In this document: positions 1 through 64,000 of the stretch, one piece after another
Numbering within the stretch: position 1 is the first letter of the stretch
Layout of the letters: each line of letters begins with the position of its first letter
Assembly: GCA_028821395.1 (NCBI GenBank)
Contig: JAPPGP010000119.1
Coordinates: 1-64,000 of the forward strand
Direction of reading: 5' to 3'
DNA: 64,000 nt
Source of the DNA: Defluviicoccus sp.
GTDB taxonomy: Bacteria; Pseudomonadota; Alphaproteobacteria; MPNO01
Program-made: the position numbers and the translations under genes
Notes under the pieces: model-generated
Told to the model about the DNA's origin: nothing
The model's input: only the letters and a program-made list of their open reading frames with translations
The model's database searches: none

Positions 1-2
1 CC

Positions 3-1397
3 CGAATCGCGCGTCCGGACCCGGAGAGGACGACGGCGGGGTTCGGCGGGGACGCCCGCGAGGCGAACCCGCGCTTCTCGCGGTCGCGCACGGCGACGGG
101 GCGCGAGGTTCTGGGCGCCTCGTCCCTGGCCCTGACGGGCGGGACGCTCGAGCGCGGAGCGGCGACGCTCTGGGGGCGCGGAGCGGCGACCCGCTTCGAA
201 GGGGGCGGCGGCCAGCGCGGCGTCGACGGCGACGTGGTGAGCGCGATGCTGGGGGCGGACTTCGCGAGCGGCAAGGCGCTCGGCGGGCTGGTGCTCTCGC
301 ACAGCCGCGGCACGGGCGGCTATCGCTCGGGGTCGGACCGGAACCGCGCGGAGTCGACGCTGACGGCGCTCTTCCCCTACGGGCGGTTTGCGCTGTCCGA
401 CCGGGTCTCGCTGTGGGGCATGGCGGGCTATGGCGCGGGGCGGCTCGAGGCGACACCCCCGGGGCAGTCCGCGCTGCGCCCCCGCCTGGACTTCGTCATG
501 GGCGCGGCCGGGCTGCACGGGGTGCTGTCGGACGGCGCCGCCGGGGGCGTGTTGCTGGAGGCGAAGTCGGATGCGATGGCGGTGCGCACCCGCACCGACG
601 CCGTGTCGGGATCGGACGGCGGGCTCGCGGCGACGGAAGGCGACGTGACCCGGCTCCGCCTCGCGCTGGAGGGCTCGCGGCCCTTCACGCTCCGCCGCGC
701 CACGGTGCTCACCCCGAGCCTCGCGCTCGGGGCGCGCCACGACGACGGCGACGCCGAGACCGGGTTCGGGGCGGATATCGCCGCTGGGGTCGCGCTGACC
801 GATACGGCCCTCGGGCTCTCGGCGGAGTTCCACGCGCGCGGGCTGCTGACCCACGAGGACGCCGACACCGAGGAGATCGGGATTTCGGGGTCGCTTTCCT
901 TCGATCCGGCGCCGGACTCCGACCGCGGGCTCAGCCTCCTCATCGCGCAGGCGGTGGGCGGGGAGGCTTCGAGCGGCGCGGATGCGCTGCTCGCGCGCCC
1001 GACGCTTGCGGGCCTCGGGGCCGGGGAGGCGGACCCCGGGCATCGGCTGGAGGCGCGTCTCGGGTACGGCTTCCCGGTCTTCGGCGACCGCTGGACGGGA
1101 ACGCCCGAGCTCGGGCTGGGGCTCTCCGATGCCGGCCGCGACTACCGCCTCGGCTGGCGGCTCAGCGAGAGGCCGGCGGCGGGGCATCGCTTCGCGCTCG
1201 GCCTCGAAGGGACGCGGAGCGAGGCCGCCGGGCGGGCCGGGCACGGGCTGGAGTTCCACCTCGGCTGGCGCTACGGCGCGCCGCGCGCGGGCAGCGCGGT
1301 CCTCGAGCTGCGCCTGGAAGCCGGACGCCACGATGCCGCCCACGACGACCGCGGGCCCGAGGAGCGGATCGGGTTCAGGGCCACCGCCCGCCACTGA
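3..1397 (+). CDS. C-terminal part of an autotransporter-like outer-membrane beta-barrel protein (5' end outside window)
   Basis: Listed ORF starts at 234, but the same frame is open to the left edge (RIARPDPERTTAGFGG...LWGRGAATRFEGGGGQRGVDGDVVSAMLGADFASGKALGGLVLSHSRGTGGY). Repeating Gly/aromatic beta-strand pattern typical of autotransporter barrels. Confidence 0.7.
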   Translation, partial: RIARPDPERTTAGFGGDAREANPRFSRSRTATGREVLGASSLALTGGTLERGAATLWGRGAATRFEGGGGQRGVDGDVVSAMLGADFASGKALGGLVLSHSRGTGGYRSGSDRNRAESTLTALFPYGRFALSDRVSLWGMAGYGAGRLEATPPGQSALRPRLDFVMGAAGLHGVLSDGAAGGVLLEAKSDAMAVRTRTDAVSGSDGGLAATEGDVTRLRLALEGSRPFTLRRATVLTPSLALGARHDDGDAETGFGADIAAGVALTDTALGLSAEFHARGLLTHEDADTEEIGISGSLSFDPAPDSDRGLSLLIAQAVGGEASSGADALLARPTLAGLGAGEADPGHRLEARLGYGFPVFGDRWTGTPELGLGLSDAGRDYRLGWRLSERPAAGHRFALGLEGTRSEAAGRAGHGLEFHLGWRYGAPRAGSAVLELRLEAGRHDAAHDDRGPEERIGFRATARH

Positions 1398-1554
1398 CCG
1401 GTCGCGCGCGGGCCGCGAATTCAGCCCGGAGGGCGTTCGGGCTCCGACGCCATCGGGCGGCCGGGGCCGAGGTGGACAGGTCTTCGACGGCCAATTCGCC
1501 GCGAAACCGGGTCTCGATGGGATCTATCGAGCGGCCGCGCCGCCGCCCGCCACA

Positions 1555-1806
1555 TCAGGGCAGGCGATCTTCGGGCTCGGGCGGCCAACCGCCGTCCCTG
1601 AACAGAATGCGGCGCGCGCGCTCGAAATCGGCGTCGGACCGGCATTCGGCGAAGAATTCGGCCGTCCGCATGGCGGAGAGCTTTTCGGCGACCGCCGTGG
1701 TCACGAACCGGTCGATGCTGGTTCCGTCCCTCCTGCTCGCTTCGGCGACCGCGGCTTTCGGCGACTCGGGCAGGCGCAGCGGATAGGTGGCCAGCTGCTT
1801 CTTCAT
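1555..1806 (-). CDS. Antitoxin-like protein (HicB/RHH-type partner of PIN toxins)
   Basis: MKKQLATYPLRLPESPKAAVAEASRRDGTSIDRFVTTAVAEKLSAMRTAEFF..., the pattern of antitoxins paired with COG1569-type PIN toxins. Start overlaps the upstream PIN remnant by 4 bp. Confidence 0.65.
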   Translation of the reverse strand: MKKQLATYPLRLPESPKAAVAEASRRDGTSIDRFVTTAVAEKLSAMRTAEFFAECRSDADFERARRILFRDGGWPPEPEDRLP

Positions 1807-2006
1807 GACCGGATCCTCCTCAATGCCTCCCGCGGCGACAGGAGTTCCACCGCGAATCTTCCGACGACGCCGGAATAGTCCCGTTGGTTGAAGGTCACCA
1901 GGGCTTCCGCGCGGCCGTTGACGGCGGTGTCGAGCACCATCTCGTCGACCGGGTCCCGGAGCTGGGGACGCCAATTGCAATATGAACGGCCAAACCATCC
2001 GATCAA
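1803..2006 (-). pseudogene. 5'-truncated PIN-domain toxin remnant
   Basis: Encodes only the C-terminal half of a PIN domain (WRPQLRDPVDEMVLDTAVNGRAEALVTFNQRDY). The N-terminal DTN part is missing and the ptsH stop lies only 13 nt upstream. Confidence 0.65.
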
Positions 2007-2019
2007 GGAAAGAAGCGCC

Positions 2020-2304
2020 CTACCCCTCCTCGAAGCCGTTGGCGAACATCGCGGCGATGGCGTCCACCGCGGCCGCCGCCTCGGCGCCGGTGGCGCTGAC
2101 CTCGAGCCTGGTTCCCCGCGTGGCGGCGAGCATCAGCAGGCCCATGATGGAGAGCGCCGAGACCTCCGCCCCCTTGCAGGCGAAGCGGATGTCGGCGTCG
2201 AACGCTTCCGCGGCGGCGGCGATGCGGGCGGCGACGCGGGCGTGCAGGCCACGCTCGTTGACCACCTCGACCGCGCGACGGACGACGCCGTGCGGGTCCG
2301 TCAT
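2020..2304 (-). CDS. ptsH: HPr-family phosphocarrier protein
   Basis: NERGLHARVAARI His-site motif and SALSIMGLLMLAA Ser-site region. Overlaps the EIIA gene by 4 bp. Confidence 0.9.
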   Translation of the reverse strand: MTDPHGVVRRAVEVVNERGLHARVAARIAAAAEAFDADIRFACKGAEVSALSIMGLLMLAATRGTRLEVSATGAEAAAAVDAIAAMFANGFEEG

Positions 2305-2714
2305 CCGTCCTTGTCGCGCAGCAGCCGCGAGGCGACGCTGATGTATTTCCGCCCCGCGTCCTGCGCCTGGACCACCGCGTTCTCCAGGCTCTCGCGGCCG
2401 CGCACGCTGGAGAGCTTCACCAGCATCGGCAGGTTGACGCCCGCGATCACCTCGATATGGCCCTCCTTCATCAGCGAGATCGCCAGGTTGGAAGGCGTTC
2501 CGCCGAACATGTCGGTGAGCAGGATCACGCCGCTGCCGCCGTCGACCCGCGCCACGCAGTCGGCAATATCGCCGCGCCTGGCCTCGACGTCGTCATTGGG
2601 GCCGATACAGACCGTCTCGGCCCGCTCCTGCGGACCGACCACGTGTTCGAGCGCGGCGACGAGCTCCTTCGCCAGGTTGCCGTGCGTCACCAGCACCATG
2701 CCGATCATGTCCAC
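2301..2714 (-). CDS. PTS EIIA component, mannose/fructose family
   Basis: MVLVTHGNLAKELVAALEHVVG, LLTDMFGGTPSNLA, EVIAGVNLPMLVKL motifs. Confidence 0.9.
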   Translation of the reverse strand: MDMIGMVLVTHGNLAKELVAALEHVVGPQERAETVCIGPNDDVEARRGDIADCVARVDGGSGVILLTDMFGGTPSNLAISLMKEGHIEVIAGVNLPMLVKLSSVRGRESLENAVVQAQDAGRKYISVASRLLRDKDG

Positions 2715-2726
2715 CGCCCCATCCTG

Positions 2727-3632
2727 TCACGCGGCGCCGTCGGTGGCGAGGTCGCGGTGGGTGGCGGTGGCGGGCTGGCCCTGTCCGGCCAGCAGGGCGG
2801 CGAGCCTGTCGACGACGAAGACCGAGCGGTGCCTTCCGCCGGTGCAGCCGATGGCGACGGTCAGGTAGCTCTTGCCCTCGGCCCGGTAGCCGGGCAGGGC
2901 GGCGGCGAGCAGGGCGGCAAGCGAGTCGAAGAACGGCGCGAAGCCGGGATCGGCCTCGATGAAGGCGCCCACCGCCGCGTCGTGCCCGGTGAGCCCGGCG
3001 AGCTCCGGCCGGTAATGCGGGTTGGCGAGGAAGCGCACGTCGAACACGATGTCGGCCTCGGGCGGCAGCCCGTGGCGGTAGGAAAACGACATCAGGGAGA
3101 CCGCCGGCGCCGGCGCTCCGTCCAGCCCGCAGACCGCGGCGAGGCGGTGCTTGAGCCCGGCATGGCTGAGGGCGGAGGTGTCGATCACCGCAGCCGCGCG
3201 ATCGCGCAGCGGCGCGAGCAGCACGCGTTCCCGCCCGATCGCCTCGATCAGCCGGCCGGCTTCGGCCAGCGGGTGGCGTCGGCGGGTCTCGGAATAGCGC
3301 CGCCGGAGAACCTCGTCGCCGCAGTCGAGAAAGATCGTCCGGGCGGCCAGCGCCTCCATCCCGGCGGCGAAGCCGGCGACGGTGAAGTCCCGCGTGCGGA
3401 TGTCGATGCCGACCGCAAGCGGGCGCCGTTCCCGCCCTCCGGCTTCGACCAGCTCGTCGACCAGCGCAAGGGGCAAATTGTCGACCGTCTCGTAGCCCAG
3501 GTCTTCGAGCGCCTTCAGCGCCACCGTCTTGCCGGCCCCGGACATGCCGGTCAGGACGACGACTGGGGGCGCCGCTGTCTCGTTCGCCGGCGCCGGAGAA
3601 ACGGCGACGGTGTCGTGCTCGGCGGCTGTCAT
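2727..3632 (-). CDS. rapZ: RNase adapter / nucleotide-binding protein RapZ
   Basis: Walker A GMSGAGKT, DNLP, FLDC, IGCTGGRHRSV motifs. Confidence 0.95.
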   Translation of the reverse strand: MTAAEHDTVAVSPAPANETAAPPVVVLTGMSGAGKTVALKALEDLGYETVDNLPLALVDELVEAGGRERRPLAVGIDIRTRDFTVAGFAAGMEALAARTIFLDCGDEVLRRRYSETRRRHPLAEAGRLIEAIGRERVLLAPLRDRAAAVIDTSALSHAGLKHRLAAVCGLDGAPAPAVSLMSFSYRHGLPPEADIVFDVRFLANPHYRPELAGLTGHDAAVGAFIEADPGFAPFFDSLAALLAAALPGYRAEGKSYLTVAIGCTGGRHRSVFVVDRLAALLAGQGQPATATHRDLATDGAA

Positions 3633-4081
3633 CGCTCGCGCTCGGGGTTGGGGGCGGCCGCACTATCGGCCGCGGCGGCGCGGACGGCAAGCCGAACCTT
3701 GGCGGCCGCCGATGCCTCGAACGGGGCGAGCCGGATCAGCGGTAGCGCGACCCCCTCGAAGCGGCGCTCGGCCGGGGCGGGGAGCCGCTCGGGGGGGCGG
3801 TCGGTCAGCAGCTCGACCGCGAGTCGGAGCGGCGCGGATCGCTGCCAGTCGACGGCGAGGATCCCGAGCCCCCGCAGCTCGATCTTTCCGGCCAGCGCCG
3901 GCGGTGGGGACGCTTCGAGGCGCCCGGCGGCGGCCCGGATATCGACCTGGTCGTCGGCGACCAGGGTCGCGCCGCCGTCGACCAGCCGGAGCGCGAGGTC
4001 CGACTTGCCGCTCCCCGGCGGGCCGAGCAGCAGAACCCCTTCCCCGTCGACGGCGACGCAGCTCGCATGGACCAGGGCCAT
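3629..4081 (-). CDS. hprK: HPr kinase/phosphorylase (short alphaproteobacterial form)
   Basis: GVLLLGPPGSGKSDLALRLVDGGATLVADDQV; overlaps rapZ by 4 bp. Confidence 0.92.
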   Translation of the reverse strand: MALVHASCVAVDGEGVLLLGPPGSGKSDLALRLVDGGATLVADDQVDIRAAAGRLEASPPPALAGKIELRGLGILAVDWQRSAPLRLAVELLTDRPPERLPAPAERRFEGVALPLIRLAPFEASAAAKVRLAVRAAAADSAAAPNPERER

Positions 4082-4084
4082 CGT

Positions 4085-5659
4085 TCACCCCGCGGGCAGG
4101 CGCACGGTGAAGCGCGCACCGGCGATGCCGCCGTTCCCGTCATAGCGGTTGGACGCCGCGATCGAGCCGCGATGGGCCTCCACGATCTGCCGCGAGATCG
4201 CGAGCCCGAGCCCGGAATGGCCGCCAAACTCCTCGCTCGCGGGGCGCTGGCTGTAGAACCGCTCGAAGACCGAGTCGAGGTTTTCCTCCGGGATTCCGGG
4301 GCCCCGATCGTCGACGGTGACGGTGAGCACGCCGTTCCCGCCCGCCGCGGAGATGCGGACCGGCGCACCCGGCGGGCTGAACGAGAACGCGTTTGCGAGC
4401 AGGTTCTGGAACACCTGGACCAGCCGGCTCTCGACCCCGACGGTGGGCAGCGGTCCGTCCCCCAGCGCAAGCTCCAGCGCGTGGGATGCGTTTCCCCCGG
4501 ACGCCCCATGGACCTCGACAAGGGCCTGTAGCAGGCGGCGGAGGTCGATCTCGGTCATCTCGGCCCGGGCGAGCTCCGCGTCGAGCCGAGAGGCGCTCGA
4601 AATGTCGGAGATCAGGCGGTCGAGCCGCCTGACGTCTTCCTGGACGATGGCCATCAAACGGCGCTGCTGCGCCGGATCGGAGATGCGCGCGGCGGTCTCG
4701 ACCGCGCTGGCCAGCGAGGTGAGGGGATTCTTGATCTCGTGCGACACGTCAGCCGCGAAACGCTCGACCGCCTCCATCCGGTTCCACAGATCCGCCGTCA
4801 TGTCGCGCAGCGCGGCCGAGAGATCTCCGATCTCGTCGCGCCGCGCCGTGAAGTCGGGGATTTTCAGATGTTCGTCGGCGCCGCCCTTGACCCGCCGCGC
4901 CGCCTCGGCGAGCAGCTTTACCGGCCGGGTGATCGCGTTGGCGAGGTAAAGCGAGAGGATCACCGTCACCCCCAGCGCCACCGCGAACACCTTGAGAATG
5001 CCGAGCCGCACGTCCCGCACCGCGGTCCGGATGTCGCTGCCGTCGGTGCTCAACATCATGACGCCGAGCACCCGCTTGAAGCGCTGCACCGGAACCGCGG
5101 CGATCAGCATCATGCGTTCGTTCTCGTCGAAGCGCAGCGCGGCGCGCGCCTCGCCGGCGAGCGCGGCCCGCGCCTCGGCGTAATGGCCGGCGCGCTGGAC
5201 CGCCCGTTCGGCGTAGGTCCGCGGTCGGGGACGGGCCGGCAGGAGGTCGAAGACCCACTCATAGGAGGCGACGATCAGCCGGGCGACAAAGCCCTCTTCG
5301 CCGGGCGGCGGCAACGCCTCCTCCTGCACCGGCGCGCCGGGCCCGACCATGTCGCGGCTGTCGGCGACCAGCGCGCCGCCGGCGCCGAACAGCCGCGCCC
5401 TGGCGCGGGTCGGACCGACCAGGCGGCGGAGCATCGGCCGGGCGATCGCGGGCAGCAGCGCCTGGCCGCCGCCGTCGGCCCGTCCGGCCGCGCTCTCGCC
5501 CAGCGCGCCGGCGAAGATCTCCGCCTGGGTGTGCAGCGAGGCGAGCTCCGCCTCGACCAGCCCATCCTCGTACTGGCCGAGGAAAAGCAGGCCTGCCACC
5601 AGCGCGCCGAGGGCCAGCATGTTGACCACCAGCACGCGCCGCGTGAGTGGCGAGATCAT
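4085..5659 (-). CDS. chvG: Sensor histidine kinase ChvG
   Basis: TM segments, HAMP region, H-box DVSHEIKNPLTSLASAVE, N and G boxes; adjacent to chvI and hprK. Confidence 0.92.
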   Translation of the reverse strand: MISPLTRRVLVVNMLALGALVAGLLFLGQYEDGLVEAELASLHTQAEIFAGALGESAAGRADGGGQALLPAIARPMLRRLVGPTRARARLFGAGGALVADSRDMVGPGAPVQEEALPPPGEEGFVARLIVASYEWVFDLLPARPRPRTYAERAVQRAGHYAEARAALAGEARAALRFDENERMMLIAAVPVQRFKRVLGVMMLSTDGSDIRTAVRDVRLGILKVFAVALGVTVILSLYLANAITRPVKLLAEAARRVKGGADEHLKIPDFTARRDEIGDLSAALRDMTADLWNRMEAVERFAADVSHEIKNPLTSLASAVETAARISDPAQQRRLMAIVQEDVRRLDRLISDISSASRLDAELARAEMTEIDLRRLLQALVEVHGASGGNASHALELALGDGPLPTVGVESRLVQVFQNLLANAFSFSPPGAPVRISAAGGNGVLTVTVDDRGPGIPEENLDSVFERFYSQRPASEEFGGHSGLGLAISRQIVEAHRGSIAASNRYDGNGGIAGARFTVRLPAG

Positions 5660-5707
5660 GGCGGCACCCTCGCTGGCCGAATCGCCGCGTGTGGCGGGCG
5701 CGGCGGT

Positions 5708-6421
5708 TCAATCCTCCCGGTAGCGGTAGCCTATGCCGTACAGCGTTTCAATATGGCGGAAATCCTCGTCCACCAGCCGGAACTTCTTGCGCAGCCGCTT
5801 GATGTGACTGTCGATCGTGCGGTCGTCGACATAGATGTGCTCGCCATAGGCGGCGTCCATCAGCTGGTCGCGCGACTTGACATGACCCGGCCTGAGCGCG
5901 AGCGCCTTGACGATGAGGAATTCGGTGACCGTGAGGTCGACCGGGTGGCCGCGCCAGGCGCAGAGATGGCGCGACTCGTCCAGGGTGAGATCGCCGCGCA
6001 CCAGCGCCGCGGCGGGAGCCTCGTCGACGGCGCCGCCGCCCTTGCGGTGGCGCCTGAGCACGGTGCGGATGCGCTCGAGCAGAAGCCGCTGCGAGAACGG
6101 CTTCTTGATGTAGTCGTCCGCGCCCATGCGCAGCCCCAGCAGCTCGTCGATTTCGTCGTCCTTCGAGGTGAGGAAGACGACCGGCATGTCGGAGCGCTTG
6201 CGCAGGCGCTGCAGCAGCTCCATCCCGTCCATGCGCGGCATTTTGACGTCGAGCAAGGCGAGGTCGGCGGGCTCGTCGGTGAGGCCCTGTAGCGCCGCGG
6301 CGCCGTCGGTGAAGCAGCGTACCGAGAAACCCTCGGTCTCCAGCAGCATCGACACCGAGGCGAGGATGTTGCGGTCGTCGTCGATCAATGCAATCCGTTC
6401 CGCCACGACACCCCTTCCCAT
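5708..6421 (-). CDS. chvI: Response regulator ChvI (OmpR family)
   Basis: [14 protein letters not shown] receiver domain, [12 protein letters not shown]-terminal winged helix. Confidence 0.93.
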
Positions 6422-6648
6422 GGGCGCAGGCCGCGCTGCCCCGGATGGAATTGAGATGGGGTCTTGAACGCCTGCGGCAAGCCCGCACCGGGTCGCGGCA
6501 CGAACTTGCCTGCCGCGCTCCGCCGCCGGTTGAACCGCCGGAGCGCAGGCACTAGTTTGCCGCGCAACGGACCCCCGCCGGCCGCGCGCGACGCCCGGTC
6601 GCGCCGGCAGGGCCGTGCCGTGTCCACGCCCTTCCCGGGAGGTCGATA

Positions 6649-8259
<1,611 letters not shown>

Positions 8260-8283
8260 CCTGGGAGAATAGGGCGGCCCCGC

Positions 8284-8571
8284 TCAGACCGCGACGACGC
8301 GCTCCACCTCGATCGTCCGTTCGAGATGGCGCGACCGCGCGAGGTCGAAGGCGAGCTGCATGCCGAGCCATGTCTCCGGGGTCGAGCCGAACGCCTTCGA
8401 CAGGCGGTAGGCCATCTCGATGGAGACGGACGACCTCTCGTTCACCAGGTTCGACAGCGCCTGCCGTCCGACGCCGAGCCGCCTGGCGCCCTCGGTCACC
8501 GACAGGCCGAGCGGCCGCAGGCAGTCCTCGCGCACGATCGCACCGGGATGCACCGGGCTCTTCATCGCCAT
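8284..8571 (-). CDS. HigA-family addiction module antitoxin (XRE)
   Basis: HPGAIVREDCLRPLGLSVTEGARRLGVGRQALSNLVNERSSVSIEMAYRLSKAFGSTPETWLGMQ. No intact HigB next to it. Confidence 0.85.
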   Translation of the reverse strand: MAMKSPVHPGAIVREDCLRPLGLSVTEGARRLGVGRQALSNLVNERSSVSIEMAYRLSKAFGSTPETWLGMQLAFDLARSRHLERTIEVERVVAV

Positions 8572-8731
8572 GTCACGACCCTATGGCGGTAGTCGATCCG
8601 GGGCTAATGTATGGTGCCGACCGACACTCATCAAAGAGGCCGGTGCTTCATGAGACGGTGAAAGCTGCGGCGACCTGAGCGGCGGCGCAGGGCGCACGCC
8701 ATGCGGCGGACAGGGCGGCTACGGGAACTCC

Positions 8732-8760
8732 TTGAGTTGCCGAGTATCCGTAGCTACAAT
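8732..8760 (+). promoter_or_regulatory. Predicted sigma70-type promoter of relB-yafQ module
   Basis: TTGAGT (8732-8737), 17-nt spacer, TACAAT (8755-8760). Confidence 0.55.
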
Positions 8761-8786
8761 ACCACTACAGATCGGGAGCGACCCCA

Positions 8787-9044
8787 ATGAGCGCCGATAC
8801 CGTCGTGCGCGCGAGGATCGACAGCGACACCAAGGCGCGGGCCACGGAGGCGCTGCATGCCATGGGCCTCACGATGTCGGACGCGATCCGGCTCCTGTTG
8901 CTGAGGGTGGCCGACGAGAAGCGCCTGCCGTTCGACGTGCAGGTGCCCAACGCCACCACCCGCAGGGCGATGAAGGAATTGGAGGCGGGCAAGGGCAAGC
9001 GCTTCGCGAGCGCGGAAAAGCTTTTCGAGGACATCGGCGCTTGA
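8787..9044 (+). CDS. RelB/DinJ-family antitoxin
   Basis: VVRARIDSDTKARATEALHAMGLTMSDAIRLLLLRVADEKRLPFDVQVPNATT. Confidence 0.9.
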   Translation: MSADTVVRARIDSDTKARATEALHAMGLTMSDAIRLLLLRVADEKRLPFDVQVPNATTRRAMKELEAGKGKRFASAEKLFEDIGA

Positions 9045-9045
9045 G

Positions 9046-9318
9046 GTGCTCACCCCGGTCCGGTCCGCGCAGTTCAAGCGGGACGTAAGAAGAGCGCAAC
9101 GGAGAGGCAAGGATCTGGCCAAGCTCCGCCCACCGCTGACCGCCCTGATTCGACAGACCTCATTGCCCACGCGCTATCGCGACCATCCGTTGCGGGGCGA
9201 TTGGCAGGGCTATCGGGAAATCCACATCGAGCCCGATTGGCTGCTGATTTACCGTATCGAGGGAGAAGAGCTGCGCCTGGTCCGCACCGGCTCCCACGCC
9301 GATCTGTTCCGGGAATAG
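9046..9318 (+). CDS. YafQ/RelE-family mRNA interferase toxin
   Basis: SAQFKRDVRRAQRRGKDLAKLRPPL...HPLRGDWQGYREIHIEPDWLLIYRI; GTG start 1 nt after relB stop. Confidence 0.9.
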   Translation: MLTPVRSAQFKRDVRRAQRRGKDLAKLRPPLTALIRQTSLPTRYRDHPLRGDWQGYREIHIEPDWLLIYRIEGEELRLVRTGSHADLFRE

Positions 9319-9409
9319 GGCAAGACCCGATTGCGGGATGGTGTCGGCCCGGCGTGGATGGGCGCGACGGCGAGCCCGCTCATCCGAACCTCTGGCCGCG
9401 CCTTGCCCC

Positions 9410-11905
9410 TCAGAACCGCATGTTGAGAGTGAGGAAGAAGGTGCGGCCCCAGCCGGCTTCGGTCGGGCCGTCGACGCTGCTGGGGTTGGAGGTGTCGACC
9501 GAGAGACCGGCATCGGTGAGGTTGAACGCGCCGGCCGTGACCCGCGCGCCGTCCAGCCCCAGCGGGTCGGCCCAGTCCAGCACCAGGTCGTGGCCGGTCC
9601 AGGAGTCGAACTCTCCGGTGCCCGCCCGGTTCTCGTAGCCGGAGCGGTAGTTGGCGGTCCAGATGGCGCTCAGCCCGCCGCGCCGCGCGAGGAACCCGAC
9701 GCGGACCATGTTCTTCGCGATGGCGAGCCGGTCCTCTTCGCCCGCGATGCGCAGCTCCGCGTCGGTGACGCGACGCCAAGCGCCGCGCATGCCGACGACG
9801 CCCCAGCCGGTCCGGAAGCCGCCGCCGAACCGCGTGGTGATGCCCGTCAACTCGCTGTCGACCACGTTCGCATAGCTGTCGCGGATGGTGATGTCGCCGC
9901 CGGTGCGCTCGATGCAGTTCGTCCTGTCGCCGCCGGCGCATTCGGGCAGGTTTTGCATCGCCCAGTCGGCGCTGTTCTGCCCCGCCCCGCCGGAGCTCGA
10001 GAGCCGGTACCATTCCACGCCGAGAAAGAACGGACCCCGGCGGGCCTCGGCGCCGATGGCGATCCGCCGGGAGGTCGAGGGATCGAGGTCCGGGTTGCCC
10101 GCGGTCGTGCGCGTCACCTGCCGGGGATTGGATTCCGGGCAGGTGCGGGGCGGGGGCCCGCTGCCCGGATCGCAATCGATATAGGGGTGGCCCTGGACCT
10201 CCGAGCTGTAGAGGCTCGACATGGAGGGCGATCTGTCTCCCTCGCCCCAGGAGGTGCGGAGCGTGATCGGATCGACCGGCCGGTACTCGGCCGCGAGACG
10301 CCACGACGTCAGCCCGCCGATGTCGTCGTATTCGTCCGCGCGGCCTGCCGCCCTGAGATCCAGCTCGTCCAGCACCGGCACCGACAGCTCGGCGAAGGCC
10401 CCGACGGCCCTGCGGTCCCCGGCGTAGCTGACCCCGCCGGAACCGAGCACATCGGCAACCCGATGGGTCGTCCCGTCATTGGCGCGGAAGACCATGAGCT
10501 GATGCACGTCCACGGTGCCGGCTTCGACCCCTGTGGTCCAAGCGGCGTCGCGGCCGCCGATGGCGAATCCGGACCCTTCCAGCGCCAGCCGTGCGCCCAG
10601 GTACTCAGACTTGGAATCGATCTCCTCCCGCAAGCTGGCGTTGTCCATCGCCCGCAAGTGCTCGGGCGCGTTGGAGAAGGGGTTCGCGAGGTCGTAGTTT
10701 CCTGCCTCGATTTCCTCCTTGATCCTGCCGCCATGCACGAAGGTGTCGCCGTCGAGGACGCCGGTCGCCCGGTAGGCTGAGATGCGCGCATCGTAGCCGA
10801 GACCCGCCGTCAGCCGCCCCTCGACGCGGACGGCGAGGTCGTATTCCTCGCTGTCCGTGCGCCAGTCCCGATTGCCGAAGCCGACGAAGCGGTGCGCCGC
10901 GGCGAAATCGTCGTCGGCATCCGCCTGGAAGTCGGAGCCGGCCGCATCGTTGATCGCCTCCAGCAGGTCCGCGTTCCGCACCGCGTCGAGGTCGAGCGAG
11001 AACGAGCCGACCGACGGCGCGTATCGGAACGCCGAGTCGCCTTGCAGGACTCTCGCGTAGAGGTGGAGATCGGCGTCTTCGCCGAGCGGGTGGTCAAGGT
11101 TCGCGACCGCGCTCTTCTGCTCGTAGCGGGCGGTCTCCCACATGATGGCGCCGTAGGCGAAGCCGCAGCCCTTGTCGCCGTTGCGGATTCCGGGCGGGTT
11201 GCTGAGCGGGCCGGTATAGCCTCTCGCCGGGTCGCAGTCGCCGAGCGCGACCGACCTCACGCCCGTCACCGCGCCCGCGTCGTCGCGCTGGACGATCCAG
11301 ACCGTGTTGCCGCCGACGCTGACGTTCTGCGCCTCGTTGAACGCGCCGCCCTCGCGCCAGGCGGAGCGGCTGTAGTCCCGGCTCCGCGAAGCGATCTCCT
11401 GGCGCTTGAAGTAATCCGCGCCGATGGTCATGCGCCCCTTGCCGACCGCGCCGCCCCAGAACGCGCTGCCCTGCCAGCCGTCGCCGCCCTCGCGGCCCGG
11501 CATGCGCGCGAGCGCGCGGGTCTCGAAGCCGTCGAGGTCGTTGCGCAGCACGACGTTGAGCGCGCCGCGCACCGCGCTGCCGCCGAGCGTGCCGAGGCTC
11601 TCGCCGCTCAGCAGCTCGATGCGCTCGATGGCCGAGATCGGCAGGCCGTCCAGGTCGCTGGAGGTGGTGGCGTAGGGCGTGCCGTCGATCAGCACGAGCA
11701 GCGACTGCCCTCCGGTGAGGAAGTAGCGGACGATGCCGGTGTCCAGCAGTTCCTGGAGGGTCTGGGCGCCGGACCGCTCGAGAAAGGCGCGCTCGTACTT
11801 GGCGATGACGCGCGGCTTGGGCGCGAGGGGGCCGGCATGGGCGGCCTGCGTCGCCACTATAGCGACGACCGCGAGCGAGGCCAGAAAGGCATAGATTTTT
11901 TTCAT
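9410..11905 (-). CDS. TonB-dependent outer-membrane receptor
   Basis: Signal peptide, plug-domain signature (LLVLIDGTPYATTSSDLDGLPISAIERIELLSGESLGTLGGSAVRGALNVVLR), long beta-barrel, C-terminal FFLTLNMRF. Confidence 0.9.
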   Translation of the reverse strand: MKKIYAFLASLAVVAIVATQAAHAGPLAPKPRVIAKYERAFLERSGAQTLQELLDTGIVRYFLTGGQSLLVLIDGTPYATTSSDLDGLPISAIERIELLSGESLGTLGGSAVRGALNVVLRNDLDGFETRALARMPGREGGDGWQGSAFWGGAVGKGRMTIGADYFKRQEIASRSRDYSRSAWREGGAFNEAQNVSVGGNTVWIVQRDDAGAVTGVRSVALGDCDPARGYTGPLSNPPGIRNGDKGCGFAYGAIMWETARYEQKSAVANLDHPLGEDADLHLYARVLQGDSAFRYAPSVGSFSLDLDAVRNADLLEAINDAAGSDFQADADDDFAAAHRFVGFGNRDWRTDSEEYDLAVRVEGRLTAGLGYDARISAYRATGVLDGDTFVHGGRIKEEIEAGNYDLANPFSNAPEHLRAMDNASLREEIDSKSEYLGARLALEGSGFAIGGRDAAWTTGVEAGTVDVHQLMVFRANDGTTHRVADVLGSGGVSYAGDRRAVGAFAELSVPVLDELDLRAAGRADEYDDIGGLTSWRLAAEYRPVDPITLRTSWGEGDRSPSMSSLYSSEVQGHPYIDCDPGSGPPPRTCPESNPRQVTRTTAGNPDLDPSTSRRIAIGAEARRGPFFLGVEWYRLSSSGGAGQNSADWAMQNLPECAGGDRTNCIERTGGDITIRDSYANVVDSELTGITTRFGGGFRTGWGVVGMRGAWRRVTDAELRIAGEEDRLAIAKNMVRVGFLARRGGLSAIWTANYRSGYENRAGTGEFDSWTGHDLVLDWADPLGLDGARVTAGAFNLTDAGLSVDTSNPSSVDGPTEAGWGRTFFLTLNMRF

Positions 11906-12000
11906 GAGATATCAACTCCGCTTGGGCAGGGTCATTGATAGCGTCGATCCTTGCCCGCGCAAGCATTGATTAAGCGGTCGGGTCGCGGCGGAGAGCGGTC

Positions 12001-13116
12001 TCAGAGATCGAGCCGGTCGAGGATCCAGTTGTCGATCGCGTGCACCAGCGGCTCGCGGTGCGAGAACCTTCCGGGCCGGGCGAGCGGCGAGGCGAGCCCG
12101 GCGAACTGGCGCTCGGCGATCTCGTTGTCCTCGGCGATCGCGGTCTCGAAGCGCCGGTAGTAGTGCCGGACGACGGTCTCGAAATCGGCACGCGCCGCGG
12201 TTTCGCGCGGGAAGCAGATGGCGACCACGTTGCGCACCCGGTCGGGCCCGTCGGGCAGCATCTGCTTGAACCACATCGAATCGACGTCGCAGCCGATCAT
12301 CGTAGCCGGGTAGACCAGGAGATATTGCGAGCCCCGCGCCGCCGGACCGGCGAGCGTCGGGATCGGCGGGAAGCCCTCGGCGCCCTTGAGCAGCGCCCGG
12401 GTCCGCCCGCCCGAATCGGACTGCACGAGTACGTACTCGCCGGGCGCGCCGCGGACCACGGTCTTTCCGATCGACGGGTCGTTGACCGAGCTGCGGTGGA
12501 CGGTTGCGTGGTGGAAGGACTCCATCGAGTTCTCGACATAGCTCTTCCAGTTGGTGCGGACGGAATACTCGGCGCGCCGCACGGTCACCATGTCATCGAG
12601 CCCGTAGGATTCGAGGTGGCGGCCGAGATCGCCCAGATAATCGGCGAGCGGCGCGCAGCCGGGACCGAAGTTGACGAAGGCGAAGCCCTGCCAGCAGCCG
12701 AGCGGGATCTCGACCAGCCCGTACTCTTCCGTATCGAAGTTGCGCGCCCGCTCCATCCCGTTGGCGAAGTCGAGCCGGCCGTCGAGCCCGTAGGTCCAGC
12801 CGTGATAGGGGCAGACGATGCTTTCGCAGCGCCCTTCGCCGTCGAGCAGCCTGGCGCCGCGATGCCGGCAGCTGTTGGCGAAGGCGCGGAGCCGCCTTTC
12901 GCCATCGCGGATGACCAGGTATTCGGCGCCCGCCAGGTTCAGCGCCGCGTAGTCGCCGGGCTCCGGCCAGTAATCGGCGCGGCCGATCAGGTTCCAGCTG
13001 CGCAGGAAGATGCGCTCGACCTCCCGCCGGAAAAACGCTTCCGAGGTGTAGCATGCGGGCGGCAGGGTCTCGGCCTCGGCAAGCGGCCGCCGCACCGCCC
13101 GAAAATCCATCTCCAT
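12001..13116 (-). CDS. Aromatic ring-hydroxylating dioxygenase alpha subunit (Rieske type)
   Basis: Rieske motif CRHRGARLLDGEGRCESIVCPYHGWTY and non-haem iron site NWKSYVENSMESFHHATVH. Confidence 0.93.
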   Translation of the reverse strand: MEMDFRAVRRPLAEAETLPPACYTSEAFFRREVERIFLRSWNLIGRADYWPEPGDYAALNLAGAEYLVIRDGERRLRAFANSCRHRGARLLDGEGRCESIVCPYHGWTYGLDGRLDFANGMERARNFDTEEYGLVEIPLGCWQGFAFVNFGPGCAPLADYLGDLGRHLESYGLDDMVTVRRAEYSVRTNWKSYVENSMESFHHATVHRSSVNDPSIGKTVVRGAPGEYVLVQSDSGGRTRALLKGAEGFPPIPTLAGPAARGSQYLLVYPATMIGCDVDSMWFKQMLPDGPDRVRNVVAICFPRETAARADFETVVRHYYRRFETAIAEDNEIAERQFAGLASPLARPGRFSHREPLVHAIDNWILDRLDL

Positions 13117-13172
13117 CGCGGTCCCTCCGCCCCAAGGCTAGCCCGGGCGACGGTGCGGGGGTAGTGGCGTCT

Positions 13173-14381
13173 CTACTCGTAGTCGGCGTGGTCGCGGGTC
13201 CTGCCGGCGCCGTCGTCGGCGATCATCGCCGGCGTCGCCACCCGGTCGGCGGGCGGGCCTTCGAGGCCGAAGAAGCGGCGCATGCGCTCGTAGACGATCT
13301 CGTGGCGCAGCGCCGGGTCCAGGCCCCTGAACATCTCGTAGAAGATCGGCGACGGGTCGGGCCAGGTGCCCTGCGGGTGCGGGTAGTCGGCGCCGAACAC
13401 CAGGATGTCGCGCAGCACGTTGTCGGGATGGGTGATCGCCTGGGCGGCGATCGCGTCCTCCTCGAAGGTGACCAGGACCTGACGCCGGACGTAAGCGCTC
13501 GGCAGCTCCCGGAGCCCGGTGTCGCGGAACAGGCCAGGGCGCTCCTCGGCCTGGCGGTCCATCCAGTAGACCAGGAACGGCACCCACCCCGCCCGGCACT
13601 CGGCGAACAGCAGCTTGAGCCCGGGATGGCGCATCAGCGCGCCGCAATAGACCACGTCGGCGAGCGGGCGCGACAGCGAGAACGGCGCGCAGGAGAAATA
13701 GGCCATGCGCTCGCCGCGGCCCGCCGGCGGGATGGTCGTCTTGACGTGGCCGCCGATATGGCAGGCGCACACCATCCGGGACTCCTCGAAGGCGGACCAG
13801 GCGGGCTCCCAGCATTCGTGGAACATCCCGTGCGGGCCGTCGAAGGGAACGAACTCGGCCGCCTTGCAGCCCATCGCGGCGAGCCTCCGGATCTCGCCCG
13901 GCACCGAAGCGGGGTCGAACACCGGCAGTATCGGGAGGATCATCAGGCGGTCCGGATCGCGGGCGTTGAGCTCCATCACCCAGTCGTTGTAGACGCGGTG
14001 CACCTCGTGGCGCAGCGCCGCGTCGTCGATGTCCCATTTGCGGGTGGAGCCGAACCCGACATAGCCGTAGACGCTGCCGTGGTCCATGTGCTCGAGCAGC
14101 AGCTCGGGGTCGGAGGGGGGCAGGCTGCCGTCCGGGATGCGCGCGCCCGACCGGCCGAAGAACTGGTCGAGCAGGGCGCGGTTCTCCGGGCCGTCGGCGG
14201 TGCCGCCGTCGCGCCCGCCGGCGATCTTGCCCTCCCAGCTCCAGAGCAGCGCGCCCTCGTGCTCGACCACCCTGGGCGCGTGCTCGCGGAACTTCGCGGC
14301 GACCCGATCCTGCCACAGCCGGGCCGGGATCCAGCGCTGGTCGAGGTGGTTGTCGGCCGAGTTGTACTTGTAGAGAGTCAC
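13173..14381 (-). CDS. Amidohydrolase family protein (ACMSD-like)
   Basis: KYNSADNHLD metal-site start, FGADYPHPQGTWPDP near C-terminus; likely GTG start at 14381. Confidence 0.8.
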   Translation of the reverse strand: MTLYKYNSADNHLDQRWIPARLWQDRVAAKFREHAPRVVEHEGALLWSWEGKIAGGRDGGTADGPENRALLDQFFGRSGARIPDGSLPPSDPELLLEHMDHGSVYGYVGFGSTRKWDIDDAALRHEVHRVYNDWVMELNARDPDRLMILPILPVFDPASVPGEIRRLAAMGCKAAEFVPFDGPHGMFHECWEPAWSAFEESRMVCACHIGGHVKTTIPPAGRGERMAYFSCAPFSLSRPLADVVYCGALMRHPGLKLLFAECRAGWVPFLVYWMDRQAEERPGLFRDTGLRELPSAYVRRQVLVTFEEDAIAAQAITHPDNVLRDILVFGADYPHPQGTWPDPSPIFYEMFRGLDPALRHEIVYERMRRFFGLEGPPADRVATPAMIADDGAGRTRDHADYE

Positions 14382-16348
14382 AGGACCGCCCTCCTGCGGC
14401 GCGCGAGATAGTCCTTGCCGACGATCAGCCCGCCGAGCGCGAGCCCGGCGACGTTGAGCCACAGCCCGTAGGCGATCGCATGCGCCGGCAGCAGCAGTAG
14501 GATTCCGGCGGCGAAGACGAGGAGGCGTTCCGCCGCGCCGAGGCGCGAGAACATGAAGCCGATCAGCCCGCAGGAGGCGATCCAGACGCCGATCATCGCG
14601 GTCGCCGCGGCAGACACGATCTCAAGCGCCGTGCCCTGTCCGATCAGCGCCGGCGACAGCACGAACACGAAGGGGATGACATAGGCGATCCAGCCGAGGC
14701 GCACCGCCGTCGCCCCGGTCTCCATCGGCCGGGCGCCCGATAACGACGCCGCCGCGAAGGCGGCGATCGCCACCGGCGGGGTGATCATCGACATCAGACC
14801 GAAATAGAGCACGAACATGTGGGCGGCGATCGGGTGGATGCCGAGCTTGATCAGCGACGGCGCGATCATCGTCGCCAGCAGCAGGTAGATCGCCGAGGTC
14901 GGCATTCCCATGCCGAGCAGGATCGAGACGATCGCGGTCAGCACCAGGAGAAGGAACAGGCTGTCCTCGCCGACCGCAGCGAGGATCAGGGTCAGCGCCT
15001 GGCCCAGCCCGGTGCGGTCGAGGATGGCTATGATGATGCCGGCCATGGCGCCGATGACCACGATGTCGGCCGAGGCGCGGCCGCAATCGGCGATCGAGTC
15101 CCAGAGCTGCCGCGGCCTGATCCGGCGCCGCTTGTAGCCGAAGACGATACTGACCGCCGCCACCGAGATCGCCGCCCAGAACGCCGCCTCCTGGGCCGGC
15201 AGGTTGAGGGTGAAGAGCGCGTAGACCAGCACCGCGTAGGGCAGGGTGAAGAACCAGCCCTCCCTGAGCACCCGGAGGACCGGCGGGATGCGCTCCTTCG
15301 GCATGGGCGCGATGTCGTTCTTCGCCGCCTCGAGGTCGACCTGCACGAACACCGCGAGGTAGTAGAGGATCGAGGGGATCAGCGCGGCGAGGATGATCTC
15401 GGTGTAGTCGAGCTCCAGCAGCTCGGCCATCAGGAAGGCGGCCGCGCCCATAATCGGCGGCATGATCTGGCCGCCGGTCGAGGCCACCGCCTCGATGGCG
15501 CCGGCGCTCTTGCGGTCGTAGCCCGCCTGGCGCATCAGCGGGATGGTGATCACCCCGGTCGAGGCGACGTTGGAGACCGCCGAGCCCGAGATCGAGCCGA
15601 ACAGCCCCGAGGCGACGACGGCGATCTTGGCCGAGCCGCCGCGCGAGCGCCCCATGACGGCGGCGGCGAGGTCGGTGAACCACTCCGAGGCGCCGGTGTG
15701 CAGCAGAAGCTGGCCCATCCAGATGAACAGCACCACGGTGAGCACGATGATCTTGAGCGGCAGGCCCAGGAGGGCGACGTTGGTGACGCCGAGCTCGGCG
15801 ATCATCCGGTAGCCGTCCTGCTCGTAGCCCTTGAGCATGCCGGGGGCGAGATGGCCGACGAAGGCGTAGGCGATGAAGACCGAGAGCACCGCGGTCAGGC
15901 TCCACCCCGCGGTGCGCCTGAGCGCCTCCCACATCAGCGGCAGCAGCACGGCGCTGATCCAGAACATCTTGCCACGCATGGCGAACGGGTTGAGCTCGAT
16001 GTCGCCGTAGATCCATATGAGGTAGGCCGACGCACCGACGCCGACGACCGCGCACGCCGCGTCGTACCACGGCACCGACGGCCGGTCGCGCCCGCCGGCG
16101 AACGGGAAGCGGATGAACACGATGGCGAGCGTCAGCCCGAAACAGGCGACCAGCGCCTGCTCGTCGAACCACTGGAAGCCGAGGGCGAGCCACAGCTCGA
16201 TCGCCCAGGTCAGCGCGATCAGGGTGATGGCCGCGCCGAGAACCCGGGTCGAAGCTGTGACGAAGCGCCCCTCGCGGCGCTCGGCGAGGAGCTGCGCCCC
16301 GCGGTCCCTGCGGCGGCCGCCATCCGCCCCGGTCGACTGTTCGGCCAT
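14378..16348 (-). CDS. TRAP transporter permease, fused 4TM/12TM
   Basis: Long polytopic protein with DctM-like motifs (GMGMPTSAIYLLLATMIAPSL, SGSAVSNVASTGVITIPLM). Confidence 0.93.
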   Translation of the reverse strand: MAEQSTGADGGRRRDRGAQLLAERREGRFVTASTRVLGAAITLIALTWAIELWLALGFQWFDEQALVACFGLTLAIVFIRFPFAGGRDRPSVPWYDAACAVVGVGASAYLIWIYGDIELNPFAMRGKMFWISAVLLPLMWEALRRTAGWSLTAVLSVFIAYAFVGHLAPGMLKGYEQDGYRMIAELGVTNVALLGLPLKIIVLTVVLFIWMGQLLLHTGASEWFTDLAAAVMGRSRGGSAKIAVVASGLFGSISGSAVSNVASTGVITIPLMRQAGYDRKSAGAIEAVASTGGQIMPPIMGAAAFLMAELLELDYTEIILAALIPSILYYLAVFVQVDLEAAKNDIAPMPKERIPPVLRVLREGWFFTLPYAVLVYALFTLNLPAQEAAFWAAISVAAVSIVFGYKRRRIRPRQLWDSIADCGRASADIVVIGAMAGIIIAILDRTGLGQALTLILAAVGEDSLFLLLVLTAIVSILLGMGMPTSAIYLLLATMIAPSLIKLGIHPIAAHMFVLYFGLMSMITPPVAIAAFAAASLSGARPMETGATAVRLGWIAYVIPFVFVLSPALIGQGTALEIVSAAATAMIGVWIASCGLIGFMFSRLGAAERLLVFAAGILLLLPAHAIAYGLWLNVAGLALGGLIVGKDYLARRRRAVL

Positions 16349-16427
16349 TTGAACCCTGCCGCCGGACGGGAGCCCGCGCCCCGAGCCGGACGCGGGCGTC
16401 TCCGTTGCCGCTATGCCGCCTGCCGGG

Positions 16428-17393
16428 CTAGCCGGCGGGCCACAGCCCGACTTCCTTGTAGTACTTCACCGCAGCCGGGTGGTAGGGGTAGCCGTGCTGC
16501 TTGGCGAGGCGCTTGTCGGCGCTGAAGGAACGCCACAGCGGCCCGCCTTCCTTGAGCTGCTTCTCCTGGGTGTGCATCACCTTGGCGACCTTGTAGACGA
16601 CGTCGTCCGACATGCCCTTGTGGGTCCACAGCAGGAAGTCGTAGGTCACGAACACCGTCGGCTCGACCACCCCGGTCAGCCCCTTGGCCGGCTCGACGAC
16701 GCTCCACTCGCTCTTCGGGAACCACTTGTGCATCGCCTTGAGCGCTTCGGGCGTGTTCGGGTAGGAGATATGCCTGACCCCGCCGTCGATCTTGGCATCC
16801 ATCTGCTTGACCCAGCCGGTGCCGGCCGCAGCGATCGCCCAGTCGATCTTGCCTGCGATGAAGGCGCGCCAGTGCTGCACCAGCCCGACCTGGGGCACCG
16901 GCTTGATGTCGTCGAGGGCGAGCCCGACGGTCCCCAGCGATCCGTTGAACATGTACGCGAAGAGCGGCGCGCCCTTGAAGCCGACCGGCATGCGCTTGCC
17001 CTTGAGCTGCGCGATCGAGGTGACGCCCGATTTCTTCGTAACCACCGCGCTCACGGTGAACTTCATGATCGTCGAGACCAGGCGGAGGTTGTCGTACTTG
17101 TTGCCCTTCGACAGCCCGATGCCCTCGAAGGCCATGGAGAATTGCGGGATGTTGGAGATCCCGAATTCGAGCTCGCCCGCATTGACCACGGGGATGTATT
17201 GCTGGGTGCCGCCCATGGTCTGCTTGCGCATCTGGACGCCCGGCGCGTGCTCGGAAACCGCCTTCGAGATGGTCGCGGTGATCTGCGAGACCGCGCCCGC
17301 CTTGGTGGCGCCGATGCCGACCGTCTGCGCCGTTGCGGCGCCCGCCAGCGCCCCGGCGGCGAGCGTGGCCAAAGCTGCTTGAATCCAACGCAT
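16428..17393 (-). CDS. TAXI-family TRAP transporter solute-binding protein
   Basis: Signal peptide, TVGIGATKAGAVSQITATISKAVSEHAPGVQMRKQTMGGTQQYIPVVNAGELEFGISN. Confidence 0.9.
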   Translation of the reverse strand: MRWIQAALATLAAGALAGAATAQTVGIGATKAGAVSQITATISKAVSEHAPGVQMRKQTMGGTQQYIPVVNAGELEFGISNIPQFSMAFEGIGLSKGNKYDNLRLVSTIMKFTVSAVVTKKSGVTSIAQLKGKRMPVGFKGAPLFAYMFNGSLGTVGLALDDIKPVPQVGLVQHWRAFIAGKIDWAIAAAGTGWVKQMDAKIDGGVRHISYPNTPEALKAMHKWFPKSEWSVVEPAKGLTGVVEPTVFVTYDFLLWTHKGMSDDVVYKVAKVMHTQEKQLKEGGPLWRSFSADKRLAKQHGYPYHPAAVKYYKEVGLWPAG

Positions 17394-17504
17394 GATGTCG
17401 CTCCCGTCAGTGTTCTCCGGATGATCCGCGCGATCATAGCCATGCGCCGCTTTGGAACAACCCGGGCGGCTGGTGTAGGCTGGTGCCGCAACCGGGAGGC
17501 GGAC

Positions 17505-18335
17505 ATGGACGGCCATCGCGGCGCGGCCTGGCGGACCATCGAGGTCACCCCCTACAGCCCCCATGTCGGCGCCGAGATCGGCGGCATCGACCTCACCCGG
17601 CCGCTCGGCGACGAGCAGCTCGCCGAGCTCCGCCGCGCCTTCGTCGAGCACCTGGTGCTGTTTTTTCGCGACCAGGAGATCGGCTTCGACGACCACGCGC
17701 GGCTGGCGGAGTATTTCGGCACCGTCGGGCGTCACGTCGGGGTCAAGACCCACAGCCAGCCCTCCGAGGACGACCGGGTACGCCGCTTCCATTTCGATGC
17801 GCAATCGACCCGGGTCTCGGGCGACGTGTGGCATACCGACCAGTCCTGCGCGCCGGTGCCGCCGCTCGCCAGCATCCTCTACAACCACACCCTGCCGCCC
17901 GACGGCGGCGGCGACACCCTGTTCGCCAGCATGTACGCCGCCTACGACGCGCTGTCGGACCGCATGAAGACCTGTCTCGAGGGGCTGACGGCGCTGCATG
18001 ACGGGGTTCCGGTGTTCGGCGAGGGCACGCCGCGCGCGACCCACCCGGTGGTCGTGCGCCACCCCGACAGCGGCCGCAAGCTGCTCTACGTCAACCAGGC
18101 CTTCACCGTCCGCATCGAGGAGCTCCCGCCGGCCGAAAGCAGGCACCTGCTCGCCTTCCTGGTCGAGCACTGCACCCAGCCCGAATGGACCTGCCGCTTC
18201 CGCTGGCGGCCGCACTCGATCGCCATGTGGGACAACCGCTGCGCCCAGCACCGCGCGATCTCCGACTACCTGCCCAATGTGCGCTCGGGATACCGGGTGC
18301 AGATCGACGGGACGGCGGCGCCGGTGGCGGGGTAG
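17505..18335 (+). CDS. TauD/TfdA-family Fe(II)/2-oxoglutarate dioxygenase
   Basis: VGAEIGGIDLTRPL, iron ligands in WHTDQS and the C-terminal DNRCAQHRA. Confidence 0.92.
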   Translation: MDGHRGAAWRTIEVTPYSPHVGAEIGGIDLTRPLGDEQLAELRRAFVEHLVLFFRDQEIGFDDHARLAEYFGTVGRHVGVKTHSQPSEDDRVRRFHFDAQSTRVSGDVWHTDQSCAPVPPLASILYNHTLPPDGGGDTLFASMYAAYDALSDRMKTCLEGLTALHDGVPVFGEGTPRATHPVVVRHPDSGRKLLYVNQAFTVRIEELPPAESRHLLAFLVEHCTQPEWTCRFRWRPHSIAMWDNRCAQHRAISDYLPNVRSGYRVQIDGTAAPVAG

Positions 18336-18360
18336 CTACCGCTCGGCGCCAAACCTGCAT

Positions 18361-18400
18361 TTGGCCCGGCTCCTTGACGGCGGTATAATCTCAGTTATAC
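18361..18400 (+). promoter_or_regulatory. Predicted promoter and operator of the MazEF-like module
   Basis: TTGGCC (18361-18366), 17 nt, TATAAT (18384-18389); perfect inverted repeat GTATAA-N6-TTATAC (18383-18400) overlaps the -10. Confidence 0.6.
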
Positions 18401-18407
18401 TCGCGGC

Positions 18408-18647
18408 ATGAAAACGGCGATTTCCATCCCCGACGACATCTTCGTCGCGGCCGAGCGCACGGCCGCCGCCATGGGGCTCTCGCGCAGCGCGCTCTACGCC
18501 AGGGCGCTCGGCGAATTCCTCCTCCGCCACGATCCGGAACAGGTGACCGCGCGGCTCGACGCGGTCTACGCCGGTTCCGGATCGTCGCTCGATCCCGCCC
18601 TCGCCGCGCTTCAGTCGCTGTCCCTGTCGCCCGATGAGGCGTGGTGA
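18408..18647 (+). CDS. Antitoxin (MazE/RHH type)
   Basis: MKTAISIPDDIFVAAERTAAAMGLSRSALYARALGEFL; overlaps the downstream MazF-like toxin. Confidence 0.85.
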   Translation: MKTAISIPDDIFVAAERTAAAMGLSRSALYARALGEFLLRHDPEQVTARLDAVYAGSGSSLDPALAALQSLSLSPDEAW

Positions 18648-18972
18648 AATCTGGTGGGCCTCCCTGCCCGCGCCGCAAGGCTCCGGGCCCGGCGGCCGAC
18701 GCCCGGTCCTGATCGTCCAGTCCAACGCCTTCAACCGGAGCCGAATCTCCACCGCGGTCGTCGTCGCGATCACCTCCAACCTCGCCTTGGAGAACGCTCC
18801 GGGCAATGTCGCGCTGCCGAGGCGCGGCACCGGGCTGCCGAGAAGGTCGGTGGTCAACGTCTCGCAGATCCTGACGCTCGACAAGCGCTTCCTCACCGGA
18901 CGCGCGGGTCGTGTGCCGGACACTCTGCTGGCCCGGGTGGAGCAGGGGCTCGGGCTCGTCCTCGATCTGTGA
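18634..18972 (+). CDS. MazF/PemK-family endoribonuclease toxin
   Basis: MRRGEIWWASLPAPQGSGPGGRRPVLIVQSNAFNRS...TVVVAIT-type core, SVVNVSQILTLDKRFL. Confidence 0.92.
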   Translation: MRRGEIWWASLPAPQGSGPGGRRPVLIVQSNAFNRSRISTAVVVAITSNLALENAPGNVALPRRGTGLPRRSVVNVSQILTLDKRFLTGRAGRVPDTLLARVEQGLGLVLDL

Positions 18973-18984
18973 GCCGGAGCGGCG

Positions 18985-19992
18985 CTACCCCCGTCCCATC
19001 GCATGCGGCAGTGGCAGCCGCAGCCCCGCGCCGATGTCGAGCGCCTTCTTGTACACGTAGTGCGCCACGCCGATGTCGTGGCTGACCAGGCCGACGGTGT
19101 GGATCAGGTTGCGCTCGTCCGGGCGCTCGCGGCCGACGGCCTCGCCCGCCACCAAATCGGCGATCTCGCCGTGCATGGTCTCGCGCGAGAACAGCCCGTC
19201 GGCGACGGTCTTGCGGAACTCGGGCGTCAGCATGTTGATGTCGAAATCGTCGACCACGATCTTGTCCATCGCCGGCCAGCCCGCCGGGTCGAGCTCGCGC
19301 CGGGCGAGCGAGACGAAGGTGGCGCCGGGCTTGAGCCAATCGGCGCGGCTCACGATGTCCTTGGACGTGGTGCCGCCGACCGCGATGTCGGCGCCGCGCA
19401 CGACTTCCTCGATCGAGGAAGCCGGGGTGACCGGGATTCCGAGCGCCGCCGACCACTTGTCAGCGAAGGCCCCGCGGGTCTCGGGCCGCCGCGAGGTGCA
19501 GCGGATCTCGGCGAAATCGTACATTTCCTTCAGGCATTGCAGCGCCGTCGTCCCCATCGTGCCGACGCCGACGAGGCCGAGCACGCTTGCATCCGGGTTC
19601 GCCATCCACTTGCAGGCGAGGCAGGCCGCCGCGGTCGAGCGGATGGCGTAGGTCCAGTGCTCCTCGACGATGGCGAGCGCGGCCGACGTGACGGGATCGG
19701 AAAGCACGATGTAGCGGGTGGCGTCGAGGGTGCCGACCGTCGAGCGTTCGGCATCCTCGTAATAGGCGTAGAGCCTCACTCCCGAGACCGGGATCTCGGA
19801 CAACAGCGCGCCCTTCACGTGCCAGTGGTGGTGGAAGCGGTCGTCGTCGAGCCGGAAGGCGGGCGGGTCGGTCCAGCTCACCGTGCCGTCGGCATGCATG
19901 CGGTAGACGTCCTCGCACACCGCCATCGCCTCGGCCGGGCTCAGCAGGTCGAGGGTCTCGGCATGCGACAGGAAGAGAAGCTCGTCGGTCAT
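18985..19992 (-). CDS. Ornithine cyclodeaminase / mu-crystallin family protein
   Basis: LGLVGVGTMGTTALQCL Rossmann motif and ADIAVGGTTSKDIV; overlaps hyuB by 4 bp. Confidence 0.88.
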   Translation of the reverse strand: MTDELLFLSHAETLDLLSPAEAMAVCEDVYRMHADGTVSWTDPPAFRLDDDRFHHHWHVKGALLSEIPVSGVRLYAYYEDAERSTVGTLDATRYIVLSDPVTSAALAIVEEHWTYAIRSTAAACLACKWMANPDASVLGLVGVGTMGTTALQCLKEMYDFAEIRCTSRRPETRGAFADKWSAALGIPVTPASSIEEVVRGADIAVGGTTSKDIVSRADWLKPGATFVSLARRELDPAGWPAMDKIVVDDFDINMLTPEFRKTVADGLFSRETMHGEIADLVAGEAVGRERPDERNLIHTVGLVSHDIGVAHYVYKKALDIGAGLRLPLPHAMGRG

Positions 19993-21767
19993 CGCGTCTC
20001 TCCCTCCGCGCTCGCCAGCGTCGCCATCGCCGCGCGCACCCGCTCGGTCGCCGCCGCATCGAGCCGCATCGTGCCGGGGTCGATCACCACGCCGTAGAGC
20101 GCGCGCGCCGCCTGGGCCGAGACATAGCCCTGGCGCACGTCCTCCAGCACCGTCCCCGCCGGGCGCTGGAGCGGCGAGCCGAACCCGCCGCCGCCGCCCG
20201 AGTTCACGATGAAGGCATCGCCCTCCTCGATCCGCTTCCAGAACAGCTTGGCGTTGGGGAAGTCCGGCCCCGGCTCGCCGTTCACCCGGAGCCCGACGCG
20301 GTTGCCGCGCCCGGCGCGCCCGCCTTCCAGCCCCCAGGGCTCGCAATTGGCGCGGTCGGCCTGGCTGTTGAAGTTGAGCGGTGAGCGCGCCTGCACCACG
20401 TATTCGATGCCGAGCCCGCCGCGATGGCGCCCCGCCCCGCCGGAATCGGGGATCAGCGCGTGGCGCTCGATGACGATCGGGTAGTTGACCTCCATCAGCT
20501 CCGACGGGCTGTTGTGGGTGTCGCCGTCGTTGAGGCAGACGGTGGCCGGCATGCCGTCCTCGTTGTGCTTGGCGCCCCAGCCGCCGCCGGTCGGCCCGAT
20601 GGCGCCGATGAACAGGGTGTTGGCGCGCGGGTCGATGCCGTTCATCCGCCCCATCACCAGATCGGCGTGGTGGCCGGCGGCGACGCGCTCAGGGATGGCG
20701 GGCGCGAGCGCCTTGAACACCGCATCCACGATGGTCATCGGGAAGGTCATCCAGCTCCGCATCGCCGCCGGGCGCTCGGCGCTGACGATCCGGCCGGGCG
20801 GGATCACCGTCTTCAGCGGGCGGAAGCTGCCGTCGTTGATCGGATAGTCGACAGGCGAGGTGATGCACTTGAAGGCCACCTGGGAGCAGGCATAGGCGGT
20901 GGTGATGCCTGAGTTGTAGAACCCCTTCACCTGACGCGAGACATCGCTCAGGTCGATGGTCATCTGCTCGCCCGCGACGGTGACGCGAACGACGATCGGG
21001 ACCTCCTTGCCGATGTCGATTCCGTCGTCGTCCATGAACGCCTCGGCCTCGTACACCCCGTCCGGGATCGAGCGCGTGCGTTCGCGCGCCGCCCGCTCCG
21101 ACTGGTCCATGATGCGGCCGATCGCGCTTTGGACCGCGTCCCTGCCGTAGCGCTCGATCAGGGCGAGGAAGCCGCGCTCGCCCGTCCGCACCGCGGTGAG
21201 CTGGGCGCGGAGGTCGCCGAGCGCGCGCTCCGGCATGCGGACGTTCATCGCGATGATGTCGACCAGGTCCCGGTTGAGCTCGCCCGCGCGCTGCAATTTC
21301 AGGATCGGGACCTGCAGCCCCTCGGCGTAGATGTCGGTGGTAATGCCCTGCAGCGTGCCGCCGATATCGAGCCAGTGCGCCATGCAGCAGGAGAACCCGA
21401 CGAGCCGGCCCTCGTGGTAGACTGGCAGGCTTAGCGTGATGTGGTTGAGGTGGCTGCCGGTGACATAGGCGTCGTTGGTGACCAGGATGTCGCCGGGCTC
21501 GATGCCGCCGGTCCCGAAATGTTCCAGCTTGGCCTTCAGCGTCTCCGCCATGCCGCGGATGAACATCGGCAGGCCGAGCCCGATAGAGATCGTCTCGCCC
21601 TTCGCGGTGAACAGCCCGACGGTGAAGTCGAGCGCCTCGTAGATGATCATGTTGTAGGCGGTGCGCATGAGGTTGGTCTTCATCTCCTCGGTCACCGCCA
21701 TGACCCCGTTGCGCACGAGTTCCGTGGTCACCGGGTCGGCCCGGATATCTGCGCCGTTCTCCGCCAT
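19989..21767 (-). CDS. Hydantoinase B / oxoprolinase family protein
   Basis: DPVTTELVRNGVMAVTEEMKTNLMRTAYNMIIYEALDFTVGLF, GDILVTNDAYVTGSHLNHI, GGGGGFGSPLQRP. Confidence 0.93.
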   Translation of the reverse strand: MAENGADIRADPVTTELVRNGVMAVTEEMKTNLMRTAYNMIIYEALDFTVGLFTAKGETISIGLGLPMFIRGMAETLKAKLEHFGTGGIEPGDILVTNDAYVTGSHLNHITLSLPVYHEGRLVGFSCCMAHWLDIGGTLQGITTDIYAEGLQVPILKLQRAGELNRDLVDIIAMNVRMPERALGDLRAQLTAVRTGERGFLALIERYGRDAVQSAIGRIMDQSERAARERTRSIPDGVYEAEAFMDDDGIDIGKEVPIVVRVTVAGEQMTIDLSDVSRQVKGFYNSGITTAYACSQVAFKCITSPVDYPINDGSFRPLKTVIPPGRIVSAERPAAMRSWMTFPMTIVDAVFKALAPAIPERVAAGHHADLVMGRMNGIDPRANTLFIGAIGPTGGGWGAKHNEDGMPATVCLNDGDTHNSPSELMEVNYPIVIERHALIPDSGGAGRHRGGLGIEYVVQARSPLNFNSQADRANCEPWGLEGGRAGRGNRVGLRVNGEPGPDFPNAKLFWKRIEEGDAFIVNSGGGGGFGSPLQRPAGTVLEDVRQGYVSAQAARALYGVVIDPGTMRLDAAATERVRAAMATLASAEGETR

Positions 21768-21845
21768 GGCGCGAACATAGCCCGCGTAGCCCGCTCCCTC
21801 AATTTCCCGCCAGGCCGCCCACGAACCGCATGGTCCCTGCTTCCC

Positions 21846-21883
21846 TTGCGAGTTCCCCGCCGCGATAGTATATATCCTGGATA
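21846..21883 (+). promoter_or_regulatory. Predicted promoter/operator of the VapBC module
   Basis: TTGCGA (21846-21851), 17 nt, TATATA (21869-21874); palindrome TATCC-T-GGATA (21873-21883). Confidence 0.55.
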
Positions 21884-21905
21884 GATATCAACATGGGGCC
21901 CGGCA

Positions 21906-22157
21906 ATGACCAAGACCGCCAAGCTGTTTTGGAACGGGAGATCCCAGGCCGTGCGGCTCCCCAAGGAATTCCGCATGCCGGGCAAGGAGGTCCGGATTCG
22001 CCGCCAGGGCGCGGCGGTCGTGCTCGAGCCGATCTCGGACGGCTGGGAGTGGCTCGATGAAATCCAGGGCAAGATGTCCGAAGATTTCTTCGCCGAAGGC
22101 CGCAACCAGCCACCGATGCCGCCGCCGCGGCCGGGCCTCGACGACGCATTCGAATGA
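21906..22157 (+). CDS. vapB: VapB-type antitoxin (AbrB/SpoVT fold)
   Basis: TKTAKLFWNGRSQAVRLPKEFRMPGKEVRIRRQG. Confidence 0.92.
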   Translation: MTKTAKLFWNGRSQAVRLPKEFRMPGKEVRIRRQGAAVVLEPISDGWEWLDEIQGKMSEDFFAEGRNQPPMPPPRPGLDDAFE

Positions 22158-22567
22158 TGCGCTACCTGCTGGACACCAATGCCTGCATCGCGCTCCTCAA
22201 CGCCAGCTCCCGCAGCCTCTCCGCGCGGGCGCGACGCCACGGCGCGGAGGAGATCGGGCTCCCCGCCCCGGTGGCGTTCGAGCTCTACTACGGCGCCTTC
22301 AAGAGCCGCGAGGAAAACCGGAATCTCGGCCATCTCGACCGGATCGCGTTCGAGATCGTCCCGTTCGACGCGGCCGACGCGCGCGCGGCGGGCGCGATCC
22401 GCTGCGACCTCGAGGCCCGCGGGCTGCCGATCGGCCCCTATGACGCGCTGATCGCCGGCCAGGCCCGGGCGCGCGACCTGGTGCTGGTCACCGCCAATAC
22501 GCGCGAATTCCAACGGGTGGACGGGCTGAAGCTCGAGGATTGGTCGACCCCCCTGTCGCAGGGCTGA
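22154..22567 (+). CDS. vapC: VapC-type PIN-domain ribonuclease toxin
   Basis: RYLLDTNACIALLN, PVAFELYYGAFKS, GPYDALIAGQARARDLVLVTANTREF; 4-bp overlap with vapB. Confidence 0.93.
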   Translation: MMRYLLDTNACIALLNASSRSLSARARRHGAEEIGLPAPVAFELYYGAFKSREENRNLGHLDRIAFEIVPFDAADARAAGAIRCDLEARGLPIGPYDALIAGQARARDLVLVTANTREFQRVDGLKLEDWSTPLSQG

Positions 22568-22652
22568 TCGGCCGCTCCCGCCGCGCCAACTTGCCGGTTG
22601 GCCGGGAGGGGCCGAGCGGCGATAATCCGGGCGCCCACACGAGGATCGCGCC

Positions 22653-23297
22653 ATGCCCAATATCCGCATGCTCGACATCGAGGAGCTCAAGGCGGGCAAG
22701 CTCCGCCCGCTGGTCAACAAGGCGCTGCGCCACCGCGCGCCCGACCCCGCCTTCCACGCCATGCTGGGCCACAGCCCGGACATCGCGAGGTCGATGTATC
22801 TTGCCTGGGGCGCGGTGTTCAACACCGGGCGGATCGACCACAAGCTCAAGGAAGTCATTCGCGTCCAGCTCTCGCGGATGGCCGCGTGCCGCTATTGAGG
22901 CAACGTCCGGTCTGCTTCGGCGAAGCAGCAGGGACTGACGGAAGAGACCATCGACGAGGGCATCGAGGCCCATGCTTCAAGCGAGCGCTTCACCCCGGCG
23001 GAGAAGGTGGCGCTGCGCTACTCCGAGCTGATGGGGACCGCGCCGGACAAGGTCGACGCCGCCCTCTACGCGGAGCTCGCGGAACACTACTCGGTGGAGG
23101 AGATCGTCGAGCTCGGCGCCTTCGTCGGCTTCAATGTCGGCTACCACACCTTCTTCGGGACGCTCGACTTCTACCCGATGTTCACGCCCGACGGTCGGCT
23201 GGTCGACCAGGCGGAGTCACGCCGGATCTACGGCGAGACCCCGGTCTCGCTCAACAAGGGCGCAATGGCCCGCGCGACCGGAGAAGCCGCCGAATGA
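22653..23297 (+). CDS. Carboxymuconolactone decarboxylase/AhpD-like protein, candidate selenoprotein (CxxU; in-frame TGA at 22896-22898)
   Basis: The two listed ORFs 22653-22898 and 23007-23297 share a frame, which stays open on both sides of a single TGA. Read through: ...VIRVQLSRMAACRY[U]GNVRSASAKQQGLTEETIDEGI...; the TGA falls at the second Cys of the family CxxC motif. Hairpin follows at 22912-22928. Confidence 0.8.
22912..22928 (+). promoter_or_regulatory. Candidate bacterial SECIS element
   Basis: CTGCTTC-GGC-GAAGCAG, perfect 7-bp stem with GGC loop, 13-nt spacer after the TGA, first loop G 21 nt past the TGA. Confidence 0.65.
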
Positions 23298-23842
23298 GCC
23301 TCCGCGGCACGCTCCCGCCCGTGCCCCGCGCGGCGATCGACGATTCGAAGCTCCAGGCGCTGATTGCGCGCTCCGAAGAGACCGGCATCGCGGATTCACG
23401 CTTCGTCCGGCTGCTCGCGCATGTGCCGGGCTATGCCGAGGCGCTGCACGATGCGCTCGACCGCTCGCTGATGGAGGGCGAGGTCGACCACAGGCTCAAG
23501 GAGATCGTCCGCGTCCAGCTCGCCCGGCTCGCCGGCGATCCCTATTTTTCCGCCTTCCGCTCGAAGCGGGCGCTGGAGGACGGGCTCACCGAGGAGCGGA
23601 TCGAGGCGGGTTGCGGCGATTTCGAGACCGACGCGCGCTTCACCCCCGCCGAAAAATGGGCGCTCCGCTATGGCTGGCTGATGTACCGCGCGCCGCAAAG
23701 GGTCGACAAGGCGTTCTACGACGAGGGCAAGACGCATTACTCCGAGGCCCAGATCGTCGAGCTCGGCGCCTTCATCGCCTTCCACTACGGCATGCAGATC
23801 TTTCTCGGCACCTTGGACCTGCCCGAAGAAGAAATTGGCTGA
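23294..23842 (+). CDS. Carboxymuconolactone decarboxylase family protein lacking the CxxC motif
   Basis: LKEIVRVQLARLAGDPYFSAFRSKRALEDGLTEERIEAG...ARFTPAEKWALRYGWLM aligns with the upstream gene. ATGA overlap with it. Confidence 0.85.
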   Translation: MSLRGTLPPVPRAAIDDSKLQALIARSEETGIADSRFVRLLAHVPGYAEALHDALDRSLMEGEVDHRLKEIVRVQLARLAGDPYFSAFRSKRALEDGLTEERIEAGCGDFETDARFTPAEKWALRYGWLMYRAPQRVDKAFYDEGKTHYSEAQIVELGAFIAFHYGMQIFLGTLDLPEEEIG

Positions 23843-26144
23843 GACGCGGGTCGAGGATCCGCTGCTGCTGCGCGGGCGCGCGCGCTTCGTCGACGACATC
23901 CATCTGCCCGAGACCCTGCACGCGGCGTTCCTGCGCAGCCCACTGGCCCATGCCGGGATTGCCGGCATCGACAGGAGGGCGGCCGAAGCGGCGCCGGGCG
24001 TGCACGCGGTGTGGACGCTCGACGATCTCCGCCCCCATCTCGCAGCGGAACGCCTCGCCGTCGGCCTGCCGAGCCCGTCCTACCGCCAGCAACGCGACCG
24101 TCCGCTGCTGGCCGACGGCGAGGTCGTCCATGTCGGCGAGGCGGTCGCGATGGTGATCGCCGCGACGCGCTACGCGGCCGAGGACGCGGCGGCGCTGGTC
24201 GATGTCGCCTACGAGCCGCTCCCCGCCGTCGCCGATTGCCGCGACGCGCTGGCGCCGGAGGCGCCGCCCGTCCATCGCGGCGCCGACCACAACCTGCTCG
24301 CCGAGCTCGCCATGGAATTCGGCGACGTCGAGGCGGCGTTTGCCCGCGCGCACCGAATCTTCGCCCTGAATCTCTCCGTCCATCGCGGCGGCGGCCACTC
24401 GATCGAAGGGCGCGGCGCGCTCGCCCGCCACGACCCGCTCGACGGCCTGCTGACGCTGTGGAGCTCGACCCAGACGCCGCATGCCGGGCGCGACGCGCTC
24501 GCCCGCATGCTGGGCCGCGAGACCCGCGGCGTCCGCGTGGTCACGCCCGCCGTCGGCGGCGGGTTCGGCCCCAAGCTCGTCACCTATCCCGAGGAGGTCG
24601 CCGTCGCGCTCGGATCCGCGCTGCTCGGCCGGCCGGTCAAGTGGATCGAGGACCGGCGTGAACACTTCGTCGCCAGCACCCAGGAGCGCGACCAGCACTG
24701 GGACATCGAGGCGGCGTTCGATGCCGCGGGCCGCATCCTCGGCGTGCGCGGGACCATGATTCACGACCACGGCGCCTATACCGCGCGCGGCGCCAACCTG
24801 CCCTACGAGTCGGCGCTCACGGTGACGCTCCCCTACGACGTGCCGGCCTACCGGCTCACGGCCCGGGCCGCGCTCACCAATAAGGTGCCGGTCACCCCGG
24901 TGCGGGGCGCCGGCCACCCGCAGGCGGTGTTCGCCATGGAGCGCCTGCTGGACGCGGCGGCGGACGGGCTCGGCATCGACCGCGCCGCGATCCGCGAGCG
25001 CAACCTGATCGGCCCCGAACGCATGCCGTGCACCCGCCCGCTGACAAGCCGGGGCGGGCGCAAGGTGGTGCTCGACTCGGGCGACTACCCGGGCTGCATG
25101 AAGGCGGCGCTCGACGCCGCGGACTGGGACGGCTTTTCCACCCGGCGCGAGTCGGCGGCGGCGCGGGGGCTCGCACGCGGCATCGGACTCGCCAATTTCG
25201 TCAAGGGAACCGGGCGCGGGCCGTTCGAATCCGTCGCCGTCGCCGTCGATCCGTCGGGCACGGTGTCGGTCGCCTCCGGCGCCGCCGCGATGGGTCAGGG
25301 GATCGAGACCATGCTCGCCGGCATCGTCGCCGGGGCGCTCGGCTGCGACCGCGACCGCGTTCGGGTAACGGCGGGGGATACCGGCGCGATCGCGCTCGGC
25401 ATCGGCGGGTTCAACAGCCGCCAGGCGGTCACCGCGGGGAGCTCGGCCTTCAACGCGGCGCGCAGGGTCCGCGACAAGGCGCTCGCCGTCGCCGCCCACC
25501 TCCTGGAGACGGCGCAAGAGGATCTCGAGGTGGCGGGCGGCGAGATCCGGGTGCGCGGCGCGCCGGAGCTCAGCGTCACGCTCGGCCGGCTCGCGCAGAC
25601 CGTGGCGGGCACGCCGGGGGTCGCCCTGCCGGCGGGGATCGCGCCCGGGCTCGCGGCGGCGGAGAACACCGTGCTCGACGACATGCCGTTCGCCAACGGC
25701 AGCGCGGTCGCGGAAGTGGAGATCGACCGCGAGACCGGGCACGCGGCCGTCGTCCGGCTCACGGTCGCGCACGATTGCGGGCGCATCGTGAACCGGGCGA
25801 TCGTCGAAGGCCAGATCGTGGGCGGCGCGGCGCACGCCGTGGGCAACGCGCTCTATGAGCGGATGGGGTTCGACGACGACGCCCAGCCGCTCACCGTGAC
25901 GCTCGCCGACTACCTGCTGCCAGGTTCGACCGACGTGCCGAGGATCGCTACCGTGCACATGGAATCGCCGAGCCCGCTCAACCCGATCGGGGTCAAGGGG
26001 GTCGGCGAATGCGGCACCGTCCCCACCGCCGCCGCTATCGCCGCCGCGATAGAGGACGCGCTCGGCCTGCCCGGCGGCACCGTGGAGCGCCTGCCGCTCG
26101 CCCCCGCCGATATCGGGAAGCTCGCGCATGACCATACGCTTTGA
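23835..26144 (+). CDS. Xanthine dehydrogenase-family molybdopterin-binding large subunit
   Basis: RVEDPLLLRGRARFVDDIHLPETLHAAFLRSPLAHA, TPAVGGGFGPK, TPVRGAGHPQAVFAME, VKGVGECGTVPTAAAIAAAI (catalytic Glu). TTG start overlaps upstream stop by 8 bp. Confidence 0.92.
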   Translation: MAETRVEDPLLLRGRARFVDDIHLPETLHAAFLRSPLAHAGIAGIDRRAAEAAPGVHAVWTLDDLRPHLAAERLAVGLPSPSYRQQRDRPLLADGEVVHVGEAVAMVIAATRYAAEDAAALVDVAYEPLPAVADCRDALAPEAPPVHRGADHNLLAELAMEFGDVEAAFARAHRIFALNLSVHRGGGHSIEGRGALARHDPLDGLLTLWSSTQTPHAGRDALARMLGRETRGVRVVTPAVGGGFGPKLVTYPEEVAVALGSALLGRPVKWIEDRREHFVASTQERDQHWDIEAAFDAAGRILGVRGTMIHDHGAYTARGANLPYESALTVTLPYDVPAYRLTARAALTNKVPVTPVRGAGHPQAVFAMERLLDAAADGLGIDRAAIRERNLIGPERMPCTRPLTSRGGRKVVLDSGDYPGCMKAALDAADWDGFSTRRESAAARGLARGIGLANFVKGTGRGPFESVAVAVDPSGTVSVASGAAAMGQGIETMLAGIVAGALGCDRDRVRVTAGDTGAIALGIGGFNSRQAVTAGSSAFNAARRVRDKALAVAAHLLETAQEDLEVAGGEIRVRGAPELSVTLGRLAQTVAGTPGVALPAGIAPGLAAAENTVLDDMPFANGSAVAEVEIDRETGHAAVVRLTVAHDCGRIVNRAIVEGQIVGGAAHAVGNALYERMGFDDDAQPLTVTLADYLLPGSTDVPRIATVHMESPSPLNPIGVKGVGECGTVPTAAAIAAAIEDALGLPGGTVERLPLAPADIGKLAHDHTL

Positions 26145-27015
26145 TGAGATCGGCGAGCGGCTGCGCGCCTTCCGCCTCGGCTCGGGGCTGAGCGCGGACG
26201 AGATCGCCGCCCGCATCGGCATCTCGCGCACCGCGCTCTACCGCTTCGAGAAGGGCCGGGTGGCGAAGATCGACGCGCTGGAAAAGCTTGCCGAGCTGCT
26301 GGAGGTGTCGCTGCCGACCCTGCTCGGCGTCGGCGTCGAATATGTCGGCTCGGCGGTCAGCTTCTTCGAGCGGCTGCGCCAGATCGAGGCGGCGGCGGAG
26401 CACATCGTCGTGCTGGCCGGCCCGGTCTCGTTCCTGCTGTCGAGCGACGACTTCGTCGACACGCTGGAAGACGTGCTGGGCGAGAGCATCCCGGACGGCG
26501 GCGAGGGGCGCGCCCGCGGCCTCGACCAGCTGGGCGAGCTGATGTCCGTGCTGCGCCAGCGCAAGGAGACCTACCGCGAGCGCCGCCCGGGCGTGCTCAA
26601 CCTGATCTCCGAGGCGGAGATGGGGCGGTTCCTGAGGAACGGCCTGGTCGGCCGGCTCGACCTGGCATCCGCCGTGCGCGACGAGCGGCTCGCGCTCGCG
26701 CGCCGCGAGGCACTGCACCTGGTGCGGCTGATGGAGGACGAGCCGATCGGCGTCCAGATCGGCCTCGTCCCCTCGACCCTGCCGCCCACCAGCTTCCAGA
26801 TCTTCCGCCAGCCAGACCGCAGGGTGCTGACGCTGAGCCCGTTCAGACTCGGCGAGCAGCCCAATATCCACGCCGGGGTGGCGATGATCACCTCGGCGCC
26901 CGAGGCGCTGGCGCTGCACGAGAAGACGGCGGAAGATCTGTGGCGCCGCGCCCGCAAGGGCCCCCGGGCGGCCGCCGCCATGCGCGACCTGATCGCCCGC
27001 CACGCCCCGGGCTGA
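26128..27015 (+). CDS. XRE-family transcriptional regulator with C-terminal sensor-like domain
   Basis: IGERLRAFRLGSGLSADEIAARIGISRTALYRFEKGRVAKIDALEKLAELLEVSLPTLLGVG HTH; overlaps the Mo-hydroxylase gene by 17 bp. Confidence 0.88.
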   Translation: MTIRFDEIGERLRAFRLGSGLSADEIAARIGISRTALYRFEKGRVAKIDALEKLAELLEVSLPTLLGVGVEYVGSAVSFFERLRQIEAAAEHIVVLAGPVSFLLSSDDFVDTLEDVLGESIPDGGEGRARGLDQLGELMSVLRQRKETYRERRPGVLNLISEAEMGRFLRNGLVGRLDLASAVRDERLALARREALHLVRLMEDEPIGVQIGLVPSTLPPTSFQIFRQPDRRVLTLSPFRLGEQPNIHAGVAMITSAPEALALHEKTAEDLWRRARKGPRAAAAMRDLIARHAPG

Positions 27016-27031
27016 GGCGGGGCGCGACTCT

Positions 27032-28345
27032 TCAAAAGCTGTAGACGAGGCTCCCGCCGATATAGCTGTCGCGCCGCGTGTCGTGGATCGGGTCGTCGGG
27101 GTCGACGGCGAGAAAGACGGTGCCGTCGACCTTGGCGTCCCAGCTGTCCGAGAGGTTGCGCTTGATCTCGAAGCCGAGCGCGTAGGTTTCGTAATCGGCA
27201 TCGGCGATCAGGCTGGCCACGAGCTGGGTGCCCTCGACGTCGTTGAGGGCGAGTCGGCCGGCGACGAAGATCTCGTTCTGGAACTGGTCGGGCGAGCGGC
27301 GCTCGCGCTCGTCGTAGCTCCACTCGGCGAGCACGCTGATATCGGCGTTCGACTCGAACACCCCGCCGAAGGTGTATTCGAAGCCGGCGACAAAGGCCCG
27401 GTAGTCGCGTTTTCTGCCCGACAGGTCGGCCGGAGGATCGGGCAGGGCGGGAGCGCCCTCGCGATGGATGGCCTCCAGCTTCAGCAGCCACGACTCCAGG
27501 GTGAGCTGGGCGTCGAGCCCGTATTGGCGGATCTGCGCGTAGTGCGGCACCAGGCGGTGCGGCACCGGCACGAAGCCGCCCATCCCGTCGGGCGCGACCC
27601 GGAAGGACGGGCGGAGGGACGGCTCGCGGGCGGTGCCGTCGAACAGGCTGAGCCCGAGATCGAGCGGCCCGAAGCTCCGGCTGAAGCGCGCGGCGAGGTC
27701 GATATGCCATTCCTCGGCCGCGCTCTCATAGGTCGCCCGGCGCTCGTCCACCGGAAGTCCGCCGCGCAGCCGGCCGCCGCGACCGGGCAGCGTGCGCTCG
27801 CGGTGCAGCGGCAGCACGAAGAACTCCAGCGTCCCCCACTCCGCCGTCCAGGTCAGATGGGCCATGAGCTGGCCCAGCGCGATCTCCTCGTTCGGGTGCT
27901 CGACCAGATCGGCCTGGTTGACGATGTTGACCAGATGGTGGAATTCGGTCACCCCCCAGAACACCCGGTCGAAGCCGAGCCGTGTCTCCCACTCGCCGTC
28001 GCCGAGCTCGCCGAAGGCCAGCAGATAGGCCTCGCGCAGGTCGGCGTGGGTGCGGTAGGCATCGGCGCTGTCGTAGCGGTAGAACGGCGTCAGGATGAAG
28101 CTCGCCCCGTTCTCGTGGTCGAGATGCAGCGTCGACTGCACCGTGTAGCCGAGCGTCGCGTCCCGCTGGCCGGGATGCGCGGCTTCCTCCGGGAACCAGC
28201 GTCCCTCGAGCGCAAGCCGTCCGGAGAGCGACATGGCGAGCCCGCCGGTATCGGCGGCGGCGGCGGCGGCGAGGACCGCGCAGGCGACGGCGATGGCCGC
28301 GGCGGCGGCGGTGCTGCTGCGGCGGGACCAGCGCGTCAGCGGCAT
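27032..28345 (-). CDS. Predicted outer-membrane beta-barrel protein
   Basis: N-terminal signal, alternating beta-strand pattern, C-terminal SYIGGSLVYSF. Confidence 0.65.
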   Translation of the reverse strand: MPLTRWSRRSSTAAAAAIAVACAVLAAAAAADTGGLAMSLSGRLALEGRWFPEEAAHPGQRDATLGYTVQSTLHLDHENGASFILTPFYRYDSADAYRTHADLREAYLLAFGELGDGEWETRLGFDRVFWGVTEFHHLVNIVNQADLVEHPNEEIALGQLMAHLTWTAEWGTLEFFVLPLHRERTLPGRGGRLRGGLPVDERRATYESAAEEWHIDLAARFSRSFGPLDLGLSLFDGTAREPSLRPSFRVAPDGMGGFVPVPHRLVPHYAQIRQYGLDAQLTLESWLLKLEAIHREGAPALPDPPADLSGRKRDYRAFVAGFEYTFGGVFESNADISVLAEWSYDERERRSPDQFQNEIFVAGRLALNDVEGTQLVASLIADADYETYALGFEIKRNLSDSWDAKVDGTVFLAVDPDDPIHDTRRDSYIGGSLVYSF

Positions 28346-28511
28346 GAACTGCCCATCGGGTCAGGAGTTCCGTGCGTCTACAACGGCGGAATCATACCCG
28401 CCTTCGCCGTCCTTGGCACTCGGGTTCGGCCTGCCGGAAATTTGTGCCGGGCGGATGCCGGAAAGTCCGATCCTGTACGGGCTTTCGGGTACTCCCGGCG
28501 TGGAGTCCCGG

Positions 28512-29003
28512 CTACTCCGACCGGGGGACCCTCGTCCAGGCGCCGCCGCTCCAGCGCAGGAGAAATGAGGATTTCCGGTAATCCCTGAACTCGATGGCCT
28601 CGCGGTCCAGCCCGATCTCCTCCGGTCTCCCCGCGCCGCAATCCGGGTCTTCCCCCGCGGCGCAGGACGCGGAACGGGTGCCGCGCGGGATCGTCCTGAT
28701 CCCGTAGCTGGCGAGCGCCCCGATCCCGCCCAGCTCGAAGATGGTGGACAGCCGGGTCCCGCCTTCGAGGCAGGCCACCAGCGCCAGGGCGCCCGTCTTT
28801 TCCAGGAAGAACGCCTTGTCGAGGTTGCCGTCGCCATCGAAATCGCCGACCGCGATCAGGCCTCTCGACCCCGGGACGGCGCCGGGGACGCGCTCCTTCA
28901 CGCGATGGGCGGCAACCCCGTCGCACGCCCGCAGGCCCGGCGGTCCCGCGACCCAGACACCGAGTGCGAGCGACAACGCGAGCGCGGCCTTGCTGACTCT
29001 CAT
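28512..29003 (-). CDS. Secreted hypothetical protein with FG-GAP/VCBS-like DxDxDG motif
   Basis: Signal peptide MRVSKAALALSLALGVWVAGPPGLRACD and GDFDGDGNLDKAFFLE. Confidence 0.65.
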   Translation of the reverse strand: MRVSKAALALSLALGVWVAGPPGLRACDGVAAHRVKERVPGAVPGSRGLIAVGDFDGDGNLDKAFFLEKTGALALVACLEGGTRLSTIFELGGIGALASYGIRTIPRGTRSASCAAGEDPDCGAGRPEEIGLDREAIEFRDYRKSSFLLRWSGGAWTRVPRSE

Positions 29004-29177
29004 GGCGGATGCGTCTCCTGGTTCGCGGCTTCCCGGCGACCGGTGCCGGCAGGCAAGGCCCGCCCACTCTGGATGGTTATACTACTTCAGGTAGAAGCGC
29101 CACCGGCTCGCCGTCTTGCGGCGCGGCGGGACCCTTCCTATTGCCATGCCAACGGGGTACGGGTATCGGGTGCCGCA

Positions 29178-30119
29178 ATGATACTGGTGACCGGAGGGGC
29201 CGGTTTCGTCGGCTCCAACCTGATCGCGGGGCTGGAAGCGCGGGGGCATCGCGGGATCGCCGTCTGCGACCGGCTGGGCGCGGGCGCGAGGTGGCGGAAC
29301 CTCGCCCGGCGCGCCGTCGGCACCGTGTTCCCGCCGGAGCGGCTGAACGGTTTCCTCGACGAGGCCGGCGGCGCCGTCGAGGCGGTGTACCATATCGGGC
29401 TCCACGAGGGCGGTTGGGATGTCGACCGCATGCTGGAAGCCAACTACCACGCGGCGGCCGCGCTGTGGGCGTGGTGCGCCGCGAACGGGGTGCGCTTCTT
29501 CTGGGCCTCGACCGCGGAGACCTATGGCGACGGCAGCGCCGGGTTCGACGACGATATCCACGAGGCCGCGCTCGCCCGGCTGGTGCCGTCGACCGCGCGG
29601 GGCTGGGCCAAGCATTTGTTCGACCGCGCGGTGGCGCGCACCATAGCCGCCGGCTCGCCGCGCCCGCCGCAATGGGCCGGGCTCAAGCTGTTCGACGTTT
29701 ACGGGCCGAACGAGTACCACAAGGACGAGCCGTCCCTGCCGCTGATGCTGTGGCGCGGCACGGCCCCGCCCGGGCTCGATCCCGGGACGCGGCGCGACCT
29801 GGTGTGGATCGGGGATTGCCTCGCCGTGATGCTGTGGCTGCTCGACAACGAGGAGGTCAGCGGTTTGTTCAATGTCGGGACCGGACAGAGCCGGCGCATC
29901 GACGAGATCGCGGCCGCCGTGGGCGCGGCCGCGTGCCGCGAGGTCGAGCTTCCGGCGGGCGCGACGCCGGAAACGCCCTGCGCGCGGTATCGCCATTCAA
30001 CCGAGGCCCGGATGCGGCGGTTGCGGAGCGCCGGGTACGACGGAGCTTTCCTGACGATCGAGGACGGCATCGCACACTATGTCGGAGAGTTTCTCTCCCG
30101 CGGCGAAGCCCACCTGTAG
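29178..30119 (+). CDS. NAD-dependent epimerase, ADP-heptose 6-epimerase-like
   Basis: MILVTGGAGFVGSNLIAGLEARG, KLFDVYGPNEYHKDEPSLPLMLW, DLVWIGDCLAVMLWLL. Confidence 0.88.
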   Translation: MILVTGGAGFVGSNLIAGLEARGHRGIAVCDRLGAGARWRNLARRAVGTVFPPERLNGFLDEAGGAVEAVYHIGLHEGGWDVDRMLEANYHAAAALWAWCAANGVRFFWASTAETYGDGSAGFDDDIHEAALARLVPSTARGWAKHLFDRAVARTIAAGSPRPPQWAGLKLFDVYGPNEYHKDEPSLPLMLWRGTAPPGLDPGTRRDLVWIGDCLAVMLWLLDNEEVSGLFNVGTGQSRRIDEIAAAVGAAACREVELPAGATPETPCARYRHSTEARMRRLRSAGYDGAFLTIEDGIAHYVGEFLSRGEAHL

Positions 30120-30125
30120 GCCGGG

Positions 30126-30920
30126 GTGACGGTGTTCGCGATCGCCTTTCCCGCCATCGACCCGGTCGCCGTCGAGGTCGGACCGCTGGCGATCCGCTGG
30201 TACGCGCTCGCCTATGTGGCGGGGATCCTCATCGGCTGGCGCTACATGGTCGTCCTCGCGCGGCGATCGCCGGCCGGGGTCGCGCCGCGCGATGTCGATG
30301 ACTTCGTGCTGTGGGCGACGCTCGGCATCGTGCTCGGCGGGCGCCTCGGCTACGTGCTGTTCTACCGGCCCGGCGGCTATCTGGCGGATCCGCTCTCCGC
30401 CTTCGCCCTCTGGGAGGGCGGGATGTCGTTCCACGGCGGTCTGTGCGGCGTGGTGCTCGCCGCCGTCGTCTTCGCCTGGCGCCGGGGCATTCCCTGGCTC
30501 GCGCTCGGCGACCTGGTAGGTGCCGCGGCGCCGATCGGCCTGTTCTTCGGCCGGCTCGCCAATTTCGTCAACGGCGAGCTCTACGGACGGCCGACGACGG
30601 CGCCCTGGGGCATGGTGTTCCCCGGAGCCGGGGCGGCGCCGCGCCATCCGAGCCAGCTCTACGAGGCGGCGCTCGAGGGGCTGGTGCTGTTCGCGGTCTG
30701 CGCCGCCGTCGTCTTCCTGCTGCGCGGGCTGGAACGGGCGGGCCTGGTGGGCGGGGTGTTCCTCGCCGGCTACGCCGTCGCCCGCATGGCGGCCGAGCTG
30801 TTCCGCCAGCCCGACGCCCATCTCGGCTTCCTGATCGGCGGGGCGACGATGGGCCAGCTGCTTTCCATCCCCGTACTTGTCTGCGGGCTTTGGCTGGTCT
30901 TCCGGGCGCGGGCGCGATGA
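30126..30920 (+). CDS. lgt: Prolipoprotein diacylglyceryl transferase
   Basis: IRWYALAYVAGILIGWRY, GGRLGYVLFY, GGMSFHGGLCG, GRLANFVNGELYGRPT. Confidence 0.97.
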   Translation: MTVFAIAFPAIDPVAVEVGPLAIRWYALAYVAGILIGWRYMVVLARRSPAGVAPRDVDDFVLWATLGIVLGGRLGYVLFYRPGGYLADPLSAFALWEGGMSFHGGLCGVVLAAVVFAWRRGIPWLALGDLVGAAAPIGLFFGRLANFVNGELYGRPTTAPWGMVFPGAGAAPRHPSQLYEAALEGLVLFAVCAAVVFLLRGLERAGLVGGVFLAGYAVARMAAELFRQPDAHLGFLIGGATMGQLLSIPVLVCGLWLVFRARAR

Positions 30921-31990
30921 CCCCGCTCGGCCTTCGCCTGCGCGACAGGATCGCGCGAAGCGGGCCGCTTCCCGTCGCCGAGTTCATGGCCGCGGCGAAC
31001 GGCGATCCCGAGCACGGCTATTACGCCTGCCGCGATCCCCTCGGCAGCGCGGGCGATTTTATGACCGCGCCGGAGATCAGCCAGGCGTTCGGCGAGCTGA
31101 TCGGCGCCTGGTGCGCCGTCGCCTGGCGGGGCATGGGCGCGCCCAAGCGGGTGCTGCTGGTCGAGCTCGGCCCCGGGCGGGGCACGCTGATGGCCGATCT
31201 GCTGCGCGCCACGCGGCGCGTCGCGGGGTTCCGCGAGGCGCTCGACATCCGCCTGGTCGAAACCAGCCCGGCGCTTGCGCGGCTCCAGAGGGACGCTCTC
31301 GGCGGTGCCGCGGCGGCCTGGCATCGCAGCCTGTCGGAGCTGCCGGACGGTCCGCTGCTGCTCGTCGCCAACGAGTTTTTCGACGCCCTTCCGATCGAGC
31401 AATACGTCGCACGGCGGGACGGCTGGCACCGCCGCGCCGTCACCGCGGACGCCGACGGGTTTCGCTTCGTGGACGGGCCCCGCATCGGCGATCCGCCGAC
31501 CTGCGGTCAGGCGGCGGACGGCGAGATCCGCGAGACCAGCCCGCAATCCATCGCCATCGTGGGCGAGATCGCCGGACGGCTCGCCGCCGGGCGCGGGGCC
31601 GCGCTGATCGTCGACTACGGGTATGCCTCTCCCGCGACCGGGGAGACGCTGCAGGCGGTGGCGCGGCATCGCTACGCCGACCCGCTGGCCGCGCCCGGCG
31701 AGGCCGATTTGAGCGCGCATGTCGATTTCACGGCTCTGGCCCGGGCGGCACGGGCGGCGGGGGCGCGCTGCCACGGGCCGGTGCCGCAGGGCGAATTCTT
31801 GGATCGTCTCGGCATCGGCGTGCGGATGGGCCGGCTGATCGCAGCGGCGGCACCGGGTCAGCGGGAGGCGATCCGGACGGCCTGCCGGCGGCTCACCGAC
31901 GAGCGGGCGATGGGCCGGCTGTTCAAGGCGCTCGCCCTGACCGATCCCCGCTCTCCGGTGCCGGCCGGCTTCGAGGGGGTCGAGCAATGA
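30917..31990 (+). CDS. Class I SAM-dependent methyltransferase (COG1565, MidA/NDUFAF7-like)
   Basis: GPLPVAEFMAAANGDPEHGYYACRDPLGSAGDFMTAPEISQAFGELIGAW, LVELGPGRGTLMADLLRA. Confidence 0.95.
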   Translation: MTPLGLRLRDRIARSGPLPVAEFMAAANGDPEHGYYACRDPLGSAGDFMTAPEISQAFGELIGAWCAVAWRGMGAPKRVLLVELGPGRGTLMADLLRATRRVAGFREALDIRLVETSPALARLQRDALGGAAAAWHRSLSELPDGPLLLVANEFFDALPIEQYVARRDGWHRRAVTADADGFRFVDGPRIGDPPTCGQAADGEIRETSPQSIAIVGEIAGRLAAGRGAALIVDYGYASPATGETLQAVARHRYADPLAAPGEADLSAHVDFTALARAARAAGARCHGPVPQGEFLDRLGIGVRMGRLIAAAAPGQREAIRTACRRLTDERAMGRLFKALALTDPRSPVPAGFEGVEQ

Positions 31991-32760
31991 CGGCGCCGTT
32001 CGCGAAAGGGGAGGCGCTCGCCGGCCTCGACGGTATCCGGCACGGCTTCTTCGGCCGCTCAGGCGGCGTGTCGGACGGGGTATACGCGTCGCTCAATTGC
32101 GGCCCGGGCTCGGCTGACGACCCCGAAGCGGTGGCCGAGAACCGCGCCCGGGCAACGGCGGCGCTCGGGCTGCCTGCCGATGCGCTCTACACCGCGCGCC
32201 AGGTGCACGGGATCGAGGCGATCGTCCTCGACGCTCCCGGCGCCGCGCGCCGCACCGGGGATGCGCTGGTCACCGCGACGCCGGGGGTGGCGCTCGGAAT
32301 CCTCACCGCGGACTGTGCACCGGTGCTGCTCGCCGATCCGGAGGCCCGTATCGTTGGCGCCGCGCATGCCGGCTGGCGCGGCGCGCTCGCAGGCGTGCTT
32401 GCCGCGGCGGTCGCGGCGATGGAGGCCGAGGGGGCCGCGCGCGGCCGCATCCTGGCCGCCGTCGGCCCCTGCATCGGACAGCCCTCCTACGAGGTCGGGC
32501 CGGAGTTCCGCGCGCGATTCGAAGCCGAAGACCCGGCCAACGCGCGCTGGTTTGCCGAACCGCGGCCCGGCGGGCGCCCGCATTTCGACCTCGAAGGCTA
32601 TGTCGCGTCGCGTCTCGAAGCGCTCGGGATCGCCGGCGTCAGCGCCACCGGCATCGACACCTGCGCCGAGGAGGAAAGCTGTTTCAGCCGTCGCCGCGCC
32701 CATCTGCGCGGGGAAGAGGGCTATGGGCGGGCGCTGTCCGCGATCGCCCTGGCGGAGTGA
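31987..32760 (+). CDS. pgeF: Peptidoglycan editing factor / multicopper polyphenol oxidase family protein
   Basis: HGFFGRSGGVSDGVYASLNCG, ILTADCAPVLLAD, GAAHAGWRGALAGVL, TCAEEESCFSRRR. Confidence 0.93.
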   Translation: MTAPFAKGEALAGLDGIRHGFFGRSGGVSDGVYASLNCGPGSADDPEAVAENRARATAALGLPADALYTARQVHGIEAIVLDAPGAARRTGDALVTATPGVALGILTADCAPVLLADPEARIVGAAHAGWRGALAGVLAAAVAAMEAEGAARGRILAAVGPCIGQPSYEVGPEFRARFEAEDPANARWFAEPRPGGRPHFDLEGYVASRLEALGIAGVSATGIDTCAEEESCFSRRRAHLRGEEGYGRALSAIALAE

Positions 32761-32819
32761 CGACCGGTGCCGCATCTGATCGTCTTCGTGCTGGTCTGCC
32801 TGCTCGGCCTGCTCGCGAC

Positions 32820-33713
32820 ATGCGTCCTGTGACGCGGGGCGCCGCCCTCGCGCTTGCACTCGCCGTCCTTGCCGCCTGCCAGCCGCTGCCGCGGCCCTTC
32901 GCCCCGACCGACCGGGGTGGAGCCGCGACCGCCGTCCCGGGCCTGGACGCCTGGGGCGTCGCGCTCCGCCCGGTCTCCGGCATGGCGCCGGGGCCAGCCG
33001 CCGTCTTCACCGCATCGGTGGTTGCGGCGCTCCGCCGACGCGGCGTGCCGGCCGCGGTATCCGGCGCCACCCTGCGCAGCGCGCTGGTCTACGGCGCGGC
33101 CGAGACGCGACCGCTCGACGGCGAACGCCTCGGGATCGCCATCGCCTGGACGGCGTTCGGCCGCGAGGGGCGCGGGCTCGGCCTCCATCGGGTCGCCGCC
33201 GAAGCGCCGCGGCGCGACTGGGAGAGCGCCGCCGCGCCGTTGCTGGAGCGGCTCGCCGCGCAGTCGGCGGACGGGATCGTCGCCCTGCTGCGTCCCGCCG
33301 CGCCGGTTCCACACCGGCCCGGCTCCGCGATCCGGGTGGGCTCCGTCGCCGCGCCCCCCGGCCTCGAGGGTGAGATCCTGCGGCGCGCGATGGTCGATGC
33401 GCTGCGCGCGGCCCGCATCGGCATCTCCCCGAGCGACGAGCCTAGCCACCGCCTTGCCGCGACGGTGTCGCTCGGCCCCGTCTGGCGCGGGCAGCGCCGT
33501 CTCAGGGTCGAGTGGCGGCTCGACGATGCCGCCGGCGGGCGGATCGGCGCGATGGTTCAGGAGAACGACGTGGCCGAGGGGACGCTTGCCGCGGACTGGC
33601 CGGCCTTGGCGCGGCTGATCGCCCGGGCGGCGGTCGACGAGCTCGGCGGGCTGCTGGCGCGGACGGGCGGGAGCGCGGCGGCGCCGGTTGACGGGCCTGC
33701 CCGGCGACCCTAG
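32820..33713 (+). CDS. Predicted lipoprotein of unknown function
   Basis: MRPVTRGAALALALAVLAACQPLPRP signal with lipobox; start chosen inside the listed ORF 32757-33713. Confidence 0.7.
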   Translation: MRPVTRGAALALALAVLAACQPLPRPFAPTDRGGAATAVPGLDAWGVALRPVSGMAPGPAAVFTASVVAALRRRGVPAAVSGATLRSALVYGAAETRPLDGERLGIAIAWTAFGREGRGLGLHRVAAEAPRRDWESAAAPLLERLAAQSADGIVALLRPAAPVPHRPGSAIRVGSVAAPPGLEGEILRRAMVDALRAARIGISPSDEPSHRLAATVSLGPVWRGQRRLRVEWRLDDAAGGRIGAMVQENDVAEGTLAADWPALARLIARAAVDELGGLLARTGGSAAAPVDGPARRP

Positions 33714-33820
33714 ATTGCGCGCTCCCGGCGTCAGGGAGACGAGCAAGCGCCCCAGGGTGTCCGCCAGTCCGCGCGATGCGCGCACTGGCGCGTAACGCGT
33801 TGGAGGCGAGGGACCGTGCG

Positions 33821-35170
33821 ATGTTCGACGGGCTGAGAACCAGGTTCGAGGACGTTTTCGACCGCCTCAAGCGGCGCGGTGCGCTGTCCGAGGGGGACGT
33901 TTCGGCCGCGATGCGCGAGATCCGCATCGCCCTCCTGGAGGCCGATGTGGCGCTCCCCGTCGTCAAGGAGTTCACGGACGAGGTAGGCGCCGAGGCGGTG
34001 GGCCAGGAAGTGCTGCGCTCGATCAACCCCGGCCAGATGGTGGTCAAGGTGGTGAACGACCGCTTGGTCGAGATGCTCGGCGCGAGCTCCGAAGGCATCG
34101 ACCTCGCCGCCGCTCCGCCAGTGGCGGTGATGATGGTCGGGCTCCAGGGCTCGGGCAAGACGACGACGACGGCGAAGCTCGGCAAGCGGCTGGCGGGCCA
34201 GGACCGCAAGAAGGTATTGATGGCCTCGCTCGACGTGCGCCGTCCCGCGGCGCAGGAACAGCTCGCCGTGCTCGGCGCCCAGGCCGAGCTCGCCACACTT
34301 CCGGTCATCCCGCTGCAGACGCCGCGGATGATCGCCGACCGGGCGATGGAGACCGCGCGGAAGGAGGGCTACGACGTGGTCCTTCTCGACACCGCCGGCA
34401 GGCTCGCCATCGACGATGCGCTGATGGACGAGGCGGCGACCATCGCCGATGCCGCTTCGCCCAGGGAAACCCTGCTGGTCGCCGATGCGATGACCGGCCA
34501 GGACGCGGTGGCGACGGCGAGCGCCTTCCACCAGCGTCTCGGCCTCACCGGCATCATATTGACCCGGGTCGACGGCGATGCGCGCGGCGGCGCGGCGCTC
34601 TCGATGCGGGCGGTGACCGGCTGCCCGATCAAGCTCCTGGGCACCGGCGAGGGGCTCGATGCGCTCGAGCCGTTCCATCCCGACCGCATCGCGTCGCGCA
34701 TTCTCGGCATGGGCGATGTCGTCAGCCTGGTCGAGAAGGCGCAGGAGACCATCGCCGAGGAAGAGGCCGAGAAGCTAGCCCGCAAGATGCAGAAGGGGCA
34801 GTTCGACTTCGACGACCTCGCCAAGCAGCTGCGCCAGATCCGCACCATGGGCGGGCTCGGCGGCATCGCCCAGCTCCTGCCCGGCATCGGCAAGATGCAG
34901 AAGCAGCTCGCCAACGCCAATGTGGACGAGGCGGTCCTGGTCCGCCAGGAGGCGATCATCTGCTCGATGACGCCGACCGAGCGGCGCCGTCCCGAGATCA
35001 TCAAGGCGTCGCGCAAGCGGCGCATCGCGGCCGGTTCCGGCGTCACCGTCCAGGACGTCAATCGGCTGATGAAGCAGTTCCAGGAAATGAACCGCATGAT
35101 GAAGAAGATGAACCGGCTCGGCCGGAAGGGGCTGATGCGCGGCGGGATGCCGCCGATGATGCCTAGATAG
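33821..35170 (+). CDS. ffh: Signal recognition particle protein Ffh
   Basis: GLQGSGKTTTTAKLGKRL, DTAGRL, C-terminal Met-rich M domain. Confidence 0.97.
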   Translation: MFDGLRTRFEDVFDRLKRRGALSEGDVSAAMREIRIALLEADVALPVVKEFTDEVGAEAVGQEVLRSINPGQMVVKVVNDRLVEMLGASSEGIDLAAAPPVAVMMVGLQGSGKTTTTAKLGKRLAGQDRKKVLMASLDVRRPAAQEQLAVLGAQAELATLPVIPLQTPRMIADRAMETARKEGYDVVLLDTAGRLAIDDALMDEAATIADAASPRETLLVADAMTGQDAVATASAFHQRLGLTGIILTRVDGDARGGAALSMRAVTGCPIKLLGTGEGLDALEPFHPDRIASRILGMGDVVSLVEKAQETIAEEEAEKLARKMQKGQFDFDDLAKQLRQIRTMGGLGGIAQLLPGIGKMQKQLANANVDEAVLVRQEAIICSMTPTERRRPEIIKASRKRRIAAGSGVTVQDVNRLMKQFQEMNRMMKKMNRLGRKGLMRGGMPPMMPR

Positions 35171-35188
35171 GCCCGGGAAAGGAGAGAC

Positions 35189-35536
35189 ATGGCCCTCAAG
35201 ATCAGACTCGCGCGCGGCGGCGCCAAGAAGCGCCCGTTCTACCGCATCGTGGTCGCCGACTCGCGCAGCCCGCGCGACGGCCGCTTCATCGAGCGGCTCG
35301 GCACCTACAACCCGATCCTGGCCAGCGACCACCCGGACCGCGTGGTGCTCAAGGAGGATCGCATCCGCCACTGGCTCGACCGCGGCGCCAAGCCGAGCGA
35401 CCGGGTGGCGAAGTTCCTCGGCCGGGCGGAGATCGTCCCGATGCCCGCACAGCGCGACAACCCGATCAAGAGCCGCCCCAAGAAGAAGGCGCAGGAGCGG
35501 TTGAAGGCGGCCGAGGAAGCGGCGGCGGAGAGCTGA
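35189..35536 (+). CDS. rpsP: 30S ribosomal protein S16
   Basis: [42 protein letters not shown]. Confidence 0.98.
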
Positions 35537-35627
35537 GACGGCTGCGCGACGCCGCAAGCCCGCCGGGCGCGGCCGCGCCGCCGAGGTCTCGACGCTTGCC
35601 GTCGAGGGCGCGGCCCGGGCCGGGCGG

Positions 35628-36155
35628 GTGTGCGTCGGCGCCGTCGCCGGGGCGCATGGCGTGCGCGGCGAGGTGCGCGTCCGCAGCTTCACCGAACGGC
35701 CGGAGGACATCGCGGCTTACGGGCCGCTGGAGGACGAGGCGGGCGGCCGGGTCTTCGTGCTTGCCCTCACCGGGCAGGCGCGCGGCCAGCTGACCGGATC
35801 GATCGAGGGCGTCTCCGGGCGCGAGGCGGCCGAGGCGCTGCGCGGCACCAGGCTCTATGTCGACCGGGACCGGCTGCCGCGGCCGGCGGACGAGGACGAG
35901 TTCTACCACGCCGACCTGCTGGGACTGGCGGCGGTGGACGGGGACGGAAAGCTACGCGGGCGGGTCGCGGCGATTCTGCCGGCGGGCGACGCGGCGGTGC
36001 TGGAGATCGATCCCGGCGGCGGGGACACGCTGCTGGTGCCGTTCACCCGGGAGCACGTGCCGGAGATCGACGTCCCGGCCGGGCGCATCGCGATCGACCC
36101 GCCCGAGGAGCCCGGCGCAGGGGGGCAGGAAGACGAGGACGATGGGCGCCGATGA
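35628..36155 (+). CDS. rimM: Ribosome maturation factor RimM
   Basis: [40 protein letters not shown]; between rpsP and trmD. Exact start uncertain. Confidence 0.93.
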
Positions 36156-36876
36156 CAAGAAGCCGTTCGCGGTCCGCGTGCTCACCATCTTTCCCGCGAT
36201 GTTCCCCGGTCCGCTCGGCCATTCGCTTGCCGGCCGAGCGCTCGCGGAGGGAATCTGGTGTCTCGAAACAGTGGACATTCGGGACTTCGCGCGCGATAAA
36301 CACCGCTCCGTCGACGACACCCCCTTTGGCGGGGGCGCGGGGATGGTGATGCGGCCGGACGTCGTGGGGGACGCGCTCGCGGCGGTCGCCCGATCCGGTA
36401 CGCCGCTGATCTATCTCAGCCCGCGCGGACGGCTGCTCGATCAGGCGCGGGTTCGCGCTCTGGCCTCCGGGCCCGGGATGAACCTGCTCTGCGGCCGTTT
36501 CGAGGGCGTCGACGAGCGGGTGCTCGAGGCGTACGAAGTCGAGGAGCTGAGCCTCGGGGACTTCGTGCTGTCGGGGGGCGAGCCGGCGGCGATCGCGCTG
36601 ATCGACGCCTGCGTGCGGCTGTTGCCGGGCGTCGTCGGGCAGTCGGAGTCGCTGGCCGAGGAGAGCTTCGCCGGCGGGCTGCTCGAGTACCCGCACTACA
36701 CGCGCCCGCGCGAGTGGCGGGGCCGCGGGGTGCCCGAGGCGTTGTTGAGCGGGCATCACGAGCGGATCCGCGACTGGCGCATGGCGGCCGCGGAACGCGC
36801 GACACGGGAGCGCCGGCCGGATCTGTGGCGGCGCTACCGGCAGAGCTTGGAAGGGTTGGACGATGAACGTGATTGA
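36142..36876 (+). CDS. trmD: tRNA (guanine-N1)-methyltransferase
   Basis: [65 protein letters not shown]. Confidence 0.97.
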
Positions 36877-37282
36877 GCAGATCGAAGCCGAGCAGATCGC
36901 CAGGCTCACCTCGGAACGGCCGATTCCGGCATTCGCCCCGGGCGACACGGTGCGCGTCCACTTCAAGGTCGTCGAAGGCTCGCGCGAGCGAATCCAGGTC
37001 TATGAGGGGGTGGTGATCGCGCGCACCTCCAGCGGGGTGAGCTCCGCCTTCACGGTGCGCAAGATCTCCTACGGCGAAGGCGTCGAACGCGTCTTTCCGC
37101 TCTATTCGCCGCGTATCGACCGGATCGAGGTGGTGCGCCGCGGCAAGGTACGGCGCGCCAAGCTCTATTACCTGCGCAGCCGGCGCGGCAAGCGCGCGCG
37201 GATCGCCGAGAAGGTGGAGCGCCGGCCGGACGCGGCGGACAAGCCGCCCGAGGCCGAGACGGCGGACACCGACGGAGAATAG
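36863..37282 (+). CDS. rplS: 50S ribosomal protein L19
   Basis: [60 protein letters not shown]. Confidence 0.98.
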
Positions 37283-37337
37283 ACCGGGTTCGCGGCCCCG
37301 CCCGGCCGCGTTCCGGCCAAATCGAGGAGGGCGCTCG

Positions 37338-38744
37338 ATGGCGCAACCGAAGACCCTGTTCGACAAGATCTGGGACAGCCATGTGGTCGACGTCCAGGAG
37401 GACGGCACCTGCCTGCTCTATATCGACCGACAGATCATCCACGAGATCACCAGCGCCCAGGCCTTCGAAGGGCTGCGCGCGGCCGGACGCACGGTGCGCC
37501 GGCCGGAGGCCCAGCTCCTGGTCCCCGACCACAACGTGCCGACCACCGACCGCTCGCTCCCCATCGAGAACGAGGAGTCGCGCATCCAGATCGAGCTCCT
37601 CAAGGAGAACGCCGCGGCCTTCGGCCTGCCCTATATCGAGCTCGACGACATCCGCCAGGGCATCGTCCACGTGATCGGCCCCGAGCAGGGCTTCACCCTG
37701 CCTGGGCTGACCATGGCCTGCGGCGACTCGCACACCTCGACGCATGGCGCCTTCGGCTGCCTCGCCTTCGGCATCGGCACCTCCGAGGTCGAGCACGTGC
37801 TGGCCACCCAGTCGCTGATCCAGCGCCCGGCGAAGAACATGCGCGTCACCGTCGACGGGGCGCTGCCGCCGGGCGTGGTGGCCAAGGACCTCGCGCTCGC
37901 CATCATCGGCGCGATCGGCACCGCCGGCGGCACCGGCTGCGTCATCGAGTATGCCGGCAAGGCAGTCGAGGACCTCTCGATGGAAGGGCGGATGACGCTC
38001 TGCAACATGACCATCGAGGGCGGCGCGCGGGCCGGTCTCGTCGCCCCCGACCAGACCACCTTCGACTACGTCAGGGGCCGCCCGATGGCGCCCAAGGGCG
38101 CCGCGTGGGAGCAGGCCGAGGCCTATTGGCGAACGCTGCCCTCCGATCCCGGGGCGGAATACGACAAGGAGGTCGCCATCCCGGCCGACGGCATCGAGCC
38201 CCAGGTGACCTGGGGGACCAGCCCGGAGATGGTGCTGCCGATCTCGGGCTCGGTGCCCGACCCGTCCGGCGAGGAGGACGGCAACCGCAAGCGCTCGCTG
38301 GAGCGCGCGATCGACTATATGGGGCTGTCCGCCGGCCAGGCGCTGACCGATATCCGGGTCGACAAGGTGTTCATCGGCTCCTGCACCAATTCGCGGATCG
38401 AGGATCTGCGCGCCGCCGCCGCCGTGGCCGAAGGGCGGAGCGTCGCCGACGGCGTCCAGGCGATGGTGGTTCCGGGCTCCGGTCTGGTGAAGCACCAGGC
38501 CGAGGAGGAGGGGCTAGACCGGGTGTTCAGAGAGGCCGGGTTCGACTGGCGCGAGCCCGGGTGCTCGATGTGCATCGCGATGAACGGCGACATGCTGGCG
38601 CCGGGCGAGCGCTCGGCTTCGACGTCGAACCGCAATTTCGAGGGCCGCCAGGGGCCCGGCGGACGCACCCACCTGATGAGCCCCGCGATGGCCGCCGCGG
38701 CCGCGGTCAACGGCCATCTGAGCGACCACCGGGACCTGATCTAG
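37338..38744 (+). CDS. leuC: 3-isopropylmalate dehydratase large subunit
   Basis: [44 protein letters not shown], aconitase motifs. Confidence 0.97.
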
Positions 38745-38757
38745 GGAGGGCTTGACG

Positions 38758-39363
38758 ATGGAGAAGTTCACCACCCTGGAAGGCATCGCCGCCCCCTTTC
38801 CGATGGTCAACGTGGACACCGACCGGATCATCCCGGCGCGGTTCCTCAAGACCATCAAGAAGACCGGGCTCGGCAAGAACCTGTTCAACGAGCTGCGCTA
38901 CGACGAGGCCGGCTCGGAGAAGCCCGACTTCGTGCTCAACAAGCCGGCCTACCGCGAGGCCAGGATCCTGGTCGCCGGGGACAATTTCGGCTGCGGCTCG
39001 TCGCGCGAGCACGCGCCCTGGGCGCTGGTCGATTTCGGCATACGCTGCGTCATCGCGCCGAGCTTCGCCGACATCTTCAACAACAACGCCTCGAAGAACG
39101 GCATGCTGCTGATCGCGCTACCGCAGGAGACGGTCGACAAGCTGATGGAGGACGCCGACAAGGGCGGCAATGCGCGCCTCTCGGTCGATCTGGAGAAGCA
39201 GCGGATCGTCCGCCCGGACGGCGAGACCATCGATTTCGACATCGACCCGTTCAAGAAGCACTGCCTGCTCAACGGGCTCGACGACATCGCGCTGACCTTG
39301 CAGAAGGACGACAAGATCAGCGCCTTCGAAGGCGCGCGCAAGGCCGCCCAACCCTGGGCCTGA
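38758..39363 (+). CDS. leuD: 3-isopropylmalate dehydratase small subunit
   Basis: [39 protein letters not shown]. Confidence 0.97.
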
Positions 39364-39370
39364 CGCCGCG

Positions 39371-40483
39371 ATGGCCGCCAACAAGAAGCTCTTGATCCTC
39401 GCCGGGGACGGCATCGGCCCCGAGGTGATGGGCGAGGTGCGCCGGGTCGTCGACTGGATGGACCGGCGCCGCCATGTGAGCTTCGACGTCGCCGAGGCGC
39501 TGGTCGGCGGCGCGGCGATCGACGAAGAGGGCGGGCCGATCTCGGACGCCACCATGGACGCGGCGATGGGCGCGGATGCGGTGCTGCTGGGCGCCTGCGG
39601 CGGCCCCAAATGGGCCGATGTCGCGTTCGAGATCCGCCCCGAGGCGGGGCTCTTGCGCCTGCGCAAGGACCTCGAGCTGTTCGCCAATCTGCGCCCGGCG
39701 CTGGTCTTCGACGCGCTTGCCGAGGCCTCGACGCTGAAGACCGAGCTGGTCGCCGGGCTCGACATCCTTATCGTCCGCGAGCTGACGGGCGGGGTCTATT
39801 TCGGCGAGCCGCGCGGCATCGAGACCCTGGAGGGCGGCGAGCGCCGGGGCGTCAACACGCAGGTCTACACTACCTCGGAGATCGTCCGCGTCGCCCGGGT
39901 CGCCTTCGACCTCGCGCGCAAGCGCGGCAACCGGGTCTGTTCGGTCGAGAAGGCGAACGTGATGGAGAGCGGCCTGCTGTGGCGCGAGGAGGTCACCCGG
40001 CTGCACGCGGCCGAATACGCCGATGTCGAGCTCTCGCACATGCTGGCCGACAATTGCGGCATGCAGCTGGTGCGCGCGCCCAAGCAGTTCGACGTGATCG
40101 TGACCGACAATCTGTTCGGCGACATGCTGTCGGATGTCGCCTCGATGCTGACCGGCTCGCTCGGCATGCTGCCCTCGGCCTCGCTCGGGCCCGAGGATTC
40201 TTCGGGGCGGCGGCGGGCGCTGTATGAGCCGATCCACGGCTCGGCGCCCGACATCGCCGGCGAGAACAAGGCCAACCCGCTCGCCACCCTGCTCAGCTTC
40301 GCGATGATGCTGCGCTACTCCTTCGACATGGAGGAGGACGCGCTCCTGGTCGAGCGGGCGGTGGAGCGGGCGCTAGCCCAAGGGCTGCGCACCGGCGACA
40401 TCATGCAGCCCGGCATGACCCCGGTCTCGACCACCGGCATGGGCGAGGCGGTGACCGCCGCGCTCGATGCGCTGGCGGCTTAG
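39371..40483 (+). CDS. leuB: 3-isopropylmalate dehydrogenase
   Basis: [57 protein letters not shown]. Confidence 0.97.
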
Positions 40484-41784
40484 TTCTTGGTCATCTGCTG
40501 CGGCAGGTAGGTGGCGATCTCGGGGAACACCACCAGCAGCACCACGCCGATCTGCAACAGGATGAAGAACGGGAACGCCGCGCGGGCGATCTGCAGGATG
40601 TTGCGCCCGGTGAGCCCCTGCAGGACGAACAGGTTGAACCCGACCGGCGGGGTGACCTGCGACATCTCGACCACCAGCACCAGGTAGATGCCGAACCATA
40701 TCGGGTCGATCCCCGCTTCCTGGATCATCGGCAGGATGATCGAGGTGGTCAGCAGCACCACCGAGATGCCGTCGAGGAAGCAGCCGAGGATGATGAAGAA
40801 CACCGTCAGCGCGGCGATCAGCCCGTAGCGGCCGAGCTCCATCTCGCCGATCCACTGCGCCAGCGAGCGCGGGATACCGGTGAACCCCATGGCGATGGTG
40901 AGGAACGACGCGCCGACGAAGATGAAGCTGATCATGCAGGTGGTCCGGGTCGCCCCCATCAGGCTGTCGGCAAGCACCCGCCGGCTGAGCCCGCCGGTGC
41001 CCCAGGCCAGCGCGAGCGAGCCGAGCACGCCGACGACCGCGGCCTCTACCGGGGTCGCGATGCCGAGATAGATCGAGCCCAGCACGGCGACGATCAGCAG
41101 AATGGTGGGCAGGAGCCGGCGGGACTCGTAGATCTTGCGCCAGATGGTGAACCGCTCGTCGCTCTTCGGGATGCGGGACGGGTTGACCAGCGCCCACAGC
41201 ATGATGAAGCCCATGAACAGGGCCATCAGCATGACGCCCGGCAGGATCCCGGCGATGAACAGCCGGGCGATCGAGAGCTCCGCGGCGACGCCATAGACGA
41301 TCAGGATGATCGACGGCGGGATCAGGAAGCCGAGCGTGCCGGAGCCCGCCAGCGTTCCGATCGACATGCGCTCGTCATAACCGCGCCGGTGCAGCTCGGG
41401 GATCGACATGCGCCCGATGGTCACCGCCGTCGCCGCAGAGGATCCGGAAATCGCGGCGAAGATGCCGCAGGCGACCACGTTGACGTGGAGCAGCCGGCCG
41501 GGCAGCCGCGTCACCCAAGGGGCGATGCCGCGGAACATGTCCTCCGACAGCCGCGTACGGAACAGGATCTCCCCCATCCAGACGAACAGCGGCAGCGCGA
41601 TCAGCGAGAACGGGGTGGTCGAGCCCCAGGTCGTGGTCGCCAGCACCGAGCCCGCCGGCGCGGTGGTGAACGTCATCATCGCGAACACCGAGACGCCCAC
41701 CAGCGACAGCGCGACCCAGAGCCCCGAGCCGAGCAGCAGCAAGAGGACGAAGGTGAGCACCAGCGCGATCGAGAGGATGTCCAT
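40480..41784 (-). CDS. TRAP transporter large permease (DctM-like)
   Basis: [35 protein letters not shown]. Confidence 0.94.
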
Positions 41785-41793
41785 GAACGCGCC

Positions 41794-42330
41794 CTAGCTC
41801 TCGTCGCCCAGCCTGAGCGCCCGGGCGGCCTCGTCACCGTCCCGTTGTGCGTATTGCGGCGCCCGCCCGCCGAGCATCGCCACCAGCTCGTCGACGAAGG
41901 CGATCGCCAGCACCACCAGGCCCAGCGCGAGACCGGATTGCGGGATCCAGAGCGGCGTCTTGATCAGCCCCTGGCCGACCTCGCCGAACACGAAGGTCTC
42001 GTAGGCGAAGGCGCAGAAATGCCAGGCGAAGTAGATGCTGAGCAGGGTGCCGAGTGCGAGGCAGAAGAGCTCCAGCGCATGGCGCATCCGCGCCGGCACG
42101 CGGAGCAGCAGGATCGAGACCCGAATGTGCTCGCCGCTGGTGAGCGTGTAGGCGAGGCCCAGGAAGATCGCCGAGGCGAGGCAGTAGCCGGCAAACTCGG
42201 TGGCGGCGGGGATCAGCACGCCCGCCATCCGGCCGACGATCTCGGCCAGGATGGCGAGCGCGATGCAGACGATGAACGCGGCGGAGAGGACGCCGCAGCC
42301 GCGATAGAGCCCGTTGAGGAGGCGTCTCAC
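41794..42330 (-). CDS. TRAP transporter small permease (DctQ-like)
   Basis: Four-TM protein of 178 aa directly upstream of DctM in the operon. Confidence 0.9.
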   Translation of the reverse strand: MRRLLNGLYRGCGVLSAAFIVCIALAILAEIVGRMAGVLIPAATEFAGYCLASAIFLGLAYTLTSGEHIRVSILLLRVPARMRHALELFCLALGTLLSIYFAWHFCAFAYETFVFGEVGQGLIKTPLWIPQSGLALGLVVLAIAFVDELVAMLGGRAPQYAQRDGDEAARALRLGDES

Positions 42331-42352
42331 ATCGTCATGCGCGGACCGGCGC

Positions 42353-43330
42353 TCAGTTGGACGCGCGGTAGGCGTCGAGGATCTTCTTGCCGTCCGGCCC
42401 CGCCTTCGAGAGCCAGTCCTCGACCATCCTGGCGCCCGCCGCGCGCAGCCCCTTCATCAGCCCGGGCTTGGGTGGCACCACGGTGAGCTTCTCCGCGAGC
42501 TTCGCGGTCATCTTGGCGGTCTCGTTGGCGCTCATCTCCCAGCCCCTCGGCTCGGCCCGTGACGCGGCGTCGAGCACGGCCTTCCGCGTTCCCTCGCTCA
42601 GCCGCCGGAAGGCGCGCGTGTTGACGATGACCATGTTCTTGCCGAGCCCGGCGCGGGTGTCGTGGTAGTGGCTGAGGTAGTCCCACGACTTGGTCAGCAC
42701 GCCGGTGGTGGCCGAGGTGATCATCGCGTCCACGATCCCGGTGGAGAACGCCTGCGGGATGTCGACCAGCTGCACCGTCGTCGGCACCGCGCCGACCGCG
42801 GCGGCGTAGCGCGAGATGGTGGCGTTGTAGGCGCGGAACTTGAGGCCCTTGAAGTCGCCGGCGCTCTTCAGCTCCATCTTGGCGTAGAAGCCCTGGGGCG
42901 GCCACGGCACCGAATACAGAAGCGTCAGCCCCTTCTTGGCCAGCCGGCTCGCGATGAACGGCCTGGAGACCTGCCACAGCCGCTTTGCCTGGTCGTAGCT
43001 CTCGGCGAAGAAGAGCAGCGAGTCGACCTCGTAGACCCGGTCCTCGTTGGCGAGCAGCGAGACGATGGTCTCGCCCATCTGGATCTGACCGCTCTGCACC
43101 GCGCGGTGGATCTCCGGCAGCTTGTAGAGCGACTGCGCGCTGTGGACGGTGATCTTGAGATCGCCCTTGGACGCCTCGGCGATCTCGTTCACGAACTGGT
43201 GGATGTTCTTGGTGTGGAAGAACGGATCCGGATAGGCGGTGGCCATGTTCCACTGCTGCGCGGCGAGCGCGCCATTGGCCGCGAGAATGCCCGCAAACCC
43301 CGCCGCAACGGCCGAAATCCTGAGCTTCAT
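42353..43330 (-). CDS. TRAP transporter solute-binding protein (DctP-like)
   Basis: Signal peptide; WNMATAYPDPFFHTKNIHQFVNEIAEASKGDLKITVHSAQSLYKLPEIHRAVQSGQIQMGET. Confidence 0.93.
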   Translation of the reverse strand: MKLRISAVAAGFAGILAANGALAAQQWNMATAYPDPFFHTKNIHQFVNEIAEASKGDLKITVHSAQSLYKLPEIHRAVQSGQIQMGETIVSLLANEDRVYEVDSLLFFAESYDQAKRLWQVSRPFIASRLAKKGLTLLYSVPWPPQGFYAKMELKSAGDFKGLKFRAYNATISRYAAAVGAVPTTVQLVDIPQAFSTGIVDAMITSATTGVLTKSWDYLSHYHDTRAGLGKNMVIVNTRAFRRLSEGTRKAVLDAASRAEPRGWEMSANETAKMTAKLAEKLTVVPPKPGLMKGLRAAGARMVEDWLSKAGPDGKKILDAYRASN

Positions 43331-43469
43331 TTCCGAATCCTTCCTTGCCGGGTGCCGAGGCGAAGATTGTTCCACCGCCACCGGGGAGGGTCAACCGCTG
43401 GCGCTTGCCCGCCGGCCCGGGGCAGGCTATCCTGCGCGGGATTGCAACCCTCTGTCGAGGTGCGTGTCG

Positions 43470-43691
43470 ATGAAGAAGACCCTCGCGATTGTCGCCGCTG
43501 CTGCGTTTGCGGCCGCGATTTCGTCCCCGGCGCTTGCCTGCATGTACAGCAAGATGGTCTCGACCGCGACGCAGGCGCCGATCACCACCGCGCTCAACAC
43601 CCAGCCGTCGACGCCTGCCCCCGCGGTTCAGCCGATCGAGCCGGAGACCGAACCGGCCACGGCGAATCCCGAGGTCAAGTCGGACAGCTAG
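43470..43691 (+). CDS. Small secreted Pro/Thr-rich protein, unknown function
   Basis: MKKTLAIVAAAAFAAAISSPALACMYSKMVST... clear signal peptide. Confidence 0.6.
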   Translation: MKKTLAIVAAAAFAAAISSPALACMYSKMVSTATQAPITTALNTQPSTPAPAVQPIEPETEPATANPEVKSDS

Positions 43692-43776
43692 CAGCGGCGC
43701 TTCGGCGCGGAACGGGACCCGGCCCGGCGCCGGGTGGCACGGCTCGCCCGCGGGCGGGCCGGGAGAGGGTTTTTCC

Positions 43777-44802
43777 ATGGGCTACAAGGTTGCCGTCGCC
43801 GGCGCGACCGGCGCGGTCGGGCGCGAGATTCTGCAATGTCTCGCCGAGCGCGCCTTTCCGGTCGACGAGCTGGCCGCGCTCGCCTCGGAGCGCTCGGTCG
43901 GTCGCGAGGTCTCGTTCGGCGAGGACGACGTTCTGCCGGTCGGCGATCTCGCCGGCTTCGATTTCGCGGGCTGCGACATCGCGCTGTTCTCGCCGGGGGC
44001 CAAGGTGTCGGCCGTGCATGCGCCGCGCGCCGCCAAGGCGGGCTGCGTGGTGGTCGACAACACGTCCCGATTCCGCATGGACCCCGACGTGCCGCTGGTG
44101 GTGCCGGAGATCAACCCGCATGCGCTCGCGGCGCTGAAGCGCAACATCGTCGCCAACCCCAACTGCTCGACCATCCAGATGGTGATGGCGCTCAAGCCGC
44201 TGCACGACCTCGCCACGGTGCGCCGCGTCGTGGTCGCCACCTACCAGTCGGTCTCCGGTTCCGGCAAGTCGGCGATGGACGAGCTGTTCAACCAGACCCG
44301 CGGGATCTACGTCAACGAGCAGGTGAAGAACGAGCAATTCACCAAGCAGATTGCCTTCAACGTGATCCCCCATTGCGACGCCTTCATGGAGGACGGGGAG
44401 ACCCGGGAGGAGTGGAAGATGGCGGTCGAGACGCGCAAGATCCTCGATCCCGGCATCAAGGTGACGGCGAGTTGCGTCCGCGTGCCGGTCTTCGTCGGTC
44501 ACGGAGAGGCGGTCAACGCCGAGTTCGCGCGTCCGATCGAGGTCGAGGCCGCGCGGGAGGCACTGTCGGAGATGCCGGGAGTCGTGGTCGTCGACCACCG
44601 CGCCGACGAGGGCTACGTGACGCCCGCCGAGTGCGCCGGCGAGGACCAGGTCTATGTCAGCCGCATCCGCCGGGACCCGACGGTCGAGCACGGGCTGAGC
44701 TTCTGGGTGGTGTCCGACAATCTGCGCAAGGGGGCGGCGCTGAACGCAGTGCAGATCGCCGAGCTACTGACCGGTTCGCGCGCGGCGCTGCCCGCGGCCT
44801 GA
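43777..44802 (+). CDS. asd: Aspartate-semialdehyde dehydrogenase
   Basis: VAGATGAVGREILQCLAERAFP, NPNCSTIQMVMAL, TYQSVSGSGKSAMDEL. Confidence 0.97.
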   Translation: MGYKVAVAGATGAVGREILQCLAERAFPVDELAALASERSVGREVSFGEDDVLPVGDLAGFDFAGCDIALFSPGAKVSAVHAPRAAKAGCVVVDNTSRFRMDPDVPLVVPEINPHALAALKRNIVANPNCSTIQMVMALKPLHDLATVRRVVVATYQSVSGSGKSAMDELFNQTRGIYVNEQVKNEQFTKQIAFNVIPHCDAFMEDGETREEWKMAVETRKILDPGIKVTASCVRVPVFVGHGEAVNAEFARPIEVEAAREALSEMPGVVVVDHRADEGYVTPAECAGEDQVYVSRIRRDPTVEHGLSFWVVSDNLRKGAALNAVQIAELLTGSRAALPAA

Positions 44803-44819
44803 AGACCAGGGAGGAGAGA

Positions 44820-45107
44820 ATGGTCGTCGAGATCGCCACGATTTTCGTCAACCCCGACGACGAGGCCGCCTTCGTCGAGGGGTTCGCAGCCGGCGCCGAC
44901 ATCCTGCGCCGCCAGAAGGGCTGCCGGCAGATGCGCTGGGGAAGGCGGGTCGAGCCCGAGCTCGCCTACATGATCGCGGTCGAGTGGGACCGAATCGAGG
45001 ACCATTTCGCCTTCCGCGAGACCGAGGATTACAAGACATTCGGGTCGAAGTTCCGCGACTGTCTCGCCAAGCCGCCGGAGGTCTTCCATTTCGAGCCGCG
45101 CGGCTAG
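44820..45107 (+). CDS. Antibiotic biosynthesis monooxygenase (ABM)-domain protein
   Basis: EIATIFVNPDDEAAFVEGFAAGADILRRQKGCRQMRWGRRVE; ~95 aa dimeric alpha/beta-barrel type. Confidence 0.75.
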   Translation: MVVEIATIFVNPDDEAAFVEGFAAGADILRRQKGCRQMRWGRRVEPELAYMIAVEWDRIEDHFAFRETEDYKTFGSKFRDCLAKPPEVFHFEPRG

Positions 45108-45198
45108 GCGCATTCTGGAACCCGCGCAACCGCCGCGCGACCGTATCGCCGGCATCCTGCTGGCGGCGTCGCTGCCGCTGCTGGTCGCCGGGCTGGTC

Positions 45199-45585
45199 AT
45201 GCCGGCGCTCTCGGTCACCCGCTTCGTGGTATTCGGCGAGACCTATTCGATTCTCGACGGCGTGCTCGCCTTCTGGTCGGACGGGCGCTACGCGCTGTTC
45301 GCGCTGGTGTTCCCGTTCTCGGTGGTGCTGCCGCTGGGCAAGGTGGCGATCGGGATCTGGGCCTGGCTGGCGGCGGCACCCGAGCGGTCGTTGCCCGGCC
45401 GGCTGCTGAAGGCCGCCGCCCGGGTCTCGCGCTGGTCGATGCTCGACGTCTGCATCGTGGCGCTGCTGGTCGTGGCGCTGGAAGGCAGCCTGCTGACCAC
45501 CGCCGACATCCACGCCGGGCTGCTGCTGTTCGCCGTGGGCGTCGCCGTCTCAACCGTCGCGACCTATCGCCTGGTGCAGCGCTAG
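45199..45585 (+). CDS. Paraquat-inducible protein A-like membrane protein
   Basis: LSVTRFVVFGETYSILDGVLAFWSDGRYALFALVFPFSVVLPLGKV...WSMLDVCIVALLV. Start may lie upstream, since the frame is open with a hydrophobic stretch. Confidence 0.75.
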   Translation: MPALSVTRFVVFGETYSILDGVLAFWSDGRYALFALVFPFSVVLPLGKVAIGIWAWLAAAPERSLPGRLLKAAARVSRWSMLDVCIVALLVVALEGSLLTTADIHAGLLLFAVGVAVSTVATYRLVQR

Positions 45586-47874
45586 CATGGCCGGGGAGAT
45601 CGGCACGCGTGCCGGCGCCGCCCAGCCCATGGCGCGGGCGACGGCGTTCCAGATCGCCGCGGGCGGCGCGATGGTGGCGCTCTCGCCGACGCCGCGGATA
45701 CCGAGCGGGTTGGTGGGAGACGGGGTGTCTTGCTCAACCAGCCGTGGGACCGGCGCGCCGTCGGCGACCGGCGCGAGATAGTCGGCCAGCGTCAGGGTGA
45801 GCGGCTGGCCGTCGGGCGCGAACTTCATCTCGGTCAGCAGCGCGTTGGCGATGCCCTCGAGCGCCCCGCCCGCGACTTGGCCGCGGACGATCGCCGGGTT
45901 GAGCGCCCGGCCGATATCGTGGCCCACCGTGTAATCCAGGATCTCGACCGAGCCGGTCTCCGGGTCCACCGCCACCCGCGCCGCATGCACGGAATAGGCG
46001 AGCGTCGCCGGCTCGTCGGCACGCCAGACGGTCGCCGCTTCGAGCCCCGCGGCGCCGTCGAACAGCGCCCCGCCCGGGGCGACGGCGCGCGCCGCGTCGC
46101 CGATCCCGAGCCCGCTATCGGTCCCGTCGCGCCGCAGGATGCGGCCGGCGGCGATGTCTAGCCCGGCGGGGTTGTCCTGTAGCAGCCGCGCGGCGATCGC
46201 GAGAATCCGGGCCCGCAGCGTCTTCGCCGCCTCCAGCACCGCGCTGCCCCCCATGATCGCACCCCGGCTCGCGAAGGCGCCGCGGCCGAAGGGAAGCAGC
46301 GCCGTGTCGCCGAGCGCGACCGAGACGCGCCCGATATCGGCGCCCAGCGCATCGGCCGCGATCTGGGCGAAAATCGTCGCCTGCCCCTGCCCCTGCGAGC
46401 TCATCCCCGAGGCAATGCAAACCTCTCCCGAAGGGCCGATGCGGATGGACGCGGACTCGAAGTTGACGACGCCCGAGACATCGACCCCGCCCGCCAGGCC
46501 CCAGGCCGTCCGCACCCCGCCGGGCCGGGTCTCGACCGCCTCGCCGTATCCGCTCTCCGCCCGCACCCGGTCGAGAAGCGCCGGGAAGTCGCCGCCGAGA
46601 AAGGCGAACCCGGCGCCGCCGAACCCGGTTCCCGTCGCATGGGGCAGGTCGTCGGGCCGTACCAGGTTGCGCCGCCTGAGCCGGGCGGCGTCCATGCCGA
46701 GCGCGCCGGCGGCGCGGTCGACCAGGGTCTCGATGGCGAGCGCCGCCTCGGGCTGGCCGGCGCCGCGATAGGTCGCCGCCGGCGTGTTGTTGGTGCCGAC
46801 CGCCAGCACCTCGACCGAGAAATCCGGGATCCGGTAGGCGCCCGGGATCAGCGCGCCGCACAACTCCGCCGTCGCGATCCCGCTGGTGAACACGTAGGCC
46901 CCGACATCGAGCACGACCCGCGCGCGTAGCGCCTCGAAGGCTCCGTCGGCGGCGAGTCCGAACTCGAGCGCGACATCGATGCCGCGCGAATGGGCGGTCG
47001 CCAGCATGTTCTCGCGCCGGTCCTCGATCCACTTGACCGGGCGGCCGAGCAGGCGGCTCGCTTCGGCCAGCACGATCTCCTCGCCGTAGCAGCGCGACTT
47101 GGCGCCAAACCCGCCGCCCACGTCCTCGCAGACCACCCGGACGGCGCTCTCCGGCAGGTCGAGCAGGGTGGCGAGGTTCTCCCGCACGTTGTAATGCGCC
47201 TGGGTGGAGAGCCGGACGGTGAGATGCCCGCGCGCGCCGTCGAAATCGGCCAGCGCGCCGCGGGTCTCCAGCGGCAGCGGGATCTGCCGCGCGAAGCTGG
47301 TCTGGTGGCCGACACGCCGCGCCGCCCGGGACAGCGCGCCCGCTGCATCGCCGCGCTCGTAAGAGAAGCGAGCGGCGACGTTGCCGGTCCAGGAGTCGTG
47401 CAGCGCGGGCGCTCCCGACCGCATCGCGGCGTCGGTCCCCGCGACGGACTCCAGCGGACGGTAATCGACCTCGACCAGCGCGGTGAGATCCTCCGCCTGA
47501 TAGGGATCGTCCGCCACCAGGAGGGCGACCGGCTCGCCGACATAGCGCGCCCGACCGCGCGCGAGGACGGGTTGCCTGCCGCCCCGGATCGCCTGGTGCC
47601 AGTAGCGCACCACGAAGTCCCGGTCGGCGAAGGGGAGATCGCCGGCCGTGAGCACCAGCCGGGCGCCGGCCGCGAGCGCCGCCGAGGCTTCGATGCCGGC
47701 GATCTCGGCATGCGGGTGGGGGCTGCGGACGAAGACCCCGTGCAGCATGCGGGGGAGGTGGACGTCGTCGACGAAGCGCGCCCGGCCGCGCAGCAGCCGC
47801 TCGTCCTCCTTGCGCCCAACCGCGCTGCCGACGACCGGGGTGGCCGAGCCTTCAGATCCCTCCCGGCCGCTCAT
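45550..47874 (-). CDS. Xanthine dehydrogenase-family molybdopterin-binding large subunit
   Basis: RKEDERLLRGRARFVDDVHLPRMLHGVFVRSPHPHAEIAG, VGGGFGAKSR, ATYRGAGQPEAALAIE, IRGVGESATIAPPAAIWNAV. Confidence 0.92.
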   Translation of the reverse strand: MSGREGSEGSATPVVGSAVGRKEDERLLRGRARFVDDVHLPRMLHGVFVRSPHPHAEIAGIEASAALAAGARLVLTAGDLPFADRDFVVRYWHQAIRGGRQPVLARGRARYVGEPVALLVADDPYQAEDLTALVEVDYRPLESVAGTDAAMRSGAPALHDSWTGNVAARFSYERGDAAGALSRAARRVGHQTSFARQIPLPLETRGALADFDGARGHLTVRLSTQAHYNVRENLATLLDLPESAVRVVCEDVGGGFGAKSRCYGEEIVLAEASRLLGRPVKWIEDRRENMLATAHSRGIDVALEFGLAADGAFEALRARVVLDVGAYVFTSGIATAELCGALIPGAYRIPDFSVEVLAVGTNNTPAATYRGAGQPEAALAIETLVDRAAGALGMDAARLRRRNLVRPDDLPHATGTGFGGAGFAFLGGDFPALLDRVRAESGYGEAVETRPGGVRTAWGLAGGVDVSGVVNFESASIRIGPSGEVCIASGMSSQGQGQATIFAQIAADALGADIGRVSVALGDTALLPFGRGAFASRGAIMGGSAVLEAAKTLRARILAIAARLLQDNPAGLDIAAGRILRRDGTDSGLGIGDAARAVAPGGALFDGAAGLEAATVWRADEPATLAYSVHAARVAVDPETGSVEILDYTVGHDIGRALNPAIVRGQVAGGALEGIANALLTEMKFAPDGQPLTLTLADYLAPVADGAPVPRLVEQDTPSPTNPLGIRGVGESATIAPPAAIWNAVARAMGWAAPARVPISPAMLALHQAIGRDG

Positions 47875-48313
47875 CCGCGCTCGCCTCGGAGAAATGGACG
47901 TGGACGACCCGCCAGGCCCCGTCTTCCTTGTGGAACACCATCGTCGAGCGCGAGACGAATTCGCTGTCATGCAGCGCGCTGGGGCGATCGCCCTCGCCGA
48001 CCCAGCGCAGCCGGGTCCTGCGGTGGCACCAGATCACCGCGACGTCGTCGCCGACCGTGCCGCCGATGTCGTAGGGCGTCCAGGCGCCGGTCTCAAGCTT
48101 GCCGGAGTAGAATTTCCAGAGCCGGATCCAGTGGTCGCGCCCGACATAGGTGTGGCCGTTGAGGTTGAAGAAGGTCGCCCGATCCGCGCCGCTCCAGATC
48201 CGCTCCAGCGCCCGCCAGTCGAACGAGGCGTTGGCCTCCAGATAGGCGGCGTGCAGCGCCAGCAGGGTCTCGCGGTCGGCCTCGCTGCCGCCGACCGGCC
48301 CGGCCTCGGTCAT
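47852..48313 (-). CDS. SnoaL/NTF2-like protein
   Basis: ETLLALHAAYLEANASFDWRALERIWSGADRATFFNLNGHTYVGRDHWIRLWKFY...GAWRVVHVHFSE. Confidence 0.8.
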   Translation of the reverse strand: MTEAGPVGGSEADRETLLALHAAYLEANASFDWRALERIWSGADRATFFNLNGHTYVGRDHWIRLWKFYSGKLETGAWTPYDIGGTVGDDVAVIWCHRRTRLRWVGEGDRPSALHDSEFVSRSTMVFHKEDGAWRVVHVHFSEASADERPGGI

Positions 48314-48475
48314 CGCATCCTCCCTCGCCGTCCCGGGGCGCGGAGTGTAGGGCGCGCGCAACCGAAGTTGAAGCGGAGGCCGGTTGTCGGCGTCGGGAGG
48401 CGCACCTATAAGGGCCGGCATGGCGCGCTGGCCGAAACCGCTGAAAGCGCTCGCGACAACCGGCGAGCAGCCCCG

Positions 48476-49363
48476 GTGAGCCCTCCGATCCGTCCGCGGC
48501 GCAGCGCGCTCTACATGCCGGGCGCCAATGCGCGCGCCCTGGAGAAGGGGCGGAGCCTCCCGGCCGACGTGCTGATCATGGATCTCGAGGACAGCGTGCT
48601 GCCCGGCGCCAAGGCCGAGGCGCGGGACCGGATCGCCGGCGCGCTCGCCGAGGGCGGCTACGGCGCGCGCGAGATCGCGGTGCGAGTCAACGGCATCGGC
48701 ACGCCGTGGTTCGCGGACGACCTCGCGATGGCCGCGACCGGCGGCGCCGACGCGGTGCTGCTCCCCAAGGTGGAGGACCCGGCCACGGTCGCGCGCGCCG
48801 CCGCGACCCTGGAGGCGGCGGGCGCCCCGCCCGAGATGGGCATCTGGTGCATGCTGGAGACGCCGACGGGCATCCTCGATGCGCGGCCGATCGCGCGCGC
48901 CCATCCCCGCATGGCGGCGCTCACGCTGGGCACCGCCGATCTGTCGAAGGCGCTCAACGCCGACCTCCACGCCCCGGACCGGCTGCCGCTCCTGACCCGC
49001 ATGGGGCTCTGCGTGCTCGCCGCCCGCGAGGCCGGGCTCGCGGTGCTCGATGCGCCGCATTTCGACCTCGCCGACGACGCGGGCTTCGCGCGCGCCTGCC
49101 GCCAGGGGCGGGAGTTCGGCTTCGACGGCAAGTCCTTGCTCCACCCGAAGACCATCGCCGTCGCCAACGCCGTGTTCGGCCCGTCAGCCGCCGACATCGC
49201 GTGGGCGCGGCGCATCGCCGCCGCCTGGCGCGACGCCGCCGCCGCGGGCAGGGGGGTGACGCTGGTCGACGGCAAGCTGATCGAGTCCCTCCACGTCGAG
49301 GAGGCCGAGCGCACGCTGGCGCTCGCCGACGGCGTCGCCGCGCTGGAGCGGGAGGCGGGGTAA
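48476..49363 (+). CDS. HpcH/HpaI aldolase / citrate lyase beta-like (CitE) protein
   Basis: RSALYMPGANARALEKGRSLPADVLIMDLEDSVLPGAK, MLETPTGILDA, GFDGKSLLHPKTI. Confidence 0.92.
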   Translation: MSPPIRPRRSALYMPGANARALEKGRSLPADVLIMDLEDSVLPGAKAEARDRIAGALAEGGYGAREIAVRVNGIGTPWFADDLAMAATGGADAVLLPKVEDPATVARAAATLEAAGAPPEMGIWCMLETPTGILDARPIARAHPRMAALTLGTADLSKALNADLHAPDRLPLLTRMGLCVLAAREAGLAVLDAPHFDLADDAGFARACRQGREFGFDGKSLLHPKTIAVANAVFGPSAADIAWARRIAAAWRDAAAAGRGVTLVDGKLIESLHVEEAERTLALADGVAALEREAG

Positions 49364-49423
49364 GGAGGGTCGGGTGAGCGCCGGTTCCAGCTCGGATGCG
49401 CGCGATTCCCGGGCGCTATCCGA

Positions 49424-49921
49424 TCAAGGATCGATCGCCTTGCGTGCCACGGCTACGGGCAGTGCCAGGACCAGAGGATCGACCGGCGAATCCAGAAAAC
49501 CCAAATGCCGGTAGAAGCCCGCCGCATTGCTGTCGAGAGCATGAACGAGCAACGCCCTGATCCCGGCAATTTCGGCGGCCTTCAGGGTCCGCAAGATGGC
49601 ATCGCCTACCAAGCCGCGCGCGATTCCCATGCCCTGATGGGATCTGGCGACGGCCAGACGGCCCATCAGCATCACCGGGATCGGATCGGGCATGTTGCGT
49701 CTGATCCTTCCCGGCATGTCCGGGCGCTGCGCAGAACCCGCGGCCAGACAGTAGTAGGCGGCGATAACGCTCTTGTCGCAGACGACGTAGGTGCGCGAGC
49801 CGCCCTCGCGCTCGTTCCTTAGAGCGCGGGCGATCAGCCAGGTGTCGAGGCTCGGTTGGCCGCTGTCGAAACCTGCCAATACATGATCGGCGGAGATCGG
49901 CTCCGGCCCGGTCAGCGGCAT
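49424..49921 (-). CDS. GNAT acetyltransferase toxin (TacT-like)
   Basis: FDSGQPSLDTWLIARALRNEREGGSRTYVVCD, GRLAVARSHQGMGIARGLVGDAI, next to a DUF1778 antitoxin. Confidence 0.92.
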   Translation of the reverse strand: MPLTGPEPISADHVLAGFDSGQPSLDTWLIARALRNEREGGSRTYVVCDKSVIAAYYCLAAGSAQRPDMPGRIRRNMPDPIPVMLMGRLAVARSHQGMGIARGLVGDAILRTLKAAEIAGIRALLVHALDSNAAGFYRHLGFLDSPVDPLVLALPVAVARKAIDP

Positions 49922-49931
49922 GACCGGACGG

Positions 49932-50216
49932 TCACCTGTCCCAGGGCGGTGGGGTGTTCAGCGTGCGGCGCAGTTCTTCGCTCGGCTCGGCCGGCGCATC
50001 GAGCATGGCCTCGAAAGCCGCGTATGACGCTTCGTCGAGGACGAACAGGCGCTGGTCGAGCAACACGTTCTCCGAGGCTTCGCGCATCGTGTCGAGGACG
50101 AACTCGGTGCGCGATTTGCCAAGGCGCTTCGCAGCGCGGTCGATCAGCGCCTTCTGTTCCGCCGAGGCGCGCAGATTGATCGTTTGGCTCTGCTGGACTC
50201 GCTCTGGAACCGCCAT
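49932..50216 (-). CDS. DUF1778/TacA-like antitoxin
   Basis: INLRASAEQKALIDRAAKRLGKSRTEFVLDTMREASENVLLDQRLFVLDEASYAAF. Confidence 0.93.
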   Translation of the reverse strand: MAVPERVQQSQTINLRASAEQKALIDRAAKRLGKSRTEFVLDTMREASENVLLDQRLFVLDEASYAAFEAMLDAPAEPSEELRRTLNTPPPWDR

Positions 50217-50253
50217 GGGAGGCCTCGCATCATGTCCTTGTGTAACTACGATG

Positions 50254-50282
50254 TATATACGAACGGTTCGGCCCAGCGTCAA
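50254..50282 (-). promoter_or_regulatory. Predicted promoter of the TacAT-like module
   Basis: Minus strand: TTGACG (50282-50277), 17 nt, TATATA (50259-50254). Confidence 0.6.
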
Positions 50283-50387
50283 CCGATATCCGCCTGCCAA
50301 CCGTCCAACCCCCGCTCGCCCACCCAATTTGACTTGCCCCCGATCCCGGTCTAAACCGGGCCGCCGCCTCCAGCAGGGTCAGCGTCG

Positions 50388-50786
50388 ATGAGCAACCGGG
50401 ACAGGCCGCTCTCGCCCCATCTCCAGGTCTACCGGCCGCAGATTACCTCGGTGCTGTCGATCGCCCACCGCGCGAGCGGGGTCGTGCTGGCGGCGGGGCT
50501 GGTCCTGCTGCTGTGGTGGCTCGCCGCGGCGGCGTCGGGGGGGGACGCGTTCGCCACCGTGCAGGAAGCCGCCGGGTCGTTTCTCGGCCGGCTGTTCCTG
50601 TTCGGCTGGACCTTCGCGCTGTTCTACCATCTGTGCAACGGCATACGGCACCTGTTCTGGGATATGGGGCGGGGCTTCGAGCTCGCCACCGTCTCGCTGA
50701 CCGGCTGGCTGGCGTTGGGCGGCGCGGCACTCTTGACCGGGCTCTCCTGGGTGCTCGCCTACGCCGCCATGGGGGCGTTTCGATGA
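50388..50786 (+). CDS. sdhC: Succinate dehydrogenase cytochrome b556 subunit
   Basis: RPLSPHLQVYRPQITSVLSIAHRASGVVLA, LFYHLCNGIRHLFWDMG. Confidence 0.96.
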   Translation: MSNRDRPLSPHLQVYRPQITSVLSIAHRASGVVLAAGLVLLLWWLAAAASGGDAFATVQEAAGSFLGRLFLFGWTFALFYHLCNGIRHLFWDMGRGFELATVSLTGWLALGGAALLTGLSWVLAYAAMGAFR

Positions 50787-51163
50787 GCCTGCGCACGCCG
50801 CTCGGCCGGGCACGCGGGCTCGGCTCGGCCAAGGAGGGGACCGCGCACTGGTGGGCGCAGCGCCTCACCGCCATCGCCCTGGTCCCGCTGGTGCTCTGGT
50901 TCGCGGTCTCGCTGATCATGCTGACCGGAGCCGACCACGAGACGGTGACCGCGTGGCTCCGCAACCCCGCCGCGGCGGTGTTCATGCTGCTGCTGATCCT
51001 TGCCGGGTTCCACCACGCCCAGCTCGGTATGCAGGTGGTGATCGAGGACTACGTGCACACGGAATGGCTCAAGGTCACCTTGGTAACGGCGGTCAAGTTC
51101 GGCGCGGTCGCGCTCGGTATCGGCGCCGCCTTCTCGGTCCTCAAGCTGGCGCTCGGAGGCTGA
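50783..51163 (+). CDS. sdhD: Succinate dehydrogenase membrane anchor subunit
   Basis: [50 protein letters not shown]. Confidence 0.96.
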
Positions 51164-51167
51164 ACCG

Positions 51168-52961
51168 GTGACCGGAGCCTATGAGATCGTCGACCACAGC
51201 TACGACGTGGTGGTGATCGGCGCCGGCGGGGCGGGGCTGCGCGCGACCTTCGGCATGGCGGTCAAGGGGCTCAAGACCGCCTGCATCACCAAGGTCTTCC
51301 CGACCCGCAGCCACACCGTCGCCGCCCAGGGCGGGATCTCCGCGGCGCTCGGCAATATGAGCGAGGACGACTGGCGCTGGCATTTCTACGACACCGTCAA
51401 GGGGGCCGACTGGCTGGGCGACCAGGACGCCATCGAATACATGTGCCGCGAGGCGATCCCGGCGGTGATCGAGCTCGAACATTACGGCGTGCCGTTCTCG
51501 CGCACCCCGGAGGGCAAGATCTACCAGCGCCCGTTCGGCGGCATGACGACGCGCTACGGCGAGGGGCCGCCGGCAAGGCGCACCGCCGCCGCAGCCGACC
51601 GGACGGGGCATGCGATCCTGCACACGCTGTATCAGCAGTCGCTGCGCCACGACGCGGAGTTCTTCATCGAGTATTTCGCGCTCGACCTGATCGTCGACGA
51701 CGCGGGCGCGGTGCGCGGGGTGATGGCGTGGAACCTCGACGACGGCACCATCCACCGCTTCCAGGCGCAGATGACGGTGATCGCGACCGGCGGGTACGGG
51801 CGGTCCTATTTCGCCTGCACCGGGGCGCACACCCAGACCGGCGACGGCAATGCGATGGTGCTGAGGGCCGGGCTGCCGCTCGAGGACATGGAGTTCATCC
51901 AGTTCCACCCGACCGGGATCTACGGCGCCGGCTGCCTGATCACCGAGGGGGTGCGGGGCGAGGGCGGCTATCTCACCAACGCCGCGGGCGAGCGCTTCAT
52001 GGAGCGCTACGCCCCCAACGTGAAGGACCTCGCCTCGCGCGACGTGGTCTCGCGCGCGATGACGATGGAGATGCGCGAGGGGCGCGGCGTCGGCGAGCAC
52101 GGCGACCACATCCATCTCCATATCGAGCATCTCGACGCCAGGGTGATCGCCGAGCGCCTGCCCGGCATCTCGGAGACCGCCAAGATCTTCGCCGGCGTCG
52201 ACGTGACCCGCGAGCCGGTGCCGGTGCTGCCGACCGTCCACTACAACATGGGCGGCGTGCCGACCAACCATCTGGGCGAGGCACGCGCGCCGGCCAACGG
52301 CGCGGTCGAGGCGACCGTGCCGGGGCTGATGGCGATCGGCGAGGCGGCCTGCGTCTCGGTGCACGGCGCGAACCGGCTGGGCTCGAACTCGCTTTTGGAC
52401 CTCGTCGTGTTCGGCCGCGCTGCGGCCAATCGCTGCATCGACATCCTGGAGCCCGGCGCGTCGAAGCCGCCGCTCCCCGCCGATGCCGGGGAGAGCGCGC
52501 TGGCGCGGCTCGATTCCCGGCGCCACGCCGAAGGCGGCACCCCCTGCGCCGCGCTCCGCCTCGAAATGCAGCAGATCATGCAGAGCCACTGCGCGGTGTT
52601 CCGCACCGGCGAGATCCTGGGCCGGGGCAAGGCGAAGCTCAGGCAGGTATGGGACGGACGCGCCGACATGACGGTGTCCGACCGCTCGATGATCTGGAAC
52701 TCCGATTTGGTCGAGGCGCTCGAATTCGACAACCTGCTCGCCCAGTCGGTGGTCAGCGTCGACGCCGCGCTCGACCGCGAGGAGAGCCGCGGCGCGCATG
52801 CCCGCGAGGATTTTCCGGAGCGCGACGACGAGAGCTGGATGAAGCACACGCTGATCTGGCTCGACGAGGACGGACGGTCGCGCATGGAGTACCGGCCGGT
52901 GCACACCAACACGATGACCAACGAGGTCCAGGCGGTGCCGCCGCAGGACCGCGTCTACTGA
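51168..52961 (+). CDS. sdhA: Succinate dehydrogenase flavoprotein subunit
   Basis: [55 protein letters not shown]. Confidence 0.98.
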
Positions 52962-52974
52962 TCCCGGAGTCGTC

Positions 52975-53754
52975 ATGGCCGAGTTCGCGCTGCCCGCCAA
53001 TTCGAAGATCCGCAAGGGGAGGGACCACGCCGCGCCCGAGGGCGCCAAGCGGCCGAGAAGGTTCAGGATCTACCGCTGGGACCCTGATTCGGGCGAGACG
53101 CCGAGGATCGACCGCTACACCGTCGACCTCGACGATTGCGGTCCGATGGTGCTCGACGCGGTGATCAAGATCAAGAACGAGGTCGATTCGACGCTCACCT
53201 TTCGCCGCTCCTGCCGCGAGGGGGTGTGCGGCAGCTGCGCGATGAACATCGACGGCACCAACACGCTCGCCTGCACGCGGTTCATCGACGACATCAGGGG
53301 CGACGTGAAGATCTACCCCCTGCCGCACATGGCGGTGGTCAAGGACCTGGTGCCGGACCTCACGGATGCCTATGCGCAGTACGCCGCGATCGAGCCCTGG
53401 CTGAAGACCGAGACCCCGGCGCCGCCCGACGCCGAGCGCCTGCAATCGCCGGAAGAGCGCGAGAAGCTCGACGGGCTGTGGGAGTGCATACTCTGCTTCT
53501 GCTGCACCACGAGCTGCCCGAGCTACTGGTGGAACGGCGACCGCTATCTCGGCCCGGCGGCGCTGCTCCAGGCCCATCGCTGGATCGCGGATTCGCGCGA
53601 CGAGCACACCGGCGAGCGGCTGGATGCGCTGGAGGACCCGTTCCGGCTCTATCGCTGCCACACGATCATGAACTGCACCAAGACCTGCCCCAAGGACTTG
53701 AACCCGGCCCGCGCGATCGGCGCGATCAAGCAGCGCATGGTGGCCCGGCGGTAG
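52975..53754 (+). CDS. sdhB: Succinate dehydrogenase iron-sulfur subunit
   Basis: [51 protein letters not shown]. Confidence 0.98.
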
Positions 53755-53770
53755 GGGGCCACGGCCTTGG

Positions 53771-55417
53771 CTATGCTGAGTCTTCTCCCATCCGCGCCAT
53801 CACCCGCTCGGCGAGGCGGCGGCGGTTGACCCGCATGGTCTGGCCGCGCGGAAAGTCGTCGAACTGCTCGACGCGCACCGGGAACTTGTAACGCGCGAGG
53901 CCGCGGGCCTGGAGGAAATCGGTCACCTCGCCGAGCATGATCCCGTCCCCGCCGCCGGCGATCGCGCAGAGGCAGGGGACCTCGCCCAAAGTCCCGTCGG
54001 GGATGCCGACGACCGCGGCTTCCAGGATCTTCGGGTGCTCGGCGAGGATGCTCTCGAGCTCCAGCGGAAAGACATTCATGCCGCCGCGGTTGATCGTCTC
54101 CTTGATGCGCCCGACCAGGGTGACGTAGCCGTCCCGGTCGATGGTCGCCACGTCGCCGGTGCGGAACCAGCCCTCCGGGCCGAGCGTCCCCCAGGCCTCG
54201 ATCGTGGCCTGCGGGTCGCGGAAATAGCCCGAGGCGGTCGCCGGGCCGCGGATCCACAGCTCGCCCGCCTCGCCGGCGGCGAGCGGTTCTCCCGCCCCGT
54301 CGACGACGCGGATCTCGCCGCCGTCCATCACCCGGCCGATGGAAGGGCCCAGGCGGATCTCCTCGGGGTCGTCGATCCCCACCTGGCCGAAGGAGCAGGC
54401 CTCCATCGCCCCGCCCGCCTTGACCACCGGGCAGCCGAGCCGCTCTTCCGCCTTCTCGATCACCGCCGGCGGCAGATTGGCCGAGCCGGTACGGATCACC
54501 CTGAGCGAGGAGGTGTCGTAGTCGGCGAGCAGGGGCGAATCCGCGAGCCGGGCGAGGATAGCCGGCGCCGTCATGACCGCGCTCACCCGCTCGCGCTCGA
54601 CGGCGGGCAGCAGCGCTGCGGGCGCGAAACCGTCGGTCAGCACGAACCGCGCCCCGGTCAACAGCCAGCCGCTCCAGGCGTGGTATCCCGGCCCGCCCGA
54701 CATCGGCACGAAGCCGCCGATGACGTCGTCTCCCGTCACCCCCATGCGCGAGGCCACCCCTTTGCCCCATAGCAGCTCCTGCTGCTCCGGCCGTTCGACC
54801 AGCTTGGGTGTCCCGGTGCTGCCCGAGGTCACCACCAGCTTGGTCACCTCGTGCGGGCCGTAGCGCCGGTCCTCGCCGGGGACGGCGGTGCGGCTCTCCG
54901 CCGCGGCGTCGAGCGAGACCGGGATGCAGTCCGCCGCATCCGCGCCGGGATCGACGACAACCACGTTCACCGCCCCGTGGCGCGCGCGCACCGCGCGGGC
55001 CAGCGCCACCATGTCGCTGTCGCGGAACCGGCCCGGCACCACCATCGCGCCGGGCTTCAGCAAGTCGACCACCGCCTCCAGCTCGGCGCCGCGCCAGACC
55101 ACCGGCACATAGGCGGCCAGCAGCCCGAGCCGCTTGAGCGCGAGCCGTATCAGCGACTCCTCCACCGAGTTGGGGAGCTGGAGGACCACCGGCGTGTCGC
55201 GCCCGAGCCCCATCTCGGCGAGCGTCCGGGCGAAGCCCTCGACCGCCGCCAGCGCCTCGCGCCAGGTCAGCCGGCGGCGCGCATCGACGATCGAGATCTC
55301 GTCCGGCCGCGCCGCCGCGTGGGCTTCCAGGAGGTCCAGGGTGGTGGTGTCGGTCCAGTAGCCCGCGCGTCGCCAGTCCTCGATCATGTCGGCGGTGAAG
55401 CGGGTCGGCGGAGCCAT
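53771..55417 (-). CDS. AMP-dependent synthetase/acyl-CoA ligase
   Basis: VTSGSTGTPKLVERP, GWFRTGDVATIDRDGYVTLVGRIKETINRGGMNVFPLELE. Confidence 0.94.
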   Translation of the reverse strand: MAPPTRFTADMIEDWRRAGYWTDTTTLDLLEAHAAARPDEISIVDARRRLTWREALAAVEGFARTLAEMGLGRDTPVVLQLPNSVEESLIRLALKRLGLLAAYVPVVWRGAELEAVVDLLKPGAMVVPGRFRDSDMVALARAVRARHGAVNVVVVDPGADAADCIPVSLDAAAESRTAVPGEDRRYGPHEVTKLVVTSGSTGTPKLVERPEQQELLWGKGVASRMGVTGDDVIGGFVPMSGGPGYHAWSGWLLTGARFVLTDGFAPAALLPAVERERVSAVMTAPAILARLADSPLLADYDTSSLRVIRTGSANLPPAVIEKAEERLGCPVVKAGGAMEACSFGQVGIDDPEEIRLGPSIGRVMDGGEIRVVDGAGEPLAAGEAGELWIRGPATASGYFRDPQATIEAWGTLGPEGWFRTGDVATIDRDGYVTLVGRIKETINRGGMNVFPLELESILAEHPKILEAAVVGIPDGTLGEVPCLCAIAGGGDGIMLGEVTDFLQARGLARYKFPVRVEQFDDFPRGQTMRVNRRRLAERVMARMGEDSA

Positions 55418-55438
55418 CGGCAGAAGCGCCCAGCGGCG

Positions 55439-55699
55439 TCAGAGACGGGGATCGAAGCGGCAGGTGCGTTGCAGCCGGGCCAGCAGCGCGCGCCACTCCG
55501 CGTCGGTATAGCGCCGCGGCTCGACGCGGATCGCCTCCACCGGACAGTCGAACTCGCAGAGGAAGCAGCCCTGGCAATCTTCGGCGTAGACCGCGCTCGC
55601 CTTGCCGTCCCGCATGCGGATCACGTCGGTCGGGCACGAGTCCACGCAGGCGCCGCAGCCGGTGCAGACCCTCTCGTCGATGCTGAGCGCGACATGCAT
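55439..55699 (-). CDS. Ferredoxin-type 2x[4Fe-4S] protein (AprB-like)
   Basis: CTGCGACVDSCP and CQGCFLCEFDCP motifs. Confidence 0.92.
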   Translation of the reverse strand: MHVALSIDERVCTGCGACVDSCPTDVIRMRDGKASAVYAEDCQGCFLCEFDCPVEAIRVEPRRYTDAEWRALLARLQRTCRFDPRL

Positions 55700-55704
55700 C
55701 GGCG

Positions 55705-57414
55705 TCAGCTCCTGAAGAAGGGGTGGAGGATCTTGCTGCGCTCCGGCATGCGGTGGTGCTCGTCGTCCGGAATCGGCTCGTCGAACAGGTCGAGCTCGCC
55801 GTTGCCGCCGATGCGCGCGAACGTGTATTTGAGCCAGCTCTCGTTGTCCATGTAGGGGTAGTCCTCGCGCAGCACGTTGCCACGGCTCTCGGTGCGGCGG
55901 CGCACCACCTCGACCGAGATCTCCATGCATTGCAGGAAGTTCTGCATGCCGAGCACCTTGGCGAGGTCGTGCGGGTCGTGCGCCTTCATGGTCGGCACCA
56001 GCCGGCCCCTGATGTCGCGCACCCGGCTGAGGATGTTGTCGAGCCGCCGTTCGTTGAGGATCTCGGTTATGTCGGTGCCGTAGAGGCCTTCGAGCTCGTC
56101 GCGGGTGGCGCCGAAACCGTTCTCGCCGGTCCGCTCCAGCGGCTCCAGGGTCTGCCGGGCGAGGCGGTCGACTTGCGCCGCGACCGGTTCTGCGGGGGGC
56201 GCTCCCCTGGCCGCGCCGCCGCCGGTCCCGCCCGCATGCCAGCCGCCCACCGCGCACAAGTTGAGCGCCTGGGCGAGCCCCATGAAGCCGCCGTCCGAGG
56301 TGTTGCCGGCGGCGTAGAGCCCGGGCAGCGTCGTCGACCCGTCGCCCGCCACCCTGATGCCGGCACCGCCGAGCGTGCCGCTCTGGAAAGGCAGCATGGT
56401 GACGAACGGGATGCGGTCCTTGCTCGGGTCGTAGCCGGCGCGCTCATAGGTGTTGAGCACGATGGGGACGACCTGCTTGTAGAGCCTGAGGTTCTCGGGC
56501 GTCAGATGGGTCGCGTCCTTGTAGACCGGCCCGCGCCCCTCGCCGTATTCGCGGATCACCGCGCGGGCGAGGCGGAAGCGGCGGATGCGGTCGCCGCCGG
56601 CGATCTCGGCGCCCTCGCCGTTGCAGAATCGGACCCCGAGCCCGGCGCCCATCTCCAGCCCCGGGGCGGAGTAGAACTCGGCCGGGATCACCCCCCAGCC
56701 GGCCAGAAACTCCATCTTCGAGAGCTGGGCGCCGGCGCGGTAGGCCGCCGCCACACCGTCGCCGGTGCAGTTGACCGGCATGCCGTGGAAGCCGGCGCCG
56801 GCGCGCGGATAGGGGATGTGCACCGGCCCGGTGCAGAGGATGGTCGAGGTCGCGCGGAAGACGTGGATCTCGCCGTCGACGGTGCCGACGCCGAGCGCGC
56901 CGACGACCCGCCCGCCGGTCGGGTGCTTGCCGTCGGAGGTCAGCAGCTCGGTGACCATGACGCGGTTGACCGCCTCGACGCCGCGCCGCAGGGTCTCGTT
57001 GCGCAGCGCCATCATGAATTGCGGGCCGCCCTCGGCCATCATCGCGTTGACCGGGAACAGCGGCCCGACCGCCATGTCGACGCGCTGGATCCTCCCCTTC
57101 TCCTTGATCCACTTGACGCCCCAGCGGTCCATCGCCAGCAAGAGGTCGCCGGTCGCCCGGATGCCCTTGCGCAGCGCGGTGACGTTGACCATGGGGTTGG
57201 TGTGCGCCTTGACCCAACGGTCGAGGTCGTCGCCCTCCATGTAGGCCTGGAAGACGCCCGAGGCGAGCGCGCTGGTGCCGCTCCGCCCATAGAACCCCTT
57301 GTCGACCAGCAGCACCCGGACCCCGGCCTCGCTCGCCCGGATCGCCGCGCAGGCCGCCGCGACGCCGCCGCCCACCACCAGAACGTCGGCCTCGTGAACA
57401 TGGGTCTCGGGCAT
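55705..57414 (-). CDS. FAD-dependent oxidoreductase, fumarate reductase/APS reductase alpha-like
   Basis: ADVLVVGGGVAAACAAIRASEAGVRVLLVDKG, GLYAAGNTSDGGFMGLAQALNLCAVGGWHAGG; directly upstream of the ferredoxin gene. Confidence 0.9.
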   Translation of the reverse strand: MPETHVHEADVLVVGGGVAAACAAIRASEAGVRVLLVDKGFYGRSGTSALASGVFQAYMEGDDLDRWVKAHTNPMVNVTALRKGIRATGDLLLAMDRWGVKWIKEKGRIQRVDMAVGPLFPVNAMMAEGGPQFMMALRNETLRRGVEAVNRVMVTELLTSDGKHPTGGRVVGALGVGTVDGEIHVFRATSTILCTGPVHIPYPRAGAGFHGMPVNCTGDGVAAAYRAGAQLSKMEFLAGWGVIPAEFYSAPGLEMGAGLGVRFCNGEGAEIAGGDRIRRFRLARAVIREYGEGRGPVYKDATHLTPENLRLYKQVVPIVLNTYERAGYDPSKDRIPFVTMLPFQSGTLGGAGIRVAGDGSTTLPGLYAAGNTSDGGFMGLAQALNLCAVGGWHAGGTGGGAARGAPPAEPVAAQVDRLARQTLEPLERTGENGFGATRDELEGLYGTDITEILNERRLDNILSRVRDIRGRLVPTMKAHDPHDLAKVLGMQNFLQCMEISVEVVRRRTESRGNVLREDYPYMDNESWLKYTFARIGGNGELDLFDEPIPDDEHHRMPERSKILHPFFRS

Positions 57415-57622
57415 GGGGGGTTCCCGCCGCGGGTTGGGGCTTCGGTGGTACCGGCTGGGCCGGGGGGTGTCAAACGGCGGCCGAGGGCGACCGCCGCCAG
57501 GGGCGGTTCGTCCAGCGCGGCCACGCTCCAGGCCGGCCTCGTGCCGCATTCGGTACGCGTCGGGCTCCTCGGAAGCGGTGTCCGGTGCCAGCCGCAGATG
57601 ATGAGCTAGGAATTCCGGCTTC

Positions 57623-58798
57623 TCAGGACTCGTAGGGCAGGCCGGCGTACTGCTCGGCGAGCGATGCCTGCGCATGGTCCGAGATCGAGAGGTATTCGAG
57701 CTCGTTCTCCCTGCTGCGCTGATCGAACTCGGTGTCGTCCGGAAAGCGGTGCAGGAGGTTGGTCATCCACCAGGACAGCCGCTCGCAATGCCAGACCCGC
57801 CGGAGTGCCATGTCCGAGTAGTCATCGAGGTAACGGTCGCGGCCGGCCTTGTAGTGCTCGACGAGGGCCCGGGACAGGTAGAACACGTCCGAGAAGGCGA
57901 GGTTCAGCCCCTTGGCGCCGGTCGGCGGCACCAGGTGGGCGGCGTCCCCGGCCAGAAACAGCCGGCCGTGGCGCATCGGCTCGCTGACGAAGCTGCGCAG
58001 CGGCGCGATCGACTTCTCGATGGTCGGTCCGGTGACGATCGCGTCGGCGATCTCGCTCGGGTAGCGCGATTTGAGCTCCTCCCAGAAGCGATCGTCGGGC
58101 CAGTCCTCGATCCGGTCGTCGAGCGGGCACTGGATGTAGTAGCGGCTGAGCATGGGGTTGCGCTGCGACGCCAGCGCGAAGCCACGCGGGTGGCTGGCGT
58201 AGACAAGGTCCTCCAAGGGCGGCGTCTCCGACATCACCCCGAGCCAGCCGAACGGGTAGACCTTCTCGTAGACCCGCGTGAGGTCGGCCGGCATGGACGG
58301 TCGGCTGACGCCGTGCTTGCCGTCGCATCCGGCGATGAAGTCGCAGTCGATGCGCTCGGGCCTGCCCTCGCGCTCGAGGGTTACATGCGGAGACGCGCCG
58401 GTCAGCCCGTGGAGCTCGACGTCGTCCACCTCGTCCAGGATCTCGCCCCCGGCGGCTTCGCGGGCGGCGTACAGGTCTTCCGTGATCGCCGTCTGGCCAT
58501 AGGCCATCATACTTTTGCCGGTGTATTTCCTGGTGTCGATGAAGAAGCGCCCGCGCCCGGCCCAGGCGATCGCGGCGCCGTCATGGACATGCCCCTCCCG
58601 GTCCATCCGTTCGCCGAGACCGACGTCGCGCAGCAGCTTCACCGAACCCGCTTCCAAGACGCCGGCGCGGATCCGCTTCATCACATGCGCCTTGGAGCGG
58701 CTTTCGAGGACGATGCTCTCGATCCCCTCCAGATGCAGGATGTGGGACAGCAGAAGCCCGGCAGGGCCGCCACCGATTATCGCCACCTGAGTTCTCAT
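57623..58798 (-). CDS. pobA: 4-hydroxybenzoate 3-monooxygenase
   Basis: MRTQVAIIGGGPAGLLLSHILHLEGIESIVLESRS, RIRAGVLEAGSVKLLRDVGLGERM, FLAGDAAHLVPPTGAKGLNLAFSDV. Confidence 0.95.
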   Translation of the reverse strand: MRTQVAIIGGGPAGLLLSHILHLEGIESIVLESRSKAHVMKRIRAGVLEAGSVKLLRDVGLGERMDREGHVHDGAAIAWAGRGRFFIDTRKYTGKSMMAYGQTAITEDLYAAREAAGGEILDEVDDVELHGLTGASPHVTLEREGRPERIDCDFIAGCDGKHGVSRPSMPADLTRVYEKVYPFGWLGVMSETPPLEDLVYASHPRGFALASQRNPMLSRYYIQCPLDDRIEDWPDDRFWEELKSRYPSEIADAIVTGPTIEKSIAPLRSFVSEPMRHGRLFLAGDAAHLVPPTGAKGLNLAFSDVFYLSRALVEHYKAGRDRYLDDYSDMALRRVWHCERLSWWMTNLLHRFPDDTEFDQRSRENELEYLSISDHAQASLAEQYAGLPYES

Positions 58799-58951
58799 CG
58801 GCCTCTCCTGTACAGCCCGGCCATGACGAAGCTCGAATTTACAGAAACCCTTCGATTTGCATAATTTCTCTTGTCGAAGCGGCATGCGGGAGAAGCCGGC
58901 CCCGCTCAACCATCGGAGCGCGATCCCGCCCGCCAACGCAGGGAGGAAGAG

Positions 58952-59962
58952 ATGAGAGCACATTCATGCTTGCGGTCAGCAGGTATCGCGCTCGCCGGCG
59001 CGATCCTCGGGTTTTCCGGCGCGGCAATCGCCCAGGACATCAAGATCGGGCTGATCATGGAGGCCCGGCCCGCCGAGCAGCCCTGGAGTGCGGCGATATT
59101 CGATTCGGCGGAAAAGCTGAAGAAGGAAGACAAGGGGGTTTCCTTCGCCCAGTCCTTCAAGGCCTTCGATCCGACCTCGGCGGAGCCGATCGCGCGGCAG
59201 CTCCTGGCCGACGGCCACAAGGTCATGGTGATGCACAGCTTCGCGCTGAACGACGTCGCCCACAAGCTCGCCGGGGAGTTCAAGGCGATTCCGATGTCGG
59301 TCAGCAGCTTCGATCCCCCGGTCCAGCCCAACCTGACCATCGCGACGGCGAGCTATCTCCAGATCGGCTACTCCAACTGCTGGCTGCTGGCGAAGCTCTC
59401 GAAGTCCGGCAAGATCGGGTTCGTCGGGGCCATGCCGATCCCCTACGCCACCGAGCTCCAGCTCGGATGCGAGCTCGGCGCCAAGGCGGCGCGCGGCGAT
59501 GCCGAGGTGCTGGCGGCCTACAGCAACAGCTTCGTCGACCAGCAGGCGACCAGGGAACAGGCGCAAGGCGTGGTCGATCGCGGGGCGGACGCGCTGTTCC
59601 CGGCCTCGGCCACCCAGGACTCGCTCGGCGGATTCCAGCTTTGCGAGCAGGCGAAGATCCCGTGCGCGGGCTGGGCGAGCGACGCGCGCCGCTATTCGCC
59701 CAACTACGCCGCAGCCTCGGCGGTGGTCGACTGGACCGTCATGCTCAAGGAGTTCGTCAAGCAGGCGAGGAGCGGCAAGCTGTCGGCGACGACCTTCGAT
59801 GCGACCTTCCAGAACGGCGGCCTCGCGCCGCAGCCGTTCGAGGGCGCCTCGGCCAAGATCGTGCCGGCGGACGTGCGGGCCGGGTATCTCAAGGTGGTGG
59901 CCGACCTCAAGCAGGGGAAGATCGAGCTGCCGAAGAGCAAGGCCCACCCCTGCTGCCCGTAA
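58952..59962 (+). CDS. BMP-family ABC transporter substrate-binding protein
   Basis: Signal peptide; IKIGLIMEARPAEQPWSAAIFDSAEKL...; followed by ATPase and two permeases. Confidence 0.9.
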   Translation: MRAHSCLRSAGIALAGAILGFSGAAIAQDIKIGLIMEARPAEQPWSAAIFDSAEKLKKEDKGVSFAQSFKAFDPTSAEPIARQLLADGHKVMVMHSFALNDVAHKLAGEFKAIPMSVSSFDPPVQPNLTIATASYLQIGYSNCWLLAKLSKSGKIGFVGAMPIPYATELQLGCELGAKAARGDAEVLAAYSNSFVDQQATREQAQGVVDRGADALFPASATQDSLGGFQLCEQAKIPCAGWASDARRYSPNYAAASAVVDWTVMLKEFVKQARSGKLSATTFDATFQNGGLAPQPFEGASAKIVPADVRAGYLKVVADLKQGKIELPKSKAHPCCP

Positions 59963-59980
59963 TCGCCCGGCTCACGCGGC

Positions 59981-61507
59981 TTGACCGGCATGGAGGCGTC
60001 GCGGCGGCCCGGTCCTGACGACGCCTCCGACGAACCGGGCGGTGCGAGATTTCGCGCCCGCCTGCGTGGCATCTCGAAGGCGTTCGGTGCCACGCAGGCG
60101 GTGCTCGATGCCGACCTCGATATCCGCGCGGGGGAAATTCACGCGCTGCTCGGAGAGAACGGGGCGGGCAAGACCACGCTGATGCGCGTGCTGGCGGGCA
60201 TTTTGCGCGCGGATGCCGGCAGCATCGAGATCGACGGCGAAACCGTGCAGCTACGCGGCCGGATGGACGGCGCCCGGCGCGGCATCGGGTTCGTGCAGCA
60301 GCATTTCGGCCTGATCGAGGAAATCAACGGCGTCGGGAACTACCTGCTCGGCCATCCCCGGCTCGGCGCCTGGCTTCACGTCGAGAGAGCTCGCGGCGAA
60401 CTCCGGAGAACCGCCGCGGAGCTGGCGCTCAATGTCGATATCGACAGCCCGATATCGGACCTGACCGTCGGCGAACGCCAGCGTCTCGAAATCCTGATCG
60501 CGCTGGCGACCGGCGCCGACGTGCTCATCCTCGACGAGCCCACCGCCGCGCTCGGCAGCGCCGAGGTGGCGGTTCTCGAACGCGTGCTTCGCCGGCTGAC
60601 CGGGCAGGGCAGGAGCGTGGTCTATATCACCCACAAGCTGCCCGAGGTGATGGCCTTCGCCGACCGCGTCACGGTCATGCGCCGGGGACGGGTCGTCGCG
60701 GAGGTCGCGGGCGACGCGCTCGACGCCGACGACCTCACCCGGGCGATGATCGGGCAGCTCCCGGAACAATCGGAAGCGTCTCGCCGCGATCCCGGGAACC
60801 CGGTGCTCGCCCTGCAGGGCGTCGGCGTCGCGGCCTCGGAGACCGGTCGCGGCCTGTTCGATATCGATCTCGAGGTGCGCGCGCACGAAGTCGTCGGGAT
60901 CGCCGGCATCTCGGGGAACGGCCAGGACGTTCTCGCGGAACTTCTCTGCGGCCTCGTCGAACCGGAGTCCGGCGGCATCGTCCTGCGTCCTCCGACCGTC
61001 GCTTACATCCCCGAGGACCGGTCGAGAGACGCGTTGGCGCCGACACTGTCGGTCGCCGACAATGCCATAGTCCACCGGCATCGCGATCCCTCGCTGAGGC
61101 GAAACGGCCAGCTCGCCCCCACCCTGGTCGGCGAATTCGTTGCCGGCGTCGTCGCCGCGGGTTCGGTGCAGGCAGCCACCACGGAGTCCAGCGTGTCGTC
61201 GCTTTCCGGCGGCAACCAGCAGCGGTTGGTGGTCGCGCGGGAGCTCGAGCGGCGGCCGGAATTGATCGTCGCCCACAACCCCTATCGCGGGCTCGACATC
61301 GGCGCGGCGGGCGACGTTCGCCGACGCCTGCTCGCGGCGCGGGACGGCGGAAGCGGCGTGGTGCTGATCAGCCCGGACCTCGAAGACCTCTTCGACATCG
61401 CCGACCGGATTCTGGTGATTTCCCGCGGCCGCATCGTCGGCGACGTCGATCCCCGGCGCACCACCGCGCAGGAGGTCGGCGCGCTGTTGGGAGACGCCGG
61501 ACAGTGA
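59981..61507 (+). CDS. ABC transporter ATP-binding protein (duplicated NBD, BMP/sugar type)
   Basis: LLGENGAGKTTLMRVLAG, LTVGERQRLEILIALATGADVLILDEPTAAL, second half SSLSGGNQQRLVVARELERRPELIVAHNPYRGLDIGA. Confidence 0.95.
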   Translation: MTGMEASRRPGPDDASDEPGGARFRARLRGISKAFGATQAVLDADLDIRAGEIHALLGENGAGKTTLMRVLAGILRADAGSIEIDGETVQLRGRMDGARRGIGFVQQHFGLIEEINGVGNYLLGHPRLGAWLHVERARGELRRTAAELALNVDIDSPISDLTVGERQRLEILIALATGADVLILDEPTAALGSAEVAVLERVLRRLTGQGRSVVYITHKLPEVMAFADRVTVMRRGRVVAEVAGDALDADDLTRAMIGQLPEQSEASRRDPGNPVLALQGVGVAASETGRGLFDIDLEVRAHEVVGIAGISGNGQDVLAELLCGLVEPESGGIVLRPPTVAYIPEDRSRDALAPTLSVADNAIVHRHRDPSLRRNGQLAPTLVGEFVAGVVAAGSVQAATTESSVSSLSGGNQQRLVVARELERRPELIVAHNPYRGLDIGAAGDVRRRLLAARDGGSGVVLISPDLEDLFDIADRILVISRGRIVGDVDPRRTTAQEVGALLGDAGQ

Positions 61508-62544
61508 AACCCGCCGCCGGATTGTCCGACCCCGTCCGGCTGGCGCTCGGCCTCGGCGCGGCCGTCGTCGCGATCGTCGCGATTAGCGCCGGGCTGTTCG
61601 CGCTCGGCGGTGCCGATCCCTTCGTCGCCTTCCGCGCGATGTATCGCGGCTCCTTCGGAAGCTGGGTGAGCTTCGGCGAGACGCTGATCCGGTTCGCGCC
61701 TGTCACCCTGATCGCGCTCGGCCTGGTGCCGTCGCTCCGCATCGGGCTGTTCAACATCGGCGCGCCCGGGCAGATCGGTCTCGGCGCACTGTTCGCAACA
61801 CTCGCCGGTTTCGCTCTGGGTGGGGAGCCGCCATCCGTCTCGATTCCCGTGACCTTCGTCGCCGCGGCGGCGGGCGGCGCCCTGTGGGCGCTCGGCCCAG
61901 GATTGCTGCGCGCCTGGTTTCGGGTGAACGAGATCCTGTCGACGCTGGTGTTCAACTTCCTCGCGCTCTATTTGCTGCAATACCTGTTGACCGGTCCGCT
62001 GCACGGCTACCGGTCCAACATCGCCCAGTCGGACCCGCTGCCGAAGGAAGCCTGGCTCCCCGTCGTCATCGAAGGAACCCGGGCGCATGCGGGGCTGTTC
62101 GTCGTGCTGGCCGCCGTCGCCGCGCTCTGGCTGGTGCAGCGCAGCCCGCTCGGCTACCGCCTGCGGCTGTTCGGCGCGGGGCCGAACCTTGCGCGGCAGG
62201 CGGGGGTGAGCGGCCCGCTTCTGATCGTCTGGACGATGTGCGTCGGGGGCGCCGCGGCCGGCATAGCGGGGTGGATGCAGGTCGCCGGCGTCGATCATCG
62301 GCTCTACGACACCGTCGCCGATCCGATCGGCTATATGGGCCTGTTCGCCGCCCTGCTCGGGGTGCTGCACCCGGTCGGCATCTTCTTTTCCGGGCTGGTC
62401 TTCGCCGCGCTGCTCCGCGGCGGCGAGTCGCTCCAGATCGGCGCCAACGTCTCTCCCGAGATCATCAGCGCGCTCGTCGGGCTCATCCTGCTGCTGCTCG
62501 CCGCCCGCTCGGGCCGTTTCACCAGAGCGAGCCGGGAAGCCTGA
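61504..62544 (+). CDS. ABC transporter permease
   Basis: Polytopic; LRIGLFNIGAPGQIGLGALFATLAG, 4-bp overlap with the ATPase gene. Confidence 0.93.
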   Translation: MKPAAGLSDPVRLALGLGAAVVAIVAISAGLFALGGADPFVAFRAMYRGSFGSWVSFGETLIRFAPVTLIALGLVPSLRIGLFNIGAPGQIGLGALFATLAGFALGGEPPSVSIPVTFVAAAAGGALWALGPGLLRAWFRVNEILSTLVFNFLALYLLQYLLTGPLHGYRSNIAQSDPLPKEAWLPVVIEGTRAHAGLFVVLAAVAALWLVQRSPLGYRLRLFGAGPNLARQAGVSGPLLIVWTMCVGGAAAGIAGWMQVAGVDHRLYDTVADPIGYMGLFAALLGVLHPVGIFFSGLVFAALLRGGESLQIGANVSPEIISALVGLILLLLAARSGRFTRASREA

Positions 62545-63458
62545 TGTTCTTCGAGAGCATGCTCGAAGCCGGGGTGAGGCTGACCGTGCCGTTGCTGCTG
62601 GTCGCGCTCGGCGAGCTGATCGCCGAACGCGCCGGCGTGATCAATATCGGGCTCGAAGGCAAGATGGCGGCCGGCGCCTATGCCGGTTTCGTCGTCATGG
62701 CGGGAACCGGCGATCCCTGGGCGGCGGCGCTCGCCGCCGTGCTGGCCGGTGCCGCCGTATCGTCGGTGATGGCGGGTGTCGCGATCTGGGGCCAGGTCAA
62801 CCAGATCCTGGTGGGCTTCGCGCTGTTCATCATGGTGCCGGGGCTGGTCGCGTTCCTCTACCAGCAACACACCACGACCCTGGTGGTCACGCCGGCGCTG
62901 GACCGCCTGTCGCTTCCCGGGCTGAGCGAATTGCCGGTCATCGGCGGCGCGTTCTTCTCACAGAACGGCTTCTACTACGGCGTCGTCGCGCTCTGCCTTC
63001 TGGTCTGGGTGTGGATGCACCGCACCCGCTTCGGCCTGTCCGTGTCCGCCTGCGGGCACGATCCCGAGGTCGCGCTCTCCAAGGGGATCGCGGTGCGCTG
63101 GGTCCGGACCCGGGCGACGCTCGCCTGCGGCGCGCTCGCCGGATTGGGCGGCGCGGCGCTGACCGTCGGCGCGCTGGGCTCGTTCAGCCCGGGCGTCACC
63201 GGGGGGCGCGGGTTCGTCGCCATCGCCATCGTCATACTGGGCCGCTGGAGCGTCGGCTGGACGGTGCTCGCCGCGCTCGCGATCGGGCTCTCCGACGCCC
63301 TCAGGCTCCGCCTCGGCAGCCAGGTCGATTTCCCCGTCCAGCTCCTCGCCATGCTGCCCTGGCTGGTGGTGCTGGTCATGTTGATCGCCGGAGCCCGTTT
63401 CGCGAAGATGCCGAGGGCGCTGGGGCGCAATGTTGGCGCGGCCCAATCGGTGACCTGA
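62544..63458 (+). CDS. ABC transporter permease
   Basis: GELIAERAGVINIGLEGKMAAGAYAGFVV, typical BMP-type inner-membrane subunit. Confidence 0.94.
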   Translation: MFFESMLEAGVRLTVPLLLVALGELIAERAGVINIGLEGKMAAGAYAGFVVMAGTGDPWAAALAAVLAGAAVSSVMAGVAIWGQVNQILVGFALFIMVPGLVAFLYQQHTTTLVVTPALDRLSLPGLSELPVIGGAFFSQNGFYYGVVALCLLVWVWMHRTRFGLSVSACGHDPEVALSKGIAVRWVRTRATLACGALAGLGGAALTVGALGSFSPGVTGGRGFVAIAIVILGRWSVGWTVLAALAIGLSDALRLRLGSQVDFPVQLLAMLPWLVVLVMLIAGARFAKMPRALGRNVGAAQSVT

Positions 63459-63527
63459 CGGAGTCGTCATGGCCCGACGCTACCCGATTCTCCCGAACAC
63501 GCGATCCCGCGGGATCGCGGACCGTCT

Positions 63528-64000
63528 GTGAGCCTGCGTCCCAACAGGCTGGTCGGCGCCCGGGTGCGCCGTCTCGAGGACCCCAAGTTCCTGCGCGGCC
63601 GGGGCCGCTACACGGGCGACGCGCGACCGCCCGGGATGCTGCATGTCGCCTTCTTTCGCAGCGACGTGCCGCACGCCGACATCGAGAGCGTCGCCGTCGA
63701 GCCCGCGCGCGACGTTCCCGGTGTCGTGGGCGTCTTCACCGCCGAGGACATCTCGCCTCTGGTCCGGCCCATCTCGGTCGAGGTGACCATGCCCGGCTAC
63801 CAGGGCTGCGACTATCCGGTCCTCGGCCGGGACAAGGTGTGTTTCGTCGGCCAGCCGATCGCCGCGGTGGTCGCGCGGTCGCGCTACGAGGCCGAGGACG
63901 GGGCCGCGGCGATCGCCGCGGAATACCGGCCCCTGCCGCCGGTGCTCGATGTCGACCGGGCTTCCGAGCCGGGCTCGGCGACGATCCACCCGTCGGTGCC
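63528..64000 (+). CDS. Xanthine dehydrogenase-family molybdopterin-binding large subunit (3' end outside window)
   Basis: GTG start; LVGARVRRLEDPKFLRGRGRYTGDARPPGMLHVAFFRSDVPHADIESV... open to the window edge. Confidence 0.88.
   Translation, partial: MSLRPNRLVGARVRRLEDPKFLRGRGRYTGDARPPGMLHVAFFRSDVPHADIESVAVEPARDVPGVVGVFTAEDISPLVRPISVEVTMPGYQGCDYPVLGRDKVCFVGQPIAAVVARSRYEAEDGAAAIAAEYRPLPPVLDVDRASEPGSATIHPSV

Follow-up and report, generated by a model that had tools for sequence, protein, structure and literature searches.

The window analysed in this study is a stretch of 64,000 nucleotides from a Defluviicoccus sp. genome (GCA_028821395.1; contig JAPPGP010000119.1, positions 1 to 64,000). On its forward strand, the open reading frames at 22653-22898 and 23007-23297 share one frame and are parted only by the TGA at 22896-22898, and the coordinates given for them in a preliminary description, which had proposed that this TGA encodes selenocysteine (Sec), were right. 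Translation with TGA as Sec yields the predicted product of 214 residues from a single gene of 214 codons (22653-23297, here called the Sec gene), which is assigned to the CMD/AhpD superfamily by its match to PF02627 and is conserved in 31 distinct homologues. The TGA is codon 82 and, as had been noticed, occupies the second position of a CxxC-type motif, CRYU at residues 79-82, within ...MAACRY-U-GNVRSASAKQQGL..., where it aligns with Cys133 of AhpD and Cys51 of PA0269. The first cysteine of the motif, Cys79 (22887-22889), aligns with AhpD Cys130 and PA0269 Cys48, and 12 residues ahead of it stands an invariant Glu67 (22851-22853), like AhpD Glu118 and PA0269 Glu36. The Sec gene terminates at a TGA (23295-23297) and overlaps, through an intact ATGA at 23294-23297, a second gene on the same strand (23294-23842) that encodes a CMD paralogue of 182 aa (PF02627 26.2 bits, cut-off 23), here called the partner.

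The TGA is kept wherever the family was found. It is present at codon 82 in all four congeners, which are MAGs labelled Defluviicoccus, and thus in five of five species when the window is included; the congener proteins are 93-96% identical end to end, without indels, and no further disruption was seen among them. Downstream of the TGA, 57 of the 69 variable columns in the congeners are third-codon positions, the pattern expected of translated sequence. A scan of genome contigs returned 25 loci, 25 of them with TGA at codon 82, and together with profile searches it brought the family to 31 distinct members, of which all 31 carry the TGA and none has a Cys form of this codon. Their hosts are the genus of the window, another member of the Rhodospirillales, Nitrospinota, Acidimicrobiia, SAR324 and one groundwater betaproteobacterium. 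The Sec gene is nearly general in the Nitrospinota group (17/18 genomes), and it was found in 4 of 296 sampled genomes of the class Acidimicrobiia, in 1 of 52 SAR324 genomes, and in 1 of 399 genomes sampled from the phylum of the window; this one is the window's own genome, the gene being rare elsewhere in that phylum. Among the matches listed in a plasmid search there were distant CMD proteins only (≤31% identity), and our literature search returned no paper joining selenoproteins with Nitrospinota.

Exchange of Cys and Sec at one column is a classical mark of selenoproteins. The sister clades of the family (about 75-115 bits) have either TGC/TGT, coding for Cys, or TGA at the residue-82 column and, the partner clade aside, no other residue there; outside the family, the tree shows several switches between Sec and Cys. 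One of the sister clades, in the Acidimicrobiia (L125-L128, L131, L135), carries a CxYU-G motif and a 7-bp hairpin of its own with a GGC loop, CUGUCCA-GGC-UGGACAG, and is placed near clades with Cys at the same position, so that Sec/Cys exchanges occur within a single class.

The search for a SECIS element after the TGA, which had been suggested as a check, revealed a hairpin of the bacterial type at the predicted place. This element, CUGCUUC-GGC-GAAGCAG, lies on the + strand at 22912-22928 and consists of a 7-bp stem and a GGC loop (22919-22921), 20 nt after the UGA, with a predicted folding energy of -15.9 kcal/mol. The bSECIS model, as quoted in a recent review, has an apical loop of 3-9 nt with G in its first two positions, an upper stem of 4-16 bp, a spacing of 16-37 nt and a minimum free energy of -7.5 kcal/mol or below (PMC13188914), and the hairpin falls within each of these ranges. 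Its folding energy is not unusual for the GC content (z -0.87), and the case for it rests therefore on conservation and covariation. Among the congeners, codons 83-103 vary in only 1 of 21 degenerate codons, whereas in codons 104-214 the figure is 58 of 108 (Fisher p = 1.8e-5), indicating that a constraint beyond the protein acts on this segment. The core GCU UCG GCG AAG is invariant in the aligned members at protein identities down to 64%, and one pair covaries within the family (UA/CG). Across the TGA-bearing subfamilies, compensatory changes occur in 6 of the 7 pairs and 95.9% of cells pair, giving a covariation score that was reached by 0 of 500 shuffles. An Rfam scan of 22600-23300 gave neither a SECIS family nor any other credible match.

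The genome also encodes what would be needed to insert Sec. All four components named for a search in the preliminary description were found, namely a tRNA-Sec with anticodon UCA (selC; contig C236), selA (565 bits) and selB (463 bits) side by side on contig C71, and selD (311 bits) on contig C62. In many relatives selA, selB and tRNA-Sec are together on one contig. Seventeen other host genomes were searched for SelB, which scored above its cut-off in 14; of the remaining three MAGs, whose assemblies may be incomplete, one has a partial SelB-like match and two have none. One congener (G004) has two high-scoring tRNA-Sec genes (C38:7876-7967 and C313:8569-8659; 75.7 and 78.4 bits), the one on C313 confirmed as UCA, and either duplication or contamination could account for the pair.

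Could the TGA be something other than a Sec codon? If it were a nonsense mutation or a sequencing error, the two open reading frames would be remnants or separate proteins, and it is true that an open frame of 132 codons after the TGA is not very rare in a single genome at 70% GC (P about 0.08, from composition alone). However, the read-through frame is more than chance because the TGA is kept, substitutions are biased to third positions and there are no indels; this bias holds on both sides of the TGA, the catalytic residues are invariant, and a sequencing error is out because codon 82 is TGA in each of 31 distinct sequences, whose protein identity goes down to 64%. The pseudogene reading is thus hardly conceivable, and we consider pseudogene, sequencing error and ordinary stop to be excluded for codon 82. 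Read-through of UGA by other means, either as Trp or by leaky termination, is very improbable as well. The evidence for Sec as the inserted residue is indirect, but the Sec gene itself ends in TGA, so that UGA is a stop elsewhere, the sister clades carry Cys and never Trp at this column, and a SECIS-like hairpin is present with the full Sec machinery. Taken from the sequences compared, 22653-23297 is almost certainly one intact selenoprotein gene with Sec at codon 82, and the earlier prediction that the TGA encodes Sec is supported by the conserved TGA, the Cys/TGA sisters, the hairpin and the machinery.

With regard to the protein, its match to the Pfam CMD family PF02627 (39.6 bits, cut-off 23) and its predicted structure, obtained with moderate confidence (pLDDT 77.7), which resembles AhpD-like structures including PA0269 and Bmp8, indicate that it is a member of the AhpD/CMD superfamily. 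No family in NCBIfam 20.0 matches it above the family's cut-off; the nearest model, NF053654 (GroundWater_YciW, YciW-related (seleno)protein), scores 65.7 bits over residues 34-161 against a cut-off of 310 and represents a relative. The best sequence match in the PDB is the debrominase Bmp8 (6OHI; 45.2 bits), with PA0269 at 44.7 bits. The site of P. aeruginosa PA0269 consists of Glu36, Cys48, Tyr50, Cys51 and His55; in M. tuberculosis AhpD the residues are Glu118, Cys130, His132, Cys133 and His137 (PMC3141380). Glu67, Cys79, Tyr81, Sec82 and Arg86 of this family are spaced like the PA0269 site and agree with it at four positions, counting Sec for Cys. The CMD fold is common to the three proteins, and the Glu-(12)-Cys-x-Tyr-Cys geometry of PA0269 is kept. 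The Sec protein differs in having Sec in place of Cys133/Cys51 and Arg in place of His137/His55, in its longer termini relative to PA0269, and in being paired with a redox-dead paralogue. The AhpD proton relay (Glu, Cys, His/Tyr, Cys, His) ends in a histidine, where all aligned members of the family have Arg86; the relay is thus incomplete, and peroxidase activity is not assured.

For the gene that follows, the preliminary description was correct about the ATGA junction but missed that the gene encodes a paralogue lacking the active site, that it is a constant companion and that in one lineage it is fused to the Sec gene. In the window, the partner has Asp at the column of Cys79 and Phe at that of Sec82, while it keeps the equivalents of Glu67, Tyr81 and Arg86; across the family, the Cys of the site is replaced in partners by Asp and the Sec by Phe or Ser. 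In 30 loci the sequence suffices to test for a partner, and in all 30 it comes directly after the Sec gene; the 31st is cut by a contig end. In a SAR324 genome (L078) the two are fused in one frame of 426 residues. The partner clade forms one side of a tree branch with an SH-aLRT of 99 and is therefore not a recent duplicate. Beyond the pair, the neighbourhoods share no pathway and contain no conserved gene that points to a substrate: in the window the neighbours are a molybdopterin dehydrogenase large subunit and hydantoinase B, in Nitrospinota an FAA hydrolase and an aminotransferase, and in other hosts a K+ transporter or another molybdopterin oxidoreductase. Just upstream in the window, at 21906-22567, two small overlapping genes would, from their translations, encode an antitoxin and a PIN-domain toxin of the VapBC type.

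The constant pairing and the SAR324 fusion make it likely that the Sec subunit and the redox-dead subunit form a heteromer, a reading of the gene arrangement that we hold to be rather probable. It is less probable, yet deserves serious consideration, that the Sec subunit acts alone and that the paralogue is an independent protein which has remained its neighbour since an old tandem duplication. CMD proteins are usually homo-oligomers, either trimers or hexamers (PMC3141380), and the catalytic site is contained within one chain; on the other hand, the paralogue stays beside the Sec gene across phyla, in every locus that could be tested, while other neighbours vary, it lies on its own side of the branch rather than being a recent duplicate, and it is fused in SAR324. 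As to the chemistry, the enzyme might be a selenium-dependent reductive dehalogenase, like Bmp8, instead of a peroxidase-type enzyme. Bmp8 leads the PDB sequence matches and is one of the best fold matches, has a CxYC motif and is of similar length. The sponge Aplysina aerophoba is known for its brominated alkaloids. Our literature search returned a single paper joining Defluviicoccus with selenocysteine, a binning study on this sponge, and it is a guess that a congener MAG derives from the sponge. However, Bmp8 is only 20-22% identical, it is without Sec and its pattern of His residues after the motif differs, and the other hosts, including those of groundwater and other MAGs, have no evident link to sponges. 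A dehalogenase is possible but not favoured because PA0269 scores almost the same as Bmp8, and we rate it as improbable.

We propose instead that the locus is a two-gene redox module formed by the Sec subunit and its paralogue. SelB with Sec-tRNA(UCA), guided by the hairpin about 20 nt past the UGA, would insert Sec at codon 82. The selenol of Sec82, amid Glu67, Tyr81 and Arg86, may then attack a substrate in its oxidised state, for which a hydroperoxide or an oxidised partner of the peroxiredoxin type is the most likely candidate. Cys79 could serve as the resolving thiol to give a selenenylsulfide intermediate, and a thiol or a dihydrolipoyl donor would reduce this again, as happens in AhpD. 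The partner, being without redox residues, would probably be a structural or substrate-binding subunit of the heteromer. We see evenly balanced prospects for peroxidase-type chemistry.

Selenoproteins of the AhpD/CMD type with a CxxU motif are not new, as the preliminary description had stated. Data from the Sargasso Sea yielded them in 2005 (PMC1088965) and the GOS metagenomes in 2008 (PMC2398784), and a 2026 review covers them (PMC13188914). As far as the available portions of these accounts go, the published forms share with the Sec gene PF02627, Sec at the second motif position and a hairpin after the UGA. They differ in that the published families have Cys homologues, whereas for the family of the Sec gene none was found and a redox-dead partner always follows; neither the absence of a Cys form nor the constant partner is mentioned in those portions (PMC1088965, PMC2398784, PMC13188914). 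Overlap with the four Sargasso sequences termed 'CMD domain-containing' is possible. What is new beyond the Sec call is the constant paralogue with Asp and Phe/Ser, together with the SAR324 fusion. We lean slightly towards an obligate heteromeric CMD selenoenzyme, present in several phyla, that combines a Cys/Sec subunit for which no Cys form was found with a dedicated pseudoenzyme, fused to it in SAR324. The lack of Cys versions suggests that the chemistry of the family is not well supported by Cys. Because standard gene calling splits the Sec gene, the annotation of the MAGs labelled Defluviicoccus, and of almost every genome sampled in the Nitrospinota group (17/18), probably lacks a conserved selenoenzyme or shows it truncated. 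Moreover, with the constant pairing and the natural fusion, the dependence of a selenoenzyme on a pseudoenzyme subunit could here be put to a direct test.

Other CMD genes with in-frame TGA codons were seen along the way. The genome of the window has a second one (G000 C102, TGA at about 1772; L156), with a CPFU motif and a predicted hairpin, that probably encodes another selenoprotein, judging from these features. In some Nitrospinota, a further CxxU-type CMD protein (CPHU-VDLHSARSL or similar) is encoded a few kb from the pair, at about 7638-8072 in L074, about 8224-8619 in L076 and about 9666-10064 in L079, with the hairpin GCGCGGA-GUC-UCCGCGC.
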